DNA from: Mesorhizobium australicum
GTDB lineage: Bacteria > Pseudomonadota > Alphaproteobacteria > Rhizobiales > Rhizobiaceae
Direction: 5' to 3'
Length of the DNA stretch: 64,000 bases
Assembly (NCBI RefSeq): GCF_900177325.1
Contig: NZ_FXBL01000004.1
Location: 434,001-498,000 of the forward strand
The notes under the pieces: model-generated
Database searches by the model: none
What the model saw: only the letters and a program-made list of their open reading frames with translations
Told to the model about the DNA's origin: nothing
Translations under genes and position numbers: made by a program
Shown here: positions 1-64,000 of the stretch, one piece after another
Layout of the letters: each line of letters begins with the position of its first letter
Position numbering within the stretch: the stretch's first letter is position 1

Positions 1-76
1 CCTCAGCGGACCTGATCCAGCGATCGGGGTCGCCCGGACGAGCGGTGAAGCGACCATGGGAGGAAGCGCCGGTCAC
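1..76 (-). CDS. Partial CDS after parA, putative ParA partner
   Basis: A GTG start at 76-74 overlaps the parA stop codon (GTGA), a translational-coupling arrangement. The 25 codons before the window edge read as a soluble protein and include RFTARPGDPDRWIR. From memory, small ribbon-helix-helix proteins that follow parA in rhizobial and sphingomonad elements begin this way, so a centromere-binding ParA partner is the best guess. The DNA-binding part lies outside the window, so the function is inferred from position and the short N-terminus only. Confidence 0.45.
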   Translation of the reverse strand, partial: MTGASSHGRFTARPGDPDRWIRSAE

Positions 77-726
77 GATGTCGCCGTCCCGACGCGGAGC
101 CGTTCGATCTCGGAGGCGAGCGCGGCGATCTCACGCGCGGCGAGGCCGTCGTCATCGAACTCGCAGGCGAGTTGCCCCGATTGCGCCGCCGTGGCGAACA
201 GCACGCGCTGGCCGATCGTCGCGGCGAGAACGGGCGGATCGTGATCGGCGAGCGTCTCGGCGGTGTCGCGCGCGATGATCGTGCGCGCCCCGCATCGGTT
301 GAGCACGAAGCGGGCGGCGAGCTGCGGCCGGTAGATGCGCGCTTCGGCGAGGAGCGCCAGCATCTCGGCCGAAGCCCAGCCGTCTAGCGGCGACGGCTGC
401 ACCGGGATCAGCACGAGGTCGGCGGCGAGCAGCGCCGAGCGCATCAGGCCGGCGACGCGAGGCGGTCCGTCGATGACGACGTGGTCGGCGTCGCGGGCGA
501 GTTCCGGCGCTTCGCGATGCAGCGTGTCGCGCGCCAGCCCGACAACGCCGAACACGCGCGGCGCCCCACTGCGGCTGCGCTGCTGCGACCAGTCGAGCGC
601 CGAGCCCTGCGGGTCGGCATCGACCAGGGTGACGCGCTTGCCGCGCCGTGCCCACTCGCCGGCGAGATGCAGGGCGAGCGTCGTCTTGCCGACGCCGCCC
701 TTTTGGTTAAGGAGCGCGACGATCAT
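73..726 (-). CDS. parA: ParA family partition ATPase
   Basis: 217-residue P-loop ATPase of the ParA/MinD superfamily, expected to position or segregate the element by ATP-dependent binding to nucleoid DNA. The deviant Walker A KGGVGKTT is at residues 9-16, the Walker A' VDADPQ at 35-40 and the Walker B-like VVIDGPP at about 83-89. The protein is short and has no N-terminal helix-turn-helix, as in small plasmid/ICE ParA proteins. Its ATG overlaps the repA stop (ATGA) and its own stop overlaps the GTG of the next gene, so the three are probably one operon. The family assignment is firm; the cargo is inferred from context. Confidence 0.95.
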   Translation of the reverse strand: MIVALLNQKGGVGKTTLALHLAGEWARRGKRVTLVDADPQGSALDWSQQRSRSGAPRVFGVVGLARDTLHREAPELARDADHVVIDGPPRVAGLMRSALLAADLVLIPVQPSPLDGWASAEMLALLAEARIYRPQLAARFVLNRCGARTIIARDTAETLADHDPPVLAATIGQRVLFATAAQSGQLACEFDDDGLAAREIAALASEIERLRVGTATS

Positions 727-1778
727 CGGCCGCGCTCCCGACGGGAAGGACCGGAAAGGGACGGGTTATCCCCGCACTGCGCGTCCAAATAATAAGATTT
801 AGATTCTTCTTTAGAGTCTTTACAGGCGCTGTTTGCCTCGCCGGACCAGAGGCTTAACTGCGATCCGTGCGCCTGATGTACGGATAGGTTTGCGCCCGAT
901 GTACGGATACCGGATGCGCCCGATGTACGGATAGGCGGCTGAGTTGTACACAGCTTTTCCACAGGGCGGATGTGGACAAGTTCATCTCTATCCGCGGTGC
1001 ATTCGATGGCGAGTGCGTAGCCCGGCAGCGGCTGGCGGCGAGCAATGGCGCGAATGTCGATGGCGAAATCGGAATAGCGCGCGAGCGAACCGCTCTTTGC
1101 ATGGAGATGCCTCAGTTCGAAGCGCCAGCCACCGACCTGGCGGCCGGCATGCTTGCGCGCGACGCGATAGAGCCAGCGCTCGATGCCGCCAGTGAGTTCG
1201 AAGTAGTCCGGGTCGATGGCAAGGACGAGGCGGCGGTCGACGATGCCCTGGTAGAGCCATTCGGGCAGGACGAACTCCATGCCCTCGACGCGGCCGCTGC
1301 GCGTCGCCAGTTCTTCCCATTCATTGATCCAGGAGAATTGCTGGCGCCGCCAATGCTCGCCCTGGCGGATGGAGGTGCGGATGACGGTCGATTGCAGGCG
1401 CGTCAGCGCGCCCTTGATAAGGAAATAGCTACGTGCGCCTGTCGTGCGGCCGATGCCGTTGAGGAGTTGATAGGGCGTGAAGCGGAAGAAGCGCGAGGTC
1501 GGCAGGCCACGATCCTGGGCGGCCAGGATCTGGCTCGCGGCCCAGATCAGCACGTCGGCATCCCAGATCGTCGCCATGCCGTGCTCGGCGACGGCGTAGA
1601 CCTGCAGTTCGACGTCGCCGGCCTTGTAGTGGATCGGCGCGGCGCGGCGCGACTTCGACAGCGAGAAGAAGGGGTGCGCCATCAGATCGCGCTGATCGCG
1701 CGGCGGTACGTCGCCGCTCAGCGCCTCGAAGGGATCGAGTTGTGCGCGCTCGCTGCGCTGGTGCGATGATGCCGTCAT
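723..1778 (-). CDS. repA: Replication initiator protein RepA (RPA family)
   Basis: 351-residue protein resembling the plasmid replication initiator RPA family of alphaproteobacteria, with recognisable segments such as AHPFFSLSK near residue 35, RFFRFTPYQLL near 98 and WLYRVARKHAGRQ near 206. It should bind iterons and open an origin. Its last 80 codons are unusual: they contain three copies of a 19-bp DNA repeat conserved across different reading frames, plus DnaA-box-like sites, so the gene appears to carry its own origin. It sits 11 bp downstream of the AlpA-like gene and overlaps parA by 4 bp. On ICEs such initiators may support transient replication after excision; a plasmid is equally possible here. 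Confidence 0.9.
   Translation of the reverse strand: MTASSHQRSERAQLDPFEALSGDVPPRDQRDLMAHPFFSLSKSRRAAPIHYKAGDVELQVYAVAEHGMATIWDADVLIWAASQILAAQDRGLPTSRFFRFTPYQLLNGIGRTTGARSYFLIKGALTRLQSTVIRTSIRQGEHWRRQQFSWINEWEELATRSGRVEGMEFVLPEWLYQGIVDRRLVLAIDPDYFELTGGIERWLYRVARKHAGRQVGGWRFELRHLHAKSGSLARYSDFAIDIRAIARRQPLPGYALAIECTADRDELVHIRPVEKLCTTQPPIRTSGASGIRTSGANLSVHQAHGSQLSLWSGEANSACKDSKEESKSYYLDAQCGDNPSLSGPSRRERGR
788..980. other. Putative replication origin inside the 3' end of repA
   Basis: Three near-identical 19-bp repeats (TGCGCCYGATGTACGGATA) lie at 868-886, 891-909 and 915-933, with starts 23 and 24 bp apart, about one to two helical turns as for iterons. Next to them are DnaA-box-like TTGTACACA (944-952), TTTTCCACA (955-963, matching TTWTNCACA) and a reverse copy at 971-979. 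An AT-rich stretch at about 786-830 could be the unwinding element. The repeats are read in two different frames, which argues for selection on DNA rather than on protein. Confidence 0.6.
868..933. repeat. Three iteron-like 19-bp direct repeats
   Basis: Copies at 868-886, 891-909 and 915-933. The first differs from the other two by one base (T for C at the seventh position). They lie inside the repA coding sequence. Confidence 0.85.
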
Positions 1779-1789
1779 CGGATCACCGT

Positions 1790-2044
1790 TCAGCGAGCGT
1801 CAACGCGGCGGGCCGGATGGACCGTGCCGCGGCCGGGATCGGAGGTCGAGGTCTTGGTGCCGCGATCGGCCCAGGCCTGGAGATCCTCGAGCGCATAGAC
1901 GACGCGGCCGCCGAGTTTCCGATAGGCCGGGCCGGTGCCGTATGTGCGGTGCTTTTCGAGCGTGCGGTCCGACAGACCAAGGAAACGGGCGGCCTCAGGG
2001 GTTCTGAGATAGCGCGGCGGCAAGCCGGCGGCATTGGAAGTCAT
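1790..2044 (-). CDS. AlpA/RdfS-like excisionase, HTH protein
   Basis: 84 residues with the MerR-like winged helix of AlpA and small recombination directionality factors: YLRTPEAARFLGLSDRTLEKH, then RKLGGRVVYALEDLQAWAD. An upstream in-frame ATG at 2095 exists, but the ATG at 2044 with a GGAGA about 9 nt upstream gives the expected N-terminus. By analogy with RdfS of Mesorhizobium symbiosis islands it may bind the attachment site and favour excision. Its position directly downstream of an FseA-type activator, whose known target is rdfS, supports this. A plain transcriptional regulator of repA-parA is the alternative. Confidence 0.7.
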   Translation of the reverse strand: MTSNAAGLPPRYLRTPEAARFLGLSDRTLEKHRTYGTGPAYRKLGGRVVYALEDLQAWADRGTKTSTSDPGRGTVHPARRVDAR

Positions 2045-2125
2045 GAGCGGGTCTCCGCGAATGCGATCAGATCGCCGGCGTTGGACGGCGGGCACGGATC
2101 ACGGTGGCGAAGACGGGGCGCGAAG

Positions 2126-2163
2126 GGGGATGAGGATGTTTGCGGGGCGAAAATCCTCACCCC
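2126..2163. promoter_or_regulatory. Inverted repeat between fseA-like ORFs and the excisionase gene
   Basis: TGAGGAT (2131-2137) pairs with ATCCTCA (2153-2159), extended by GGGG/CCCC with a one-base bulge. It lies 20-57 bp past the DUF2285 stop and 82 bp upstream of the excisionase start, so it could be a terminator, an mRNA leader hairpin or an operator for the excisionase operon. Confidence 0.4.
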
Positions 2164-2182
2164 TGCTGTCGTCGATTCTCGA

Positions 2183-2722
2183 TTATTCCTTGCGGCGATG
2201 ACGCAGGAGCTGACGATAGCCGCCGGCAATCATGGCGCGACCGCCATGGACAAGACCGATGATGGTGGCGCGCAGAGGCGAGGTTTTCCAGGGCTCGGCG
2301 GTGACGCGGCCGGACCCGAACAGGACGATGGCGACATCGCGATAGCTGGCGCCGTTCAGTCGCCCATCCGTCGCCTGCAACATCAGCCGCTGGCGGCGCC
2401 TCTGCTGCGGGGTCAGCCGCCGATCATCGCGAACTGTGCGGCCCTGCAAGGCGCGCAGGAGGCGTTCGATCGCTTCGATCCTGTCGAAGCCGTCGGCATC
2501 AAGCGGCACGAGCGCGGCGAGCGCGGCTCCAGTTGGCGCGCCGGGAAGGCGCAACATGCGAATGGCCTGATTGCCGGCAGCGAGCACAATGTGTTCGCCC
2601 TGATCGTCCGACCGCGCGGCTGGATCGCGAAGCTCGGAGGTAAGATTGCCGGCCGTCGGCAGCACGATGGGCGACTGCGTGAGCAGCACGGCGCTCGTAT
2701 CCGCCTCGACGGACCAGAACAC
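2183..2722 (-). CDS. DUF2285 ORF, C-terminal part of FseA-like activator
   Basis: C-terminal portion of a protein whose N-terminus is encoded in another frame by the ORF at 2499-2939. It carries a DUF2285 domain, recognisable by RLTPQQRRRQRLML, SYRDVAIVLFG, then WKTSPLR and the terminal GGYRQLLRHR. The listed GTG start is only the first possible one; no ribosome-binding site precedes it. The frame reads smoothly into the upstream ORF if one T of a six-T run is skipped. In ICEMlSymR7A the two halves are fused by +1 ribosomal frameshifting to make FseA, the activator of the excisionase gene rdfS. A fused product here would be about 251 residues. Confidence 0.85.
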   Translation of the reverse strand: MFWSVEADTSAVLLTQSPIVLPTAGNLTSELRDPAARSDDQGEHIVLAAGNQAIRMLRLPGAPTGAALAALVPLDADGFDRIEAIERLLRALQGRTVRDDRRLTPQQRRRQRLMLQATDGRLNGASYRDVAIVLFGSGRVTAEPWKTSPLRATIIGLVHGGRAMIAGGYRQLLRHRRKE

Positions 2723-2939
2723 GGGACCCTCGCCAGCACTCAGCGACGGCGGGACGAAAAAACTGCAAACCCCACTTCTTGCGGAGCTCTACGCGGGAGG
2801 AGGGATCCTCGGCGCGGGCATAGTCCTGCTGATAGTCGCGATTGCGCCTGAGCCATTCCCAGGCGAGTTCGGTCGAATTCAATTCGTCCAGATAGTCGTA
2901 TGTCTCCGAGGAGCGCCAGCGGGAGGTATCGGGCGTCAT
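2499..2939 (-). CDS. DUF6499-type ORF, N-terminal part of FseA-like activator
   Basis: Begins at an ATG with a GAGGA ribosome-binding site 8 nt upstream. The first 60 residues, including WRSSETYDYLDELN, ELAWEWLRRNRDYQQDY and the basic KKWGLQFF, match the N-terminal transcriptional-regulator domain that precedes DUF2285 in rhizobial ICEs. After QFF the zero frame becomes an arginine- and serine-rich nonsense-like tail ending at 2499, while the +1 frame continues sensibly (VPPSLSAGEGPVFW) into the DUF2285 ORF. Without frameshifting only a truncated, probably inactive protein is made. This matches the Msi172/Msi171 arrangement. A simple indel or sequencing error is the alternative. Confidence 0.8.
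   Translation of the reverse strand: MTPDTSRWRSSETYDYLDELNSTELAWEWLRRNRDYQQDYARAEDPSSRVELRKKWGLQFFRPAVAECWRGSRVLVRRGGYERRAAHAVAHRAADGRQSYLRASRSSRAVGRSGRTHCARCRQSGHSHVAPSRRANWSRARRARAA
2756..2762 (-). promoter_or_regulatory. Putative +1 programmed ribosomal frameshift site
   Basis: On the minus strand the codons are CAG UUU UUU CGU. Slipping the second Phe codon (2759-2757) by one base re-pairs tRNA-Phe from UUU to UUC and opens the DUF2285 frame. This is the same mechanism reported for FseA of ICEMlSymR7A, and the site sits right after the conserved QFF motif of the N-terminal ORF. Confidence 0.7.
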
Positions 2940-3047
2940 CGTTGTTCCTCGTTGCCGCAACGTGGGGCGGGCAGCGTCTCGGAAACCTGACGGCTTGGGA
3001 AGACTTAAGGAAAGCACCGGGCGATGCCTGCGGCGCACCGCGGCGTA

Positions 3048-3311
3048 CTATAGCGGTTTCCCGTGAAGCAGCTTGCGATAGCCGTGCTCCGTCATCCAGC
3101 GGGCGCGCGCGAGATGGCTGTCGTGCACACGCCGTGCCCGCTCGGGCTCGACCTCTGGATCGATCTCGAAAATCACCGCCACTGCCTCGCGCCAATCCGC
3201 TCCGTCGGCCGAGGCGTCAAGCACCCGCATATAGGCTTTCATGTGCGAGCGATCGTAGTCCGTCAGTTCGGCGCTGTCGGGTGGGGCGTCCAGATACTCG
3301 GTTGGCGCCAT
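3048..3311 (-). CDS. QseM-like antiactivator, single DUF2285 domain
   Basis: 87 residues. The ATG at 3311 (GGGAG about 10 nt upstream) is preferred over an in-frame ATG at 3395 that would run through the operator region. The protein is a stand-alone DUF2285-type domain ending RARWMTEHGYRKLL. In Mesorhizobium loti, QseM is a small DUF2285 protein that binds and inhibits both TraR and FseA. This gene lies 109 bp upstream of the fseA-like pair on the same strand and faces a divergent XRE repressor, as qseM faces qseC. Function is inferred from family plus synteny. Confidence 0.75.
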   Translation of the reverse strand: MAPTEYLDAPPDSAELTDYDRSHMKAYMRVLDASADGADWREAVAVIFEIDPEVEPERARRVHDSHLARARWMTEHGYRKLLHGKPL

Positions 3312-3366
3312 AGTCGTGTTTCTCCCCCTGGTACCGAGCATATATCGACGGGCGGGGTCCTGTAAC

Positions 3367-3387
3367 GATGAAGATGAGCGCTTCATC
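3367..3387. promoter_or_regulatory. Inverted repeat GATGAAG-N7-CTTCATC
   Basis: Arms 3367-3373 and 3381-3387 with a 7-nt spacer, in the qseM-like leader between the start codon (3311) and the large operator dyad. It could be a second operator or a leader hairpin. Confidence 0.4.
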
Positions 3388-3409
3388 AGTACCACGCCCG
3401 CTCGCGAAT

Positions 3410-3440
3410 CGGAACTATCGTTCCTAGAACGATCGTTCCG
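3410..3440. promoter_or_regulatory. 31-bp operator dyad between qseM-like and qseC-like genes
   Basis: Near-perfect 31-bp dyad centred on 3425, with 13 of 15 base pairs matching. It contains two sub-palindromes, GGAACTATCGTTCC (3411-3424) and GAACGATCGTTC (3427-3438), centred 15 bp apart. It lies 20 bp before the XRE start and about 100 bp before the QseM-like start, the expected place for a Cro/CI-type repressor to control two divergent promoters. Confidence 0.75.
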
Positions 3441-3460
3441 ACGCTGGTTCTCGTTCTGCC

Positions 3461-3676
3461 ATGGACCTCAAGGAGGTCATGGCGATCAATCTGCGTCGGA
3501 TACGCCATGACAAGGATATGACGCAGGAAGAACTGGCGGACCGGGCTGGGTTGAGCGCGCGGTATATCGGCGCGATCGAGCGCGCGAACAAATCGGCAAG
3601 CGTGACCGTTCTTGGCCGGATTGCCGAGGCCCTTGGGGTAGAAGCAGCCGCATTGATCAAGCGCCCTCGGCAGTGA
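3461..3676 (+). CDS. XRE-family repressor, QseC-like
   Basis: 71-residue single-domain Cro/CI-type helix-turn-helix protein: MTQEELADRAGLSARYIGAIER is the HTH, followed by the helix ending GVEAAALIKRP. The ATG at 3461 has no ribosome-binding site and lies 20 bp past the operator, so the mRNA may be leaderless. An internal ATG at 3479 has a perfect AGGAGG 5 nt upstream. The start at 3461 is kept because the next XRE gene shows the same N-terminal pattern, but the choice is open. It probably represses itself and the divergent QseM-like gene, forming the toggle known from ICEMlSymR7A. Confidence 0.85.
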   Translation: MDLKEVMAINLRRIRHDKDMTQEELADRAGLSARYIGAIERANKSASVTVLGRIAEALGVEAAALIKRPRQ

Positions 3677-3704
3677 TGGTCTGGTCGCGACGTCAAGGCG
3701 GCGT

Positions 3705-3757
3705 CGGCCTTGCAGCGATGTAGAGAATACTCCGTGGCAGGATTCTCTACAAGGCCG
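3705..3757. promoter_or_regulatory. Nested inverted repeats upstream of the second XRE gene
   Basis: Inner arms TGTAGAGAAT (3719-3728) and ATTCTCTACA (3742-3751) are a perfect 10-bp pair with a 13-nt spacer. An outer pair, CGGCCTT (3705-3711) and AAGGCCG (3751-3757), adds to the symmetry. It ends 13 bp before the XRE start codon and is probably its operator. Confidence 0.6.
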
Positions 3758-3770
3758 TGTCCTCTCGTGC

Positions 3771-4007
3771 ATGGAGATACGAGAGATACTGGCCCACAAT
3801 CTGAAGACCTATCGCCGTGCGCAGGGTTTGTCGCAAGAGGAACTGGCGCACCGCGCGGGCATCGACCGGACTTATATCAGTTCGCTCGAGCGTTGTGTTT
3901 ATGCGGCTGGCATCGATGTCGTTGACAGCCTGGCCAAGGTGCTCGGCGTCGAGGCGTCCGACCTGTTGAAACGCCCGGAACGCGGGGCGTCTCGGCGCCG
4001 GTCGTGA
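3771..4007 (+). CDS. XRE-family transcriptional regulator
   Basis: 78-residue Cro/CI-type protein with HTH SQEELAHRAGIDRTYISSLER, then a helix ending GVEASDLLKRP and a basic tail. Its N-terminus (MEIREILAHNL) parallels that of the preceding XRE gene (MDLKEVMAINL), so the two are probably paralogues from duplication. No ribosome-binding site precedes the ATG. It is convergent with DUF736 across a strong bidirectional terminator, and the operator-like dyad just upstream suggests autoregulation. Which of the two XRE proteins corresponds to QseC cannot be decided from sequence alone. Confidence 0.88.
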   Translation: MEIREILAHNLKTYRRAQGLSQEELAHRAGIDRTYISSLERCVYAAGIDVVDSLAKVLGVEASDLLKRPERGASRRRS

Positions 4008-4027
4008 CTGGCAGTAGCAGTTGATGG

Positions 4028-4052
4028 CCCCGCCCGGACCAGCCGGGCGGGG
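4028..4052. terminator. Bidirectional terminator between XRE gene and DUF736
   Basis: CCCCGCCCGG (4028-4037) pairs perfectly with CCGGGCGGGG (4043-4052) around a 5-nt loop. It lies between two convergent stop codons. Most of it belongs to a 25-bp segment repeated in inverted orientation at 4996-5020. Confidence 0.7.
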
Positions 4053-4065
4053 TGGTTCTGGAACC

Positions 4066-4392
4066 TCATTCGCCATTGCGGCGGGTCGGGCGGAACCAGA
4101 TGAGGCTGTAGCTCTCGCCGTCTTCGTCCTCGACCAGGTTGGCGTAGATCGGGGCGGTGAAGCTGGGGTCGTCAAGCTTGAAGCCCAGGTACGGACGGCC
4201 CTCGTTGGACTGCTTGCTCCAGGCGGCGCCGATCTCGGCTCGGCCGACGAAGACCCGGTGGCTGGGGGCGTTCTCGCCGCTGGCGCGGGTGTCGGCTGTG
4301 ACGCGGACGTTCTTGGCCTGGACCGAGAGGGTGACGATTTCGCCGGTGAATTCGTTGGTGGCGGTCTTCTTGAACGTGCCGATGGTGGCCAT
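4066..4392 (-). CDS. DUF736 family protein
   Basis: 108 residues; the ATG at 4392 has AAGGAG 8 nt upstream, so the longer frame to 4476 is not used. The family is a small beta-rich protein (here MATIGTFKKT at the start, IWFRPTRRNGE at the end) found almost only on conjugative elements of alpha- and gammaproteobacteria. The biochemical role is unknown. It is preceded by a strongly structured leader (see 4504-4557 and 4691-4809), which suggests control at the RNA level. Confidence 0.9.
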   Translation of the reverse strand: MATIGTFKKTATNEFTGEIVTLSVQAKNVRVTADTRASGENAPSHRVFVGRAEIGAAWSKQSNEGRPYLGFKLDDPSFTAPIYANLVEDEDGESYSLIWFRPTRRNGE

Positions 4393-4503
4393 GGTAGTTC
4401 TCCTTGGTTTCTGGTTCGAGCCCGCACCATGCGGCCTCGATGGCGATCGTCCGGCCGAAGGCGATCGACGGCGCACCCCGCGGGGGCCCGACAGCAGAGG
4501 AGG

Positions 4504-4557
4504 AACTATCTTGTCTCGCGAGGAACCCGGCCTCCTTGCCGGGAGGGGAAGATAGTT
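4504..4557 (-). ncRNA. Structured leader element, copy 1 (upstream of DUF736)
   Basis: AACTATCTT (4504-4512) pairs with AAGATAGTT (4549-4557), with an inner CCCGGC/GCCGGG hairpin (4526-4531, 4538-4543). On the minus strand it lies 112 nt upstream of the DUF736 start. The arm CTATCTTGTCTCGCGA (plus strand) recurs as CTATTTTGCCTCGCGA in copy 2, and both arms change together so pairing is kept. Confidence 0.5.
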
Positions 4558-4690
4558 TTGACGGCGCTGTTGCGCCTTAGGCGATCGAGGCGAAGCCGCC
4601 CTTCGGACAGATCAAGCCAGACAAAGAGGCCGTACTGGAGCGGTCTTGAAGTTGGAAGGAACCGGGGAGAACTGCTCTGGCGACCTGGTG

Positions 4691-4809
4691 TGCTTGGGAC
4701 CGTCTGACGGTTTCACTTGCGGGATTGCCTCCCTGCGTCCCAAGCAAGCCCCGTCCGCACCGCCGCCGCTCGAGCGGTGGCGCACTGCCCGGACCACGCG
4801 TTCCGGGCA
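4691..4809. ncRNA. Cluster of strong hairpins, candidate structured RNA
   Basis: Three hairpins follow each other. TGCTTGGGAC (4691-4700) pairs with 4737-4746 and encloses CCGTC-T-GACGG (4700-4710). CGCCGCCGCTC pairs with GAGCGGTGGCG at 4761-4782. TGCCCGGA (4786-4793) pairs with TCCGGGCA (4802-4809). The strand is unknown. No protein-coding explanation is convincing. Confidence 0.4.
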
Positions 4810-4970
4810 TGACGCTGATCCCAGCGCTGGAGCAACCGATGACCAACGCCCCCCGTACGGGCTCCTCGAGTTCGACGGCTCGCTCGTTCACGCCCGCGCT
4901 TCCCCACCTTCGAGGTGCGGCGGATGTAGCGCGCGCTGTCGGGCTGCGTTGTCTCGGCCGGTCGCTTCGG

Positions 4971-5414
4971 TCACGAGGCTCGCGCGACACCCTGTCCGGC
5001 TGGTCCGGGCGGGGCCATCATGGTGAGACGCATGAGGGCCGTGATGCCGACTGCGATGGCGCCGGCAACGGCGAAGACCACCTGCCAGGTCTCGGACGGC
5101 ATGGTCAGCTTCACGATGCCGAAGGTGGCGTGGTAGCCGGCGACGACTGCCGGGGCGACGAAGACCAGCAGCACGAGGAGCTTCAGCCACGCGGGCCGCA
5201 CCACGAGCAGCAGAAGCTGGAAGAGGCCGAAGGTTGCTGCCGCGGCAAGCGCGCCGACGATAACGCCGCCGAGGCCGCCAGCCCCGGTGCTGTTGGCCCA
5301 AAGACCGATGGAGATGCCGGCGAACAGGGGGAGCGCGAAGACGGCGAGATTGAAGAGCAGCCAGCAGAGCGCGACGATGCCGCCGAGCGATACGAGAATG
5401 CCGATGATGATCAT
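4971..5414 (-). CDS. Conserved integral membrane protein, unknown function
   Basis: 147 residues, mostly hydrophobic, with about four transmembrane segments: residues 1-40 (possibly two passes), 50-80, 82-100 and 110-130. The start codon is preceded by GGAGACC. I recognise no named family. It belongs to the conserved core gene order DUF736 - membrane protein - DUF2493 of these elements. The C-terminal codons overlap the second copy of the 25-bp inverted repeat. Confidence 0.75.
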   Translation of the reverse strand: MIIIGILVSLGGIVALCWLLFNLAVFALPLFAGISIGLWANSTGAGGLGGVIVGALAAAATFGLFQLLLLVVRPAWLKLLVLLVFVAPAVVAGYHATFGIVKLTMPSETWQVVFAVAGAIAVGITALMRLTMMAPPGPAGQGVARAS

Positions 5415-5543
5415 GGTGGTGGTCTCCGTGGACGATGTCGAACGGTTGCGCCTCCACCACCACCGCGGCGCGCGTTGAAGTGTAGCGCGGCGCGCGCGCG
5501 GCGCAAATCACGCGCGTCGTTTCGGTGATGGTGGGGACGGCGC

Positions 5544-6476
5544 TCACGCGCCGTCCCGCTTCCGGAAGTCGTAGGCGTTGATGCCGAGCTTCCTTGCCTT
5601 GTCGGCGAAATTGTCCTGGATGCCGGTGCCCGGGAAGACGATGACCCCGATCGGCAGGATGTCGAGCATGGCATCGTTGCGCTTGAACGGCGCGGCGCGG
5701 CCGTGCTTCTCCCAATCGGGCGCAAAGCCGACCTGCGGCACCTTGCGGTTGTCGGCCCATTTGGCGGCGATCAGTTCTGCGCCCTTGGGCGACTTGCCGT
5801 GGATCAGAACCATGTCTGGGTGCTTGGCGCGGACCTTGTCGAGCACGTCCCAGACGAGATGATGATCGTTGCAGTCGAGGCCGCCGGTCAGGGCGATTTT
5901 CGGACCGGTCGGCAGCATCACCTCGGTATCGGCCTTGCGCCGTGCGGCCAGGAAATCGCGACTGTCGACCAGGGCGGCGGTCAGATGCCGGTGGTTGACC
6001 ATCGACCCGGTGCGAGGCCGCCAGGCCGAGCCGGTATGCTGCTCGTAGCGGTCAGCGGATTGGTCGCGCATGAGTTCGAAGGCGTCTCGCCGTTCGAGCA
6101 TGGTCTGGCCCTGGGCGGTGAGCGTCTCGAGTTCGACTGCCTTGATCTCGGTGCCGTCCTGTTCGCGCTGCAGGCGGCGGTGCGCCTGCTCATTGTCGTC
6201 CAGTTGCCGCTCGATCCTGAGGACGGCGCGGTGGAAGACATTGCTGACGGACCAGAGCAGGTCGTCGAGGTCGGGTTCGAGGCGGGTGTCGGCCAGGGTG
6301 GCGATGAGGGCATCGAAGATGTCGGCCACCGCTCCCGCCACGTGATCGCCATCGGGCAGCGGTCGCGGATCGGGCTCATCGCTGTAGGGGCGCCAGCCAT
6401 AAAGCTGGAGTTCGGTGAGGACGTGGTCGGTCGGAGACGATGCGCGCTGTGGTTCGGTGTCGTCATGCTCGCTCAT
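5544..6476 (-). CDS. DUF2493 (cpYpsA-like SLOG) protein
   Basis: 310 residues. The C-terminal 120 residues are a Rossmann-like DUF2493/SLOG domain with ALTGGLDCNDHHLVWDVLD, VLIHGKSPKGAELIAAKWA and the nucleotide-loop-like VFPGTGIQDNFADKA. The N-terminal half is helical and acidic and probably coiled-coil (ERQLDDNEQAHRRLQREQD). SLOG domains are proposed to bind nucleotide-derived ligands; the role on mobile elements is unknown. The ATG has GGGAGAT upstream. A 337-bp structured leader precedes the gene. Confidence 0.88.
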   Translation of the reverse strand: MSEHDDTEPQRASSPTDHVLTELQLYGWRPYSDEPDPRPLPDGDHVAGAVADIFDALIATLADTRLEPDLDDLLWSVSNVFHRAVLRIERQLDDNEQAHRRLQREQDGTEIKAVELETLTAQGQTMLERRDAFELMRDQSADRYEQHTGSAWRPRTGSMVNHRHLTAALVDSRDFLAARRKADTEVMLPTGPKIALTGGLDCNDHHLVWDVLDKVRAKHPDMVLIHGKSPKGAELIAAKWADNRKVPQVGFAPDWEKHGRAAPFKRNDAMLDILPIGVIVFPGTGIQDNFADKARKLGINAYDFRKRDGA

Positions 6477-6813
6477 GGGGATCTCCCGTCGGCTGGACCG
6501 CGACCCTCGCGGCCTTCATGGCGACGAAAGCCCACGGGCGGGACGGCACGGCACCCGGAGCGAAGCGGAGGGCCGGAGCGTCAGCGAAGGATGGCAGAGG
6601 CCGGCTATTTTGCCTCGCGATGGAAAGGCGTGCGTCCGGGCGCTGGCCATCGCCAGCAATCGCGCGCCGCCGGAAAATAGCCGGTCGCCGCCATTGCCTG
6701 GCCGGCCCGTTTGTGGGCGCGATCGCCCTCTCGAAGGCCGGGTTGCGGCTCTCATCCGGCGCGGTCCACAAGCGATGCAGGCGGCACGGGACCTCGCCCT
6801 CGTCCCCTACGGC
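6477..6813 (-). other. 337-bp leader region of DUF2493
   Basis: No gene supported. It contains the large inverted repeat 6601-6684 (see next entry) and GC-rich sequence with repeated AGCGAAG/CGGAGGGCCGGAGCG motifs. Confidence 0.5.
6601..6684 (-). ncRNA. Structured leader element, copy 2 (upstream of DUF2493)
   Basis: CCGGCTATTTT (6601-6611) pairs perfectly with AAAATAGCCGG (6674-6684), with an inner GCTGG/CCAGC hairpin (6642-6646, 6653-6657). It lies 125 nt upstream of the DUF2493 start. It shares 14 of 16 bases of one arm with copy 1 (4504-4557), and the differences are compensated in the opposite arm. Confidence 0.5.
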
Positions 6814-7857
6814 TCATGCCGCCCGCTTCAGATAGCGCAGCCGATCCTGGCGCATGAGTTGATGTGCGATCGCTGCCCGAAGTGCCTCGAGGCCGACATG
6901 GCGGAGATCGTCATTGAAGTCCTCGAGTTCGGGCGACAGCACGATCGCCTCGATCCCGGCCGCGCGTGCGCGTTCGGCGAGCGTGTCACGGGCGGAGTCG
7001 CCGGCCGGATCGTTGTCGCGGATGACATAGAGCCGGTGCAAAGTCGGCGGGAACAGGATGGCTCCGAGATGGGCCGCGGAGAGCGCCGCCGCCATGGCCA
7101 TGTCGGGCAAGGCACATCTCAGAGACAGTGTCGTCTCGATGCCTTCGCCGGCTGCCATGACGCTGGTTGGTACACCGAAGCGGACGGCGTGACCGAGGAG
7201 ATCGCCCATGGCACGTCGTGGCGTGTCGAGGGGCGCCTTGCCGTCACCGTCAGGGTCGAGCCAGGTCCGGTGCGCGCCAGTCTGATGTCCGCTCAGATCG
7301 GTGACCGCGGCGATCATGGCCGGCCAGGTCTCGGTCGGTCCGTGGTCCTCGGGCCGATAGTAGCAGCGCGGGTGGAAGCGAAGCGATCCGGTGCCGTGCA
7401 AAATCGGAATGCCGCGTCCCCGCAGATATGATTCCACGAGCGTGCCGGGGATCGGCTGTGACATGGCGAAGAGCCGCCGCGAGGCTTCCGGCGATCCGGT
7501 CGGGACCGTTGTCGCGCCGGGGCGCGAAGAACGCCGTTCCGGCTCCGGTCGGGGCATGGCCAGGAAGGTTCTGGCTTCGTCGGCGACGGCCTTGAAGTCG
7601 ACGAGACCCATGCTCTCGCGGATGATGTCGAGCAGATCGCCGTGCTCTCCGGTCGCGGCGTCCGTCCACTTGCCGGCCGGTCCCTTGGCGGAGGCCCTGA
7701 GCCGGACGAACATCGAGCGCCCCGATGCGTTGCGAACATCGCCGACCTGCCAGTAATTGCCGGAGCGACGTCCGTTGGAAAGATAGTGTCGGCACACCGC
7801 CTCGGCATGTTCGCCGAGACGGTGCGCGAGTTCGGCGGCATCGTGGCGCGGCATCAT
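6814..7857 (-). CDS. Toprim domain protein, primase-like
   Basis: 347 residues from the ATG at 7857, which overlaps the stop of the upstream helicase gene (ATGA). N-terminal half: a CHC2/DUF7146-like primase-associated region (YWQVGDVRNASGRSMFVRL, then EHGDLLDIIRE). C-terminal half: a Toprim domain with the glutamate motif AAGEGIETTLS and the acidic motif VIRDNDPAGDSA, then a conserved LEDFNDDLR. It should bind Mg2+ and act in DNA metabolism, probably priming during conjugative or vegetative replication. It is translationally coupled to the methylase-helicase. A 104-nt upstream extension to 7962 lies inside the helicase gene and is rejected. Confidence 0.88.
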   Translation of the reverse strand: MMPRHDAAELAHRLGEHAEAVCRHYLSNGRRSGNYWQVGDVRNASGRSMFVRLRASAKGPAGKWTDAATGEHGDLLDIIRESMGLVDFKAVADEARTFLAMPRPEPERRSSRPGATTVPTGSPEASRRLFAMSQPIPGTLVESYLRGRGIPILHGTGSLRFHPRCYYRPEDHGPTETWPAMIAAVTDLSGHQTGAHRTWLDPDGDGKAPLDTPRRAMGDLLGHAVRFGVPTSVMAAGEGIETTLSLRCALPDMAMAAALSAAHLGAILFPPTLHRLYVIRDNDPAGDSARDTLAERARAAGIEAIVLSPELEDFNDDLRHVGLEALRAAIAHQLMRQDRLRYLKRAA

Positions 7858-10800
7858 GCGGTCTCCCGCTCGCTGACGCGCTCGACCGGCCAGCGTCCGA
7901 GCACGCGATCCAGCACGGGGATGCCAGCGACATCGGTCGGCACGAACATCCTGAGCTTCCACGAAATGATCTCATGGTAGAGCCCATAGGCCGTGAGCCG
8001 CTCGCGCATCGTGTCGGTGAAGCCGGTCAATTCGATGCGCCAGGCGCCCATGACGCGAACACGGCGCAATTGCAGCCCCTCGGCGAGATCGAGGATCGTG
8101 CGCCCGTCCACCAGTGCCGCGAAGGCCTGGTCGGGCGAGAGCGAGGGGACGCCCGTCGTCGTGGCATTGGCCGCCCAGGCCGGTGAGACGCGGCGGCCGA
8201 TGATGCGCTCGCCGGCATCGGTCTGCAGCCGATAGACCCGCGTTGACTCGTTCGGCAGGCGCCGCCAGATCGGCAGGAGCAGGCCGGTCACCATATGCAG
8301 GACGCTGTCGGTAAATTCCGGCACCTCGGCGATTTCGGCCTGCCATGCCGTCGCGAACGTTTCGCGGTCTGCCTCGGTCCAGCGGGTCTCACCCATCGCC
8401 TTCAGCGGCAGGTTGTGGGCTTCCATCGGCCGGATCAGGCGGACCCGCCGCTCGATTTCGCCATCATCGAGCATGACGCTGGTGGTCGGGATCTGCACGG
8501 CGGCGCGGCCGGACTGCTGGTTGACCAGCAGCATGGCGCGCGGATCGCGGAGGTGGTCGAGCGCGGCGTCGAGCGTCACCGGCCGGTTGCGCTGGCGCTC
8601 GGTGATGGTCAGCAGGCGGGTCTCGGCGCCGGTGCGCGGATGGGTGTAGATCACCTCCCGGCCGGTGACGACGAAGCTCTCCGCACGCAGCGTCTCCAGG
8701 CCCGCATCATAGGTGCCCGAGGCGATGGCGCCCTCGATCCGGGCCGCGAGCAACTGCTCGAAGGCCTCGAACAACACGCCCTGCAACTCGATGGTGAGCG
8801 CCAGCATGCGGTTGAGGAAGGTGGTGATCGGTGGCAGCTCGTCCTTGATGCCCGTGTCGTCCATCAGCTTGAGGCCGGTGGCGGATTGGAAGCGTTCGAG
8901 GGAACAGCCTTCGACCTTGCCGCGCACGATGACCGTGTAGAGCTGGCGCAGCGCGTCGCGGGCATACTGCGATTCCAGATTGTCCTCCGGCCGGAACAGG
9001 CCCTGGCCGCCGGTCTGCCGCTGGCCGCGGGTGATGGCGCCCAGCGTGTCGAGGCGACGCGCGATGGTCGAAAGGAAGCGCTTCTCGGCCTTCACATTGG
9101 TCGAGATCGGCCGGAACAGCGGTGGCTGCGCCTGGTTGGTCCTGTGCGTGCGGCCGAGGCCCTGGATGGCAGTGTCCGCCTTCCAGCCGGCCTCGAGCAG
9201 ATAGTGCACGCGCAGCCGCCTGTTCCGGGCGGAAAGCTCGGCATGGTAGCTGCGCCCGGTACCGCCGGCGTCGCTGAAGACGAGAACGCGCTTGTGGTCG
9301 TCCATGAAGGCCTGCGTTTCGGCGAGGTTGGCCGAGCCGGCGCGAGTCTCGACCACGAGGCGATCGCCGCCGGGCGCAGATCGGGGCTTGCGCACGATGC
9401 GCCGCGACCGGCCGGTGACCTCGGCGACGACCTCGACCCCGAAATGCTGGACAATCTGGTCGAGCGCGCCGGGGACGGGCGGCAGGCTGGCGAGTTGGGC
9501 GATCAACTCGTCGCGGCGGGCCACGGCCTCGCGACTCTCGACCGGCTGGCCGTCGCGATAGACCGGCCGTGACGACAGATTGCCCTCCGAATCGGTGAAT
9601 GGCTCGTAGAGCTGCACCGGGAAGGAATGGGCGAGATAGTCGAGGACGTATTCGCGCGGCGTGATGTCGACGCGAACGTCGTTCCATTCCTCGGTCGGCA
9701 ACTCGCTGAGACGCCGTTCCATCAGCGCCTCGCCGGTCGAAACGATCTGGATGACGGCGGCGTGGCCGTCGGCGAGGTCGCGCGTGATCGAACGGATCAG
9801 GGTCGGCGTCTTCATCGAGGTGAGGAGGTGCCCGAAGAAGCGCTGCTTGGTGCTTTCGAAGGCCGAGCGGGCGGCCGATTTGGCCTGCGCATTCAGCGTG
9901 CCGGAACTTCCGGTGATGTTGGCCGCCTGCATCGCCGCATCCAGGTTGTTATGGATGATGGCAAAGGCGCCCGCATAGGCGTCGTAGATCCGGACCTGCT
10001 CGGGCGTCAGTTCGTGCTCGACCAACTCGTATTCGACGCCGGCGAAGGACAGCGAGCGGGCGGTGTAGAGCCCGAGCGCGCGCAGGTCTCGAGCGAGCAC
10101 TTCCATCGCTGCGACGCCGCCGGATTCGATCGCCTCGACGAATTCGGCGCGGGTCGAAAACGGAAAGTGCTCGCCGCCCCAGAGGCCGAGCCGTTGGGCA
10201 TAGGCGAGATTGTGGACCGTCGTGGCGCCGGTGGCCGAGACGTAGAGGATGCGGGCGTTCGGCAAAGCGTGCTGCAGCCTGAGCCCGGCGCGGCCCTGCT
10301 GTGAAGCGGCGACATCGCCGCGCTCGCCTTTGGCGCCAGCGGCATTCTGCATGGCATGGCTCTCGTCGAACACGATCACGCCGTCGAAATCGGCGCCCAA
10401 CCAATCGACGATCTGCCGGACCCGCGAAACCTTGTCGCCGCGGTCGTCGGAGCGCAGCGTCGCATAGGTGGTGAATAGGACGCCTTCGGGCAGCGTGATC
10501 GGCTTGCTCTGCGGGAAGCGCGAGAGCGGCGTGACCAGCAGCCGCTCCAGCCCGAGGGCGGACCAGTCGCGCTGCGCATCCTCGATCAGCTTGTCGGACT
10601 TCGAAATCCAGACGGCCTTGTGACGGCCCTGCAGCCAATGATCGAGAATGATGGCCGCCGATTCACGGCCCTTGCCGACGCCGGTGCCGTCACCGATCAT
10701 GAAGCCTTGCCGGAAGCGGACGGCATTGGCGGCATCCTCCGCCGCGGCGCTGACGACATCGAAGGTGTCGTCCACCGCCCAGGCGCCGGCGAGGAATTCC

Positions 10801-12200
10801 GAATGGGCTTCGCCGGCATAGATCACCGTCTCGAGTTGGGCGTCGGAGAGCAGGTCGAGGACGGTGTGCGGCAGGCGCGGCCGGTAGCTCGGCCGGGGCG
10901 GCGTGACGCTTGCCATGGCCGCCGACTGCACGAGCTGCGTCGGGTGCGCCTGAGAGCCGGGAATACGGATCGCCTGAAGTCCGTATGCCTCATAGATGGC
11001 ATCGCTGATGCCGGCGTCTTCGATGGGCGGCACCTCGATGGTGTCATAGGCGAGGTCGACGCCCTCAGGCACGGCGAGCGCGGCTCGCGGCGCGGCCCGC
11101 GCGGCACGGGCGACATAGCCGCGGACCGTCCGCGGCGCGGCAGGAGTCGAGGTGTTGGCCGACAGGGCCGGGAGCGTGACGGGCAGGCGCGCTGGCACCT
11201 GGGCGCCGACCCAAGCCAGCAGCGTCGCCGCATCGGGGGCGACGCCAGGCGCAGCGGGGAAGACACTGGGATCGTCGGCCGGGAACTTGTCGATGACGGT
11301 CAGGCGCGTGGGAAATGTTGTGCCGTGCCTGGCATAGACGGCGCCATCGATCGCGGCCGAGAAGACGACGCGGCCGCGCTCCTGCAGGCGCGCAAAGGCC
11401 GGCGCCCAGGCCGGATTGTCGGGCGCAAAGCTGGCGCCCGTGATGGTCACCAGCCGCCCGCCCGGCGCCAGGCGTGCCAGCGCCGAGGCGACATGGCGGA
11501 CCACCGCGTCGGCGACGCGGCCCTCGACATTGGCCATCACCGAGAACGGCGGATTCATCAGCACGACGCTTGGGACGGCGCCGGCGTCGAGATGGTCGTC
11601 GATCTGGGCGGCATCGAAGCGGGTGACGGGCACGGCCGGAAAGAGGGAGGAGAGAAGACCGGCGCGTGTTTCGGCGAGTTCGTTGAGCAGCAGCGTGCCG
11701 CCAGCGATCTCGGCCAGGATGGCGAGCAGGCCGGTGCCAGCCGAAGGCTCGAGCACGCGATCCACTGGCGTGATGGCGGCTGCGGTCGCCGCGGCAAGGC
11801 CGAGCGGGATCGGCGTCGAGAATTGCTGGAGGGCCTGCGACTCTTCGGAGCGCCGCGTATGCGTCGGCAGCAGCCCCGCAATCGTGGAAAGCGCGGAAAG
11901 CCCTAGAGCCGGAGTGGCGGCTTTGCGGAAAAGCGCCTTTCCGTATTTGCGCAGGAAGAGGACTGTGGCCGCCTCGCAGGCCTCGTAGGCCTGCTTCCAG
12001 TCCCAGGCACCGGCAGCATCGGAGGCGCCGAAGGCCGCCTCCATGCTGGCGCGCAGGATCGGCGCATCGATGCGCTCGCCGCGCTCGAGATGGGGAAGGA
12101 GAAGGGTCGCGGCAGCGAACACCGCGGCGGCGGTGTTGGGCCTGGCGAGCGGGAGCGGCGCGGCGGCGATTGCCGCCGCCGATGCGGAGGTCGGGGTCAT
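7854..12200 (-). CDS. Strawberry-notch-like methylase/helicase fusion
   Basis: 1448 residues from the ATG at 12200. Residues about 125-330 form an N6-adenine methyltransferase-like fold with EPSAGTG (151-157) and the catalytic NPPF (216-219). This is followed by a superfamily 2 helicase of the strawberry-notch type: Walker A GDGTGVGKGR (503-512), DESH box (612-615) and, in the C-terminal helicase lobe, GLGRTHRTNQAQ. Such giant fusions are hallmarks of alphaproteobacterial conjugative elements and may modify and remodel incoming DNA to evade restriction. It is coupled to the Toprim gene (ATGA overlap). Both enzymatic centres look intact. Confidence 0.9.
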   Translation of the reverse strand: MTPTSASAAAIAAAPLPLARPNTAAAVFAAATLLLPHLERGERIDAPILRASMEAAFGASDAAGAWDWKQAYEACEAATVLFLRKYGKALFRKAATPALGLSALSTIAGLLPTHTRRSEESQALQQFSTPIPLGLAAATAAAITPVDRVLEPSAGTGLLAILAEIAGGTLLLNELAETRAGLLSSLFPAVPVTRFDAAQIDDHLDAGAVPSVVLMNPPFSVMANVEGRVADAVVRHVASALARLAPGGRLVTITGASFAPDNPAWAPAFARLQERGRVVFSAAIDGAVYARHGTTFPTRLTVIDKFPADDPSVFPAAPGVAPDAATLLAWVGAQVPARLPVTLPALSANTSTPAAPRTVRGYVARAARAAPRAALAVPEGVDLAYDTIEVPPIEDAGISDAIYEAYGLQAIRIPGSQAHPTQLVQSAAMASVTPPRPSYRPRLPHTVLDLLSDAQLETVIYAGEAHSEFLAGAWAVDDTFDVVSAAAEDAANAVRFRQGFMIGDGTGVGKGRESAAIILDHWLQGRHKAVWISKSDKLIEDAQRDWSALGLERLLVTPLSRFPQSKPITLPEGVLFTTYATLRSDDRGDKVSRVRQIVDWLGADFDGVIVFDESHAMQNAAGAKGERGDVAASQQGRAGLRLQHALPNARILYVSATGATTVHNLAYAQRLGLWGGEHFPFSTRAEFVEAIESGGVAAMEVLARDLRALGLYTARSLSFAGVEYELVEHELTPEQVRIYDAYAGAFAIIHNNLDAAMQAANITGSSGTLNAQAKSAARSAFESTKQRFFGHLLTSMKTPTLIRSITRDLADGHAAVIQIVSTGEALMERRLSELPTEEWNDVRVDITPREYVLDYLAHSFPVQLYEPFTDSEGNLSSRPVYRDGQPVESREAVARRDELIAQLASLPPVPGALDQIVQHFGVEVVAEVTGRSRRIVRKPRSAPGGDRLVVETRAGSANLAETQAFMDDHKRVLVFSDAGGTGRSYHAELSARNRRLRVHYLLEAGWKADTAIQGLGRTHRTNQAQPPLFRPISTNVKAEKRFLSTIARRLDTLGAITRGQRQTGGQGLFRPEDNLESQYARDALRQLYTVIVRGKVEGCSLERFQSATGLKLMDDTGIKDELPPITTFLNRMLALTIELQGVLFEAFEQLLAARIEGAIASGTYDAGLETLRAESFVVTGREVIYTHPRTGAETRLLTITERQRNRPVTLDAALDHLRDPRAMLLVNQQSGRAAVQIPTTSVMLDDGEIERRVRLIRPMEAHNLPLKAMGETRWTEADRETFATAWQAEIAEVPEFTDSVLHMVTGLLLPIWRRLPNESTRVYRLQTDAGERIIGRRVSPAWAANATTTGVPSLSPDQAFAALVDGRTILDLAEGLQLRRVRVMGAWRIELTGFTDTMRERLTAYGLYHEIISWKLRMFVPTDVAGIPVLDRVLGRWPVERVSERETA

Positions 12201-12269
12201 GATGGGATCCTCGGAGAGCAACAGGACATCGAGCCGCGCGCGGCGCTCTCTCTGGACCGGAGCGGCTCG

Positions 12270-12296
12270 AACCCGTCCCGGCCAGTCTCTCCCTCT
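12270..12296 (-). promoter_or_regulatory. Partial copy of the AACCCGTC/CTCTC leader motif
   Basis: AACCCGTC (12270-12277) followed 9 nt later by CTCTCCCTCT (12287-12296), upstream of the methylase-helicase, resembles the longer leader shared by parB (15881-15961) and ardC (17395-17474). The match is weak and its significance uncertain. Confidence 0.25.
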
Positions 12297-12327
12297 CGGC
12301 CACCCCCCATGACCTGACATGAAACAA

Positions 12328-12352
12328 GCGCCCGGCCGAAGCACGGGCGCCT
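12328..12352 (-). terminator. Terminator hairpin after DUF6117 gene
   Basis: GCGCCCG (12328-12334) pairs with CGGGCGC (12344-12350). On the minus strand it is followed by CTTGTTTC, a weak U-rich tail. It separates the small-gene operon from the methylase-helicase. Confidence 0.5.
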
Positions 12353-12374
12353 AACGAGGGTCAGGGCGCGATGG

Positions 12375-12641
12375 CTATTTCCTATTCGGCGCGCCGGCCG
12401 CGGGCAGGAAGCCGTCCGGGTCGGCCGGATCGGGCGGCCCATAGGCGTCGAAGGGATTGCCTTCGGCCAGATGCCCGAAGGGTGTGAACGTGTAGTCCGT
12501 GCCGTCGCGACCGACGGCGCAGATCACGTAGCGCGGTTGCGCCGTTTCGGCGTCGAGGCACTCCATCAGGGCCAGATTGCCATCACCGGCGGCGCGGAGC
12601 AGCGTCTGGAAATTGGCGCGGGCAAAGTCGGGGATGCTCAT
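12375..12641 (-). CDS. DUF6117 family protein
   Basis: 88 residues starting MSIPDFARANFQTLLRAA, the conserved opening of this small family on rhizobial and sphingomonad mobile elements. The middle reads RYVICAVGRDGTDYTFTPFGHLA and the C-terminus is acidic and proline-rich. The ATG at 12641 overlaps the stop of the upstream gene (ATGA), so the pair is coupled. Function unknown. A longer frame to 12737 has no support. Confidence 0.8.
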   Translation of the reverse strand: MSIPDFARANFQTLLRAAGDGNLALMECLDAETAQPRYVICAVGRDGTDYTFTPFGHLAEGNPFDAYGPPDPADPDGFLPAAGAPNRK

Positions 12642-12883
12642 GAGACGTCTCGTGCGCTGCCCGGTTCGTCCGGCCCGCGCGCACCGCCGAGAATGGCCTC
12701 GGCGAGTTCTACCGCCCATCTCGCCTTGCCGGTCCATTCGGGGGCCGTCGTGCGAGCCGCTTCGGAATCGGCGAGGAGGATCTTGAGCAGGCCGAGCAGG
12801 ACTTCGAAGTGCCGCCCCTTGCGCTGCAACGTTTCCTCAAAGTGCGGGGGCGACTTGTATTGCGCGACCACGGTGAGCGGCAT
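12638..12883 (-). CDS. Small conserved hypothetical protein
   Basis: 81 residues from the ATG at 12883 (MPLTVVAQYKSPPHFEETL), with a helical core RHFEVLLGLLKILLADSEAA and a second helix TGKARWAVELAEAILG. No recognised family. It overlaps the upstream gene by 47 bp and the downstream DUF6117 gene by 4 bp, forming a compact three-gene operon. The frame extends upstream to 13216 without a plausible start. Confidence 0.65.
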   Translation of the reverse strand: MPLTVVAQYKSPPHFEETLQRKGRHFEVLLGLLKILLADSEAARTTAPEWTGKARWAVELAEAILGGARGPDEPGSARDVS

Positions 12884-13064
12884 CGGCGCCTTGCCAGATG
12901 CCGGTGACGAAGGTCTCGCCCGAAGATTCGCAATCTTCCTTCTGTTGCGACCAGTCCTCGTCCTCGATGGCGAGACGGCAGGCCGCTTCGGGCGTCTCGG
13001 CGGTATAGGTGCGGTGCCGGTAGACCGGCAGGTGATACGTCGTTTCAACGGTGAATTCGGGCAT
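12837..13064 (-). CDS. Small conserved hypothetical protein
   Basis: 75 residues from the ATG at 13064 (MPEFTVETTYHLPVYRHRTY). It reads as a small alpha-beta protein with ETPEAACRLAIEDEDWSQQKEDCESSGETF in the middle; two cysteines could matter. No family recognised. It is the first gene of the operon 13064-12375, just downstream of a strong terminator hairpin (13084-13118), so its promoter is probably within about 20-100 bp. Confidence 0.6.
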   Translation of the reverse strand: MPEFTVETTYHLPVYRHRTYTAETPEAACRLAIEDEDWSQQKEDCESSGETFVTGIWQGADAAHRGRAIQVAPAL

Positions 13065-13083
13065 GATCGGCCCCCGCAAAGCG

Positions 13084-13118
13084 AACTGCCCGGCGCTCGT
13101 TCGGGAGCCCGGGCAGTT
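13084..13118 (-). terminator. Strong hairpin between small operons
   Basis: AACTGCCCGG (13084-13093) pairs perfectly with CCGGGCAGTT (13109-13118). It lies downstream of the frameshifted gene at 13188 and upstream of the next operon on the same strand. Confidence 0.6.
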
Positions 13119-13187
13119 TCGCCTCGTTCGTGGGGATGATTGAGAGTGGCGGTCGTTCCGCCGTGAAAGGCAGTGGGCTCGCCGGTG

Positions 13188-13663
13188 TCAGGCTGCGGCG
13201 CGTCCCTCGACGGCATCCGCGCTGATTTCGTCGGCGGTCACCTCATCGATGCGGGCCTGGTGATGGCGGTTTCGCGCCAGCCACAGCTCGGCCGCCTCGC
13301 GGCTTTCGGCGAGATGCAGCAGTTCTTCACCGTCGCCGACGGATTGCAGCACGCGGACCCGGCCGATGCGGGGACGTTCGATGACGCGGAACCGAAGCTC
13401 GCTGTCGATCCCATAGGTGCGCATCAGCGAGACGAGGATGATGCCATTCTGGCCGAACGTCCCCTCATGCAGGGTGAAGTAGGGCGGGCACGTGTATGTG
13501 GGGGCGCTCGCGCGCCGGCTCCCTGCGGACCAGCCGGCCGGTGCCGTTGCGGCGTTCCCAGGCCGCGAGCTTCTGGGGAAGCGCGCCGGTGGTCGAGGCG
13601 CACCGTCCGAATAGGCGACCAGCGCGCCGAGCGGGGCGATGTCGAGATCAAAGAGGCAGACAT
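13188..13663 (-). pseudogene. Frameshifted conserved hypothetical gene
   Basis: The C-terminal half (LRFRVIERPRIGRVRVLQSVGDGEELLHL, then AELWLARNRHHQARIDEVTADEI) is in one frame with the N-terminal FDLDIAPLGALVAYSDG. Between them a protein-like segment (QKLAAWERRNGTGRLVRR) lies in a different frame. One missing C in the run at 13575-13578 and one extra C in the run at 13500-13504 (minus strand) would restore a single protein. The best start, an ATG at 13663 after AGGAGA, is in yet another frame, so a third indel near 13656-13660 is possible. An uninterrupted but odd ORF runs from 13709 to 13188. No named function. Confidence 0.6.
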
Positions 13664-13684
13664 TGCAATCTCTCCTGAAATGGA

Positions 13685-13709
13685 ATGGCCCGGCAGATCG
13701 CCGGGCCAT
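13685..13709 (-). terminator. Terminator hairpin after parB
   Basis: ATGGCCCGGC (13685-13694) pairs perfectly with GCCGGGCCAT (13700-13709) around a 5-nt loop, 39 bp past the ParB stop codon. It also contains the upstream ATG of the next ORF, one reason to reject that start. Confidence 0.6.
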
Positions 13710-13747
13710 GAGGGATGAAGTGAGGGTGGCCCCGGCCGTGGGGGCTG

Positions 13748-15880
13748 CTATTCAGCAGGGATCAACTGCACCGGCTCGTCGGCATCGGCCCCGACGGGAT
13801 CTTCCTCGCCGGCGAGGAAGGCCGGCAGCGCCGCGACATCGCCGTCATCCTCGTCGGGCTGAACGATGCCATGCTCGTCACCGATGAGGCGCAGCGGCTC
13901 GGGCAGCCAGCCGCTATCGGCAAGCAGCCGCTCCGCCTCCTTGGCCATCTCGCCCTTCTTCAGATGGTCGATCAGTTGCGCCGCACGCTCGCCGGCGCCC
14001 TCGCGCACCGCTTCGAGGATGCGGGACTTGGTGACGCGGCCGAGATAGTTGGCAACGGTCGGCCGCCAGCCGGCGTCGACCATGTCCAACCCGGTCACCC
14101 GGGCCAGCCGGTCCGCCTCGCGCAGGCGTTGCTCGAGCCCCTGCTGGCTGACACCGGCGCCGTAGGGATTGATGCGCTCGTAAAGCGCGTTGATCCCGAA
14201 ACTGACGCAGTGCGCCAAAAGTGCCAGCCGGCTGGCCTCGTCGAGGGCATCGAGCCAGGTCCACAACGCCTCGTCGTCGTCGAAGGGAATGTCGGCCTTC
14301 CAGGCCTCCTGCCGATCGGCGACAGCCCTGGCGTCCGAACTGTCCTTGAGGTCGGCGTCCTGCGCGGTGAAGTAGACGTGGCGGACCGAGGCTTCGAGAC
14401 AGCCGATCGAAGAGCGCTGACCGAAGGTGTCGAGCACCAGCCGATGGAGCAGTGCCGTCATCGCGATGTGCGGGTTGCCGGCGACGGCATTGCGCAGGGC
14501 CAGCGTGCGACGCGCGGTGAGGTCGATGATCAGCCGCTCCGGCAGCGGCTTGATGGTGTCGCTCTCATCCTCCTCGTCGGGCTCCGACGCCTGTGCACCG
14601 ATGGTGATCGTGGTCCGCCGGACCGCGGGGTCGGCACCATCGCCCTCGGGCACGTCATCCGGCTGACCGGCGTCGCCGCCGACCGTTGCGGGAACCTCGT
14701 CCTCGGGCCGGACATAGCCGCGATCAACGACCAGATCGCCGTCCCGATCGATGCTGACGAAGGCGCCGGCGTGGGCAATCTCGGCCGGCTCGTAGACCAT
14801 CGGACGGTTCTCGAACTGCGCGAGCGCCTGCTCGATCTCACCGAGCCGCTGATCGACCTCGTCGGGCAGTTCGTCGGCCTCGCCATACTGAGCCTCGATC
14901 TCGTCGTATTCGCTGCGCAGCGCTGTTCTGCTGGCCTGCTCCTCGTCGGTGAGATCGGCGAAGGTGCCGGTCAGGGAGCGCATGCCCTGCTCATGGCCAT
15001 AGGGCAGATCGACATCGACGACGATCCACTTCCAGCCCTCGGCGGCGATATCGTCGGCGCTGGCGCGCAGCTTCTCACCGACCAGACGATCAAGCAGCGC
15101 CGGGTCCTGCAGCCAGCCGCCATTGTCTGCCTCGAACAGGTCGCGCAGCACGATCCCTCCGGCGGCGACATAGGCGTCGACCCCGACGAACAGCGCCCGG
15201 CGGTCACTGGCCCGGATCGCCGTCTCGGTTAGCATGCGCCGGATCTGATGCGGCTCCTGCGACCAGGAATTCTGGAGCGTCGCCCAGACCTGTTCCTGGC
15301 GCGCATGATCATCGGTCACGGTGAAGGCCATGAGTTGGTCGAGCTTCATGCCGTCCTGCTCATAGATGTCGAGCAGCTTGGGCGAGACCTTGGCGAGACG
15401 CAGCCGCTGCTGCACGAAGCTGGCCGACACGAAGAAGCGCGCCGCGATCTCCTCGTGCGTGGCGCCCCGGTCATGGAGCGTCTGGAAGGCTCGGAACATG
15501 TCGAGAGGATGCAGGTCCTCGCGCTGGAAATTCTCGGCGAGCGAGTCTTCCTCGATTGGCACGACGCTGTTGGCATCCGAGACGACGCAGGGGACCGTTT
15601 CGGTCCTGGTCATGCGCTTCTGCTTGACCAGAAGTTCGAGCGCGCGATAGCGGCGGCCGCCGGCGGGCACCTCGAACATGCCGGTCTCATTGCGCTCGCC
15701 GTCGAGCACGGGGCGGACATTGAGGCTCTGGAGGAGCCCGCGCCGGGCAATGGAGGCGGCGAGATCCTCGATCGACTGCCCGTTCTTGATGCGCCGGACA
15801 TTGGCCTGGCTGAGCATCAGCTTGTTGAAGGGGATATCGCGCGAGGCGTTGAGGGTGATCTTCTGCTTGGCGGTCGCCAT
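13748..15880 (-). CDS. Large ParB/RepB/Spo0J-type protein
   Basis: 710 residues. Residues 10-120 form a ParB nuclease-like/CTPase N-terminal domain (LMLSQANVRRIKNGQSIEDLAASI, then FEVPAGGRRYRALELL, with SLAENFQREDLHPLDMFRAF following). A KorB-like HTH (THEEIAARFFVSASFVQQRL) is at about 140-162. The long C-terminal part, including an acidic stretch near residues 390-430, is typical of the oversized ParB proteins of alphaproteobacterial ICEs and plasmids. It is far from parA (13 kb), so it may act in gene regulation or DNA protection rather than partition. A leader shared with ardC precedes it. Confidence 0.92.
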   Translation of the reverse strand: MATAKQKITLNASRDIPFNKLMLSQANVRRIKNGQSIEDLAASIARRGLLQSLNVRPVLDGERNETGMFEVPAGGRRYRALELLVKQKRMTRTETVPCVVSDANSVVPIEEDSLAENFQREDLHPLDMFRAFQTLHDRGATHEEIAARFFVSASFVQQRLRLAKVSPKLLDIYEQDGMKLDQLMAFTVTDDHARQEQVWATLQNSWSQEPHQIRRMLTETAIRASDRRALFVGVDAYVAAGGIVLRDLFEADNGGWLQDPALLDRLVGEKLRASADDIAAEGWKWIVVDVDLPYGHEQGMRSLTGTFADLTDEEQASRTALRSEYDEIEAQYGEADELPDEVDQRLGEIEQALAQFENRPMVYEPAEIAHAGAFVSIDRDGDLVVDRGYVRPEDEVPATVGGDAGQPDDVPEGDGADPAVRRTTITIGAQASEPDEEDESDTIKPLPERLIIDLTARRTLALRNAVAGNPHIAMTALLHRLVLDTFGQRSSIGCLEASVRHVYFTAQDADLKDSSDARAVADRQEAWKADIPFDDDEALWTWLDALDEASRLALLAHCVSFGINALYERINPYGAGVSQQGLEQRLREADRLARVTGLDMVDAGWRPTVANYLGRVTKSRILEAVREGAGERAAQLIDHLKKGEMAKEAERLLADSGWLPEPLRLIGDEHGIVQPDEDDGDVAALPAFLAGEEDPVGADADEPVQLIPAE

Positions 15881-15961
15881 GATCGTGTCTCCGCGACGGG
15901 CGGCCGGGAACTCCTCTCGACCTCCAACCCGTCACGAAGAGCGGCGCCGCCCTCTCACTCT
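15881..15961 (-). promoter_or_regulatory. Leader upstream of parB shared with ardC
   Basis: Sequence 15888-15961 aligns with 17401-17474 upstream of ardC. Shared blocks are TCTCCGCGACGGGCG, CAACCCGTCACG and CTCTCACTCT in the same order and nearly the same spacing. GACGGG/CCCGTC can pair. It probably holds a common promoter/operator or mRNA leader. Confidence 0.5.
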
Positions 15962-16055
15962 GAGGACGGCGCCGCGCACCCGGTCTGCGAGGAAGCGCAA
16001 GGCCTGAAACACGGATTTGCGGAATCGAGGTAGGCCGAGCCTCAAGGCTCTTTCG

Positions 16056-16427
16056 TCAGGATGCGCCCGGCTGCGTGCGGGGCATGACAGCGACAATGCG
16101 TTCGGCCGCGCGAATGCTGCCGGCTTGCCGAGCCGCTTCGGCCCAGGCCGAGATGGGCAAATCCGTCTGGAAGAGGATGTCGCGTTCGATGCCCATGCCG
16201 AAGGGCAGTCGAACCGAGGTCAGGTCCTCGAGCGAAAAACTGCCGAGTTCGGGATAGCCAAGGTCGGCGAGACCGCACAGAGTATCGCCGTCGGCGTCGA
16301 GTTCGGTGGCCAGCCAGACGCCCTCGCCCAGCGGATTGAAGAACTTCACAACCGGTACGTGGTCGGCATCGCGATCATGCCCGTTGGCAAGCAGGCGGTC
16401 GCGCAGATCGTCGGTCAGGAGGATCAT
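16056..16427 (-). CDS. DUF2958 family protein
   Basis: 123 residues starting MILLTDDLRDRLLANG, then VVKFFNPLGEGVWLATELDADGDTLCGLADLG, the signature of DUF2958, a small protein of unknown role on conjugative elements. The 25 C-terminal residues beyond the usual end are variable. The start overlaps the ardC stop by 4 bp (ATGA), so it is translationally coupled to the antirestriction gene. Confidence 0.9.
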   Translation of the reverse strand: MILLTDDLRDRLLANGHDRDADHVPVVKFFNPLGEGVWLATELDADGDTLCGLADLGYPELGSFSLEDLTSVRLPFGMGIERDILFQTDLPISAWAEAARQAGSIRAAERIVAVMPRTQPGAS

Positions 16428-17394
16428 GCCGCCCTCCTGTCGATCGCGGGCTCGCCCAGTTCGCCGCCGTCAATTGCCACACCGACATCGGGCAGGAACG
16501 CGAGGAGCCAGTCCGCCGCCTTGCTGGCCTGCGAGGCGGCGCGGACGATGGCGCGGTTGTCCTCGCGCAGCACCTCGAGCCAGGAGCCGAGATAGTCGGC
16601 GTGGCGCACAGTCGGCACGATGCCGAGCGCGGCGCAGCAGAAGGCCGCGTTCATCTCGGCGACCAGTTCCTCGAAGGCGTATTTCCTGGTCCCGAACGAG
16701 CCGCCGAGATCGCGGCCGAGCCGCGAGGCATGGCCCGTGGCATGGCCGAGTTCGTGCAGCGCCGTGCGGTGCCAGTTGATCGGCTCGAAATAGGCGGCCG
16801 GCGGCGGCACCATGACATAGTCATGCGCCGGCGCGTAGAAGGCGCCGTCGCCCCCATGCGGAAGTCGATGCCGGTGGCCTTGATCAGCGCCTTGACGGTC
16901 GGCTCGATCATGCCCGGCGGAGGCGGCGGCGCCGCGACGGCGATGTCCTCCGGCAGGCCCTCGCACTGGGCCACGTTGAACACGGTGAAGCGTTTGAGGA
17001 ACGGGATGGCCTGGGCGTCTTCCCCCGTGTCGCGGGCGCGCTGTTTCTCGTCCTCCGGCACGAAACGGTCGGCATAGACCACGGTCGTGCCGTGTTCGCC
17101 CTTGCGGACATTGCCGCCCAGCGAGAGCGCCTGCCGGAAGGTGAGCCAGCCCTGACCTGGAAAGCCGTGCTGGACCACGGCACCCCACAGGATCAGGATG
17201 TTGATGCCGGAATAGGCGCGGCCGGTGCTGGCATTCCTGGGCAGGCCGAGCGGCGCCACAGCGGCCGATGTGCCCCATGGCTGCACCCAGGGGAAGCGAC
17301 CGGCTTCGAGCTCGGCGATGATCTGGCCGGTGATCTCGTCATAGAGGCTCGCCCGATCGGCGCCGGCGCGCGCATTGCGGTGCGGTCTGGACAT
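16424..17394 (-). pseudogene. ArdC-like antirestriction protein, frameshifted
   Basis: Two frames together encode one ArdC-type protein of about 320 residues. The N-terminal ssDNA-binding domain (LYDEITGQIIAELEAGRFPW, then LTFRQALSLGGNVRKGEHG) runs from 17394 to about 16856. The C-terminal zincin-like metallopeptidase domain (FYAPAHDYVMVPP, HELGHATGH, then YAFEELVAEMNAAF) is in the next frame down to 16424. The shift is at the five-base C run 16851-16855 (G on the coding strand); one more base restores the frame. ArdC protects incoming DNA during conjugation. The shared parB-type leader precedes it. It is either a genuine inactivating mutation or a read error. Confidence 0.85.
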
Positions 17395-17666
17395 CGCGGT
17401 TCTCCGCGACGGGCGCCGGAAGCTCTCCTCCGGCTTTCAACCCGTCACGGCAAACCCGTCCGCACTCTCACTCTCTGGGGGGCGTTGCGGGGTCTCCCCG
17501 CAGAAGGGGTCGGCCGAGACCCTGGCTCGGCCGCAGGGGAAGGCGTTCCCCTTGCAGCAGCGAAAGCGGTAAAGCGGCTTTCAGGAATTGCGCCATTGCG
17601 GATGTCCGGATGCCGGTAGCAGGCCGGAGTCTCGAAATTCCAACAATCCCAGGCTAAGGTGCGGGC
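17395..17666. promoter_or_regulatory. Divergent region between ardC and the SRAP gene
   Basis: Holds the leader 17401-17474 that matches the parB leader (minus direction) and then GC-rich repeats. TCTCCCCGCAGAAGGGG and CCCTGGCTCGGCCGCAGGGGAAGG can form hairpins around 17490-17550. No ORF and no LexA box seen. Confidence 0.45.
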
Positions 17667-18266
17667 ATGTGCAATGCCTATGAACAGCATGTGAAATGGG
17701 TCGAGTATGTGCGGATGATGCAGGCCATCGAGCTTGGCATCCCGACACAGCAATCCGAACTTGACCTGCCGGAGGCTGACGACATCCGCATCAACGACTT
17801 GGCGCCTGTCATGCGCGCCACGGCGAACGACAACGAGGTCGAACTGACGCCGATGAATTTCGGGCTGCCGTCGGATCAGCCCAAGCGCGGTCCGGTATTC
17901 AACTATCGCTCCGACGGGCGGAACTTCTCAAACAGCAGGCGCTGCCTCATTCCGGCATCTGGCTTCTTCGAGTTCACCGGCACGAAATATCCCAAGGCAA
18001 AGCATCGCTTCACGCTCAACGGTGCGCCGTTCCTGGCGATCGCCGGCATCTGGCGCGAGGCCCAGGGCAACCATGCCGCCTCGTTCGCCATGCTGACGAC
18101 CGAACCCGGTCTCGACATTAAGCCCTATCACGACCGGCAGGTCGTCGTGTTGCGGCCGGACGACTGGAAGGAGTGGCTCCATCTCACGAAGCCCGAGGCG
18201 GAACTGCTGCGGCCCCTGTCGGCAGGGTCGCTCGCCGTCGAGACGGTTCGAGCGGGAAAAGAATAA
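17667..18266 (+). CDS. SOS response-associated peptidase (SRAP/YedK/HMCES)
   Basis: 199 residues. Cys2 of MCNAYEQH is the residue that self-processes and crosslinks to abasic sites in ssDNA. The family motifs follow in order: VFNYRSDGRNF (RSE-like motif) near residue 77, CLIPASGFFEF near 92 with the catalytic glutamate, and YHDRQVVVL near 152 with the conserved histidine (the usual HxRMP replaced by HDRQV). These proteins shield abasic ssDNA and are common on conjugative plasmids, presumably protecting transferred single strands. It stands alone on the plus strand at the boundary to the defence-like cassette. Confidence 0.92.
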   Translation: MCNAYEQHVKWVEYVRMMQAIELGIPTQQSELDLPEADDIRINDLAPVMRATANDNEVELTPMNFGLPSDQPKRGPVFNYRSDGRNFSNSRRCLIPASGFFEFTGTKYPKAKHRFTLNGAPFLAIAGIWREAQGNHAASFAMLTTEPGLDIKPYHDRQVVVLRPDDWKEWLHLTKPEAELLRPLSAGSLAVETVRAGKE

Positions 18267-18293
18267 CCAGTCGCGTTGGTGCGAACTGATCCT

Positions 18294-19172
18294 CTATGGG
18301 ATGCGCCGACCGCGACGGCCGGCAATGATTGCCAGCATGTTCACCACGGACCACGTTCCTTCGGCGCAGAGGGCGGCCGTTCGAAAGTCGGCAAGACGTT
18401 TGTGCTGTAGCGCGAGGGCCAGCCGCACGGCGGCCTTCGCGTGGGCCCGGGCCTCTTCGTTGCTCGAACCCTTGAGTTCCTCTTCGAAGATAGCCTCGAG
18501 CATGCGCTTGGCGTCGGTGTCGCTGGGTGTCTTGTCATCGATCGGAGCGTGACGGGAAGGGTCATAGACCTCCTGGGCCACCGAGATGAGCACTTCGCGA
18601 CAGAGCAAGCCCACGGCCTGGTATTGCTCCTCGGTGTCGGCGGCGTCGAGCCGCGCGCGCATTTCCTGAAGCTGGCGGTCCACCTTTTGCCAACCGGTAG
18701 GCTCCTCGAAAACTGCCACGCGACGAGCCGACTGCGCGATATAGACAGGTTTGCCAGAAATGAGCCTGCTCGGCACAATTTGCCAGCCATCGGCCGCCAG
18801 CGCGGTATTGTAGACATCAAGGAGCGCTTGCACCTCTTCTCCGTCAGGCCGCACGACTGGATGCAGGGTTTCGCAGAGGAACTGCAGCAGCCTGGCGTCG
18901 GGCGCGTGCAGGAGGTTGAAACGACGATCGTAGAAAACCCAGCCTGAATCCCAGTCGCTGTTTCTCACCGTGTGTTGGTAGATATCGCCTGCCGCGTCCC
19001 TGTAGCGATGATCGAACGACGGCATCTTGGTAAGGTCGTACAAGCGCGCGAGGAACTCATCATCCTGCAGCCGGCCGGCCCAGCTCACCTGGGCCACGGC
19101 AAAGTGATCGATGATCGCGCGCCGCGTGACTTCTGAAATGGCCGTCTCGGATTCTTCCTGAAGGGCGTTCAT
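18294..19172 (-). CDS. AbiJ-NTD3 domain protein, putative abortive infection gene
   Basis: 292 residues. The N-terminal 140 residues fit the AbiJ-NTD3 family: EVTRRAIIDHF, WAGRLQDDEFLARLYDL, then PSFDHRYRDAAGDIYQH and NSDWDSGWVFYD, followed by HPVVRPDGEEV and SGKPVYIAQ. The C-terminal half is helical (GLLCREVLISVAQEV, then AKAAVRLALALQHKR) and may be a HEPN-like effector, but I see no clear R-x4-6-H RNase motif. It probably acts in phage or plasmid defence. It is the last gene of a probable operon with the small ORF and XRE regulator upstream; an 18-bp gap separates it from the small ORF. Confidence 0.72.
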   Translation of the reverse strand: MNALQEESETAISEVTRRAIIDHFAVAQVSWAGRLQDDEFLARLYDLTKMPSFDHRYRDAAGDIYQHTVRNSDWDSGWVFYDRRFNLLHAPDARLLQFLCETLHPVVRPDGEEVQALLDVYNTALAADGWQIVPSRLISGKPVYIAQSARRVAVFEEPTGWQKVDRQLQEMRARLDAADTEEQYQAVGLLCREVLISVAQEVYDPSRHAPIDDKTPSDTDAKRMLEAIFEEELKGSSNEEARAHAKAAVRLALALQHKRLADFRTAALCAEGTWSVVNMLAIIAGRRGRRIP

Positions 19173-19190
19173 GATTCTCGCCGTTGCGCT

Positions 19191-19469
19191 TTATAGGCGC
19201 TGGAAGCGACCGGGTTGATTGCCGCGATTGGAGCACAAGAACGTGTTGCTTGTGCGTTCGCTGAAAAGGATGACCGAGCCACGACGCGGCTGTAGTTCCG
19301 CTCGAATGGCATTCTTGAACGATTGCCACGACATCCCTGCCGGGCGTTCGATTATGAGCGCCGTCTTGTGGGCGATCCGGTTGGCTTGCAGGCCGCTTCT
19401 GCGCAAGCCTCTCTGGGTGATATGGATGCTGTCGCCGCGAGGCCGGTTGAATTCAGCAAAGTATCGCAC
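19191..19469 (-). CDS. Small unknown protein in XRE operon
   Basis: 92 residues starting with GTG directly after the TAA of the XRE gene (0-bp gap), so translation is probably coupled. Basic protein (many Arg/Lys) with RPAGMSWQSFKNAIRAELQPRRGSVILFSERTSNTF; no recognised domain. Position between an XRE regulator and an Abi-type protein suggests a partner or antitoxin-like component, but this is only context. Confidence 0.55.
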   Translation of the reverse strand: MRYFAEFNRPRGDSIHITQRGLRRSGLQANRIAHKTALIIERPAGMSWQSFKNAIRAELQPRRGSVILFSERTSNTFLCSNRGNQPGRFQRL

Positions 19470-19745
19470 TTACTCATCCTCTTCGTTGTCGGCCGCGAAA
19501 GAAATCTGGACGGAGGCGAGCCCATTGTTCGCGCTAAAGGCGATCAGGACACCCTCGCGCGTCAGCGCGCGCCTGATCGCGCGCAGTGTGTCGGACCTTG
19601 AATCGCGGCCTCGCTCCACATTTGAAATGGTGCCTGCCGAGAGACCGGCGGAGTGTGCGAGGGTTGCTTGATCGAGCCCTGCCATCATCCTGGCGGCCGC
19701 ATAGGTTCGGCCCCGAGCTTCGGCGTTGGACAGATTGAGTGGCAC
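19470..19745 (-). CDS. XRE-family transcriptional regulator
   Basis: 91 residues, GTG start at 19745 with GGAGG 5 nt upstream. Cro/CI-type HTH at about residues 15-60: ARMMAGLDQATLAHSAGLS, then GTISNVERGRDSRSDTLRAI. A short acidic C-terminus (ADNEEDE) may mediate contacts. It is divergent from the phospholipase-D-fold gene across an operator-like TAATTA repeat and heads the operon with the small ORF and AbiJ-like gene, the usual position of a regulator that keeps a defence operon quiet. Confidence 0.85.
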   Translation of the reverse strand: MPLNLSNAEARGRTYAAARMMAGLDQATLAHSAGLSAGTISNVERGRDSRSDTLRAIRRALTREGVLIAFSANNGLASVQISFAADNEEDE

Positions 19746-19776
19746 CCGAACCTCCGTGTTGGTATTTGTGTGGCTT

Positions 19777-19802
19777 TAATTAGGGCGTAATTATGGCATA
19801 AT
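19777..19802. promoter_or_regulatory. Operator-like TAATTA pair and promoter of the PLD-like gene
   Basis: Two TAATTA palindromes at 19777-19782 and 19788-19793 (5-bp spacer), next to a CATAAT -10-like element (19797-19802) reading rightward. Located between the divergent XRE and PLD-like genes in otherwise GC-rich DNA. Confidence 0.5.
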
Positions 19803-19885
19803 GTGCCGGCGCGTTGAGGCAACCGCTTGGGTGAAGTAGGGGCGCTTGGGCGGGCCGCATTGGCGCAAGCTGTCAGGGGGAAAAT

Positions 19886-21241
19886 TTGGAACTGCTTCTC
19901 AACGGGATCAACGGAAGTTACCTCCGCAACATCCTGCTCAACGCGGCAGATCACACCGAACGCGTCGATGCTGCAGTTGCGTATGTCACCGAGAACGATC
20001 TGCTCTTCGACTGGTGCTGGGACAACGAGATACCTTTGCGCTTCTGGGGGCGGTTCGATGAGCAGGTTCCCGTCGCGATCCCTGTCCTGCAACAGTTTCT
20101 CGCTCACCGGTCGGGTCGCTATGTCTGCAAGCTGGTCCGGAAGTTTCACCCCAAGGTCATTTGGTGGCGGGGCTATGGCGCCTACATCGGTTCGGCCAAC
20201 ATCACCCAGAGCGCTTGGTGGAACAATGTCGAGGCAGGCCTTTTCCTGACCGAGGCGGAACTCGTGGACGGTGGTCAGGATCTCGAGCTTGAGCACTTGT
20301 TTCGAGAAATCGACAAACACGCAGCTCCGCTGACGCAGGAACTCTTCGATTTGCTTGCCGCACGAAACGCGGAACTGACGCGCCGGAAGCATGCGAACAA
20401 GGACGCGGACAAGGCCTTCCTCGACACCCATCTCGTGCCGGGGTGGGAAGGTCTGGCGCGGATCAACCGGAAGTCTGCCAGCGACCAAAGACGACAGGAC
20501 TTCCTGAAGGAGTGGAACGATACGCTTCAGACCATCAGGGATATCGCCGCCAAAATCTCGACGGACGAGAACCGGCCCTCTTGGGTCGGACCCACTGCGC
20601 CACTGGGAGCGCAAGCCGACCAGTTCCTGCATGCGCACTACTACAAGAACACATTCGACGGACGGCGGGCTGACTTCGAAACTCATTTTGCCAAGCACCA
20701 CAAAGACCCGGACGCGGCTCTCGAAGAGGTCATCCGATGGTGGCGGAAATTACCGTTGTCGCCCAACGAGCATACCATGCTCAACAAGACGGCCCCGGCG
20801 CTGCGCCAGGCATTTGCCGAAGATATGCTCCCCAAGTTGACAGAGGATCAGTTCGTGGAGGCACTCGGCGGCATCCATGCAACGCGAGAGTATGCCCGCC
20901 GGGCGCCGAACCGGCTCATCGGCCTAGCCGCCGGCCGCACGTATGACATTCCCGAAAAGGTGGATGCGCTTGCCAGGCACATCTTTCGTGCCCCGGACCG
21001 AGGCGGTGTGTCCGTGATCGAGACGCTGCAGTTCGTGCTGTATGGCGGGAGAGCCGACGACCTTCCGCAGCGTCTTTGGGAAGCAATCGCGGACCGCAAG
21101 CGAAAGGTAGATCTGCTCGGTGTAAGCGCGATGGGGGAGATCGTCGGATGGGCGCACCCTGATCTGTTCCCTCCGAGGAACGGACGAACAAGCAAGGCCC
21201 TGCGCTCGCTGGGATATGACGTGACTGTTCACGTCGAATGA
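19886..21241 (+). CDS. Phospholipase-D-fold protein, putative nuclease
   Basis: 451 residues from a TTG start with AGGGGG 6 nt upstream. The first 130 residues contain one PLD-like half-site, KFHPKVIWWRGYGAYIGSANIT, i.e. the HxK plus GSxN pattern of PLD-family nucleases; one motif per chain suggests dimerisation. The remaining 320 residues are unassigned, helical, and end with a segment resembling a small domain (DLFPPRNGRTSKALRSLGYDV). Divergent from the XRE-AbiJ-like operon. A role in defence against foreign DNA is inferred from fold and neighbours. Confidence 0.75.
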   Translation: MELLLNGINGSYLRNILLNAADHTERVDAAVAYVTENDLLFDWCWDNEIPLRFWGRFDEQVPVAIPVLQQFLAHRSGRYVCKLVRKFHPKVIWWRGYGAYIGSANITQSAWWNNVEAGLFLTEAELVDGGQDLELEHLFREIDKHAAPLTQELFDLLAARNAELTRRKHANKDADKAFLDTHLVPGWEGLARINRKSASDQRRQDFLKEWNDTLQTIRDIAAKISTDENRPSWVGPTAPLGAQADQFLHAHYYKNTFDGRRADFETHFAKHHKDPDAALEEVIRWWRKLPLSPNEHTMLNKTAPALRQAFAEDMLPKLTEDQFVEALGGIHATREYARRAPNRLIGLAAGRTYDIPEKVDALARHIFRAPDRGGVSVIETLQFVLYGGRADDLPQRLWEAIADRKRKVDLLGVSAMGEIVGWAHPDLFPPRNGRTSKALRSLGYDVTVHVE

Positions 21242-21250
21242 AAGCGGCGC

Positions 21251-24200
21251 CTAGCGAAAATCGCGTGTCTTCACCCTGATTGGATCGACCTTCAATGTGG
21301 GATCGACCATGTCGCGCGGCCGGAACCCTTTCGGCAGGCTGCGAGGATCTGCGCCCGGACCGCCATGGTGTGCCTCGTCGCCGCGCCCATGCGGCAGCGG
21401 AAACGGCGTATCGCGGTTGCCGACGCTGGCGAGGTCACCGGACAGGTCGGTGAGCTGGTTGGCGACGAGATGCACGACCTCGCCCTCGCGCTGAATCCTG
21501 CCACGAACCGCAAGCATCGAGGATGAGAGGAGCACGCGGCGGAATTTCTCGAAGACCTTGACCCAGACCACGACATTGGCGGCGCCGGTCTCGTCTTCCA
21601 TGGTGAGGAACATGACGCCCTTGGCCGAACCGGGGCGCTGGCGCACCAGCACCAGACCTGCGGCCTCCAGCCAGCGCCCGTCGCGGGCCTGCATCGCCTC
21701 GCGGCAGGTCACGATGCGGCGCCGGACAAGGTCGGCGCGCAGGAACGACAGCGGATGACTGCGCAGGGTGAGCCCGACATGCCCATAATCCTCGACCACT
21801 TCCCGTCCGGCCGTCATCGCGCGCAGGGGCACGGCCGGTTCGTGAATCTCGGAGACGGTCTGCCGCTCACGTGCCGACGCGGCGGCAAAGAGCGGCAAGG
21901 GTTCGTCTCGCAGCCCCTTGAGGGCCCAGAGCGCCTCGCGACGCGCCAGGCCGAGATCGGTGCGGAAGGCGTCGGCTTCGGCGAGTTGCACGAGCGAGGC
22001 GGCGGGAACGCCTGCGCGATGCCAGAGGTCGTCGATGGAGGCGAAGGGGTCATCCGCCCTTGCGGCGACAATCGCGGCAGCGTCGGCATTGGCGAGGCCC
22101 TTCACCAGGCGGAGACCCAGACGGACGGCGAACCGGCCATCCTCTCCGTCCGGTTCCAGCGTGCAGTCCCAGCGGCTGGCATTGATGCAGACGGGTCGGA
22201 TATCGACACCATGATCGCGAGCATCGCGCACGATCTGGGCCGGCAGATAGAAGCCCATCGGCTGGGCGTTGAGCAGCGCGCAGCAGAAGACGTCGGGATG
22301 GTGGCACTTCATCCAGGATGAGGCGTAGGCGATGAGCGCGAAGCTGGCGGCATGGCTTTCGGGGAAGCCGTAGCTGCCGAAGCCTTCCAACTGCTTGAAC
22401 GTGTTGGCCGCGAAATCCGGCGTATAGCCGTTGGCGATCATGCCGCCGATCAGCTTGTCCTTGAACTTGCTGACGCCGCCGGTGTGCTTGAACGTCGCCA
22501 TGGCACGGCGCAACTGGTCGGCCTCGCCGGCGGAAAAGCCGGCGCAGACCATGGCGACCTGCATGGCCTGCTCCTGGAATAGCGGTACACCCAGCGTCTT
22601 GCCGAGCACGCGCTCCAGTTCGGGCGTCGGGAATTCGACCGGCTCCTTGCCCTCGCGGCGGCGAAGATAGGGATGGACCATGTCGCCCTGGATGGGACCG
22701 GGACGAACGATGGCGACCTCGACGACCAGATCATAGAAGGTGCGGGGCTTGATGCGCGGCAGCATCGACATCTGGGCCCGGCTTTCGATCTGGAAGACGC
22801 CGATCGTGTCGGCCTTGCGGATCATCGCATAGGTCGCCGGGTCCTCGGCCGGGATAGTCGCAAGGTCGAGGGTGACACCCTTGTGCTCGGCCAGGAGGTC
22901 GAAGGAGCGCTTCATGCAGGTGAGCATACCGAGGGCGAGAACGTCGACCTTCATGAATTTGAGGATGTCGATATCGTCCTTGTCCCATTCGATGACCTGG
23001 CGGTCGACCATGCGGGCCGGCTCGATCGGCGCCAGGTCGTCGAGCCTGTCATTGGTCAGAACGAAACCGCCCGGATGCTGCGACAGGTGCCGGGGCGTGC
23101 CCTCCAGTTGCTGCGCCAGTTCCAGCGTCAGCCGCAGCCGGCGATCGGCGACGTTGAGATTGAGCTCTCGGGCGCGCGTCTCGTCGATGCCCTCGCCGTG
23201 ACCCCAGACCTGCGAGGAGAGCAGCTTGGTGACGTCCTCGGGCAGGCCGAGCGCCTTGCCGATGTCGCGGACGGCGCCCTTGGTGTGATAGCGCACGACG
23301 GTCGAGCAGAGCGCGCTGTGGTCGCGGCCATAAGTCTCGTAGACCCACTGCATGACGATCTCGCGCCGCTCGTGCTCGAAATCGACGTCGATGTCGGGCG
23401 GCTCCTTGCGCTCCTGACTGACGAAGCGCTCGAACAGCAGATTGTTGCGCTCGGGATCAATGCTGGTGATGCCCAGCACGTAGCAGACGGCCGAATTGGC
23501 GGCCGAGCCTCTGCCCTGGCACAGGATGTCCCGGCTGCGCGCGAACTGCACGATGGCGTTTACGGTCAGGAAGTAGGGAGCATATTGCAGCGTCTCGATC
23601 AGCCGCAATTCATGTTTGATGAGGGCGATGACCTTGTCCGGGACGCCTTCGGGATAGCGCCGGTCGGCGCCTTCCCAGGTGAGTTTCTCAAGCGCCTGCT
23701 GCGCCGTCAGTCCGGGCATCATCTTCTCTTCCGGATATTGATAGGCCAGTTCGTCGAGCGAGAAGCGGCACTGGCGGGCAATCTCGTGCGTGCGCGCCAG
23801 AGCTTCGGGATAGCGCGAGAACAGCCGGGCCATTTCCTCGGGTGGCTTGAGATAGCGGTCGGCATGGCGCTCGCGCCTGAAGCCCAACTGGTCGATCGTG
23901 ATGTTGTGGCGAATGGCCGTCACCGCATCCTGCAGGATGCGCCGGCCGGGCTCGTGGAACAGAACGTCGTTCGTCACCACCGTCGGCACCCGCATCTGGG
24001 TGGCGAGGTTGGACAATTCGTGGAGGCGAAGCTGATCGTTGGGCCGGCGCCGCAGGGTCAGGGCGAGAAAGGCGCGGTCCTTGAAGGCTTCGCGCAGGCG
24101 CCGGAGTTGCATCGCGCAGGTCTCATCCGCCTGATCGGGGACGAGGACCGCGATGAGACCCTCGGCGTAGGTGGCGACGTCGTCCCACTCGAGGTGGCAC

Positions 24201-24517
24201 TTTGCCTTGCCGCCGCGCTTCTTTCCCAGGGTGAGTAGCCGGCACAGCCGGGAATAGGCGGCGCGATCGGTCGGATAGACCAGCACCGACATGCCATCGA
24301 CCAGATCGAGGCGGCAGCCGACGATGAGCCGGATGCCGGTGTCCTTGGCGGCCTGATGGGCACGCACAATGCCGGCCAGCGAATTGCGGTCGACAACCGC
24401 CAGGGCCTCGATACCGAGCGCGGCGGCCTGGGCGAAAAGCTCGTCGCAACTGCTCGCACCGCGCAGAAACGAGAAGTGGCTGGTGACCTGCAATTCGGCA
24501 TAGCGCGGCCCACTCAT
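21251..24517 (-). CDS. dnaE2: Error-prone DNA polymerase DnaE2 (ImuC)
   Basis: 1088 residues from the ATG at 24517, which overlaps the ImuB stop (ATGA); the 103-codon upstream extension lies within imuB. The N-terminal PHP domain begins [18 protein letters not shown]; the C-family polymerase core has [13 protein letters not shown] with catalytic aspartates and [17 protein letters not shown]; an OB-fold is near the C-terminus. It is the translesion polymerase of the ImuA-ImuB-DnaE2 mutasome responsible for SOS mutagenesis in bacteria lacking UmuDC. It is the last gene of the LexA-controlled operon. Usual length, intact. Confidence 0.96.
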
Positions 24518-26034
24518 GCGAAGACCCCATGCAGAAACCACTTGTGTGAGCCGGTCTCGGGATCCTCGCCGTCGCCGGCGCGGTAGATCCAGAAGCGCTC
24601 CCCGGACGCGTCCTCCACCTGGAAATAGTCGCGAACCGCGATCAGTTCGGCATCGCGCTGCCACCATTCGCCGAACACCCGCTCCGGGCCGTCTGCCCGG
24701 GCGACGCGATGCCGGATGCCGCGCCAACTGAACCAGACCGGCGGATGGTCGGGCAGCAGCGCCATGGTCTCGATGGGTTCGGGATGCGCCAGCAGACGCG
24801 GCGGGCGCGGCCAGTCGCCTGGCCAACTCGTCCCGTCATCGGGCGCGGTCGGCGCAACGCGCTGGATCGAGCGTTCCGGCACGTCGCTCTCGACCGGGGC
24901 AAAGCGATAGAGCCGCTGTTCGCCGATGCGGTTGCTGAGCGTGTCGATGAGATCGGTGATGTCGGGCTCCGGTTCCTCGACCAGCGACGAGATGGTCTGT
25001 TTGGCTCCGAAGGGCTCGGCGAGGGTTGCGGCCAGCGTCATGACCTCGATGCCGAAGCCGGGGTCTACGGTTTCGATCAGGTCGGTGAGGAGCCGGGTCA
25101 GCCGCTTGACGTCGCGCACGGGCACGGCGGTCCCGGCGCGGATGGCTTCGATCCGGTTGTCGACGCGGTGAAAGACGAGGTCGAGCCGGCGGGCGCCGAG
25201 CCCCCTGGCCTCAAGCGCGTCGCAGAGCGCCGTGACGAGCTTGCCCATGTAGCGGGCGATGGTCTCGGCGGCGCTGATCGGTTCGCCGAAAGCGCGGCGG
25301 ACTTCGATGATTTCGGGCGAGCGGACGGGCTCGAACGGCTCGCCACGCCGGCCCAGGGCCTGGTCGAGGCGGCGGCCGAGCTCGGGCCCGAAGCGTAGGG
25401 TCAGAGAGGCGCGCGGCGCCGCTTCGAGGTCGTCCACGCGCTCGAAGCCGAGCGTGAGCAGGCCGGAGACGATCTCGTGGGGAAGCCGCAAGGCGCCAAT
25501 CGGAAGGCCGCGCACGATCGCCGGAGCTTGCCCCGTGGGGGCGATGAAGGTCGGGCGGGCGAGGAAGCGCGCGCAGGCATGGGCGGCGCCCCAGGTGTCC
25601 GCCACTGCGACCCGAGCGTCGATCCCGGAGGCCGCCATGCGCGACACCAGCCCCTCGAGCATCGCCGCTTCCCCGCCATGCAGATGATCGGCGCCCGTGG
25701 TGTCGATGATGAGGCCATCGGGCGGATCTGCGGCGACGATCGGCGCGTAGCGCAGGCACCAGAGCGCCATTCTATCGAGCGCCGCGGCATCGCCCGCCGC
25801 GTCGAGGTCGAAGCTCTGGAGGTTGGGCACCAGAACCTGGGCCTTGCTCGCCGGCATGCCGACGCGCAGGCCGGCTGCGCGCGCCGCCGCATCGGCGGCC
25901 AGCACCAGCCGCCGGTTTCCCTGCCGGCCGAGCATGACGATCGGGGTTTCAGCCGAGGGCGCGGATGCGCCCATCGCGCGCCGCAGGCGATCGGTCGGCC
26001 AGGTCGGAAAATAGAGCGAGACGACCCTTGTCAT
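24514..26034 (-). CDS. imuB: ImuB, Y-family polymerase-like mutasome protein
   Basis: 506 residues from the ATG at 26034 ([19 protein letters not shown]). It has the Y-family polymerase fold but lacks the N-terminal acidic metal ligand ([10 protein letters not shown] where active polymerases have DMDxFF), as ImuB proteins do. It acts as the adaptor linking DnaE2 to the beta clamp. It overlaps imuA by 86 bp and dnaE2 by 4 bp, in one operon. The C-terminal region carries [19 protein letters not shown], typical for ImuB. Confidence 0.95.
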
Positions 26035-26710
26035 CGCAGGCTTCCACTTCAAAATCGGCACTTTCCCCCGCCCGCACCCGGATGAGTTCGAGCAGCCAGC
26101 GAGCACGACCGACGCCGGGGACCGGCAAGGGGCGGGAAGGAAGCGCGGAGACGCGCCAGCGGGTGACCGCGGCGGTCGGTTGTCCAAAATCGGTCGCCTC
26201 GGTTTGTCGACGCCAGCGGCGGATGGCGATACCGATGGCGCCGGAGGTTTCGGCGGCCAGTTGCAGGCGACGGGAGGCGGTCATGGAGAGCCGGGCCAAC
26301 TCGGCAACGACGGCGCCTAGCCCGCCATGGCGAAGCCCTTCCTCGAAGCAAGCGAGCACCGAGGCTTCGTCACCGGCCTCGACATAGACGACGCGGCCGG
26401 GAAGTAGGCCCGCCTGCGCCAAGGCGGGGGCGAAAAGATCCTGCCGGCTGACACACCAGAGAACTTTGCCTTTGGTACGCGATGCAATGCCGGCGGCAAA
26501 GAGGGCTGCCGCGGCACCATCAATCGCGCCATTGCGACCGCCAGCGACCTCATGCAGCGCCCCGAGTGCCAGCCCCCCTCCCGGCAGAACCTTGTCGATA
26601 GCGGCGACGCCGAATGGCAGTGTCGCGCGGTTGCGCGCCGCTCCGCCTTCGAGGCGCGCGATCCGCTCGCGGAGCGCAGCGATAGCAGGGCTGGCGGCCG
26701 GCTGACCCAT
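25949..26710 (-). CDS. imuA: ImuA, RecA-like mutasome protein
   Basis: 253 residues from the ATG at 26710 (MGQPAASPAIAALRERI); an ATG at 26740 would give ten more. RecA/SulA-like ImuA family: PFGVAAIDKVLPGGGLALGALHEV, a degenerate P-loop region, then a RecA-like core. It cooperates with ImuB and DnaE2 in damage-induced mutagenesis. First gene of the operon, 50 bp downstream of a LexA box. Confidence 0.93.
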   Translation of the reverse strand: MGQPAASPAIAALRERIARLEGGAARNRATLPFGVAAIDKVLPGGGLALGALHEVAGGRNGAIDGAAAALFAAGIASRTKGKVLWCVSRQDLFAPALAQAGLLPGRVVYVEAGDEASVLACFEEGLRHGGLGAVVAELARLSMTASRRLQLAAETSGAIGIAIRRWRRQTEATDFGQPTAAVTRWRVSALPSRPLPVPGVGRARWLLELIRVRAGESADFEVEACDDKGRLALFSDLADRSPAARDGRIRALG

Positions 26711-26759
26711 GAGCGAAACACTCTCAAACTGTCTTCCCAATGGATTTCGGGGTTGATAT

Positions 26760-26774
26760 GTTCCTTATTTGTTC
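26760..26774 (-). promoter_or_regulatory. LexA (SOS) box upstream of imuA
   Basis: GTTC-N7-GTTC at 26760-26763 and 26771-26774, the alphaproteobacterial LexA operator (GAAC-N7-GAAC on the minus strand), 50 bp upstream of imuA and 176 bp upstream of dinB. It should make the mutasome operon SOS-inducible. Confidence 0.85.
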
Positions 26775-26949
26775 TCTTTGGTGTCCGAGAGTCAATCGGA
26801 CTCGTTGCGCTGCTCCAAAGTTGATCCCAGACTGCCCTTGATCAAGATGCGGTCTATCTTTGTATGCGCTGGTGTGGAGGCAGGACGGCGAAGTGGACGA
26901 GCGACGCGACAGGGACGAGGAAGGTGAGGCGCCGAGGGAAGGCACGGCC

Positions 26950-28017
26950 ATGCTTCGCAAGATCATCCATGTCGACATGGATGCCTTCTTCGCCTCGGTC
27001 GAACAGCGCGACAATCCGGATCTGCGGGGCAAGCCGGTGGCGGTCGGCGGCTCGGCCGCGCGCGGCGTAGTGGCCGCTGCGAGCTACGAAGCGAGGAAAT
27101 TCGGGGTGCGATCGGCCATGCCGTCGATCACGGCCAAGCGCAAATGCCCCGAACTCATCTTCGTACCCCCGCGCTTTGAAGCCTACCGCGCCGTTTCCCA
27201 GCAGATCCACGCAATCTTTGCCGAGCATACGCCACTTATCGAACCGCTTTCGCTCGACGAGGCCTATCTCGATGTCACTGACAATCTGCAGGGCATTCCG
27301 GTCGCCACGGCAATCGCCGAAATGATCCGCGCAAAGATCAAGGCCGAAACCGGCCTGACCGCTTCGGCTGGCGTCAGCTACAACAAGTTTCTGGCCAAGC
27401 TCGCCTCCGGCCAGAACAAGCCGGACGGACTATTTGTTATTACCCCAAAGCTGGGTCCGGCCTTTGTCGAGGGTCTGCCGGTGCGGAAATTCCACGGTGT
27501 CGGTCCAGCGACCGCCGACAAGATGGCGCGGCTGGGGATCGAGACCGGTGCCGACCTGCGGGAGCAGAGCCTGGCGTTCCTCGAGGAGAAGTTCGGGAAG
27601 GCGGGCCCCTACTACTACTGGATCGCTCGCGGCATCGACGAACGCCCAGTGCGCGCCAATCGCGAACGCAAGTCGGTGGGAGCTGAGGACACCTTCGCGA
27701 GCGACCTGTTCAACCTGGAAAGTGCTCTAAAGGAACTGGCGCCGCTGGTCGGCAAGGTCTGGAGCTATTGCGAGGAGCGATCGATCCAATGCCGTACCGT
27801 GACACTCAAGGTTAAGTTCGCCGACTTTCAGCAGATCACACGTAGCCGCACGATCGGTGGCGTCATCGAGGCGCAGACGGACCTCGCAACCCTGGCCGGC
27901 ACGCTGCTCGAACAGGTATTTCCCGTCAGCAAGGGAATACGCCTGCTCGGCGTGACACTTTCAAATCTGAGTGGAAGGGCCGCCGAGGCAGACCGCCAGA
28001 TGTCGCTAACAATCTAG
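26950..28017 (+). CDS. dinB: DNA polymerase IV (DinB)
   Basis: 355 residues from the ATG at 26950 (AAGG upstream); an ATG-less extension to 26860 is rejected. Y-family translesion polymerase with IIHVDMDAFFASVEQRD (metal ligand Asp and the steric gate Phe) and SLDEAYLDVT (second and third carboxylates), then the HhH region KFHGVGPATADKM and a little-finger domain. A clamp-binding motif at the C-terminus is not obvious (ADRQMSLTI is the candidate, resembling QxxLF). Divergent from imuA, with the SOS box between. Confidence 0.95.
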   Translation: MLRKIIHVDMDAFFASVEQRDNPDLRGKPVAVGGSAARGVVAAASYEARKFGVRSAMPSITAKRKCPELIFVPPRFEAYRAVSQQIHAIFAEHTPLIEPLSLDEAYLDVTDNLQGIPVATAIAEMIRAKIKAETGLTASAGVSYNKFLAKLASGQNKPDGLFVITPKLGPAFVEGLPVRKFHGVGPATADKMARLGIETGADLREQSLAFLEEKFGKAGPYYYWIARGIDERPVRANRERKSVGAEDTFASDLFNLESALKELAPLVGKVWSYCEERSIQCRTVTLKVKFADFQQITRSRTIGGVIEAQTDLATLAGTLLEQVFPVSKGIRLLGVTLSNLSGRAAEADRQMSLTI

Positions 28018-28025
28018 GGAATGCG

Positions 28026-29963
28026 CTATCGGATCGCTTTGCGAATTCTCTCCGTCAGAACCTGCTCGACGTCGAAATAGCCCTTCCATGGATCCGGCTC
28101 TTGGGCGCGCGCGGCAGCGGCAAAGACGTCGAACGCGTTCGCGCTTTTGAAAGTCGGCAACTCGTCCCAAGCGACTGGCACCGCGCACGATGCGCCCGAG
28201 CGGGCCCGGGTTGACCATGGGCATATCGCTGTGGCGCCCTGACCGTTGCGGAGGTAGTCGAGGAACATGCGGCCCTTTCGCTTCGCCTTGCTCATGTTCG
28301 CGATGAAGCGGGACGGGTCGGTGCGAGCGAGCAGTTCGGCCAAGTCCTGGCAGAAGCTCTTGGCCGCTTCCCAGTCGGCCTCGGGGACGAGTGGGACGAT
28401 CACGTGAACGCCCTTGCCTCCGGACAGGAGTGGCCAGGATTGAAGGCCCAGCGCCTCCAGCACACCCCGTATGTCGAGAGCCGCCTGCTTGACGTCGTCG
28501 AAACCCAGACCCTCGTCCGGGTCGATGTCGAAGACTATCCGGTGCGGCAGGTCCGGCTGCTGGCGGAGGCTACCCCAGACATGGAATTCGAGGACGTTCA
28601 TTTGGACGCCCGCGATGAGGCCCGCCAGGTCATCGACCCACAGAACGCGGCTTTCCTTGCCGGACATTTTCTCCAGCCGGCCGTCATGGATGGCCTTGGG
28701 CATGCCTGGCAGCTTGTGCTTTTGAAAGAAGGTCTTTTGCAGGTCCCCGTCGGTGTCGCGCACTAGGGAGAGAGGCCGGTCTTCGATATGAGGCAGCATC
28801 TTCTCGGCGACAGCAACGTAGTATGCGGCGAGCGTTGCCTTGGTCACCCTGGTGTCCGGATACATGACCTTGTCGGGATGCGTGAGGGTCACGCCGACGG
28901 CGCCTGCGATCTCCTTGCCCATGCCAGGATCGAGATTGGCCGTAGCGGGCATTGCCGGCGCTTTGGCGACCTCCATCACCACCTGGTCGGCTCGCTTGTC
29001 TTCACGCATCCCCTCAAAACTGGGGTGACGCAGGCTGCCGTCGGGAGTCACCTCCGAATATGTCACTTCGGCCACGAGCTCGGGCTTTACCCAGCGGGCG
29101 CGGCGGGCAATGTCGCGCGGCACGGACGCGAAGGCGGGTTTGTCGAGGCGCCTTCTCTCGAGCTGCGCCAGTATTTTATTCCGCATTGCCTCGGTGAACC
29201 CGGTGCCCACGCGGCCCCTGTAGATCAGCTTTCCATTCTCATAAGTGCCGAGGATCAGAGAGGCCATGCCGCCGCCAGTTTCGCTGGGCCGATAGCCCCC
29301 GACCACGAATTCCTGCCGCTTCGTGCATTTGATCTTGAGCCAAGCCGGAGTCCGGTCACCGACGTACCGGCTGTCGGCGCGCTTGGCGATGACTCCCTCG
29401 TGGCCGCCTGCGCACATCGTATCGAAGATCGTTTTGCCATTGTCGGCGATATGGCTGGAGAACTGCAGGACATCGTCCGGATCCCTATCACCCAACAGTT
29501 CAGCGAGCCGTTCCTTGCGCTCGATCAACGGCCGGCTGGACAGATCCAGGCCGTTCAACTCAAGGAGGTCGAAGGCGTAGAACTTGAGTGGCAGGCCGGC
29601 GGCGATGCCGGTCTTCAGCATGGAGAAGTTGGTGCGGCCTTGACTGTCGATGGCGACAATCTCGCCGTCGATGAGGGCCGACCCCTTCGTCAGCGATCGC
29701 AATGTCGGCAGGATCACCTTGAACTGGCGGGTCCAGTCATGGCCGTTTCGAGTGTAAACTACAACATCAGAACCGGAGATTGCGGTTTGTGCCCGATAGC
29801 CATCGAACTTCATTTCGAAGAGCCAGTTTGCGCCCACGGGAAGGTCTTCCGTCAGCGTGCAAAGCTGAAACGGTCGAAAGTTCGGGAGTGCGTAACCGGA
29901 GATAGATTCTGAGTCCCTGCGCCGTGTGCGCTTTTTGCTGAGAGCGGCCTCTATGGCCGGCAT
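28026..29963 (-). CDS. ligD: ATP-dependent DNA ligase LigD (ligase-polymerase form)
   Basis: 645 residues from the ATG at 29963. Domain order: nucleotidyltransferase ligase domain with the adenylated lysine K52 in EMKFDGYRAQ, its OB-fold, then from about residue 355 an archaeo-eukaryotic-primase-type polymerase domain with DIDPDEGLGF (metal ligands) and SGGKGVHVIVPL. The N-terminal 3'-phosphoesterase domain common in LigD is absent. It serves non-homologous end joining with Ku, but no ku gene lies in the window. Convergent with dinB (8-bp gap). A weak EcfG-like promoter (29992-30016) may precede it. Confidence 0.94.
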   Translation of the reverse strand: MPAIEAALSKKRTRRRDSESISGYALPNFRPFQLCTLTEDLPVGANWLFEMKFDGYRAQTAISGSDVVVYTRNGHDWTRQFKVILPTLRSLTKGSALIDGEIVAIDSQGRTNFSMLKTGIAAGLPLKFYAFDLLELNGLDLSSRPLIERKERLAELLGDRDPDDVLQFSSHIADNGKTIFDTMCAGGHEGVIAKRADSRYVGDRTPAWLKIKCTKRQEFVVGGYRPSETGGGMASLILGTYENGKLIYRGRVGTGFTEAMRNKILAQLERRRLDKPAFASVPRDIARRARWVKPELVAEVTYSEVTPDGSLRHPSFEGMREDKRADQVVMEVAKAPAMPATANLDPGMGKEIAGAVGVTLTHPDKVMYPDTRVTKATLAAYYVAVAEKMLPHIEDRPLSLVRDTDGDLQKTFFQKHKLPGMPKAIHDGRLEKMSGKESRVLWVDDLAGLIAGVQMNVLEFHVWGSLRQQPDLPHRIVFDIDPDEGLGFDDVKQAALDIRGVLEALGLQSWPLLSGGKGVHVIVPLVPEADWEAAKSFCQDLAELLARTDPSRFIANMSKAKRKGRMFLDYLRNGQGATAICPWSTRARSGASCAVPVAWDELPTFKSANAFDVFAAAARAQEPDPWKGYFDVEQVLTERIRKAIR

Positions 29964-30095
29964 AGGGAACTCGGATACATGGCCAGATTCAATACTCTGC
30001 CCTGGGACTTTGTTCCACAAGATGCGTCCAAGGATTGAACCCAAAGAGTCCGACGACGTTGTTGGGTACCGGAAAGCAATCTTGGAGGAACGAAG

Positions 30096-30278
30096 ATGGC
30101 TACTACTCAAACAACCCGTGGGCGCAGCCAGGACCGCGCGAAGGTCGCCGGAGGGCAGGATCACGAAGTGAAATACGAGGCGGGCAAGACCGGGACCTCG
30201 AAGGCCGAGGTCAAGTCGGCTGTGAAATCGGTCGGCAACAGTCGCAAGAAGGTCGAAGACAAGCTCGGCAAGAAGTGA
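30096..30278 (+). CDS. DUF3606 domain protein
   Basis: 60 residues, ATG with GGAGGA 8 nt upstream. Small basic DUF3606 protein: RGRSQDRAKVAGGQDHEV, then TGTSKAEVKSAVKSVGNSRKKVEDKL. The family is frequent in rhizobia, often next to stress and end-joining genes; role unknown. It is divergent from ligD and directly upstream of the exonuclease III gene. Confidence 0.8.
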   Translation: MATTQTTRGRSQDRAKVAGGQDHEVKYEAGKTGTSKAEVKSAVKSVGNSRKKVEDKLGKK

Positions 30279-30296
30279 GTGCGAACGCTGCCGACA

Positions 30297-31061
30297 ATGG
30301 TTCGCATCGCCACCTTTAACGTGAACGGGGTCAATAGTCGGCTGCCGGTGCTCCTCAAGTGGCTGGCGGCCACCAACTACGACATCGTTTGCCTCCAGGA
30401 GTTGAAGACCTCAGACGAGAAGTTTCCGATCGAGGCTATTCGCGAGGTCGGGTACGGAGCGATCTGGCATGGCCAGAAATCGTACAACGGAGTGGCTATC
30501 CTCACGCGGGGGATGGACCCGGTCGAACGCCGGCGCGGCTTGCCAGGCGATCCCGATGATACCCATAGCCGCTATATTGAGGCTGACGTCGACGGGCTGG
30601 TCGTGGGCTGCCTCTATCTGCCGAATGGGAATCCGGCCCCTGGTCCCAAGTTCGACTATAAGCTGGCCTGGTTCGCCCGTCTGATCAGCTACGGTCGGCA
30701 ACTGCTTGAGGCAGGAGCGCCGACGGTGCTGTGCGGGGACTATAATGTCGTTCCGACTCCTATCGACGCGGTTGCGCCACGGCGCTGGCTTGGGGATGCG
30801 GTTTACTTCCCCGAGAGCCGGCAAGCCTATGCCGAGATGCTTGACGATGGTTGGGCGGATGCGGTTCGGCGGATCCATCCGGAAAAGGGCCTCTATACCT
30901 ATTGGAACCACTCTTATGGAGGCGGTTACGACAGAAGCTCTGGTCTACGGATGGACCATTTGCTGATAAGCCCGTCCATGGCAGCGCAACTGCGAGATGC
31001 TGGGGTGGATATTGAGACGAGAGCATTGGAAAAGCCAAGCGACCACGCGCCGCGTGGATAA
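30297..31061 (+). CDS. xthA: Exodeoxyribonuclease III / AP endonuclease
   Basis: 254 residues from the ATG at 30297 (MVRIATFNVNGVNSRL); a GTG at 30279 right after the DUF3606 stop is an alternative. EEP superfamily enzyme with the usual motifs: FNVNGVNSR, LQELKTSDEKFP (metal-binding Glu), YLPNGNP, CGDYNVVPTPID, LRMDHLLIS and a terminal SDHAP. It hydrolyses abasic sites and 3' ends in base excision repair. The C-terminus is a few residues shorter than usual (SDHAPRG). Overlaps the glycosylase gene by 8 bp or more, consistent with a repair operon. Confidence 0.92.
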   Translation: MVRIATFNVNGVNSRLPVLLKWLAATNYDIVCLQELKTSDEKFPIEAIREVGYGAIWHGQKSYNGVAILTRGMDPVERRRGLPGDPDDTHSRYIEADVDGLVVGCLYLPNGNPAPGPKFDYKLAWFARLISYGRQLLEAGAPTVLCGDYNVVPTPIDAVAPRRWLGDAVYFPESRQAYAEMLDDGWADAVRRIHPEKGLYTYWNHSYGGGYDRSSGLRMDHLLISPSMAAQLRDAGVDIETRALEKPSDHAPRG

Positions 31062-31581
31062 GACTCGAGCGATAGAAGCCGATGCTGGTCTACTTTGCCG
31101 AGGGCTGGCCGGCGTCGGCGGAGTGATCGTCGAAACCGAGGCCTACACCACCGACGATGCCGCATCGCATAGCTTCCGCGGTATGACACCTCGCAACGCG
31201 GCTATGTTCGAAGCTCCTGGGACTGCCTATGTGTATCGTTCCTATGGACTCCACTGGTGCCTCAATGCTGTATGCCTTCCCGGCAGCGCTGTCCTCCTCC
31301 GGGCCCTTGCGCCCACCGCAGGATTGGAATTGATGGCGGCACGGCGCAGGACAGACGCGCCGCGATTGTTCGCCACCGGACCTGGCCGGCTCTGCGCGGC
31401 CCTCGGCATCGACATCACACATAACGGCCAATCCATGCTGGATCCGCCATTCTGCCTTCGCGTCCCCAGTGACACCTCGGAAGTTGTCACGGGCGTCCGT
31501 ATCGGCATTTCCCGCGACGTCGATCGTCCGTGGCGGTTCGGGCTGAGCGGGTCGCCGTTCCTAAGCCGGAAATTTACCTGA
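31054..31581 (+). CDS. DNA-3-methyladenine glycosylase (MPG/AAG family)
   Basis: Alkyladenine DNA glycosylase fold with catalytic glutamate in GGVIVETEAYTTDDAASHSFRG, then TPRNAAMFEAPGTAYVYRSYG and GPGRLCAALGI. It excises alkylated purines; exonuclease III then cuts the abasic site, so the overlap with xthA is functionally sensible. The start is unclear: a GTG at 31054 gives 175 residues, an ATG at 30997 gives 194 but reads through xthA. Either way the N-terminus is shorter than usual, where a segment like FFARPA...VARDLLG is expected, so a small deletion at the xthA junction is possible. Confidence 0.88.
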   Translation: MDKTRAIEADAGLLCRGLAGVGGVIVETEAYTTDDAASHSFRGMTPRNAAMFEAPGTAYVYRSYGLHWCLNAVCLPGSAVLLRALAPTAGLELMAARRRTDAPRLFATGPGRLCAALGIDITHNGQSMLDPPFCLRVPSDTSEVVTGVRIGISRDVDRPWRFGLSGSPFLSRKFT

Positions 31582-31657
31582 TCCCAAGTCGTCAAAACGC
31601 TGGATCCTTCGAGCCAGCACCTTCGGCACCGAAAGCAAGCTATTTCGAACGCGCTTC

Positions 31658-31682
31658 GGAACGGCGGTGCACATCCTTCGTT
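31658..31682 (+). promoter_or_regulatory. EcfG-type promoter upstream of DUF892 gene
   Basis: GGAAC (31658-31662), 16 bp, CGTT (31679-31682): a perfect match to the alphaproteobacterial general-stress sigma factor consensus, 65 bp before the DUF892 start. Confidence 0.8.
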
Positions 31683-31746
31683 GAAGGAGTGTTCACGCCC
31701 ACGTGAGCGTGTGCCTCCACAAAAAATCTGCGAAAGGGACATGAAA

Positions 31747-32253
31747 ATGGCCAAGGAAAAGACACTGGAAGACCTCTTCCACGATACGCTGAAGGACATC
31801 TACTACGCCGAGCGGAAAATCCTAAAGGCGCTGCCCAAGATGAAGCGCGCCGCACAGTCTGAAGAGCTGAAAGCCGCCTTCGACAAGCACAAGGACGAGA
31901 CCGAAGGTCATGTCGAGCGCCTGCAGCAGGTGTTCGAGATCATCGGCAAGCGCGCCCAGGGCAAGACCTGTGATGCAATCGAAGGCATCATCGCCGAAGG
32001 CGAAGAAATCATGGACGAGTTCAAGGACACGGTCGCACTCGATGCCGGCCTGATCTCCGCTGCTCAGGCTGTCGAGCACTACGAAATCACCCGCTACGGC
32101 ACGCTGAAGCGCTGGGCGACCGAGTTGGGCATGGCGGATGCCGCGAAGCTCCTCGATGCGACGCTGCAGGAAGAATCGAAGACCGACAGCGATCTAACCA
32201 AGCTCGCCGACGCGTCGGCCAACGAACGGGCGAAAGCGAGAAAGGCAGCCTGA
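31747..32253 (+). CDS. DUF892 (YciE/YciF-like) ferritin-like protein
   Basis: 168 residues from the ATG at 31747 (AAAGGG 8 nt upstream; an ATG at 31741 is too close to it). Ferritin-like four-helix domain starting KTLEDLFHDTLKDIYYAERKIL, with helices carrying KDETEGHVERLQQVFE and SAAQAVEHYEITRYGTLKRWA, i.e. the E...ExxH-type metal-ligand pattern. Stress protein of the YciF family. It has its own EcfG-type promoter and a strong terminator immediately after the stop. Confidence 0.92.
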   Translation: MAKEKTLEDLFHDTLKDIYYAERKILKALPKMKRAAQSEELKAAFDKHKDETEGHVERLQQVFEIIGKRAQGKTCDAIEGIIAEGEEIMDEFKDTVALDAGLISAAQAVEHYEITRYGTLKRWATELGMADAAKLLDATLQEESKTDSDLTKLADASANERAKARKAA

Positions 32254-32258
32254 TCCGT

Positions 32259-32291
32259 GAGCGGCCCGGGAGTTGAACTCCCGTGCCGCTC
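32259..32291 (+). terminator. Strong hairpin between DUF892 and catalase genes
   Basis: GAGCGGC (32259-32265) pairs with GCCGCTC (32285-32291), with an inner CGGGAGTT/AACTCCCG pair (32267-32274, 32276-32283). It begins 6 bp after the DUF892 stop. No U-run, so efficiency is uncertain. Confidence 0.6.
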
Positions 32292-32352
32292 TGCTTCCAG
32301 GATTTGCCAGGTCTTCGAACCGGAGACTGCATCAGTTCACGAGGATACATCG

Positions 32353-34455
32353 ATGGCCCGCACCCCAGCCGCAAAAGGCAAGGCAGCCAGCATTCACGAT
32401 CAGAAGCTCGTTCGCGGCAACGGCGGCGAACTGCACCAAACCGGAGAAGGCGACACCGAGATTCTGACGACATCGCAGGGCGCTCCTGTCTCAGATGATC
32501 AGAACACGTTGAAGATCGGCGAGCGCGGCCCGGCGCTGATCGAGGATTTTCACTTCCGCGAGAAGATCTTCCACTTCGACCATGAGCGCATTCCGGAGCG
32601 CGTGGTGCATGCCCGCGGCTATGGTGCGCATGGCTATTTCGAGACTTACGAATCCTTGGCGAAATACACCCGCGCCGACATCTTCCAGCGCGCAGGAGAG
32701 AAAACGCCCGCCTTTGTCCGCTTCTCGACCGTAGCGGGGGCGAAGGGCTCCTTCGACCTCGCCCGCGACGTGCGCGGCTTCGCGGTCAAGCTCTACACGC
32801 AGGAGGGCAATTGGGACATCGTCGGCAACAACATCCCCGTGTTCTTCATCCAGGACGCGATCAAGTTTCCGGATCTCGTCCATGCCGTGAAAGAGGAGCC
32901 TGACCGCGCATTCCCCCAGGCCCAGTCGGCACACGACAATTTCTGGGACTTTATCTCGCTCACTCCGGAATCCATGCACATGATCATGTGGATTATGTCC
33001 GATCGGGCGATCCCGCGCTCCTTCCGCTTCATGGAAGGCTTCGGCGTCCACACGTTCCGCTTCCTGAACGCGAAGGACGAGTCGACCTTCGTCAAGTTCA
33101 TCTGGAAGCCGAAGCTCGGCCTTCAGTCGGTCATTTGGAACGAGGCGGTGAAGATCAACGGTGCCGATCCGGACTTCCACCGCCGTGACCTCTGGGACGC
33201 GATACAGGCGGGCGACTTTCCCGAGTGGGAGCTCTGCGTGCAACTCTTCGACCAGGAGTTCGCCGACTCGTTCGATTTCGACATACTCGACCCGACCAAG
33301 ATCATTCCTGAAGAGATCGTCGAACCGATCCCGGTGGGCCGGCTCGTGCTCGACCGCATGCCCGACAATTTTTTCGCCGAGACCGAGCAGGTCGCGTTCA
33401 TGACCCAGAACGTGCCGCCGGGCGTGGATTTCTCGAACGACCCGCTGCTGCAGGGGAGAAACTTCTCTTATCTCGACACGCAGCTGAAGCGGCTTGGCGG
33501 ACCCAACTTCACCCACATCCCGATCAACGCGCCGAAGTGCCCGATGCATCACTTCCAGCAGGACGGGCACATGGCGATGCGCAATCCCGTCGGCCGGGCG
33601 AACTATCAGCCGAACTCCTGGGGCTTGGGGCCGCGCGAGCATCCGCAAAAGGGCTTCCGCTCGTTCGCGGATGCCGAGGATGGACAGAAGGTCCGTCTTC
33701 GCGCGGAAAGCTTCGCCGACCACTACAGTCAGGCGCGCCAGTTCTTCGTCAGCCAGACCGTGACGGAGCAAAAGCACATCGCCATGGCGCTCACCTTCGA
33801 ACTGTCGAAAGTCGAGACCGTCACCATTCGCGAGCGGATGGTGTCGCATCTGCTGAACATCGACGAGGGGCTGGGCGAAACGGTCGCCGAGAAGCTCGGG
33901 ATAAAGACGCTGCCGAAGAAAGCCGATGCAGCAATCGCGCCGCGCGACGATTTGCCGGCCTCCGACGCGCTTTCGATTGTCAGGAATGGGCCCGGCAGTT
34001 TCAAGGGCAGGAAGGTCGGTGTGCTGGTCACTGACGGGTGTGACGGCGCGCTGTTGAAGAAGCTGGAGGCAGCGCTGAAGAAGGAAGGCGCCAAGATGGA
34101 AATCGTCGCGCCGAAGGTCGGCGGCGTGGAGGCGACCGACGGATCGATGATCGAAGGCAAGCAAATGATCGATGGCGGGCCGTCAGTCCTCTATGACGCC
34201 GTCGCGATCATCGTCAGTCCGGAAGGCACCGAGCAACTGGTCAAGGAAGCGGCGGTGCGCGACTTCATCGCCGACGCGTTCGCTCACTGCAAGTTCATCG
34301 CGCATGTCGAAGCGGCGAAGCCGCTGCTAGACAAGACCGGTGTCGAGCCGGACGAGGGCGTGATACCGCTCGGTTCGGCAGCCGACATCGCAGCGTTCAT
34401 CGACAGTTGCCGCAAGCTCCGGCTATGGGCACGCGAGGCGAAGGTGAAGCTGTAG
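32353..34455 (+). CDS. katE: Large-subunit catalase (HPII/KatE type)
   Basis: 700 residues from the ATG at 32353. Clade 2 catalase: heme active-site histidine in [12 protein letters not shown] near residue 90, asparagine region [13 protein letters not shown], proximal tyrosine region [18 protein letters not shown], then a C-terminal class-I-amidotransferase/DJ-1-like domain ([18 protein letters not shown], about residue 555 on). It destroys hydrogen peroxide in stationary phase. Normal length and intact. No EcfG motif seen in the 60 bp upstream; read-through from the DUF892 promoter is possible despite the hairpin. Confidence 0.96.
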
Positions 34456-34462
34456 CCGGACA

Positions 34463-35071
34463 ATGGCCAGCAAGGGACTGATCCACGGACCTCTCGGCGA
34501 AAACTGCCTGCATCTGTGCGTAGACATGCAGGCAGTTTTCCTGCCCGGATCGCCGTGGTCAAATCCATGGATGGGGAGGGTCCTTCCAGCGATCGAAGAA
34601 ATCGCTGGGCGGCACGTGAACCAGACAGTGTTCACTCGCTTCATCCCCGCACCCAGGGCTGAGGTCGCGCCTGGAATGTGGAAGCGCTACTACCGCAAGT
34701 GGGAATCCCTGACACTCGACCGCGTCGATCCGCATGCGATCGAGCTAGTGCCTTCGCTCGCGCGTTTTGTGCCTCCGGCAACCATCCTCGACAAGCTGGT
34801 CTATTCACCGTGGACGGAAGGCCGTCTTGACGCAATGCTGAAGCGCGGCAGCACCCACACTCTCGTGGTCACAGGGGGAGAGACGGATGTCTGTGTCCTG
34901 GCGACAGTGCTCGGCGCGATCGACCGGGGTTTTCGAACAGTGATCGTCGCCGACGCCATATGCGGCTCCGCGGACGAGACCCACGACGCCGCAATGACGC
35001 TCTATTCGTCTCGATTCAGCGAGCAGGTCGAGATCGTCACTACCGAAGAAATCGTGGCCGCTTGGCCATGA
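34463..35071 (+). CDS. Isochorismatase-family cysteine hydrolase
   Basis: 202 residues. The catalytic triad of the family is visible: Asp in LCVDMQAVF (about residue 21), Lys in ILDKLVYSPW (about 112) and Cys in VTGGETDVCVLATVL (about 145), followed by a cis-peptide-like GGE. The substrate is unknown; nicotinamidase- or isochorismatase-like hydrolysis is typical. It starts 7 bp after the catalase stop, probably the same transcript. Confidence 0.9.
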   Translation: MASKGLIHGPLGENCLHLCVDMQAVFLPGSPWSNPWMGRVLPAIEEIAGRHVNQTVFTRFIPAPRAEVAPGMWKRYYRKWESLTLDRVDPHAIELVPSLARFVPPATILDKLVYSPWTEGRLDAMLKRGSTHTLVVTGGETDVCVLATVLGAIDRGFRTVIVADAICGSADETHDAAMTLYSSRFSEQVEIVTTEEIVAAWP

Positions 35072-35427
35072 CCGACTTCTGTCTCGTCTACGTCTGAGAT
35101 TCGGTCCCGAGGGGCCGTCGCCGGTCGGGATTAGGTTGACCGCGGACAGTACCTCATCCGCACCGGATAGACACGCTCTCAACAGTATCATGCATAAGGC
35201 GGAAGATTGCGCCTGAGGAAACACGCACCGGCGTATCGATGCGTCGCTCTCAGCTATCGATCCACGATGTCCGTACCTTCGCCTCCAGTGTGGATCGTGT
35301 GCGGCTTGGACAACAGCTGCCGCAGGGCAGGATCAGGGCCGTGTTCGGTCTGCCAGGGATCGATCCACATATCCGGCAAAGCTGCCGTCAACGTCTAATA
35401 TCCGAGCTAGTATTGACGTGGATATGG
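35072..35427. other. 356-bp intergenic region between convergent genes
   Basis: No gene supported. A weak inverted repeat ATATCC (35398-35403)/GGATAT (35420-35425) lies just past the stop of the HWE kinase and could aid termination. Otherwise nothing recognised. Confidence 0.4.
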
Positions 35428-36537
35428 TCACGCTCCGTCCGGTACGATCTCGTACACAACGCCCTCTGGATCAAAGGTGATGTGTGCCTTGGCTCCGAAA
35501 GCTGCCGCAACGTGACGCTGAATCAAGCGGGAGCCGAAGCCTGATCTCAGTGGGGGCATTACTCTAGGTCCCCCGCGCTCTCTCCACACCAGATGAAGGC
35601 CTTTGTTGTCGACGACTTGCCATGAAATTGCGACCTGTCCTTCTCCGTTTGAGAGGGAGCCGTACTTGATCGCATTGGTCACCAGTTCGTTGAGCGCGAG
35701 GGAAAGGGCGAGCGCCTTCTCTTCCGACAGCTTGAGGTTGGGACCTTCTGCGAGAACCCGGCCTTCCTCGATGGCATGCGGGGCAAGCGCGGTGGAGATG
35801 ATTCCGTGGATTTCCGCTTCGGTCGTGACGCCGGAGCGGAGGACATTCTGGACGTCTGCCAGGGCCTGAAGGCGTCGGCTCAACGTCCTCTCGATATCGT
35901 TGCGATCTTCGGAGGCGCGCACAGTCTGCGATGCAATCGAACTGACGAGGGTGAGGATGTTGCGGATGCGGTGGGAAAGCTCTGCATTGAGAACGTCCGA
36001 GCGTCGCTGGGCGAGGACGGTCTCGGTCGTCTCGACGACGGTGTCCATGAAGCCTTGCACCTGTCCATCGGCATCGACGACTGGGCTGTAGCAGAAAGTG
36101 AAGTAGGCCTGTTCGGGGTCGCCCGTCCGGTTGATGACAAGCGGGAAGTTCTCGATGAACGTTGCGTCACCAGCGAGCGCCTTCAGGGCGATCGGCCCGA
36201 TGTCGTCCCAGGCTTCCGCCCACACCTTGTCGAACGGTACGCCGATCGCAGCAGGCTTGCCGCCGAGGATCGGCAGGAAAGCGTCGTTGTGAAAGGTGAT
36301 CATCTCGGTTCCCCAGACCAGCGCTTTTGGGAATGCTGACCGCAGCATCAAACCGATCGTTGATCGCAGGACCGGCCGCCAGGTTTCAATCGGTCCGAGA
36401 TGCGACGTCGACCAATCATGCTCGGCGATCACTCGAGCAGACGCACTGTCGACGTCAAGAAATGGGTACCGAGAAACAGCCACTGAAAAAACCCCAATGC
36501 CACCCGCTGCGGGGCTAACAGAGCGTAATCGATACAT
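35428..36537 (-). CDS. HWE histidine kinase with PAS-like sensor
   Basis: 369 residues from the ATG at 36537 (the frame is open to 36681). The N-terminal 200 residues form a PAS-like sensor found in HWE kinases: HLGPIETWRPVLRSTIGLML, FHNDAFLPILGGKPAAIG, then FCYSPVVDADGQVQGFMDTV. HWE catalytic part: phospho-accepting His in NAELSHRIRNILTLVSSIAS, N-box ALNELVTNAIKYGSLS and the WRERGGP motif that names the family. No transmembrane segment, so cytosolic. Such kinases feed the PhyR-NepR-EcfG general stress pathway in alphaproteobacteria. Divergent from the stress-type PRC gene. Confidence 0.92.
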   Translation of the reverse strand: MYRLRSVSPAAGGIGVFSVAVSRYPFLDVDSASARVIAEHDWSTSHLGPIETWRPVLRSTIGLMLRSAFPKALVWGTEMITFHNDAFLPILGGKPAAIGVPFDKVWAEAWDDIGPIALKALAGDATFIENFPLVINRTGDPEQAYFTFCYSPVVDADGQVQGFMDTVVETTETVLAQRRSDVLNAELSHRIRNILTLVSSIASQTVRASEDRNDIERTLSRRLQALADVQNVLRSGVTTEAEIHGIISTALAPHAIEEGRVLAEGPNLKLSEEKALALSLALNELVTNAIKYGSLSNGEGQVAISWQVVDNKGLHLVWRERGGPRVMPPLRSGFGSRLIQRHVAAAFGAKAHITFDPEGVVYEIVPDGA

Positions 36538-36645
36538 TATCTCGATGGACACGCAACCTCGCGAAAAACCTTCGGATAAATGATAAAGCACGCGGCGACC
36601 GCATATCTGCAGGAGGGGCGCGCCAAGCTTATCGCTGTGTCCGAA

Positions 36646-36670
36646 GGAACCGTCGCCTCGTTCAATGGTT
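36646..36670 (+). promoter_or_regulatory. EcfG-type promoter upstream of PRC-barrel gene
   Basis: GGAAC (36646-36650), 16 bp, GGTT (36667-36670), 29 bp before the start codon. One mismatch to GGAAC-N16-CGTT. Confidence 0.65.
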
Positions 36671-36698
36671 TTGAACCCCATGAACGAGGAGAATTGTC

Positions 36699-36995
36699 AT
36701 GGACCATTCCAAGCACGTCCGCCTCTCAGCTGACGAACTCACCCCGACGATAATCGAGGGCGCGACCATCTACGGCGCCGACGACCACAAGGTGGGCTCG
36801 GTGTCCCACCTGCACGGCACAGGCGCAGACAGCCAGGTCGTCATCGACGTGGGCGGCTTTCTCGGCATAGGAGCCAAGCCGGTCGCCGTCAACGCGCGCG
36901 ATCTCGATTTCATGCGCGACGAAGATGGCGATGTTCACGCGGTGACGACGTGGACGAAGGATCAGCTCAAGGCGATGCCTGAACACCATCATTGA
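36699..36995 (+). CDS. PRC-barrel domain protein
   Basis: 98 residues, ATG with GAGGAG 7 nt upstream. Single PRC-barrel fold: EGATIYGADDHKVGSVSHLH, VVIDVGGFLGIGAKPVAVNARDL, ending in a His-rich tail. Small cytosolic stress-associated protein in rhizobia; binding partner unknown. It carries an EcfG-type promoter and is followed by a terminator-like hairpin (37004-37022). Confidence 0.9.
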   Translation: MDHSKHVRLSADELTPTIIEGATIYGADDHKVGSVSHLHGTGADSQVVIDVGGFLGIGAKPVAVNARDLDFMRDEDGDVHAVTTWTKDQLKAMPEHHH

Positions 36996-37003
36996 GGTTC
37001 CAT

Positions 37004-37022
37004 CGCCCGGTCCAGCCGGGCG
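37004..37022 (+). terminator. Hairpin between PRC and KGG-like genes
   Basis: CGCCCGG (37004-37010) pairs with CCGGGCG (37016-37022) around TCCAG. Only a weak U-rich stretch follows, so it may attenuate rather than end transcription. Confidence 0.45.
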
Positions 37023-37043
37023 CGTTGTTCTGAGGAGGATGCC

Positions 37044-37364
37044 ATGCCGCGTGGAGACAAGTCCAAGTATACCGACAAGCAGGAGCGTAAGGCTGACCAC
37101 ATCGCTGAGGGCTACGAGAAGCGTGGTGTTTCGGAGAAGGAAGCCGAACGCCGCGCCTGGGCCACCGTGAACAAGGACGACGGCGGCGGCAAGAAGCCTG
37201 GCGGCTCGGGCCGCGGCAAGCACACCGGCAACCCTGCCGCGCATAAGGGGGGTGAACAAGGCGGGAAGGCGTCAGCGTCCCGTACGGCTGCCGAACCCTC
37301 CGCGTCGGCGAAGAAAGCGGCTGCGACCAGAAAGCGAAATGCCGCACACGCAGCCCGCACCTGA
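37044..37364 (+). CDS. Plasmid-stabilization-like basic protein
   Basis: 106 residues, ATG with GAGGAGG upstream. N-terminal KYTDKQERKADHIAEGYEKRGVSEKEAERRAWATVNK is the conserved part of a family often annotated as plasmid stabilization protein; the rest is low-complexity, Gly/Lys/Ala-rich and presumably disordered, reminiscent of histone-like tails. Role unknown, commonly found among stress genes. It lies between the PRC gene and the dehydrogenase with short gaps. Confidence 0.8.
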   Translation: MPRGDKSKYTDKQERKADHIAEGYEKRGVSEKEAERRAWATVNKDDGGGKKPGGSGRGKHTGNPAAHKGGEQGGKASASRTAAEPSASAKKAAATRKRNAAHAART

Positions 37365-37385
37365 ACTCGTCGCCTAAAGGGATTG

Positions 37386-38345
37386 ATGGCCGTGGCGAAA
37401 GCAGAGGTTCGAAAACAGCGCAGCATCCAGAAGAAGGTGGACGCGGATGATCGCCGCAAGGTGCCCACCAAGCCAAGTCCTATGCAGGCTGGCGCACGCA
37501 AGTATCCTGCTCCGCCGTTTCCGAAGCAGCATCACCCCAAGCCAGGTATGGAGCACGCCATCGACCCGGCTCCGCTTTACGATGCACCCTTCTACAAGGG
37601 ATCTGGCAAACTGGAAGGCAAGGTCGCGCTGATCACCGGCGGAGATTCGGGCATCGGCCGCGCGGTCGCGGTCCTGTTCGCCCGCGAGGGCGCCGACGTG
37701 GCGATCTGTCACCTTGCAGAGAAGGCCGATGCCGAGGCGACTAAAGCGGCAGTCGAGGCGGAAGGTCGCAGAGCCATTATAATCGCGGGCGACGTGTCCA
37801 AAAGAGCGTTCTGCGACAAGGCAGTGGCACAAACCGTCAAGCAACTGGGCGGTCTCGATATCCTGGTCAACAACGCTGCATTCCAGATCCATTCGGCGGA
37901 CTTCGCTGACCTGACGGAAATGCATTTTGACACCACGCTGAAGACCAATCTCTACGGCTATTTCCATATGGCGCAGGCGGCATTGCTGCACCTGAAGCCA
38001 GGATCGGCGATCATCAACACCGGCTCGGTGACCGGCATCGACGGATCGAAGGAACTGGTCGACTACTCGATGACCAAGGGCGGCATCCACGCCTTCACCC
38101 GCGCGCTCGCGGGAAACCTTGTCGGAAAGGGCATAAGGGTCAACTGCGTCGCTCCGGGTCCGGTGTGGACCCCCCTCAACCCCTCCGAAAAGGAGGCTGA
38201 GGACGTTTCGCAGTTCGGAGCGAAAACCCCGATGAAGCGGCCCGCGCAGCCGGAAGAGATCGCGCCAGCCTATGTCTTCCTCGCCTCACCGCAGACGTCG
38301 AGCTACATCACGGGCGAGATATTGCCGATCGTCGGGGGCTATTGA
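37386..38345 (+). CDS. Short-chain dehydrogenase, YghA-like
   Basis: 319 residues from the ATG at 37386 (AAAGGG upstream). Classical SDR: NAD(P)-binding TGGDSGIGR near residue 80, NNAA near 160, catalytic Ser in INTGSVTG and YSMTKGG (YxxxK) near 225. The 50-residue N-terminal extension (KPSPMQAGARKYPAPPFPKQ) is typical of the YghA subgroup, linked to general stress in several bacteria. Substrate unknown. Confidence 0.92.
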   Translation: MAVAKAEVRKQRSIQKKVDADDRRKVPTKPSPMQAGARKYPAPPFPKQHHPKPGMEHAIDPAPLYDAPFYKGSGKLEGKVALITGGDSGIGRAVAVLFAREGADVAICHLAEKADAEATKAAVEAEGRRAIIIAGDVSKRAFCDKAVAQTVKQLGGLDILVNNAAFQIHSADFADLTEMHFDTTLKTNLYGYFHMAQAALLHLKPGSAIINTGSVTGIDGSKELVDYSMTKGGIHAFTRALAGNLVGKGIRVNCVAPGPVWTPLNPSEKEAEDVSQFGAKTPMKRPAQPEEIAPAYVFLASPQTSSYITGEILPIVGGY

Positions 38346-38390
38346 GGCAAGGGGCGGCCAACGGAGAAGCCACGCCCGAGCGTTGTTCAC

Positions 38391-38415
38391 GGAACAAATC
38401 CGGAAGCTATGCGTA
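38391..38415 (+). promoter_or_regulatory. EcfG-like promoter upstream of DUF2231 gene
   Basis: GGAAC (38391-38395), 16 bp, CGTA (38412-38415); one mismatch to the consensus, 37 bp before the DUF2231 start. Confidence 0.55.
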
Positions 38416-38451
38416 TGAGATTGTATCTCACCACGCGAGCGGGGCGACTTC

Positions 38452-38871
38452 ATGCAGGATCGGGATGTTCTTTATCCACCTCTCTGGTCTCTGAGCCAGA
38501 TCTACCGCGCCCTGGTCGCCTTCCCGATCGCCACCTTCACCCTCACCGTCGTCACCGATCTCGCCTATCTGCAGACGTCCAATCTTCTCTGGCTGCACTT
38601 CTCCGAATGGCTGCTGTTTGCCGGGCTGGTCATCGGCATTGTCGCGGCGATCTATCTCGGCATCCTCTGCCTCGTGCGGCGCAGCAGGCCATCACGGCTG
38701 CATGCTCTTTTCGGCGTCGTCGCGCTGATCCTGGCGGCGCTGAACAGCTTCATCCACACCGCCGACGGCTGGACGGCCGTGATGCCATATGGACTGGCGA
38801 CGTCGATCGCGACCGTCATCGCAATGCTTCTTGCGAGCTGGTTCGGCAGCTGGAGGCACCGCCATAACTAA
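38452..38871 (+). CDS. DUF2231 four-helix membrane protein
   Basis: 139 residues with four transmembrane helices (about 20-42, 48-75, 83-103, 108-132) and conserved H48-type residue in LWLHFSEWLL. DUF2231 family, small inner-membrane protein often encoded beside PQQ/sorbosone-dehydrogenase-type proteins, as here. Function not established; a role in electron transfer or heme coordination is speculation. Confidence 0.88.
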   Translation: MQDRDVLYPPLWSLSQIYRALVAFPIATFTLTVVTDLAYLQTSNLLWLHFSEWLLFAGLVIGIVAAIYLGILCLVRRSRPSRLHALFGVVALILAALNSFIHTADGWTAVMPYGLATSIATVIAMLLASWFGSWRHRHN

Positions 38872-40363
38872 AGGTCTCGTCTATCGCGCTTCCGCTCTCG
38901 CACTCGTCGCCGCCCTTGCTGCGGGCTGCAGCGGCGACGACGATTTCGACGTGTCGCAACAGATCGGCCCCGAGCCCGTCCTTCCCGAGCCGTCATCGAG
39001 CCTCCTTCCCGATCTCAAGGTGGCGGAGGTCGTCGGCTGGTCGGAGGGGCGGACGCCTACGGTGTCCGACGGGTTGACGGTTTCAGCCTATGCGACCGAC
39101 CTCGCCAATCCCCGCACGGTCCACACGCTGCCGAACGGCGACGTGCTCGTTGTCCAGTCCAAGGCGCCGCCCGGCAAGCCGCTCAACCGGCCCAAGGACA
39201 TCATCCGCGGGTTCATCATGTCGATGGCTGCGGGCGAAGCAGGCGGCGACAAGGAGACGAACCTCGTCACGCTGCTGCGGGATACGGATCGCGACGGTAC
39301 GGTGGACGAGCGCAGCGACCTGTTGACCGGGCTGACCTCGCCATTCGGTATCGCCTGGCACGAGGACACACTCTACGTGGCAGCGGCTGATGCGATCCTC
39401 GCCTATCCCTATGAGCTCGGGCAGCAGGAAATCACCGCCGAGCCGCGGATCCTGACACCCCTGCCCGGCGGGCCGATCAACCACCACTGGACGAAGGATC
39501 TGGCGCTGAGCCCCGACGGGCGCTTCCTCTACGCCTCGGTCGGATCGAACTCGAACGCAGGCGAGCGCGGCATGGAGGCCGAAAAGGGGCGCGCAGCAGT
39601 CTGGCAGGTGGACATCGAGACAGGCGCGTCCCGCGTTTTCGCGTCCGGCCTGCGCAACCCGAACGGGCTGAACCTCCATCCGGAAACCGGCGAGCTCTGG
39701 ACCGTCGTCAACGAGCGCGACGAACTCGGCCCGAACCTCGTGCCGGATTACATGACCTCCGTGCAGGACGGCGGTTTCTACGGCTGGCCCTGGAGCTATT
39801 ACGGCCAGCATGTCGATGAACGCGTTCACCCGCCGCGTCCCGATCTGGTCGAGAAGGCGATCTCCCCCGACTATGCGCTGTCGAGCCATGTCGCAGCCCT
39901 TGGTCTCGCCTTCACCAACAACTCGGCGATGCCGGAGGCCTACCGAAACGGAGCTTTCGTAGGCAACCGAGGCAGTTGGAACCGCAATGCGTTCAACGGG
40001 TACAAGGTGATCTACGTGCCGTTTACCGATGGCAGGCCTTCGGGACAGGCACAGGATGTCGTGACCGGTTTCCTGGACGGCGACGAGGCCCGTGGCCGTC
40101 CGGTCGGCCTCGCGATCGACGGGACTGGCGCGCTCCTGATCGCCGACGACGCGGGCAACACGGTCTGGCGTGTTTCATCCGCCGACGGCACCGTCACGCC
40201 CGAGCCGATCCCGACGGACCGTGTCACCGCTGCCCCCGCAGGACCGGAAGAGACGGCACAGCCACCGGCGCCCGCCGAGCCAGGCGGTGCTGCGCCATCG
40301 CAAACCGATGTCGCACCCGCCGTATCTCCAGAGGACGGCGCACCCGCGCCGCAGACGGAGTGA
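38789..40363 (+). CDS. Sorbosone dehydrogenase-family lipoprotein (beta-propeller)
   Basis: The coding frame opens at an ATG overlapping the DUF2231 gene by 83 bp; a TTG at 38831 is an alternative, because the mature protein starts only after the lipobox LVAALAAGC. After the lipid-anchored Cys comes a six-bladed propeller of the PQQ-glucose/sorbosone dehydrogenase superfamily: VSAYATDLANPRTVHTLPNGDVLVV, WHEDTLYVAAADAI, FASGLRNPNGL, then GSWNRNAFNGYKVIYVPF. A Pro/Ala-rich tail of 50 residues ends it. Periplasmic oxidation of a sugar-like substrate is likely but unproven; neighbouring cytochromes could accept electrons. Confidence 0.88.
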   Translation: MDWRRRSRPSSQCFLRAGSAAGGTAITKGLVYRASALALVAALAAGCSGDDDFDVSQQIGPEPVLPEPSSSLLPDLKVAEVVGWSEGRTPTVSDGLTVSAYATDLANPRTVHTLPNGDVLVVQSKAPPGKPLNRPKDIIRGFIMSMAAGEAGGDKETNLVTLLRDTDRDGTVDERSDLLTGLTSPFGIAWHEDTLYVAAADAILAYPYELGQQEITAEPRILTPLPGGPINHHWTKDLALSPDGRFLYASVGSNSNAGERGMEAEKGRAAVWQVDIETGASRVFASGLRNPNGLNLHPETGELWTVVNERDELGPNLVPDYMTSVQDGGFYGWPWSYYGQHVDERVHPPRPDLVEKAISPDYALSSHVAALGLAFTNNSAMPEAYRNGAFVGNRGSWNRNAFNGYKVIYVPFTDGRPSGQAQDVVTGFLDGDEARGRPVGLAIDGTGALLIADDAGNTVWRVSSADGTVTPEPIPTDRVTAAPAGPEETAQPPAPAEPGGAAPSQTDVAPAVSPEDGAPAPQTE

Positions 40364-40385
40364 CGCGGCGGAGAAACGCCCGGCG

Positions 40386-40922
40386 CTATTCGCTCCGGGC
40401 GTGCGACACCGCAGCGGGATCATCCGGATCAGGTCTCAGCATGCGCATCAGGATATCGGTCCGACGGATGAAGTGCTGGAAGAGCGCGCCCGCCACGTGA
40501 AGCACGATCGCAGCAAGGAGAGCGTTCTGCAGGAGGACGTGGATTGCGCCGGCGGCAGGAACGGCAAGGAACCACGCAACCAGGCCGCTGACCGGCAGCA
40601 GGAGCAGGAGGGCGTAGATAGCGACGTGAACGACTTCGGACAGAAGTTGCAGCAGCCGGGGCTCGTCCGCTGGCGGGGGCGGCGCGCCGCGCGTCAAGCG
40701 CAGGCCGATGCGCGTCAGCGCGAGCAGGAGCACGAGAATACCGGCGCCTATGTGAAGATAGGTCAATGCCGCAGTGTCGGTCGGCGGTACCTCGTTGCGC
40801 CGAAGCGCGCGCCATGCCGCCTCCATACCGCTGTGCGCAACATACTGGAAGGCGACGAGGACAACCACGGCCCAATGCAGCCCGATCTGGAGCGAGGAAT
40901 ATCCCGTCACGGGTTTCTGCAT
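40386..40922 (-). CDS. Cytochrome b561
   Basis: 178 residues from the ATG at 40922 with AGGAGG 8 nt upstream. Four transmembrane helices with the conserved heme-ligating histidines: IGLHWAVVVLVAFQY, LTYLHIGAGILVLLLAL, VHVAIYALLLLLPVSG and AIVLHVAGALFQHFI. Bacterial b561-type di-heme protein moving electrons across the inner membrane, e.g. from quinol to superoxide or periplasmic acceptors. Preceded by a perfect EcfG-type promoter and convergent with the sorbosone-type gene. Confidence 0.92.
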   Translation of the reverse strand: MQKPVTGYSSLQIGLHWAVVVLVAFQYVAHSGMEAAWRALRRNEVPPTDTAALTYLHIGAGILVLLLALTRIGLRLTRGAPPPPADEPRLLQLLSEVVHVAIYALLLLLPVSGLVAWFLAVPAAGAIHVLLQNALLAAIVLHVAGALFQHFIRRTDILMRMLRPDPDDPAAVSHARSE

Positions 40923-40946
40923 GGCACCGCCTCCTGTTTTCCAGCG

Positions 40947-40971
40947 AACGCGGTTCCCGCCTGCGCGTTCC
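40947..40971 (-). promoter_or_regulatory. EcfG-type promoter of cytochrome b561
   Basis: On the minus strand GGAAC (40971-40967), 16 bp, CGTT (40950-40947), 25 bp upstream of the start codon. Perfect consensus. Confidence 0.8.
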
Positions 40972-41157
40972 CAGCCGCAGCTTGGGTCGACGTCAAAGTC
41001 TGATGCCAACCGCTTAGTGATCTGTATGCTGCTTTAAACGCCTGTTGTCTGCCCAGAGAAAGCCGAGAAGGTAGCCGACCTGACCGAGAACGCGCAACCA
41101 GCAGCCAAAACGCGTATCTCGCCGCCCGGCCGGGTCGTCGCCCTGTCGTTCGCCTGT

Positions 41158-42105
41158 TTGCCGCTCGTCTCCTGCAGCGGCATCCAGTCGGCCCTCGACC
41201 CTGCCGGCGAGGAAGCAGGCCAGGTGGCCATGCTGTTCTGGGCGATGGTGATCGGCGGCCTCGTCATATGGGCGTTCATGGTGGCGCTATCGCTCTACGC
41301 ATCGCGCTGGAAGCGCCATCCCATTTCGGAGGAGGCCGCAGGCAGGGTGATCCTGTGGGGCGGCGTCGCCTTCCCGGTAACAGTGCTGACGGCACTTCTC
41401 GCCTACGCGCTGTGGCTGATGCCGTCGCTGCGCCCTTTCGCGGATCAGGAACAGGCGGAACTGCGGATCGAAGTCGTCGGCAGCCAGTTCTGGTGGCACG
41501 TAGTATATCATCGGCCGGAAGGCCCGCCGGTCGTCTCCGCCAATGAAGTCAGGTTGCCCGTGGGCAAGCGCGTCGAGTTCTCGCTGACAAGCGCGGACAT
41601 GATCCACTCCTTCTGGATACCCGCACTCGGGGGCAAGATGGATCTGATCCCGGGCAGGACAAACAGGATTTCGCTGCTTGCCAACCGCGAGGGCACCTAT
41701 CGGGGCCAGTGCGCGGAGTTCTGCGGCACGTCCCATGCGCTGATGGCCTTTCCGGCGATCGCGATGGCGCAGTCCGACTTCGACGCGTGGCTGGACGCGC
41801 GCATCGGTCCTTCGACAGGAGTGGAGGCCGGAGGGGACGGGCAGGTGCTGTTCCTCGGCGAGGGATGCGGCGACTGTCACCGCGTCGACGGCACGCCGGC
41901 GCAGGGGACATCCGGCCCCGACCTTTCGCACATGGGGTCGCGCCTGACGATCGGCGCGGCGGCGCTGGACAACGATGCCGAGATGCTGGCGCGCTTCATC
42001 GCGCATTCGGCCTCCGTGAAGCCCGGCAGCCAGATGCCCTCCTACCCCGACCTTTCGGTGGACGACCTGAACGCAATCGCCGCCTGGCTGAAGGGGCTGC
42101 AATGA
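41158..42105 (+). CDS. coxB: Cytochrome c oxidase subunit II with cytochrome c domain
   Basis: 315 residues counted from a TTG at 41158, but the true start is probably upstream: a lipoprotein signal (VVALSFACLPLVSC) opens near 41080, where only a CTG codon after GAGAAGG fits; a stop lies at 41035. Two transmembrane helices follow, then the CuA cupredoxin domain (SADMIHSFWIPALGG and GQCAEFCGTSHALM with the CxxxC and H/M copper ligands), then a C-terminal heme c domain (GCGDCH, distal Met in SQMPSYPD). This architecture is caa3-type. First gene of the oxidase operon, 4-bp overlap with the next. Confidence 0.92.
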   Translation: MPLVSCSGIQSALDPAGEEAGQVAMLFWAMVIGGLVIWAFMVALSLYASRWKRHPISEEAAGRVILWGGVAFPVTVLTALLAYALWLMPSLRPFADQEQAELRIEVVGSQFWWHVVYHRPEGPPVVSANEVRLPVGKRVEFSLTSADMIHSFWIPALGGKMDLIPGRTNRISLLANREGTYRGQCAEFCGTSHALMAFPAIAMAQSDFDAWLDARIGPSTGVEAGGDGQVLFLGEGCGDCHRVDGTPAQGTSGPDLSHMGSRLTIGAAALDNDAEMLARFIAHSASVKPGSQMPSYPDLSVDDLNAIAAWLKGLQ

Positions 42106-44609
42106 GCGAAGCGCCGATGCCCGAACGCGACAGGGACGCCGAGGAGAAGCAGCTTCGCGCCGTCTGGGCGAATCCTTCCGGCTGGCGCTACTGGACGTCG
42201 GTCAACAACACGCAGATCGGGCTCTGGTACGGTTCGGCGGCGTTCAGCTTCATGCTGTTTGCGGGCCTGCTCGGTCTCCTGATCCGCGCCCAACTCGCCG
42301 TGCCGGAGAACGACCTGCTCTCAGCCGAGACCTACAACCAGGTCTACACGCTGCACGGGACGGTGATGATGTTCCTGTTCGCCGTGCCGATCTTCGAGGC
42401 AGTGGCGATCTTCCTGCTGCCGCCGATGCTAGGGGCACGCGAACTGCCCTTTCCCCGTCTCGGCGCCTTCGGCTTCTGGAGCTTCCTGATCGGCGGCGTC
42501 TTCGTGTGCGGCTCGATCTTCTTCGGTGCCGCGCCCAACAGCGGCTGGTTCATGTATCCGCCGCTGGCGACCAGCGAGCAGGCGGGCATCGGCGCCGACA
42601 TATGGCTGCTCGGTCTCTCCTTCATCGAGGTCGCCTCGCTCGCAGCCGCGGTCGAGTTGATCGTCGGTATCATGAAGTGCCGTGCGCCGGGCATGCGGGT
42701 CAATTTAATGCCGCTGTTCGCCTGGTACCTGCTGATCGTGGCGGGCATGATCCTGTTCGCCTTCCCACCGCTCATCGCCGGCGACCTGCTGTTCGAGATG
42801 CAGCGCATGTTCGACTGGCCGTTCTTCGATCCGGAGCGCGGCGGCGACCCGCTCCTGTGGCAGCACCTGTTCTGGATCTTCGGCCACCCGGAGGTCTACA
42901 TCATCTTCCTGCCGGCGATCGCCCTGCTGGCGATGATCGTGCCGACCTTCGCGGGGCGGCCGATCGTCGGCTACTCCTGGATCGTGCTCGCCGCCGTCGG
43001 CACCGGCTTCCTGTCGTTCGGACTGTGGGTGCACCACATGTTCGCGACCGGCTTGCCGCAGATATCGCTCGCCTTTTTTTCCGCGGCGTCCGGCGCCGTC
43101 GCCATCCCGACCGGCGTGCAGATCTTCGTCTTCATCGCCACGATGCTGGCGGGACGGGTCATCTTCTCGATCCCGATGCTGTTTGCCATCGGTGGCCTGG
43201 CGATCTTCGTAATGGGCGGACTGACCGGCGTGATGGTGGCGCTGGTGCCGTTCGACTGGCAAGCGCACGACAGCTACTTCATTGTCGCCCACCTGCACTA
43301 CGTGCTGATCGGCGGCATGCTGTTTCCGATCTTTGCCGGGCTCTACTACTATTACCCGCTGATCGACGGGAAGCGCATGTCCGACAAGGTCGGCCGCTTC
43401 GCCTTCTGGATGATGTTCACCGGCTTCAACATTGCGTTCCTGCCGATGCACTTCACCGGCCTGCGCGGCATGCCCCGCCGCGTCCACACCTATCCGGCCA
43501 ACATCGGCTGGGACTGGCTAAACCTAGTCTCGACCGTTGGCGCCATCGTGCTTGGCATCGGCATGTTTGCGGTGGTGGTCGATGTCACCCTGCACCGCCG
43601 CAGGCAACCGAAAGGCGAGGTAAACCCCTGGAACGCCGGTACGCTGGAATGGGTCAGCGAGCCGGAGGAAAACTGGGGCGTGCGTTCGATCCCCCGCATC
43701 GAAAGCCGCTATCCCCTGTGGGAGCAGGAAAATCTGGCCCAGCAGGTGAAGGCCGGCGACTGGTATCTCCCCGACGCAAAGGAGGGGCGCCGCGAGACGC
43801 TCATCACATCCGTCCTCGACGCCGAGCCGGAGCAGGTGTTGCGTGTCGGCGGCACATCCTACGTATCAATCTTCTGTGCGGTTACGCTCGGCGCCGTCTT
43901 CATCGCGCTCACCTTCAAGTTCTGGATCATTTCACTCCTCGCCGGGATCACCTTTATCGCGGGCGTGATCTACTGGTTATGGACCGGCACCGGCGAGATA
44001 CCGGAGAAGGAGGAAAAGGACATCGGCCATGGAATCAGCCTTCCGCTTTACGCCTCGGGCGTGAAGTCGGCCGGCTGGTGGGCGATGTTCATCACCATGA
44101 CGGGGGACGGCACGGCATTCGCGAGCCTCCTGTTCGGTTACTTCTTCTTCTGGACGATCAATGAGGACTTCACCGGCGGCGCGGCCGGACCGGGTGTCTT
44201 CTGGCCGATGATGGCGCTGGCCCTCTTCACGCTGGCGTGGGCAGTCACGCTCGCCTCGCGGCAGACGAACCGCTACGGCATGGTCACTGCGGCTCGCTTG
44301 CTGCTTGCCGCCGGCGCCCTGCTGTCGACGGCGGGCTGTGCCGCGGCCCTTGCAGGTCCGTGGACGACCGGGCTCGACCCGACCGCCCATGTCTATCCCG
44401 CGATCGTCAGGGTTCTCGCCATCTGGGCGGCCGTTCACGGCGCAGTCGGCATCCTGATGCAGCTCTACTGCCTCGCCCGCAGCCTGGCCGGCTACTTGAC
44501 GCCGCGCCACGACATGGAACTGCACAATGTCGCGCTCTACTGGCACTTCATGCTGGTGACGGCCGTCATCACCTTCGGCGTGATCGGCCTATTCCCGGAG
44601 GCGCTCTGA
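42102..44609 (+). CDS. Fused cytochrome c oxidase subunits I and III
   Basis: 835 residues from the ATG at 42102. Residues 1-560: heme-copper oxidase subunit I with heme a ligand in YTLHGTVMM, CuB ligands in FGHPEVYI (His-Tyr pair) and WVHHMF, and HLHYVLIGG near the heme a/a3 ligands. Residues about 600-835 are a subunit III-like five- to seven-helix domain ending ALYWHFMLVTAVI. Subunit I-III fusions occur in caa3/aa3 oxidases. The K-channel and glutamate patterns were not analysed. It pumps protons while reducing oxygen. Confidence 0.93.
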   Translation: MSEAPMPERDRDAEEKQLRAVWANPSGWRYWTSVNNTQIGLWYGSAAFSFMLFAGLLGLLIRAQLAVPENDLLSAETYNQVYTLHGTVMMFLFAVPIFEAVAIFLLPPMLGARELPFPRLGAFGFWSFLIGGVFVCGSIFFGAAPNSGWFMYPPLATSEQAGIGADIWLLGLSFIEVASLAAAVELIVGIMKCRAPGMRVNLMPLFAWYLLIVAGMILFAFPPLIAGDLLFEMQRMFDWPFFDPERGGDPLLWQHLFWIFGHPEVYIIFLPAIALLAMIVPTFAGRPIVGYSWIVLAAVGTGFLSFGLWVHHMFATGLPQISLAFFSAASGAVAIPTGVQIFVFIATMLAGRVIFSIPMLFAIGGLAIFVMGGLTGVMVALVPFDWQAHDSYFIVAHLHYVLIGGMLFPIFAGLYYYYPLIDGKRMSDKVGRFAFWMMFTGFNIAFLPMHFTGLRGMPRRVHTYPANIGWDWLNLVSTVGAIVLGIGMFAVVVDVTLHRRRQPKGEVNPWNAGTLEWVSEPEENWGVRSIPRIESRYPLWEQENLAQQVKAGDWYLPDAKEGRRETLITSVLDAEPEQVLRVGGTSYVSIFCAVTLGAVFIALTFKFWIISLLAGITFIAGVIYWLWTGTGEIPEKEEKDIGHGISLPLYASGVKSAGWWAMFITMTGDGTAFASLLFGYFFFWTINEDFTGGAAGPGVFWPMMALALFTLAWAVTLASRQTNRYGMVTAARLLLAAGALLSTAGCAAALAGPWTTGLDPTAHVYPAIVRVLAIWAAVHGAVGILMQLYCLARSLAGYLTPRHDMELHNVALYWHFMLVTAVITFGVIGLFPEAL

Positions 44610-44992
44610 TGCGGCACCTGCTGCCGAGACAGGTCGAGACGCTGTGGACGCTCTTCACCGCGCCGGTGGTCTGGGCGCTGCATTTCCTCGCCTGCTATGT
44701 CGGAGCGGCGATCTTCTGCGAGAAGCCGGGCTTTCTTGGCAACGACTTCGACAATCTCCGCATCGCCATCGGCGTCGTCACCGCGCTTTCGCTGGGCATG
44801 ATCGCGCTGTCCGCCGCGCTGGCGTGGCGGCAGTGGGGCTTCGGCACCGGCGACCCGCCGCACGACGATCCGACCAGGCGGGACCGGCTGCTCTTCCAGG
44901 GTTACGCGACATTGCTGCTTTCCGGCCTGAGCTTCGTCGCCGTGGTGTTCACGGCGCTGCCGGCGCTCTTCATCACGGAATGCATCCGATGA
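44609..44992 (+). CDS. Small membrane protein of the oxidase operon
   Basis: 127 residues, ATG overlapping the oxidase stop (TGATG). Three hydrophobic segments: TAPVVWALHFLACYVGAAIFC, ALSLGMIALSAALAW and LLLSGLSFVAVVFTALPALF. Two cysteines and conserved His could bind metal. Not assignable to a named subunit; position in the operon suggests an assembly or accessory role. Confidence 0.8.
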   Translation: MRHLLPRQVETLWTLFTAPVVWALHFLACYVGAAIFCEKPGFLGNDFDNLRIAIGVVTALSLGMIALSAALAWRQWGFGTGDPPHDDPTRRDRLLFQGYATLLLSGLSFVAVVFTALPALFITECIR

Positions 44993-45609
44993 GGCGGCTG
45001 GCGCTGGCCGCCGGAAGCGCCGTTCTGGCAACGGTCTGGCTCGGTCCTTTCCTCACCGAATGGCGCGGATCTTTCGCTTCCGGAATGGTCGCCCACATGG
45101 CCGTCGTGGCCATCGCCTCGCCGCTCATCGCGGTCGGCCTCCCCGATCGCCTGCGTCCCGGACCCGGAATGCCGGCCGCGCTGCCGGTGCTTGCCTCGCT
45201 ATTCGAATTGCTGGTCGTCTGGGGCTGGCATGCCCCTGCGGCGCGTGAGTTGGTTGAGAGCTGGTCTGCCATCACCGTTCTGGAGCAGACCAGCTTCCTG
45301 GCCGCCGGGCTCCTGCTCTGGTCAACAAGCTTCGCCGGACGCGAAAGGATTCACGCCGCGACAGGCGCGGGCGCACTGCTGCTGACCTCGATCCATATGA
45401 CCCTCCTCGGTGCCCTTCTCGCCCTCAGTCCGCGCCCGCTCTACGGCGCAGGAGAGATCACCTGTTTCGGCGTCGTTCTCGATGCCGGGCAGGACCAACA
45501 ACTGGGTGGCGTAATCATGCTTGCTGTCGGAGCAGTGGTGTATCTCCTCGGCGGGCTCCGACTGGCAGGTAGGTTGCTTAGTCATGAAGGCAAGCCAGCG
45601 GCAACCTAG
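44989..45609 (+). CDS. CtaG-like cytochrome c oxidase assembly protein
   Basis: 206 residues, ATG overlapping the previous stop (ATGA). caa3-type CtaG family: multiple transmembrane helices with HMAVVAIASPLIAVGLP, WGWHAPA, HMTLLGALLALSPRPLYG and DQQLGGVIM, where the histidines are proposed copper ligands. It is needed for CuB/CuA metallation of caa3 oxidases. Last gene of the operon 41158-45609. Confidence 0.88.
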   Translation: MRRLALAAGSAVLATVWLGPFLTEWRGSFASGMVAHMAVVAIASPLIAVGLPDRLRPGPGMPAALPVLASLFELLVVWGWHAPAARELVESWSAITVLEQTSFLAAGLLLWSTSFAGRERIHAATGAGALLLTSIHMTLLGALLALSPRPLYGAGEITCFGVVLDAGQDQQLGGVIMLAVGAVVYLLGGLRLAGRLLSHEGKPAAT

Positions 45610-45648
45610 ATTCCTGTTGAGCGTGCGGTAGGACTGGGGCCGGCTGCT

Positions 45649-48299
45649 GACTGTCCGGTTTTCGGCGAAAAGTTGAGAGAAGTTGCCGTTCTGTAGCCGA
45701 CCCCAAGTCCCGCATTGACGCGATGCTACTTACGCTGCTTCCCACACTTGGTTCAGGATCCGTGCAGCGAGAGCCGCCTTATCCTGCGGCAGGAAGCGGC
45801 CGTAGTGATGAGCGACCATATCAGGCGTATCCTGGATCGCGTAGCTCGCCTGCTCATAAGAGCCGGTCTGCTTAAGGATATGAGTTGCCAGCACGTCGCG
45901 CACGTTGTGTGGGCCGTGCGGCAGAAGGCCGGGGATGGCGCCGCGCCCCGTGTACGGATTGTAGATGCCGTAACGCTGGATCGTGAGACGCCATGCCTCG
46001 TAGAACGTGGTCTGGTCGTATGAGGCGTCCTTGCTCGTTGTCTTGGCCGTCTTGATGAAGAAGGTGCCGGGATCGTCAGTGCCGTTGAGGAGAACACCTC
46101 GATGCCGCTCGATGTAGGCCTCGATGTGATCGTACAAGCCACCGAGGTTGGGCAGGACCAGACGAAACGGTTTGCTCCCGAAATATGAAGAGTTGGCATT
46201 CTTGAATGCAACTGAGGGGATCAGCACCTCCCAGCCTTTGTCCCGCTCGCTCCAACGCAGTTCGCCACGCTTCATGTCTTGGAGCTGGCGCTCGGATCGT
46301 GGCAACCTGCCCCGCTCGCAGACCATCAACTGACGTAGGTTCTTCTGCCGCAGCCCGAGGTGGAGCCCAAAGCGCAGCATCAGGAACGAGCGCACGGCTT
46401 CGGCGGCGGGACGACGATAGAGCCGCTCGTCCGGCATGAGGCGGATGATTTCCTCGGTGATCTTGCGATACTCGCCGACCGGGCTGTCGGCTTCGAGCAC
46501 CGGCATGATGGGTTCGAACGGATCGCGATGGACGCGGACGACACGCTGGATCTCTTTCACGCGCGACGTTGCGTGCTTGAAATAGACATCGCAGGCGTCA
46601 TCCCAGTCGGCGCGGGCGCGATCGATGTCCGCTTGAGAAACCAAACCCTGGACCGGCCGCAATCGCTTCACCAGATGAGGATGTTGCCGCAGCCAGCCAG
46701 TCTCCTTGCGAGTGAGGGCGAGCGAGATGCGCAGCATGTCCACTTCCCATGCAGTGTAGAAGCCGCGTCGCCTTTCACGCCATTGCACATACCAGTCCCA
46801 GATCGACGGAAACACGAACAGGCCGAAGGTCAGGTGCTGGGGCGGCACGCCATAGCCGCGTACCAGCCCACGCGGATTTGCAGCCAAAGCGCCGAGCATA
46901 AGCCCAAGATGCTCTATCTTCTGCGATGCCGTCTCTTCGCCCCAGACACCGTTACGCTGCAGGCCGAACGCCGTGAGCGTTGCGGTCTTGAAGCGGATCA
47001 GCTCGGCCATCTCCATAGCCAGAAGAGGCGGAGCATCGATGACGCCGGACCTCAGATCGGGGTCGGTGAGCGATATGCTATAGTGCTGGTATTCGTCGAA
47101 CTGATCGCTAGGTCCGTCATTCATAGCTTCGGACCGACCGTATGCGATGCCCGGAAAGCGGATCGCGTAGCGTTGCTTCGTGGCCGCCGCCTGGAACCGC
47201 CGGTAGTCGGTGGAGCCGCTGATGATGACGCGGCGGACCCATTCCAGGATCTCTTCCTGCTCCTCGCGCGGCCGCATATTGAAATCGTCTGGCAAATGCC
47301 ATGCAAGTCGCCGTCGCTCTGCGGAGCCGATATCATCGAGGATGTGTCCGGAGGCGGAGCGCGTTCGATGCGGCAGCTTTGCCTTGAAATATCCTGCCGG
47401 AAGACGATAGCGGCGCTCGATGCGAGCTAGCACCTCCATACTCGCTACGCTGCGTGGCGCCTTTGATCCCTGCAGCCAATGACGAATTGTCGAGTGATCA
47501 AGGCTCTCGTCATCGCGAACAACGGCGCGGTGAAGATGCCAATAGCTGTCGCCATGGCGGCGCATGTGAAGCTCGAGTGCCTCGTGAAAGTTCGTCGGTT
47601 CAGACCAGTCCTCGAAAAGCGGCGCTGGGAACTCATCAATGGCACGTGGCTTGGTACCGGGTTTCTGTGGTCTGGCCCGAGCCTCGCGCTCGCTTCCGTC
47701 GAGCGCTCTCTCGCGATTTGCTGTGGTTTCGTTTCCTGAAACCGCCCGCGGCGGTCGACCTCGCCGAGGTCGCGATCCCGAATCGGAATCGCGGCCGACG
47801 GTGACGGAGGACTGCGATGAGCTTTTCAGATTCCGGACGATCGCATCCAGAGCAGGCTCGATTGCCTTCCGGGCGATCCGCAGGCCTTCTTTGTCGAGGC
47901 CACATCGAACAGCTATCTCTTGCCAATCATATCCCGTCGGCATCAGGGGCGGCTGTTGGGAGTGGATGATAAGGCCGACCAGGAAATGCCGGATCCTCGT
48001 GCTTTCATGCTGAGGGAAAAGCGGGTCGACTCGAAGGCGGCAGAAATCGGAAATCTTACGGACGAGCAGTTTGGTATGCGAAGTTTCGGGCATGCGATGA
48101 TCGTTCGGTTCTGCGGTTTCTAGGAGGGCGCCGCATACCCGATTCTTGACGCTTACCCATTTGGGCCTTGCGTCGATGTCCCAATCATCAACAGGAAGGT
48201 CCCCGGTCCCTTCCCCTCCACAGCGAGCGCCATCCGCCAACCCGTGTGAGAAAATGATCTTCTGCGGACGCTACGGGGCCGTGTCCGGACTGTCCGGTT
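45649..48299. repeat. 12-bp direct repeats flanking the integrase gene
   Basis: GACTGTCCGGTT occurs at 45649-45660, 70 bp past the integrase stop, and again at 48288-48299, upstream of its start. Around the first copy, imperfect inverted arms 45631-45645 (GGACTGGGGCCGGCT) and 45695-45710 (AGCCGACCCCAAGTCC) resemble a recombinase core-site layout. Confidence 0.5.
45730..48093 (-). CDS. Large tyrosine-recombinase-like integrase
   Basis: 787 residues from the ATG at 48093; the frame is open to 48240. The C-terminal third shows the tyrosine recombinase core: the first Arg in GLHLGLRQKNLRQL, HxxR in GPHNVRDVLATHIL, and the nucleophilic Tyr in MVAHHYGRFLP. The middle contains an HTH-like segment (HSTIRHWLQGSKAPRSVASM, about residue 215), and the N-terminal 350 residues are unassigned. 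Twice the size of ordinary phage integrases. It may move itself or a small island. It is flanked by 12-bp direct repeats and unrelated in composition to the ICE backbone 28 kb away. Confidence 0.78.
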   Translation of the reverse strand: MPETSHTKLLVRKISDFCRLRVDPLFPQHESTRIRHFLVGLIIHSQQPPLMPTGYDWQEIAVRCGLDKEGLRIARKAIEPALDAIVRNLKSSSQSSVTVGRDSDSGSRPRRGRPPRAVSGNETTANRERALDGSEREARARPQKPGTKPRAIDEFPAPLFEDWSEPTNFHEALELHMRRHGDSYWHLHRAVVRDDESLDHSTIRHWLQGSKAPRSVASMEVLARIERRYRLPAGYFKAKLPHRTRSASGHILDDIGSAERRRLAWHLPDDFNMRPREEQEEILEWVRRVIISGSTDYRRFQAAATKQRYAIRFPGIAYGRSEAMNDGPSDQFDEYQHYSISLTDPDLRSGVIDAPPLLAMEMAELIRFKTATLTAFGLQRNGVWGEETASQKIEHLGLMLGALAANPRGLVRGYGVPPQHLTFGLFVFPSIWDWYVQWRERRRGFYTAWEVDMLRISLALTRKETGWLRQHPHLVKRLRPVQGLVSQADIDRARADWDDACDVYFKHATSRVKEIQRVVRVHRDPFEPIMPVLEADSPVGEYRKITEEIIRLMPDERLYRRPAAEAVRSFLMLRFGLHLGLRQKNLRQLMVCERGRLPRSERQLQDMKRGELRWSERDKGWEVLIPSVAFKNANSSYFGSKPFRLVLPNLGGLYDHIEAYIERHRGVLLNGTDDPGTFFIKTAKTTSKDASYDQTTFYEAWRLTIQRYGIYNPYTGRGAIPGLLPHGPHNVRDVLATHILKQTGSYEQASYAIQDTPDMVAHHYGRFLPQDKAALAARILNQVWEAA

Positions 48300-48488
48300 C
48301 TGGAGGATAGGCTGCGGAAAGCTGTCCTTCCGGGTCGACTCGTGCTCAGCAGCTCGGCGCCATAGACTATTGGGCAACTAGAGCCCCCACGCCTCGAACG
48401 CGGCCCTAGCCACCTTCTTGTCTCGTCGTGGACGTGAATCCTTGAAGAGTGGCCCGCGCCCCGTCGGAGCGCGGGCCAGAGTCAACCG
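48094..48488. other. 395-bp intergenic region between integrase and groEL
   Basis: Contains the upstream direct-repeat copy (48288-48299) and the groEL terminator hairpin (48450-48478). The integrase frame remains open to 48240. No other gene recognised. Confidence 0.5.
48450..48478 (-). terminator. groESL terminator
   Basis: TGGCCCGCGC (48450-48459) pairs perfectly with GCGCGGGCCA (48469-48478), 11 bp past the groEL stop codon. Confidence 0.7.
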
Positions 48489-50171
<1,683 letters not shown>

Positions 50172-50486
50172 TCAGGCCGCCTTCTTGAAGGCCACGGCCT
50201 GCTCGATGACACCCATCACGTCGCTTTCCTTCATGATGAGCAGGTCCTCGCCGTCGAGCCTGATCTCCGTGCCGGACCACTTGCCGAACAGAATGCGGTC
50301 GCCGACCTTCACATCGAGATCGACGAGCTTTCCGGCTTCGTCGCGGGCGCCGGGTCCGACGGCGATCACTTCGCCCTCGCTCGGCTTTTCTTTCGCGGTG
50401 TCGGGAATGATGATGCCGCCCGCGGTCTTCTCCTCGGCCTCGATGCGCCGGACCAGGATGCGGTCGTGCAATGGACGGAACTTCAT
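50172..50486 (-). CDS. groES: Co-chaperonin GroES (10 kDa)
   Basis: 104 residues from the ATG at 50486 (GGAGAA upstream). [31 protein letters not shown] with the mobile loop EEKTAGGI, then [24 protein letters not shown]. It forms the heptameric lid of GroEL. The C-terminal [12 protein letters not shown] extension is a few residues longer than usual. I see no CIRCE element upstream; a GC-rich hairpin CCGGTC/GACCGG (50532-50547) is present. Confidence 0.97.
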
Positions 50487-50803
50487 ATCGTTCTCCTTCT
50501 GGACAAACAGATTGTGAGAGGTTCCACCGCACCGGTCCGGAGACCGGAGCGGGGCGCGCGACCCGTTGCCGGCGTCGCGCGCCATCGAGCTAGTTTCGCG
50601 ATTTTCGTGTTTCAAGACCGAGACGGAAAATTTTCCGCACACGTGGGAAAGTCCGCTAGGACGCTGGATTCGTGACGCTAATCGCGGCGATGACGACTTG
50701 AAATTTTGATCCGATCTGCCAAAATCGCCGGCACCGTGACTGGAACGTCAGCGTGACGGCGGCACGACCTGAAGGAGAAAGTTCAGCAGACGGAGGTCTA
50801 ACC

Positions 50804-51139
50804 ATGACGCGAAAATTCCCGGCGATCATTCCTTCCTTTGCTCCTGAAACGGACGACATGGCTCTCGACCGCCTGCTCGCTCCCGCTCGCTTCTTCGACC
50901 ATCCTGTCGACGTTCTCGGGGCGCCCAACCTCAATGTCCCGGAAAAGCGTGCCATCCTGGCAGCATGGGCTTCCGACGCCTGCGCTGTCGAATCCATACC
51001 CGCCTTGCGAAAGCCGCCCGGTGCGAAGCGCTCCGTCGCCTTCGACGAGATCATGGAAGCGCTGCGTCTGCTCGATTCACAGGCGGTACAGGGTCGACCA
51101 GTCAACGCCCGCGTCGCGACGCTTCAACTCGACGCATGA
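50804..51139 (+). CDS. Hypothetical protein upstream of usg
   Basis: 111 residues, ATG with GGAGG 6 nt upstream. Acidic/neutral soluble protein: MTRKFPAIIPSFAPETDDMALDRLL, then HPVDVLGAPNLNVPEKRAILAAWASDACAVESIPALRK, a helix ending FDEIMEALRLLD. No family I can name, although the pattern PxDVLxxPxLxxxEKRxILAxWASDA is characteristic of small rhizobial proteins. It precedes the usg-like gene by 28 bp and may be co-transcribed. Confidence 0.8.
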   Translation: MTRKFPAIIPSFAPETDDMALDRLLAPARFFDHPVDVLGAPNLNVPEKRAILAAWASDACAVESIPALRKPPGAKRSVAFDEIMEALRLLDSQAVQGRPVNARVATLQLDA

Positions 51140-51167
51140 GCCGCTACGATCCAGAGAGGAGACGCGC

Positions 51168-51437
51168 ATGGTCAGCAAGGAATTCCGGCTCCAGATGGAA
51201 GGCTACGGCCTCACGACAGCGGAGATCCATTACCACCTTCCCGATCACCCAAGCCTGCTTCAGCTTTATGTCTGGCAGGATTACGATCTGGCGCCGCAGT
51301 TTCCAGAACTGCGCGGCTTCCTCAACTACTGGACGGAAACGCTGGAAGGCGCGCTGCACTCGGTCAGGGTCGCGCACCACCGGCTCATACAACCGTCCGA
51401 ATGGCGGGCGGTGGACGGCATCATCTCGGTTCACTGA
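51168..51437 (+). CDS. Usg-like protein
   Basis: 89 residues from the ATG at 51168 (GAGGAG upstream). Matches the small Usg family named for an ORF near trp genes in rhizobia: FRLQMEGYGLTTAEIHYHLPDHPSLLQLYVWQDYDLAPQFPELRGFLNYW. The function is unknown. No trp genes are in the window. Confidence 0.88.
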   Translation: MVSKEFRLQMEGYGLTTAEIHYHLPDHPSLLQLYVWQDYDLAPQFPELRGFLNYWTETLEGALHSVRVAHHRLIQPSEWRAVDGIISVH

Positions 51438-51639
51438 ATTCGCCAGCTCTTGGCCGAACGCGAGCAGAACAACGTCTGCCGTTGGGGCGCAAAAGGGGGC
51501 CGTCTTCCGACGGTCGGTTCTGGCGGAACAACTCTGTAAGCCGACGTTCGGCCAACGACCCCTTTGTCGTCGTTCCCGCTTCTTCGATTATTGTCCGAAA
51601 CCTGCCGTTCATTCGGCAGTCCTGGCAAATGCCTTCCTT

Positions 51640-52086
51640 CTACGTCGCTGCCTTGCCGATGATCGCGCGACCCGTCGCGAGCAGTGCGATAAAGGTGATG
51701 ACGGCATTCACCGCGTGGCCGTACTCCCAGTTCCGCCGAAGGTCCTCCCAGTTGCCGGGGATCGACGTCCAGTTGGATGTCGCCTGGTTGCCGGGGAATA
51801 CCCAGATGAAAAAAACCACGAGCGTCAGGCAGATCAGAAGGGCCGAGGCCAGAGCTGACCGTGCCGCCACTCTATCCTTCCTGCGAAGCGTCCATGATAG
51901 GAAGCCGTTCGCGGCGATCGCGGCGAAGATCGCGACCCCAAAGAGCGCCCAGCCAGCGTAGATGGACTGAGCCGTGAAATATTCGGCCTCTGTCATTCCA
52001 ATCTTGGCCGGGAGTTCGAACAGGTGAGCGCCACCGGGAATGACGGTCAGGGTGGTCAATGCCAAGGTCAGGAGTTTCAGGATCAC
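51640..52086 (-). CDS. Integral membrane protein (DUF1772-like)
   Basis: 148 residues from a GTG at 52086 (GAGGG upstream); the frame to 52170 lacks a start signal. Four transmembrane helices: LKLLTLALTTLTVIPGGAHLFE, GWALFGVAIFAAIAANGFL, ALLICLTLVVFFIWVFPGNQA and VNAVITFIALLATG. The HLFELP and conserved WxxxRxxWE resemble DUF1772-type proteins. Function unknown. Preceded by a 20-bp perfect palindrome. Confidence 0.75.
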   Translation of the reverse strand: MILKLLTLALTTLTVIPGGAHLFELPAKIGMTEAEYFTAQSIYAGWALFGVAIFAAIAANGFLSWTLRRKDRVAARSALASALLICLTLVVFFIWVFPGNQATSNWTSIPGNWEDLRRNWEYGHAVNAVITFIALLATGRAIIGKAAT

Positions 52087-52119
52087 GCTGCCCTCCTCTG
52101 GTTCGTGGGATTTGCCCTG

Positions 52120-52139
52120 CAAATGCGCTAGCGCATTTG
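52120..52139. promoter_or_regulatory. 20-bp perfect palindrome
   Basis: CAAATGCGCTAGCGCATTTG reads the same on both strands. It lies 34 bp upstream of the DUF1772-like gene and 44 bp downstream of the M23 gene; operator or terminator are both possible. Confidence 0.6.
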
Positions 52140-52182
52140 GCGGTTCCGAAACGCCGTGGCATGCCTCCATGCACCATCGACT

Positions 52183-53079
52183 TCAGAAGACGCTGTTGCG
52201 GAAAGGAAATCGTCCGTCGAACGTGATCGGCACGCCCGCATTCGTCTCGGGATCAACGGCATGGATGTGCAGATGTGGCTCGGTCGTATTGCCGGAGTTT
52301 CCAACCCGGCCGATCGGATCGCCGGCACTGACCTGCTGACCGGCCTCCACGCTGACGCTGCCCTCCTGCAGATGTGCGAGTTCGACCTGCAGCCCATCGC
52401 ACAGAAGCACCACGAGGTTTCCGGCCAGGTTGTCCGGGTCCGCATTCGGCGGCGTCAGGTCCGGAAGTCCTGTCACGACGCGGGTGACGCTTCCAGCGCA
52501 AGGACTTACCACCGGCTTGCCGAAGATCTCGTAGCGATCGAGATCGTCCGGAAGGATTCCTGATGCACGGAACCCCGCTTGCCCGATCGCGGTGATGTCG
52601 GCGGCGAAACGCTGCGCGTCATGGCTGGCATGCTTGTTGAGCAGCGTGACGCCGCCGCCCTGGCCGACAACGAAACGCCCGTCGCGGAGCGGGAAGGCAA
52701 GGTCCCTGGCCTGGTTGGGCGGCACTGTGCCGCTGACAACATACACAATGGCAGCCCCGAAGGCAGCCAGTGACACAACCGTGGGAATGCGCTGCCGAAA
52801 GAACGCTCGTCTATCACTTGGCGCAAAGGGACGCCGGACATGGACGATCAGGGAAGCGAGGATCGAAACCGCAAGAACGGCCAACAGCACGAACTGCAGA
52901 TAGTAGCCCGCTATGTCCCAGCGACCGACGAGGATGATGAGCGCGACGAACACGCACGCGTCGACAACGACGAGCAGCCAGCCGAGAATCGAAGGCTCGT
53001 CCAGGCGCCAGATGCGCCAGGCGTAGAACAGCGGAAGTCCGATGCAGACGACCAGCAGGATGACCACAACGAAGAACAT
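52183..53079 (-). CDS. M23 peptidase with N-terminal membrane region
   Basis: 298 residues. Three transmembrane helices in the first 115 residues (FFVVVILLVVCIGLPLFYAW, then about 33-50, 60-80 and 98-115), followed by a periplasmic M23/LytM-like domain with LNKHASHDAQRFAADI (HxxxD-type zinc ligands) and TEPHLHIHA (HxH). It may cleave peptidoglycan cross-links or act as a regulator. It starts 15 bp after the VOC gene, probably in one transcript. Confidence 0.85.
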   Translation of the reverse strand: MFFVVVILLVVCIGLPLFYAWRIWRLDEPSILGWLLVVVDACVFVALIILVGRWDIAGYYLQFVLLAVLAVSILASLIVHVRRPFAPSDRRAFFRQRIPTVVSLAAFGAAIVYVVSGTVPPNQARDLAFPLRDGRFVVGQGGGVTLLNKHASHDAQRFAADITAIGQAGFRASGILPDDLDRYEIFGKPVVSPCAGSVTRVVTGLPDLTPPNADPDNLAGNLVVLLCDGLQVELAHLQEGSVSVEAGQQVSAGDPIGRVGNSGNTTEPHLHIHAVDPETNAGVPITFDGRFPFRNSVF

Positions 53080-53094
53080 GCGAGACCACCGGAC

Positions 53095-53499
53095 TCAGCC
53101 TGCCGCGGCACCACGGACGCAGGCCTCGATGTTGTTGCCGTCCGGATCGAGAACGAATGCTCCGTAGTAGTCACCGGCGCCTTCTCGCGGACCGGGTGCG
53201 CCATTGTCGCGGCCGCCTGCCGCGATCGCAGCGCTATGAAATGCGTCCACGGCCTCCTTGCTCGGCGCAACGAAGGCGATGTGCATCTGGTTCAGGCCGG
53301 CCCGCGACCCTTCGGCCCAATAGGATGGACGGGTCGTCCCGATCCAGAGATAGGGAATCGGCTCCTCGGCGCTACGACCGAACAGGAACGATTCCGGGCT
53401 GTTGCTTTTGGTGGCCAGGCCAAGCGTGTCGGCTATCGCGTCATAGAAGAGGCGCGCCTTTGCGAGGTCGGAGACCACTATGCCTGTGTGATCGAGCAT
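53095..53499 (-). CDS. VOC-family (glyoxalase-like) protein
   Basis: 134 residues. Vicinal-oxygen-chelate fold of two beta-alpha-beta-beta-beta modules: LDHTGIVVSDLAKARLFYDAIAD with a first metal-ligand His, QMHIAFVAPSKEAVDAFHSAAI with the second, ending FVLDPDGNNIEACV with Glu. Substrate unknown. An EcfG-type promoter lies so close (53508-53532) that the mRNA would be nearly leaderless. Confidence 0.88.
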   Translation of the reverse strand: MLDHTGIVVSDLAKARLFYDAIADTLGLATKSNSPESFLFGRSAEEPIPYLWIGTTRPSYWAEGSRAGLNQMHIAFVAPSKEAVDAFHSAAIAAGGRDNGAPGPREGAGDYYGAFVLDPDGNNIEACVRGAAAG

Positions 53500-53507
53500 G
53501 CTGCGAG

Positions 53508-53532
53508 AACGGTTGCCCGACCCTCAGGTTCC
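53508..53532 (-). promoter_or_regulatory. EcfG-type promoter of the VOC-M23 operon
   Basis: Minus strand: GGAAC (53532-53528), 16 bp, CGTT (53511-53508), only 8 bp before the ATG at 53499. Perfect consensus, implying a transcription start within a few bases of the start codon. Confidence 0.7.
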
Positions 53533-53701
53533 GCATGCGTCGCCACGGCGAAGAGCGAGGCGAAAGATCGCCGGACCTCACATGGCGCCGGCATGCCCGT
53601 CTCCTTCGATCCTGCTTCCGCTCGCGTCGGCGTCTGCCTTAGCGTGTTCTGACGGACCAGCGGGATAGCCATGTCGCGTGTTCTGTTCAGTCACAGGAAA
53701 T

Positions 53702-54073
53702 TTACTCCTGCCTGGTCGATAACCACCACGTAGTTCCTGACGGATCTACGATCCCACCACGCAAATCAGGATCGTCTTTTCTCACCGGCTCCTGCACGGG
53801 CTTGCCCCCGGCCTGTCGGGCAAGCTCAAAGCTAGTCCGAACATCGGGAACATAAACATGGATATGAGCGACGCTGCCGCTCCCTTTCCACTGACCCACC
53901 ATTAGGATCGTGTCGTCAATTCGTATTTCGGCATGGGCTATGGCATCACCTTCTGCGCGGTGGATGAGCTCCGGCTCGGTGTCGAAAACTGCCTTGATAA
54001 AGTCGAGCGTTGCCTGGGCATCGTCGACGATCAGATACGGCGAAAGGCTATTGTGACCTTCTGGTTTGAACAT
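53702..54073 (-). CDS. VOC-family (PhnB/glyoxalase-like) protein
   Basis: 123 residues: SPYLIVDDAQATLDFIKAVFDTEPELIHR, AHAEIRIDDTILMVGQW, HIHVYVPDVRTSFELARQAGG and GGIVDPSGTTWWLSTR, the typical two-module VOC pattern of the PhnB/YraH subgroup. Function unknown. Single gene, no EcfG motif seen; overlapped by no other CDS. Confidence 0.85.
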   Translation of the reverse strand: MFKPEGHNSLSPYLIVDDAQATLDFIKAVFDTEPELIHRAEGDAIAHAEIRIDDTILMVGQWKGSGSVAHIHVYVPDVRTSFELARQAGGKPVQEPVRKDDPDLRGGIVDPSGTTWWLSTRQE

Positions 54074-54263
54074 GGTGTCCTCCTTGCAACTACCGGTAAA
54101 CGCACGAGAGGCTCATTAGATCGAACTGCTTTGACAGCGTGGACTAACACGAACCGCCAGGAGGCTCGTCGCAGTGACCATCTGTAGCGCAGTCTGCTAT
54201 CACCACCGAATTGCTTCACCTTCCGCCCGGCGGGATGGCCGGCGTTTTGGACGTTCTTGACGC

Positions 54264-54518
54264 TCACTTTCCGCCATCCCTCCCTGCCGTTGCTTCGTCC
54301 TCGTTCATTCGCGCGCTGAGCGGATATCTCCGGTTGAGCGCGCGCATATTGATAATCGCGAAGGCGATCGGAAAGAAGATCAACCCGCATGTCATGACCG
54401 AAAGGCTGCTCATCTGGATGCGCACGTCGAAGAAGACGGCAGCGGAAAACGCCAGAAGCGCGAGCAGCAAGAAGCCGTTATAGACCCACAGGGATCTCGA
54501 CCCTTTGTTTTCCAACAC
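54264..54518 (-). CDS. Small two-helix membrane protein
   Basis: 84 residues, GTG start with GGGGGAG upstream. Two transmembrane helices: WVYNGFLLLALLAFSAAVFFDV and LSVMTCGLIFFPIAFAIINM, a basic and acidic C-terminal tail. No recognised family. Confidence 0.7.
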   Translation of the reverse strand: MLENKGSRSLWVYNGFLLLALLAFSAAVFFDVRIQMSSLSVMTCGLIFFPIAFAIINMRALNRRYPLSARMNEDEATAGRDGGK

Positions 54519-54847
54519 ACGCTCCCCCCGGCAACGGCATGCAGAAGCGCTTCAAAGCTCCCATGCCATCGGCGCATCTAGGGTGGTGACGGAGGGGAGC
54601 CAGTGGCCCGCCGTAGCTAATGGCTGAGCCATTGTGACGCGGGGCATTCCGCATTGGCAGTGCGGCCAAGGTCCAACCGGCGCGCGGTGTCCAGAGGGGG
54701 CAGCGTCGGGGGCGGACCGATCAAGGAACACGAGCTTCGCGTTCGTCGATACGGACATCTATTGCCAGCTCCGCTCCGCTGCGGTCGCTAGCCGGAACCC
54801 TATTAAGTTCCAGAGAGTTACAGGCAGCCAACCCGCGGGTGCCTTGA
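54519..54847. other. 329-bp intergenic region upstream of the GAF-PAS kinase
   Basis: No gene supported. The EcfG-like element 54794-54819 and the palindrome GGAAC-N8-GTTCC within it are the only features noted. Confidence 0.45.
54794..54819 (+). promoter_or_regulatory. Candidate EcfG-type promoter of the HWE-type kinase
   Basis: GGAAC (54794-54798), 17 bp, AGTT (54816-54819), 28 bp before the ATG. One mismatch and one base longer spacing than the best consensus. Confidence 0.45.
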
Positions 54848-56332
54848 ATGGACGAGACCAAACGACTGAGCCTTCTCAAGCGGTACGACATCCTCGACAC
54901 TCCACCGGAGGCCGCGTTCGACCACATCGTCGACATCGTCGCCCGAATTCTGGACATGCCGTTCTCGCTCGTATCGTTCGTCGATGAGGCCAGGGTCTGG
55001 TTCAAGGCGCGTCATGGCATGCAGGATAACGAGATCGTGCGACTGCCTGGCTTCTGCGCGTCCGCGATCGAACAGGACGGTCCCTGGTTCATTAACGATG
55101 CAGCGACCGATCCTGTTTGCGCGAGGCACCCTTGGGTCACAGGCGACGCGCAGGTTCGTTCCTACGCAGGTATCCCCCTCAAAGTGCCGGAGGGGCCTTG
55201 TCTCGGCATGCTCTGCGCCATGGACACGAAGCCGAGATGCCTCGCAGCACGCGAGCGTGAGATGCTCAGCGAACTGGCCGCACTCGTTGTCGACAAGCTG
55301 ATCTCGCGGTCGGCTTCGAAGGCTGCGCTCTGGGAGAAGGACGTGGCGGTTGGCGTTGCAGGAGAGTTGGCAGACCAGAGCAGGCTGCTCACGGCCATGG
55401 TTCAATCCTCACAGGACGCGATCATCACCAAGGATCTGGCAGGCAGGATCACGTCCTGGAATACTGCCGCTGAGCGCATGTTCGGCTTCGCCGAGGCCGA
55501 GATGATGGGTCAATCGGGTCTTCGCATTATCCCGTCCGACCGTCACGCCGAGGAGGCCTTCGTGTTGTCTTCGATTGCCGACGGGCAGTCCGTCAATCAT
55601 TATGAGACCGTTCGACAGCACCGGAGCGGTCGGCAGATCCCGATTTCGATCACCGTTTCGCCGATTAGGGACGACCAGGACCGGGTAATCGGCGCTTCAA
55701 AGATAATCCGAGACATCACGGATCAAAAGGACAGCCAGAGCCGGATCAAAGCGCTCATGAAAGAGGTCAACCATCGGGTCAAGAACCAGTACGCCATCAT
55801 CCTGTCCATGCTTCGTCAGACCGGCAGGACGACGCAGAATCAAGCTGAGTTTGAAGGCAGGATCCGTGAACGCATCATGGCGCTCTCGCGCTCGCACGAC
55901 CTGTTGGTGAATACAGACTGGCGAGGCACGACGATCGAAGAACTCGTCGCGTCACAGATCGAACCTTTCGCTAACCGGGAGCGGGTTTCTTCCGGAGGGC
56001 CCCCGGTCCTCCTGTCACCGTCGGCGGCCCAGTATCTGGGCATGGCCTTGCACGAGCTCTCCATCCACTCGGCAGAACACGGAGCGATGGCGCAGGGCGA
56101 TGGACTGGTGGACATCCGCTGGTCGATTGATGAACGCGACGATGGGCCTTGGCTTCGTCTGTCATGGGACGAGTTGGACGGGCCGGACGTGAGTCATATT
56201 GTTGAAGGCGGATTTGCGCAGACTATCCTTCAACGGATGGCCCCCGACGCCGTAAGCGGGCGAGGCCGCATTGACTCTGCTGACGGTCATCTGACCTGGA
56301 CGATCGACGCCCCGCTCAACAGCCTATCCTAA
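54848..56332 (+). CDS. GAF-PAS HWE/HisKA_2-type sensor kinase, degenerate catalytic site
   Basis: 494 residues. GAF domain (about 15-165: DILDTPPEAAFDHIVDIVARI, GIPLKVPEGPCLGMLC), PAS domain (about 180-300: AMVQSSQDAIITKDLAGRITSWN, ending ASKIIRDITDQKDS), then a HisKA_2/HWE part with phospho-acceptor His in LMKEVNHRVKNQYAIILSML. The ATP-binding region is odd: the N-box reads ALHELSIHSAEHGA, with the usual Asn replaced by His, and the W-x-E-x-GG motif is WDELDGP. It may be a pseudokinase or a phosphotransfer/anti-sigma-like regulator rather than an ATP-dependent kinase. Confidence 0.88.
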   Translation: MDETKRLSLLKRYDILDTPPEAAFDHIVDIVARILDMPFSLVSFVDEARVWFKARHGMQDNEIVRLPGFCASAIEQDGPWFINDAATDPVCARHPWVTGDAQVRSYAGIPLKVPEGPCLGMLCAMDTKPRCLAAREREMLSELAALVVDKLISRSASKAALWEKDVAVGVAGELADQSRLLTAMVQSSQDAIITKDLAGRITSWNTAAERMFGFAEAEMMGQSGLRIIPSDRHAEEAFVLSSIADGQSVNHYETVRQHRSGRQIPISITVSPIRDDQDRVIGASKIIRDITDQKDSQSRIKALMKEVNHRVKNQYAIILSMLRQTGRTTQNQAEFEGRIRERIMALSRSHDLLVNTDWRGTTIEELVASQIEPFANRERVSSGGPPVLLSPSAAQYLGMALHELSIHSAEHGAMAQGDGLVDIRWSIDERDDGPWLRLSWDELDGPDVSHIVEGGFAQTILQRMAPDAVSGRGRIDSADGHLTWTIDAPLNSLS

Positions 56333-56362
56333 ACGTGAAGCCGGAACGCCGCATTACGCGAT

Positions 56363-59188
56363 TCATGCCCGGCGCTTTCTCGTCGATAAACCAACGCGCG
56401 GAGGGACATCTGAACGGGTGGTACGGTTCTTATCTGACTCGAACGCCAGATAGGCGGGAATTTCCGCCGCCGACATTGGGCGTGCGATGAAATATCCCTG
56501 CACTTGGTCGCAGTTCTCAGCGATCCATTCGAACTGCTCGGCCGTTTCTACACCTTCGGCGGTTACGTGCATCCCGAGCGTTCGCGCGAGATCAACAACG
56601 GTCCGGACTATCGCTTTACTCTTGGCGTCCGCCGGAACGCTCCTGATGAAGGAGCGGTCGATCTTCAATTTGCTGAACTGGAAACGCTGTAGATAGCTGA
56701 GCGAGGAATAGCCGGTACCGAAATCATCCAGTGCGATGCCTACGCCCAGATGGTTGATTTCCGTCAGAATCGGGAGGTTTGTCTCACTGAGCAGCGCCGA
56801 CTCTGTGACCTCCAGTTCCAGTCGACGATGATCGATGCATGTATCCATCAAAGCGGTAATGATCGTGTCCAGGAACTGTGCGTGGGCAAGCTGGCGCGTA
56901 GAGATGTTGACCGCGACGGATAACTCTTCGGGCCACTTTGCTGCTTCCGCAAGGGCCGCTCGTAGTGCCCATTCGCCGATGGCAATTATCAGTCCGCTTT
57001 CCTCCGCCAGGGGAATGAATTCGTCAGGGCGAATCATGCCGCGGCTCGGGTGTCGCCATCTAAGCAGCGCCTCGAACCCCCCTGTCCGACGCGACGCAGT
57101 GTCCAGCAGAGGCTGATATGCAAGCTCCAGCTCTCCGTTCTCGGCTGCGTGGGCTAGGTCGGCCATCAACGCCCAACGGTCCCGGATGCGCGCTTCCATG
57201 CTGGGTTCGAACAGCATGACGCGGCCCCGGCCAGCGGCCTTGGCATCGTAGAGCGCAATATCGGCTTTGATGAACAGGTCGGCGCGCCCGGCACCTGCAT
57301 GCGTGGAGGCGATGCCAACGCTCGCGCCTACTGTCAGGGAGTGACCCAGTTCAACGATCGGTCTCGACAACGTTTCGACGACTTGAATGCCCAACCGAAC
57401 CAATTCGCGGGGAAGCCAGTTTTCCAGCACAATGGCGAACTCGTCGCCGCCGAGACGCGCGACGAGAGTATGTTGGGGCACGCAATTCCGCACCCGCTTT
57501 GCAACCTCTACCAGAACGGCGTCTCCGACCGCGTGTCCTTTCGTGTCGTTGATCTCCTTAAAGAAGTCGAGGTCAATCACAAGAACGGCGCGGCTGTCGT
57601 TCGCCCCAAGTTCTTCCTCTATTCTCCGATTGAATACGCTCCGACTGAATAGTCCTGTCAGGAAATCGTGCTGGGCAAGATGCTCGTTCTCCTCCCGGAT
57701 ACGCCTCTGCTCTGTGATATCGCGGAAAAACAAGGAGATTCCGTTCCCTGTAGGGAATGCGCGCAGATCGAGCCACATCTGACGAGCAGGGCTGAAGACC
57801 TCCACCTCCCACGGCTCGCCGGTGGCCAGAACACGCTCAAGCGACGGTTCAAATATTTCACGCTCGTCGCGCCTGAATAGGTTCCAGTACCGACTCCCAA
57901 CTCCGAACTCAGCCAACTCCGGCACGAGTTCGAGTGCTCGGCGATTGAAGAACCTGATAGTCCAGTCGAGATCGAGAACCAGGACGCTATCACTCGTTGA
58001 TTCCAGCACGGATGTGAGCTGATCTTCGCTTTCGGAGAGCTTAAAGAGACGTTCTTCGGCTATGCTATGAAGATCCCTGCGTGTCTTGATCACCCAGAGT
58101 TCACGAAGCCCGACCGTTAGCGTGAGAACGATTGTCAGACACGCTGCGAAGTACTGGTATAGGCCGCGCCCGAAAGCGCCCGAGATTGTGCCTGTTATGA
58201 GGATCAGAAACAGGATCAGCGCGGGGACAGCCGCCTGTCCGAGCAGGCGGGGCTTCTCCTGCTTCCCGTCGTCAAATTCGATTTCGGGTGCACGCGCAAG
58301 AAGGATGTGCTCGATCGCCGCCCAAGCGACGGTCAACGCGGAGATCATCCAAAGAAGGTGCGCCCACCCCCCGACCTGAAAAACGTCGCGCATGAGCTGG
58401 GAGGCATAGATCAGATCGGCAGCAGCCTCCACGAGCACTGCTACGCAGAGCAGTGCAATTGGCAAGCGGCGGGCACCACTCGGGTAGAGGACCAAGCGGA
58501 TAACCGCCAAGGCAGCTACACTTCCCCACAATGCCGGATAAAGGAATGCCACCATGGTGGCGAACTCGTTCAGCAACGAGTCCTTTATTTCGTAGTGCAG
58601 AAGAAATCGCACTCCGAATATGACAGCGCCATACAATAGAATGAAATTGCATGCGGTGATCATCAGCGGCAGGGACTGCCGACGACCATATATCATGATA
58701 CCCGCTGCAAAAAGCAGCGCCATCAGAAAGAAGGCCAAGTCAGGAAGCGTTGGAAATGCTTTGACGTCCCCGCTAAGGGCGGCCAGAATATAGGCTATGT
58801 TCCCGACCAAGTAAAAAAGAGAACCTGCAGCAAGAAGCTGCCACGCGGTTCTGTCGCGCCCCTTGCTAGCCAAAGCGGCCAGGCAGCCGAGAACAAAGGC
58901 CGCAAGTGGCCCAGCTAACTGTAGCGCCGCGAGCCAAGTCGTGGAAATGTCCTCATTCCAAGACGCCCAGCGCGGCAGGTTCCACAGCGCGGCGAGGCTG
59001 CCCGCGGCAACCGCCCCGAGGCACACCCTCGATAGAACTGCTCTTCGCGCCAGCTTCATACGAATGATTGGGCACAAAATCGTAGTCATATTGCTAATGA
59101 GTTCGGACCAAGGCGGGACATCTAGTCCTTTGGGCTTCCCTTCGTCATATGCAGGCGGAGCGGTCGACGGAACAGCCGGCCGCACCAC
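56363..59188 (-). CDS. Membrane PAS-GGDEF-EAL c-di-GMP protein
   Basis: 941 residues from a GTG pair at 59188/59185 (GGAGGAG upstream). About ten transmembrane helices in residues 40-360 form an MHYT-like or MASE sensor, then a PAS domain (LESTSDSVLVLDLDWTIRFFN, about 385-490), a GGDEF domain with intact RLGGDEF and an EAL domain with GFEALLRW, VAVNIS and DDFGTGYSS. Both catalytic signatures look intact, so it could make and break c-di-GMP; no RxxD inhibitory site precedes GGDEF. Divergent from the single-domain cyclase. Confidence 0.92.
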   Translation of the reverse strand: MVRPAVPSTAPPAYDEGKPKGLDVPPWSELISNMTTILCPIIRMKLARRAVLSRVCLGAVAAGSLAALWNLPRWASWNEDISTTWLAALQLAGPLAAFVLGCLAALASKGRDRTAWQLLAAGSLFYLVGNIAYILAALSGDVKAFPTLPDLAFFLMALLFAAGIMIYGRRQSLPLMITACNFILLYGAVIFGVRFLLHYEIKDSLLNEFATMVAFLYPALWGSVAALAVIRLVLYPSGARRLPIALLCVAVLVEAAADLIYASQLMRDVFQVGGWAHLLWMISALTVAWAAIEHILLARAPEIEFDDGKQEKPRLLGQAAVPALILFLILITGTISGAFGRGLYQYFAACLTIVLTLTVGLRELWVIKTRRDLHSIAEERLFKLSESEDQLTSVLESTSDSVLVLDLDWTIRFFNRRALELVPELAEFGVGSRYWNLFRRDEREIFEPSLERVLATGEPWEVEVFSPARQMWLDLRAFPTGNGISLFFRDITEQRRIREENEHLAQHDFLTGLFSRSVFNRRIEEELGANDSRAVLVIDLDFFKEINDTKGHAVGDAVLVEVAKRVRNCVPQHTLVARLGGDEFAIVLENWLPRELVRLGIQVVETLSRPIVELGHSLTVGASVGIASTHAGAGRADLFIKADIALYDAKAAGRGRVMLFEPSMEARIRDRWALMADLAHAAENGELELAYQPLLDTASRRTGGFEALLRWRHPSRGMIRPDEFIPLAEESGLIIAIGEWALRAALAEAAKWPEELSVAVNISTRQLAHAQFLDTIITALMDTCIDHRRLELEVTESALLSETNLPILTEINHLGVGIALDDFGTGYSSLSYLQRFQFSKLKIDRSFIRSVPADAKSKAIVRTVVDLARTLGMHVTAEGVETAEQFEWIAENCDQVQGYFIARPMSAAEIPAYLAFESDKNRTTRSDVPPRVGLSTRKRRA

Positions 59189-59211
59189 ACCGCTCCTCCA
59201 TATGCTAAAAC

Positions 59212-59232
59212 TTTAGGGGCTTACTCCCTAAA
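59212..59232. promoter_or_regulatory. Inverted repeat between two GGDEF genes
   Basis: TTTAGGG (59212-59218) pairs with CCCTAAA (59226-59232), 7-nt loop, in the divergent region between the two GGDEF genes. Possible operator. Confidence 0.35.
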
Positions 59233-59310
59233 CCTTTAGTCGTTGAGGCATAGGATGTGCTGCTTAAAGAGGTGGCCTTGTGATCGACTTCTCGCCAACG
59301 AGCGTAACGC

Positions 59311-60060
59311 GTGTCTACATACTCACGGCTGGGCACCCTCGCCTGTATTCTTGCCGCGCTGGTACTGGACGGCTTTCTGCAGGAATCTGGGCGCTGGGAA
59401 CTCGGCGACCGTTGGATCAACAACGTGCTGATTCCGCTGGTCGTGGCGCCGCCGTTCTTTGGATTTCTTCTGAGCAAGCTACGGGAACTTTCGCTCGCAC
59501 ACGCCGCGCTTTCCCGCGTCGCCTCGCGCGATCCATTGACGGACTGTCTGAACCGCAGAGCATTTTCCTCCCTCATTGAGGCCTACCTTGAGCGCTTCGA
59601 CGCCAACAGGGGAAGATCGGTCGGGGCGCTGCTTATACTCGACGTGGACAACTTCAAGTCGGTGAATGACAGCTTTGGCCATGACGAGGGGGATGAGGCG
59701 CTTCGACTGATTGCCCGCGTTGTCCAATCGAACGTGCGCGAGCTAGATCTTGTGGCGCGACTTGGCGGGGAAGAGTTTGGCGTGTTTTTGCCTAGCACTG
59801 ATCCAAAGGTAGCTCACTCTGTAGCGGAGCGTATTCGCACGGCTGTTGAGGATGCACCTTTCTTTCCATCCGGCAAGCGACACGCGCTGTCCCTCAGCGT
59901 CGGCGGAACCACGTTCTCGACCCGTGCAACCTATCTGCAGCTTTATCGCCATGCAGATCGCCGGCTGTATCTCGCGAAAAACGCGGGGCGGAATCGTGTT
60001 TGCATCGCAGACTACTTCGACGGCTCATCTGAGAATCAACAACTGTTGGGCGTTGCGTAG
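59311..60060 (+). CDS. GGDEF diguanylate cyclase
   Basis: 249 residues from a GTG start. One or two transmembrane helices (ACILAALVLDGFL, VLIPLVVAPPFFGFLL) then a GGDEF domain with the active variant RLGGEEF and an RxxD allosteric site (RELD) five residues upstream, the layout of product-inhibited cyclases. Ends with an acidic tail. It would synthesise c-di-GMP from two GTP. Confidence 0.9.
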   Translation: MSTYSRLGTLACILAALVLDGFLQESGRWELGDRWINNVLIPLVVAPPFFGFLLSKLRELSLAHAALSRVASRDPLTDCLNRRAFSSLIEAYLERFDANRGRSVGALLILDVDNFKSVNDSFGHDEGDEALRLIARVVQSNVRELDLVARLGGEEFGVFLPSTDPKVAHSVAERIRTAVEDAPFFPSGKRHALSLSVGGTTFSTRATYLQLYRHADRRLYLAKNAGRNRVCIADYFDGSSENQQLLGVA

Positions 60061-60206
60061 TTTAATTTGACAAAACGTCTTCTCTCCGGTTGGCGAGCCC
60101 AATTCGGTGACGAGTGCCGTGGAATATTCTACGGGTTGCACACCTGCCGTTTACTCAGATTTGACACTCTGCGATTGTGCTCGGTGCAAGTGTGGTATTG
60201 TTCTGC

Positions 60207-63092
60207 ATGACACGCTTGTACGAGGTCATATTCGTCCAGCACGATTTCCGCTTCATTGCGTTGGCAGTGTGTATTTGTGCGCTGGGTTCCCTGACCAGCA
60301 TTGCTGTCGCCCAGCACGCTTTGAAGCACGAAACCCGCATCGTTCGCATGAAGTGGCTGGCGTTCGCTGGCTTGGTGACAGGATTGGGCGTTTGGGCCAC
60401 GCATTTTACCGCGATGCTGGGATATCGGGACGATCTCGAAATACACTACGATCTTTCCGCTGCACTTGTCTCGATCGCATTAGCGGCGGGCCTGGCGAGT
60501 TCAGGGTGGCTGATCGGCTTTTCACGGCGCGAACATGGAATGCTTGCAGGCCTATTGTTTGGCGCTGCCATCGCCGCTGCGCACTTCATCGACCTGCATG
60601 CAATCCGAGTTGCCGGAACCGTCCACCATGACCCTCTATGGGTCTCGGCATCGCTCACGCTTGGACTCAGCCTCGGCGCTTTGTCTGGCTGGTTATTCGC
60701 CAAGGATAAAGATGAAGTCTTGGCTTGGTCCGCCGCGCTGGCATTCTTCTGTGCAATCGTCTCGCTTCATTTCGTTGCCATGGCCGGGGTCACTATCGTG
60801 CCGGGCGGTGATCTGGATTTGACAGGTTGGACCGGCACATCTGACGAATTGGCAGCAATGGTCGTAGGTAGCTTCCTGCTCCTTCTCGTAGCAGCCGTGA
60901 CCGTCACATGGCAGTCAGCGAGCGCGGCACGGATCACCGCCCGCCAGCAGGCAGACCTACTCCAAGCGCTCGATACCTTACGCCGCAGCGAAGCGCATCA
61001 CCGTGCATATGTGGAACTCAACCCACAGATCGCATGGGTGGCCAACCCCAGTGGACAAATCACCGAGATCGCACCCCTGTGGCGAGATTTGGTGGGCGTC
61101 TCTCTTGAAGAAAGCTACGGCGACGGCTGGAAGCGCGTCTTGCACCCCGACGACCTGCCACCGATTGTGGCCATGTGGGATGAAGCAGTTCGGACGGGTG
61201 ACGAAGATCGGGTAGACGCTCGATATCGCGTGCGCTTGGTGGACGGCTCGTATCGGTGGTTCCGGGTCCGCGCACGGCCAAGGCGTGAGGTCGATGGGAC
61301 CATCGTTGCCTGGTATGGAAGTCTTGAGGACATCCATGATCAAGTGCTTGCGGAAGAGGCGCTGCGGTTGAGCGAGGAACGTTACCGGCTAGCGTCTCGT
61401 GCCACGAATGATGTCATCTGGGACTGGTCATTCGAGGATCAGCGCGCCACATGGGCTGGGGCGCACAAGAAGGTTCTGGGTTACCCCCAGTTGCAGGGGC
61501 ACACCGACCTCAGCTTCTGGCTTGATCGCATCCACCCTGACGATCTTCCACGCGTCCTTGCGAGCCAGTCGAGAGCCTTGGAAACGGGCGCGGACTACTG
61601 GCACGAAGAGTATAGATTTCTCACGGCCTCCGGCGAATGGATCGACACGAGATCACGCTGCATCATCGTGCGCGATGCGAACGGCCAGTCTGTCCGCCTC
61701 GTTGGCTCGATGCTCGACATTACGCAACAGAAGAAGGCTGAGGCAGAGCTCATGTGGGCCGCCTTCCACGACCCCCTGACGAAATTGCCAAATCGGTCAC
61801 TCTATCGAGTGAGACTTCGTACCGCAGTCGAAATTGCCGGGCAAAACGACAATTACGTTGCTCTCATCGTCCTCGACATGAACGGTTTCAAGGAGCTGAA
61901 TGATACGCTGGGGCATTCGGCCGGCGATAAGGTCCTGGTGGAGATGGCAGCCCGACTCTCCGAGAACCTCCCCGTAGGCGCTACGGTCGCGCGCTTGGGC
62001 GGAGATGAGTTCGCCGTTATCCTCCCTGACCTTCCATCTGTCACGTCCCAAGCGAGCGTGGTTGACCGAATCTCGCACATCCTTATCGACACTGTGGAGT
62101 ACACTGGCCTCTCCATCCCGGTCAGCTTCTGCGGAGGAGTGGCGCTGTGGCCTCGGGATGCCCGCGAACCTGACGAGTTGCTGATTGCCGCGGACTTGGC
62201 CCTCTACGATGCCAAGACCAAGATGCCGGGAACCATTACGGAGTTCACACCCAGTCTCCGCATGGTCGCAGAGGAGCGGGCATTGATGCTGGGAAGGGCG
62301 CGTGCCGCTCTGACCAGTGATCGAGTCGTCCCCTTCTATCAGCCGAAGATCGATCTCCACTCTGGAAAGATCATGGGATGGGAGGCGCTGCTACGCATCA
62401 CGGGCGAAGATGGAGAAGTCCACCCACCGTCGCGTATCGCTGCAGCCTTCTCCGACCCCGAAATCACCGTCAAACTGACTGACCGGATGCTCTCGCGCAT
62501 GTTCTCTGATCTCGCGAAATGGCGAGCAATGGGGGTCGAGGTAGGACGTCTGGCTGTGAATGTCTCCGCTGGCGATTTCCGCCAGCAGACCCTCGCAGAA
62601 CGCATCTTGGCCCACGCGCAAGAACACGGGCAGACACTGGCCGAAATTGACATCGAGGTGACGGAAGGTGTCCTCATCGGGCAACTCGGACCCGAGGTGT
62701 CGCGGATGCTGGAGGAGCTTCGGTCCATGGGGGTCATGGTTGCGCTCGATGACTTCGGCACCGGCTACGCCTCTCTCACCCATCTCCAGAAATTTCCCGT
62801 CGATGTCATCAAGATCGACAAGACGTTTATCGACCAGCTCGACTACCAAGATGCCAAGGCAACCGCTGTCACCGATGCAATACTTCAGATGGCCAAGCGC
62901 CTGGATATGCAGACCGTCGCCGAAGGCGTCGAGACGGTTGAGCAAGCCCGCTATCTGAAGGCGAGAGGATGCAACATCGGGCAAGGCTATCTGTTCAGCC
63001 GCCCCCTCCCGGCGTCAGAGGTGCCAGCATTCATGTCAGCTCCGGCGTTTCAGACCTGGGAGTTCGGATCGGCGCTGTCGCCAGCGCGTTAG
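60207..63092 (+). CDS. MHYT-PAS-PAS-GGDEF-EAL c-di-GMP protein
   Basis: 961 residues from the ATG at 60207 (a GTG at 60177 adds ten). Seven transmembrane helices with MHYT-type motifs (WATHFTAMLGY, AAAHFIDLHAIR, SLHFVAMAG) proposed to bind copper and sense oxygen, CO or NO. Two PAS domains (about 275-400 and 400-520), GGDEF with intact RLGGDEF and EAL with WEALLR, LAVNVSAGDF, DDFGTGYAS. No RxxD site. Probably a bifunctional or EAL-dominant protein at the inner membrane. Same strand as the GGEEF gene, 146 bp downstream of it. Confidence 0.92.
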   Translation: MTRLYEVIFVQHDFRFIALAVCICALGSLTSIAVAQHALKHETRIVRMKWLAFAGLVTGLGVWATHFTAMLGYRDDLEIHYDLSAALVSIALAAGLASSGWLIGFSRREHGMLAGLLFGAAIAAAHFIDLHAIRVAGTVHHDPLWVSASLTLGLSLGALSGWLFAKDKDEVLAWSAALAFFCAIVSLHFVAMAGVTIVPGGDLDLTGWTGTSDELAAMVVGSFLLLLVAAVTVTWQSASAARITARQQADLLQALDTLRRSEAHHRAYVELNPQIAWVANPSGQITEIAPLWRDLVGVSLEESYGDGWKRVLHPDDLPPIVAMWDEAVRTGDEDRVDARYRVRLVDGSYRWFRVRARPRREVDGTIVAWYGSLEDIHDQVLAEEALRLSEERYRLASRATNDVIWDWSFEDQRATWAGAHKKVLGYPQLQGHTDLSFWLDRIHPDDLPRVLASQSRALETGADYWHEEYRFLTASGEWIDTRSRCIIVRDANGQSVRLVGSMLDITQQKKAEAELMWAAFHDPLTKLPNRSLYRVRLRTAVEIAGQNDNYVALIVLDMNGFKELNDTLGHSAGDKVLVEMAARLSENLPVGATVARLGGDEFAVILPDLPSVTSQASVVDRISHILIDTVEYTGLSIPVSFCGGVALWPRDAREPDELLIAADLALYDAKTKMPGTITEFTPSLRMVAEERALMLGRARAALTSDRVVPFYQPKIDLHSGKIMGWEALLRITGEDGEVHPPSRIAAAFSDPEITVKLTDRMLSRMFSDLAKWRAMGVEVGRLAVNVSAGDFRQQTLAERILAHAQEHGQTLAEIDIEVTEGVLIGQLGPEVSRMLEELRSMGVMVALDDFGTGYASLTHLQKFPVDVIKIDKTFIDQLDYQDAKATAVTDAILQMAKRLDMQTVAEGVETVEQARYLKARGCNIGQGYLFSRPLPASEVPAFMSAPAFQTWEFGSALSPAR

Positions 63093-63530
63093 TTAATGCG
63101 TCGCGGCACATCGAGCGGGACACTCTCTACAGAACGTGGTGACTTACGTCAGCCACCCTCGATTGCCCTCTTGCACCGGGGCAAGCGCGGTGTCGTGCCT
63201 TGCCCAAAGACGTGGCCCGAAATGTAGGGGCCGGCTGACCCTGGCATGAGCCTGCCGAGTTTTCACACGGCTTGACTTTGCATCCCCGGCATCCCACGTT
63301 CTGCGGCATGTTGATCGATCTTTGCACCCTCCCGCTTGAACGGGCGTTCCCCATCGCGGGCACCTAACCCCCGGCTCGGTCGCGTCGCGCCCCGGCCGCG
63401 GGGCATAGGGCTACACGCGCTGCGAAATGCGGCGATGTAGGAACGGCGACAAACCAATTCACACAGACAGTCCTTCAGCCGTTGCGCCCGTTGTCGCGCC
63501 CGCGGTTCGATCATTTGAAAGAGTTTTGAA
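63093..63530. other. 438-bp intergenic region before rnk
   Basis: No gene supported. A hairpin GCCCCG/CGGGGC (63389-63404) and a cysteine-containing ORF (63127-63363, minus) were noted; the ORF lacks a clear ribosome-binding site and is not called. Confidence 0.4.
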
Positions 63531-63974
63531 ATGGCCACCACCACGGGCAGGCGCAAGCCCGCCATCACCATGACCCGCTCCGACCATCAGAGCCTGTCGC
63601 GCCTTGCCGAGTCCCGGGCCGCAAGGGATCCGGATTTGTCCGACCAGCTCCTCGCCGAACTCGACCGCGCCCGCGTGGTGGAGGACAGGCGCATCGCGGC
63701 CGACGTCGTCCGCATGGGCTCGACGCTGCGGTTCACCACCGACGCGGGCGAGGACCGTACGGTCACGCTCGTATTCCCCGGAGAGGCTGACATCGCGATG
63801 GGAAAAGTGTCGGTCCTGACGCCTATCGGCGCGGCCCTGATCGGCCTGTCAGCCTCCCAGTCGATCGACTGGACGTCGCGCGACGGCCGCGTCCACAGGC
63901 TGACCGTCGAGCATGTCGGACAGAACGATGTCGCACGGCCGCCACGGCCGCAGCCCGAACTGCGGACGGCATGA
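63531..63974 (+). CDS. Rnk/GreA-family nucleoside diphosphate kinase regulator
   Basis: 147 residues. N-terminal coiled region (SDHQSLSRLAESRAARDPDL, then LLAELDRARVV), then the GreA/GreB C-terminal-like domain with VRMGSTLRFTTDAGEDRTVTLVFPGEADIAMGKVSVLTPIGAALIGL. It matches Rnk-type proteins that bind RNA polymerase through the secondary channel and influence nucleotide metabolism. Its stop overlaps a possible next gene at 63971. Confidence 0.9.
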   Translation: MATTTGRRKPAITMTRSDHQSLSRLAESRAARDPDLSDQLLAELDRARVVEDRRIAADVVRMGSTLRFTTDAGEDRTVTLVFPGEADIAMGKVSVLTPIGAALIGLSASQSIDWTSRDGRVHRLTVEHVGQNDVARPPRPQPELRTA

Positions 63975-64000
63975 CCATGTCAATGCCTCTCAGCCGCCTC
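63971..64000 (+). CDS. Possible CDS start at the window edge
   Basis: ATGACCATG overlaps the rnk stop (ATGA) and reads ten codons to the window end. Too short to assign; it may be coupled to rnk. Confidence 0.25.
   Translation, partial: MTMSMPLSRL

Follow-up and report, generated by a model that had tools for sequence, protein, structure and literature searches.

The window, meaning here the whole stretch of 64,000 nucleotides of Mesorhizobium australicum DNA that was analysed, carries on its minus strand two ORFs, one at 2499-2939 with a DUF6499 domain and one at 2183-2722 with a DUF2285 domain, in a +1 frame relation to each other, and re-reading the sequence gave the same coordinates, frames and T6C run that the preliminary description had reported. 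The N ORF starts at an ATG at 2939 with GAGGA before it and ends at 2499, and the C ORF as listed goes from GTG 2722 to 2183, with its frame free of stops back to just 5' of the run TTTTTTC at 2762-2756 (minus strand). Only a +1 shift joins the DUF6499 and DUF2285 frames, and since the C frame is open up to near the T6C run, a +1 shift there would fuse both ORFs into 251 residues. The features of this putative fseA gene are as follows:

2757..2939, minus strand: N-terminal half of fseA (DUF6499, AWEWLRRN), through the second UUU (from the sequence and PF20109)
2756..2774, minus strand: candidate +1 frameshift site TGG GGT TTG CAG TTT TTT C, with SD-like UGGGGU, slip codon(s) UUU-UUU and a skipped C (from the sequence and homologues)
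2183..2755, minus strand: C-terminal half of fseA in the +1 frame (middle domain and DUF2285), 251 residues together with the N half (from PF10074 and the AF2 model)
2228..2278, minus strand: codons of a DUF2285 helix, residues 221-237 of the joined protein P0001, including Ala224, Ile227 and Gly228, which track the box sequence (from the alignment and AF2)
2499..2756, minus strand: 0-frame extension beyond the slip site, a basic tail read without the shift (from the sequence)

Reading TTTC as one step, we reconstructed the proposed DUF6499-DUF2285 protein (P0001), with 251 residues and QFF-VPP at its junction, and both Pfam domains were matched, namely PF20109 (DUF6499) in the N ORF (E 1.1e-17, 64.5 bits vs. 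a cut-off of 23.8) and PF10074 (DUF2285) in the C ORF (E 2.2e-37, 128.3 bits vs. a cut-off of 26.4). The AWEFLRRN-like motif of the FseA family is present in the N half as AWEWLRRN, and both halves show third-position bias. In the AF2 model, the joined P0001 forms a single fold with a pLDDT of 94, which matches the fold of Yersinia RovC (PDB 6xz5), whose solved chain carries both domains; RovC activates a type VI secretion system, according to the available part of PMC10359603.

It could be argued that the locus encodes two separate proteins, the DUF6499 ORF being read to its 0-frame stop and the DUF2285 half being started separately at GTG 2722 and acting in trans. The ribosome-binding site claimed earlier for the N ORF stands. 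There is a GAGGG 4 nt before this GTG, and the statement that the C ORF has none was too strong; given this possible SD, the C half alone may be made in some amount. Besides, the two domains interact with each other in ICEMlSymR7A (R7A), as the available part of PMC10359603 has it. However, an SD-like start is found at most 40 codons from the slip in just 17 of 195 homologues (8 of 195 in the stretch further in), while the slip codon UUU is kept at 190 of 193 sites, and relatives exist in which the halves are fused; the confident joint AF2 model suits one chain, being compatible with two as well. Two separate proteins are therefore quite unlikely in our opinion, and we favour a single protein joined by a +1 frameshift.

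The site of this presumed shift was compared in two sets of DUF6499 genes. Set 1 came from 398 genomes across the phylum (43 with a DUF6499 match) and from 199 genomes within the family (58 of them matching), besides five named loci, some loci being truncated at contig ends, and the removal of duplicates left 148 distinct genes, of which 110 are +1 split, 31 fused, 2 in a -1 relation and 5 without a C half found. Set 2 was picked by similarity to the C half of the window among the matches listed; one of its 113 loci had no DUF6499 match, and 21 of the 112 matches duplicated set 1 or each other, leaving 91 new genes, also among the matches listed, with 89 +1 split, 1 fused and 1 with an in-frame stop. 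In both sets together, 199 of 239 distinct DUF6499 genes are +1 split, 32 are fused and 8 are other or incomplete, and hence, the homologues are not always fused without the slippery run; such constant fusion would have spoken against the preliminary description. In L008 and L143, the halves stand in a -1 relation, and these genes are perhaps decayed or read differently. On a tree of 136 proteins, a quick tree with several long branches, the split and fused states change 8 times, and 92 of 95 rows of the window's branch are split. The published account of the FseA family, in its available part, gives about 61% of members as frameshifted.

The consensus of 104 set-1 sites is TGG GGG TTG CGA TTT C, that is, W G L R F and then the shift. 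The slip codon is UUU in 101 of the 104 (next base C in 89, T in 14 and G in 1) and in 89/89 of set 2 (C in 87, T in 2). Considering that the genes are related and hence not independent draws, the aligned slip codon is UUU in 190 of 193 sites vs. 31% elsewhere (68 of 219 upstream Phe codons in set-1 genes), and Arg at the site is encoded by CGA in 63 of 66 cases in set 1 and 63 of 75 in set 2 vs. 77 of 800 upstream Arg codons in set-1 genes. Judging from these sequence counts, the codon choice of the slip site is held against the usual preference across deep divergence, and fused relatives have TTC or other codons there, with one base fewer where alignable. The conserved +1 site of the FseA family, with its RBS-like UGGGGG, is already in print in the available part of PMC10359603, and the R7A shift is worded as a "+1 programmed ribosomal frameshift" or similar in the parts of PMC10359603, PMC5009743 and PMC11963761 that are available.

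One branch, with a support of 100, unites the window with five relatives (Mesorhizobium sp. 61-13, G457, two Devosia and G494), and all six have a doubled TTT TTT site, followed in the relatives by C in three and by T in two; L157 and L159 have U7 in place of U6C, and L141 has a doubled site outside this branch. The alignment of FFVPPSLSA in the window with FAARPSLSA in relatives makes the first UUU the canonical slip codon, and the site of the clade is UUU-UUU-Y; the slippery UUU-UUU-C proposed at first is thus borne out in its kept UUU and needs revision as to which UUU is canonical. From the sequence, either UUU could slip, with an identical resulting peptide. Compared with the family consensus, the window has CAG for CGA, GGT for GGG and, after the canonical UUU, U instead of C. 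The FseA of ICEMlSymR7A is reportedly made by slippage of tRNA-Phe from UUU to UUC. Beyond the slip site, the 0 frame is open for 86 codons in 6/6 clade members and gives a very basic tail, this openness being borderline vs. synonymous shuffles. The RNA 3' of the slip site has no unusual structure (z +1.13). A weak terminator-like stem lies at 2767-2789, just 5' of the T run of the slip site, and is no more than chance expects.

A fused mRNA could also result from RNA polymerase slippage on the T6 run instead of a ribosomal slip, and runs of T6-T7 are indeed found in the window clade. In 176 of 193 homologous sites, in contrast, there is just TTT and then C, a run too short for transcriptional slippage, and the upstream choice of the CGA and GGG codons points at the ribosome, making this mechanism very unlikely. 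As homopolymer runs are the usual places of sequencing errors, the true run might also be of five T, or else the gene might be a broken pseudogene. Against this, the five relatives also have TTT TTT (C next in three, T in two), the genome's two other copies are +1 split in the same codon region, and both halves keep their third-position bias; we regard an error or a pseudogene as extremely unlikely, and the ribosomal +1 shift continues to be the preferred explanation.

Among the closest known systems is FseA (Msi172-Msi171) of ICEMlSymR7A in Mesorhizobium japonicum, in which, as in the window, DUF6499 and DUF2285 are joined by a +1 shift and the site has WGL and an RBS-like stretch, the difference being that the window has UUU-UUU-C, with U after the canonical UUU. 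In prfB, coding for release factor 2, an SD-like G-rich stretch also comes just before the +1 slip in the P site; the SD-like spacing in the window is longer by one codon, and, unlike prfB, there is no in-frame stop codon at the site.

On both sides of the gene, the following features were found:

2131..2159, minus strand: inverted repeat resembling an FseA box, TGAGGAT-N15-ATCCTCA, located between the rdfS-like gene and fseA (pattern search)
1790..2041, minus strand: RdfS/AlpA-like HTH_17 gene, a candidate recombination directionality factor (Pfam)
723..1778, minus strand: repA (RPA family) (Pfam)
73..726, minus strand: parA-like ATPase gene (Pfam)
3048..3311, minus strand: QseM-like lone DUF2285 gene directly upstream of fseA, 87 aa, acidic (pI 5.4), a candidate antiactivator (Pfam)
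3412..3439, no strand assigned: two 13-nt near-identical repeats, GAACTATCGTTCC and GAACGATCGTTCC, candidate QseC-like operators (repeat search)
3461..3676, plus strand: XRE-type HTH gene, divergent from the qseM-like gene, in a QseC-like position (Pfam)
3771..4007, plus strand: second XRE-type HTH gene (Pfam)
4066..4392, minus strand: DUF736 gene with its ATG at 4392 (ORF listed as 4066-4476) (Pfam)

Counted from the fseA stop codon (first base), the box begins 26 nt further on; its pattern occurs at 1 place in the window vs. 0 in 100 shuffles, and at 3 places genome-wide vs. 0 for the reversed pattern. The other two TGAGGA-N15..18-TCCTCA repeats of the genome are at C4:1472836-1472865 and C4:1940836-1940863 (L281, L282). 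Both ICEMlSymR7A and, putatively, the window have an rdfS target with inverted hexamers and a spacer of 15 or 16; the window differs in its half-site GAGGAT and in a box farther from the rdfS start. According to section 18 of PMC10359603, in its available part, R7A FseA binds inverted hexamers next to the -35 of rdfS, with a spacer of 16, or of 15 or 16 in relatives, the hexamer lying at 62-67 nt in promoters of this type, and single-base hexamer changes are mild, leaving much activity. In the window, the nearer hexamer lies 91-96 nt before the rdfS-like ATG. Among 106 split loci, exact hexamer repeats starting at most 45 nt after fseA number 6, 12, 15 and 10 at spacers 15-18 against a simple-shuffle expectation of 1.1-1.8, and spacers 14 and 19 are also above expectation (6 and 7 vs. 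1.6); this excess is blurred when one mismatch is allowed. In the 350 nt behind 137 genes, hexamer repeats exceed shuffles at many spacers, with no specificity for 15-16. The letters of the box arms vary between elements while their complementarity is kept.

The AlpA/RdfS-like gene, repA and parA said at first to lie beside the pair are confirmed by their Pfam matches to HTH_17, RPA and ParA-like, and they are followed, 3' of fseA, by genes for an S26 peptidase, an SLT protein and a DUF3363 relaxase. In R7A the gene order is rdfS-traF-msi107-rlxS (PMC11963761, available part), and the order in the window, rdfS-like gene, S26 peptidase, SLT and DUF3363 relaxase, equals it with repA and parA inserted. 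In ICEMlSymR7A and the window alike, a gene for an HTH regulator lies next to a QseM-like lone DUF2285 gene. QseM (PDB 7uqt) matches the DUF2285 profile (E 4.9e-4) and is, unlike FseA, an antiactivator without DUF6499; the product of 3048-3311 is likewise a lone, acidic DUF2285 protein, and by this analogy a candidate antiactivator here. The repeats GAACTATCGTTCC/GAACGATCGTTCC sit between the first XRE gene and the qseM-like gene, a placement that would be expected for an autoregulated QseC-like switch. A further inverted repeat, TGTAGAGAATACT/AGGATTCTCTACA, at 3719-3751 before the second XRE gene, is a possible separate operator. In contrast to ICEMlSymR7A, fseA of the window has the qseM-like gene immediately upstream and the rdfS-like gene immediately downstream, and there is no LuxI gene near it, the sole LuxI-family match of the genome being at C4:1871267, 1.4 Mb away.

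On contig C4, at 399-418 kb, there are genes for TrbE, a TrbB-like ATPase, CagX/TrbG, TrbI and TraG, so that the trb T4SS, TraG and relaxase genes are at most 40 kb from fseA, and a tyrosine integrase gene that may belong to the same element lies at 558 kb, 122 kb from it. This gene set makes it very likely that the window is part of a large ICE; no tRNA genes were found in the stretches scanned. DUF736 genes are present on all compared Mesorhizobium elements of ICEMlSymR7A type, as given in the available part of PMC8627217. Possible cargo of the element includes a DNA polymerase III alpha-type protein (21251-24826) and a LigD-type ligase/primase (28026-30164), and an AbiJ_NTD3 protein (18294-19172) may be an abortive-infection defence gene on it.

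The split +1 genes, the conserved UUU slip codon and the RovC-like joint fold point to the FseA of an integrative and conjugative element, and the initial proposal of an FseA made by +1 frameshifting agrees with the family, the neighbouring genes, the conservation of the slip site, the box preceding the rdfS-like gene and the fold in the model, each of which was observed here. Most probably by far, judging by likeness of sequence, the pair is fseA of an ICEMlSymR7A-type ICE, with a +1 shift, an rdfS-like gene driven from the box and a QseM-like block. The occurrence of the shift and its low rate, as well as the activation of rdfS and the blocking by the QseM-like protein, are taken over from the R7A work and from homology. 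The majority of ribosomes would remain in frame 0 and produce no more than the DUF6499 domain and its tail, while a minority would pause at the SD-like UGGGGU, where tRNA-Phe on the first or second UUU of UUU-UUU-C would move +1, giving the 251-residue FseA. As a dimer, this FseA would then occupy the GAGGAT half-sites within the 2159-2131 box and activate the rdfS-like gene together with the transfer genes that follow, and the QseM-like protein, encoded just upstream, would block FseA via DUF6499. The codon statistics, in the second gene set too, indicate that the fseA family keeps its split, and the copy of the window falls within what is probably a complete ICE circuit.

By a strict search, 85 of the 195 split genes have a box, and the analysis used the 79 whose box is of a common type and lies at most 45 nt away. 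Residues 224 and 227 of P0001, both on the modelled DUF2285 helix 221-237 (AF2), are the two most informative of 244 alignment columns on box type; the first base of the box is best matched by residue 227, the second by 224 and the third by 228, and when single columns are used for leave-one-out prediction, 224 ranks highest (0.76), followed by 219 (0.70) and by 227 (0.67), tied with 149, the median being 0.41. GAGGA goes with Ala224 in 9/9 cases (Ala in 0/70 others), TGCGA with Met or Leu227 in 17/17 (0/62 others) and GGCGA with Lys227 in 14 of 15. With the helix left out of the tree, 3 changes each are needed for GAGGA and Ala, 5 each for TGCGA and Met/Leu, and 3 for GGCGA vs. 2 for Lys; independent pairs agree in 3/3, 3/3 and 2/3 cases, respectively, with none opposed, which is too few for significance. 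A table made from 34 set-1 genes predicted the 45 set-2 boxes with 39 right, 0 wrong and 6 unseen pairs, a score inflated by kinship, with both positions chosen on all data. Counting against such a code are 110 split genes without a strict box, the 12 of 21 Ala224 proteins without an accepted box (11 with none at all and one doubtful), the imperfect repeat of the third copy (L003) and the mild effects of single-base box changes in R7A.

The association is correlative, and we infer from it that the choice of box sequence lies with residues 224 and 227. Based on the alignments, we lean, with reservations, towards a two-residue FseA code in which 224 sets the second and 227 the first base of the half-site x1x2x3GA, with Ala224 for GAGGA, Asp with Ile for GGGGA, Glu with Ile for GTCGA, His with Lys for GGCGA and Met or Leu227 for TGCGA; under such a code, co-resident elements would each obey mainly their own frameshifted activator. 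No such code was found in the available part of PMC10359603 or among the papers listed by the literature searches. If real, the association would allow the sequence alone to predict which excision activator drives which element, and it would explain how related elements share one cell without triggering each other.

The genome itself has three +1-split fseA copies whose boxes differ, that of the third being imperfect, and these would be, if the code is true, an example of private switches. The second copy (L002/L154) is at C4:164162-164909 and the third (L003/L155) at C4:1880451-1881186, each with a DUF3363 relaxase gene of its own at most 7 kb away, and the only LuxI-family gene of the genome is 9 kb from the third. 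In this third copy, the slip site is AGC TTT CGC, and its repeat has one mismatch, which keeps it off the strict box list. The slip site of the second is TTG TTT TAT CCC CGT, at whose canonical codon the usual UUU-C is missing, and its slip could occur on UUU-U or on CCC-C.
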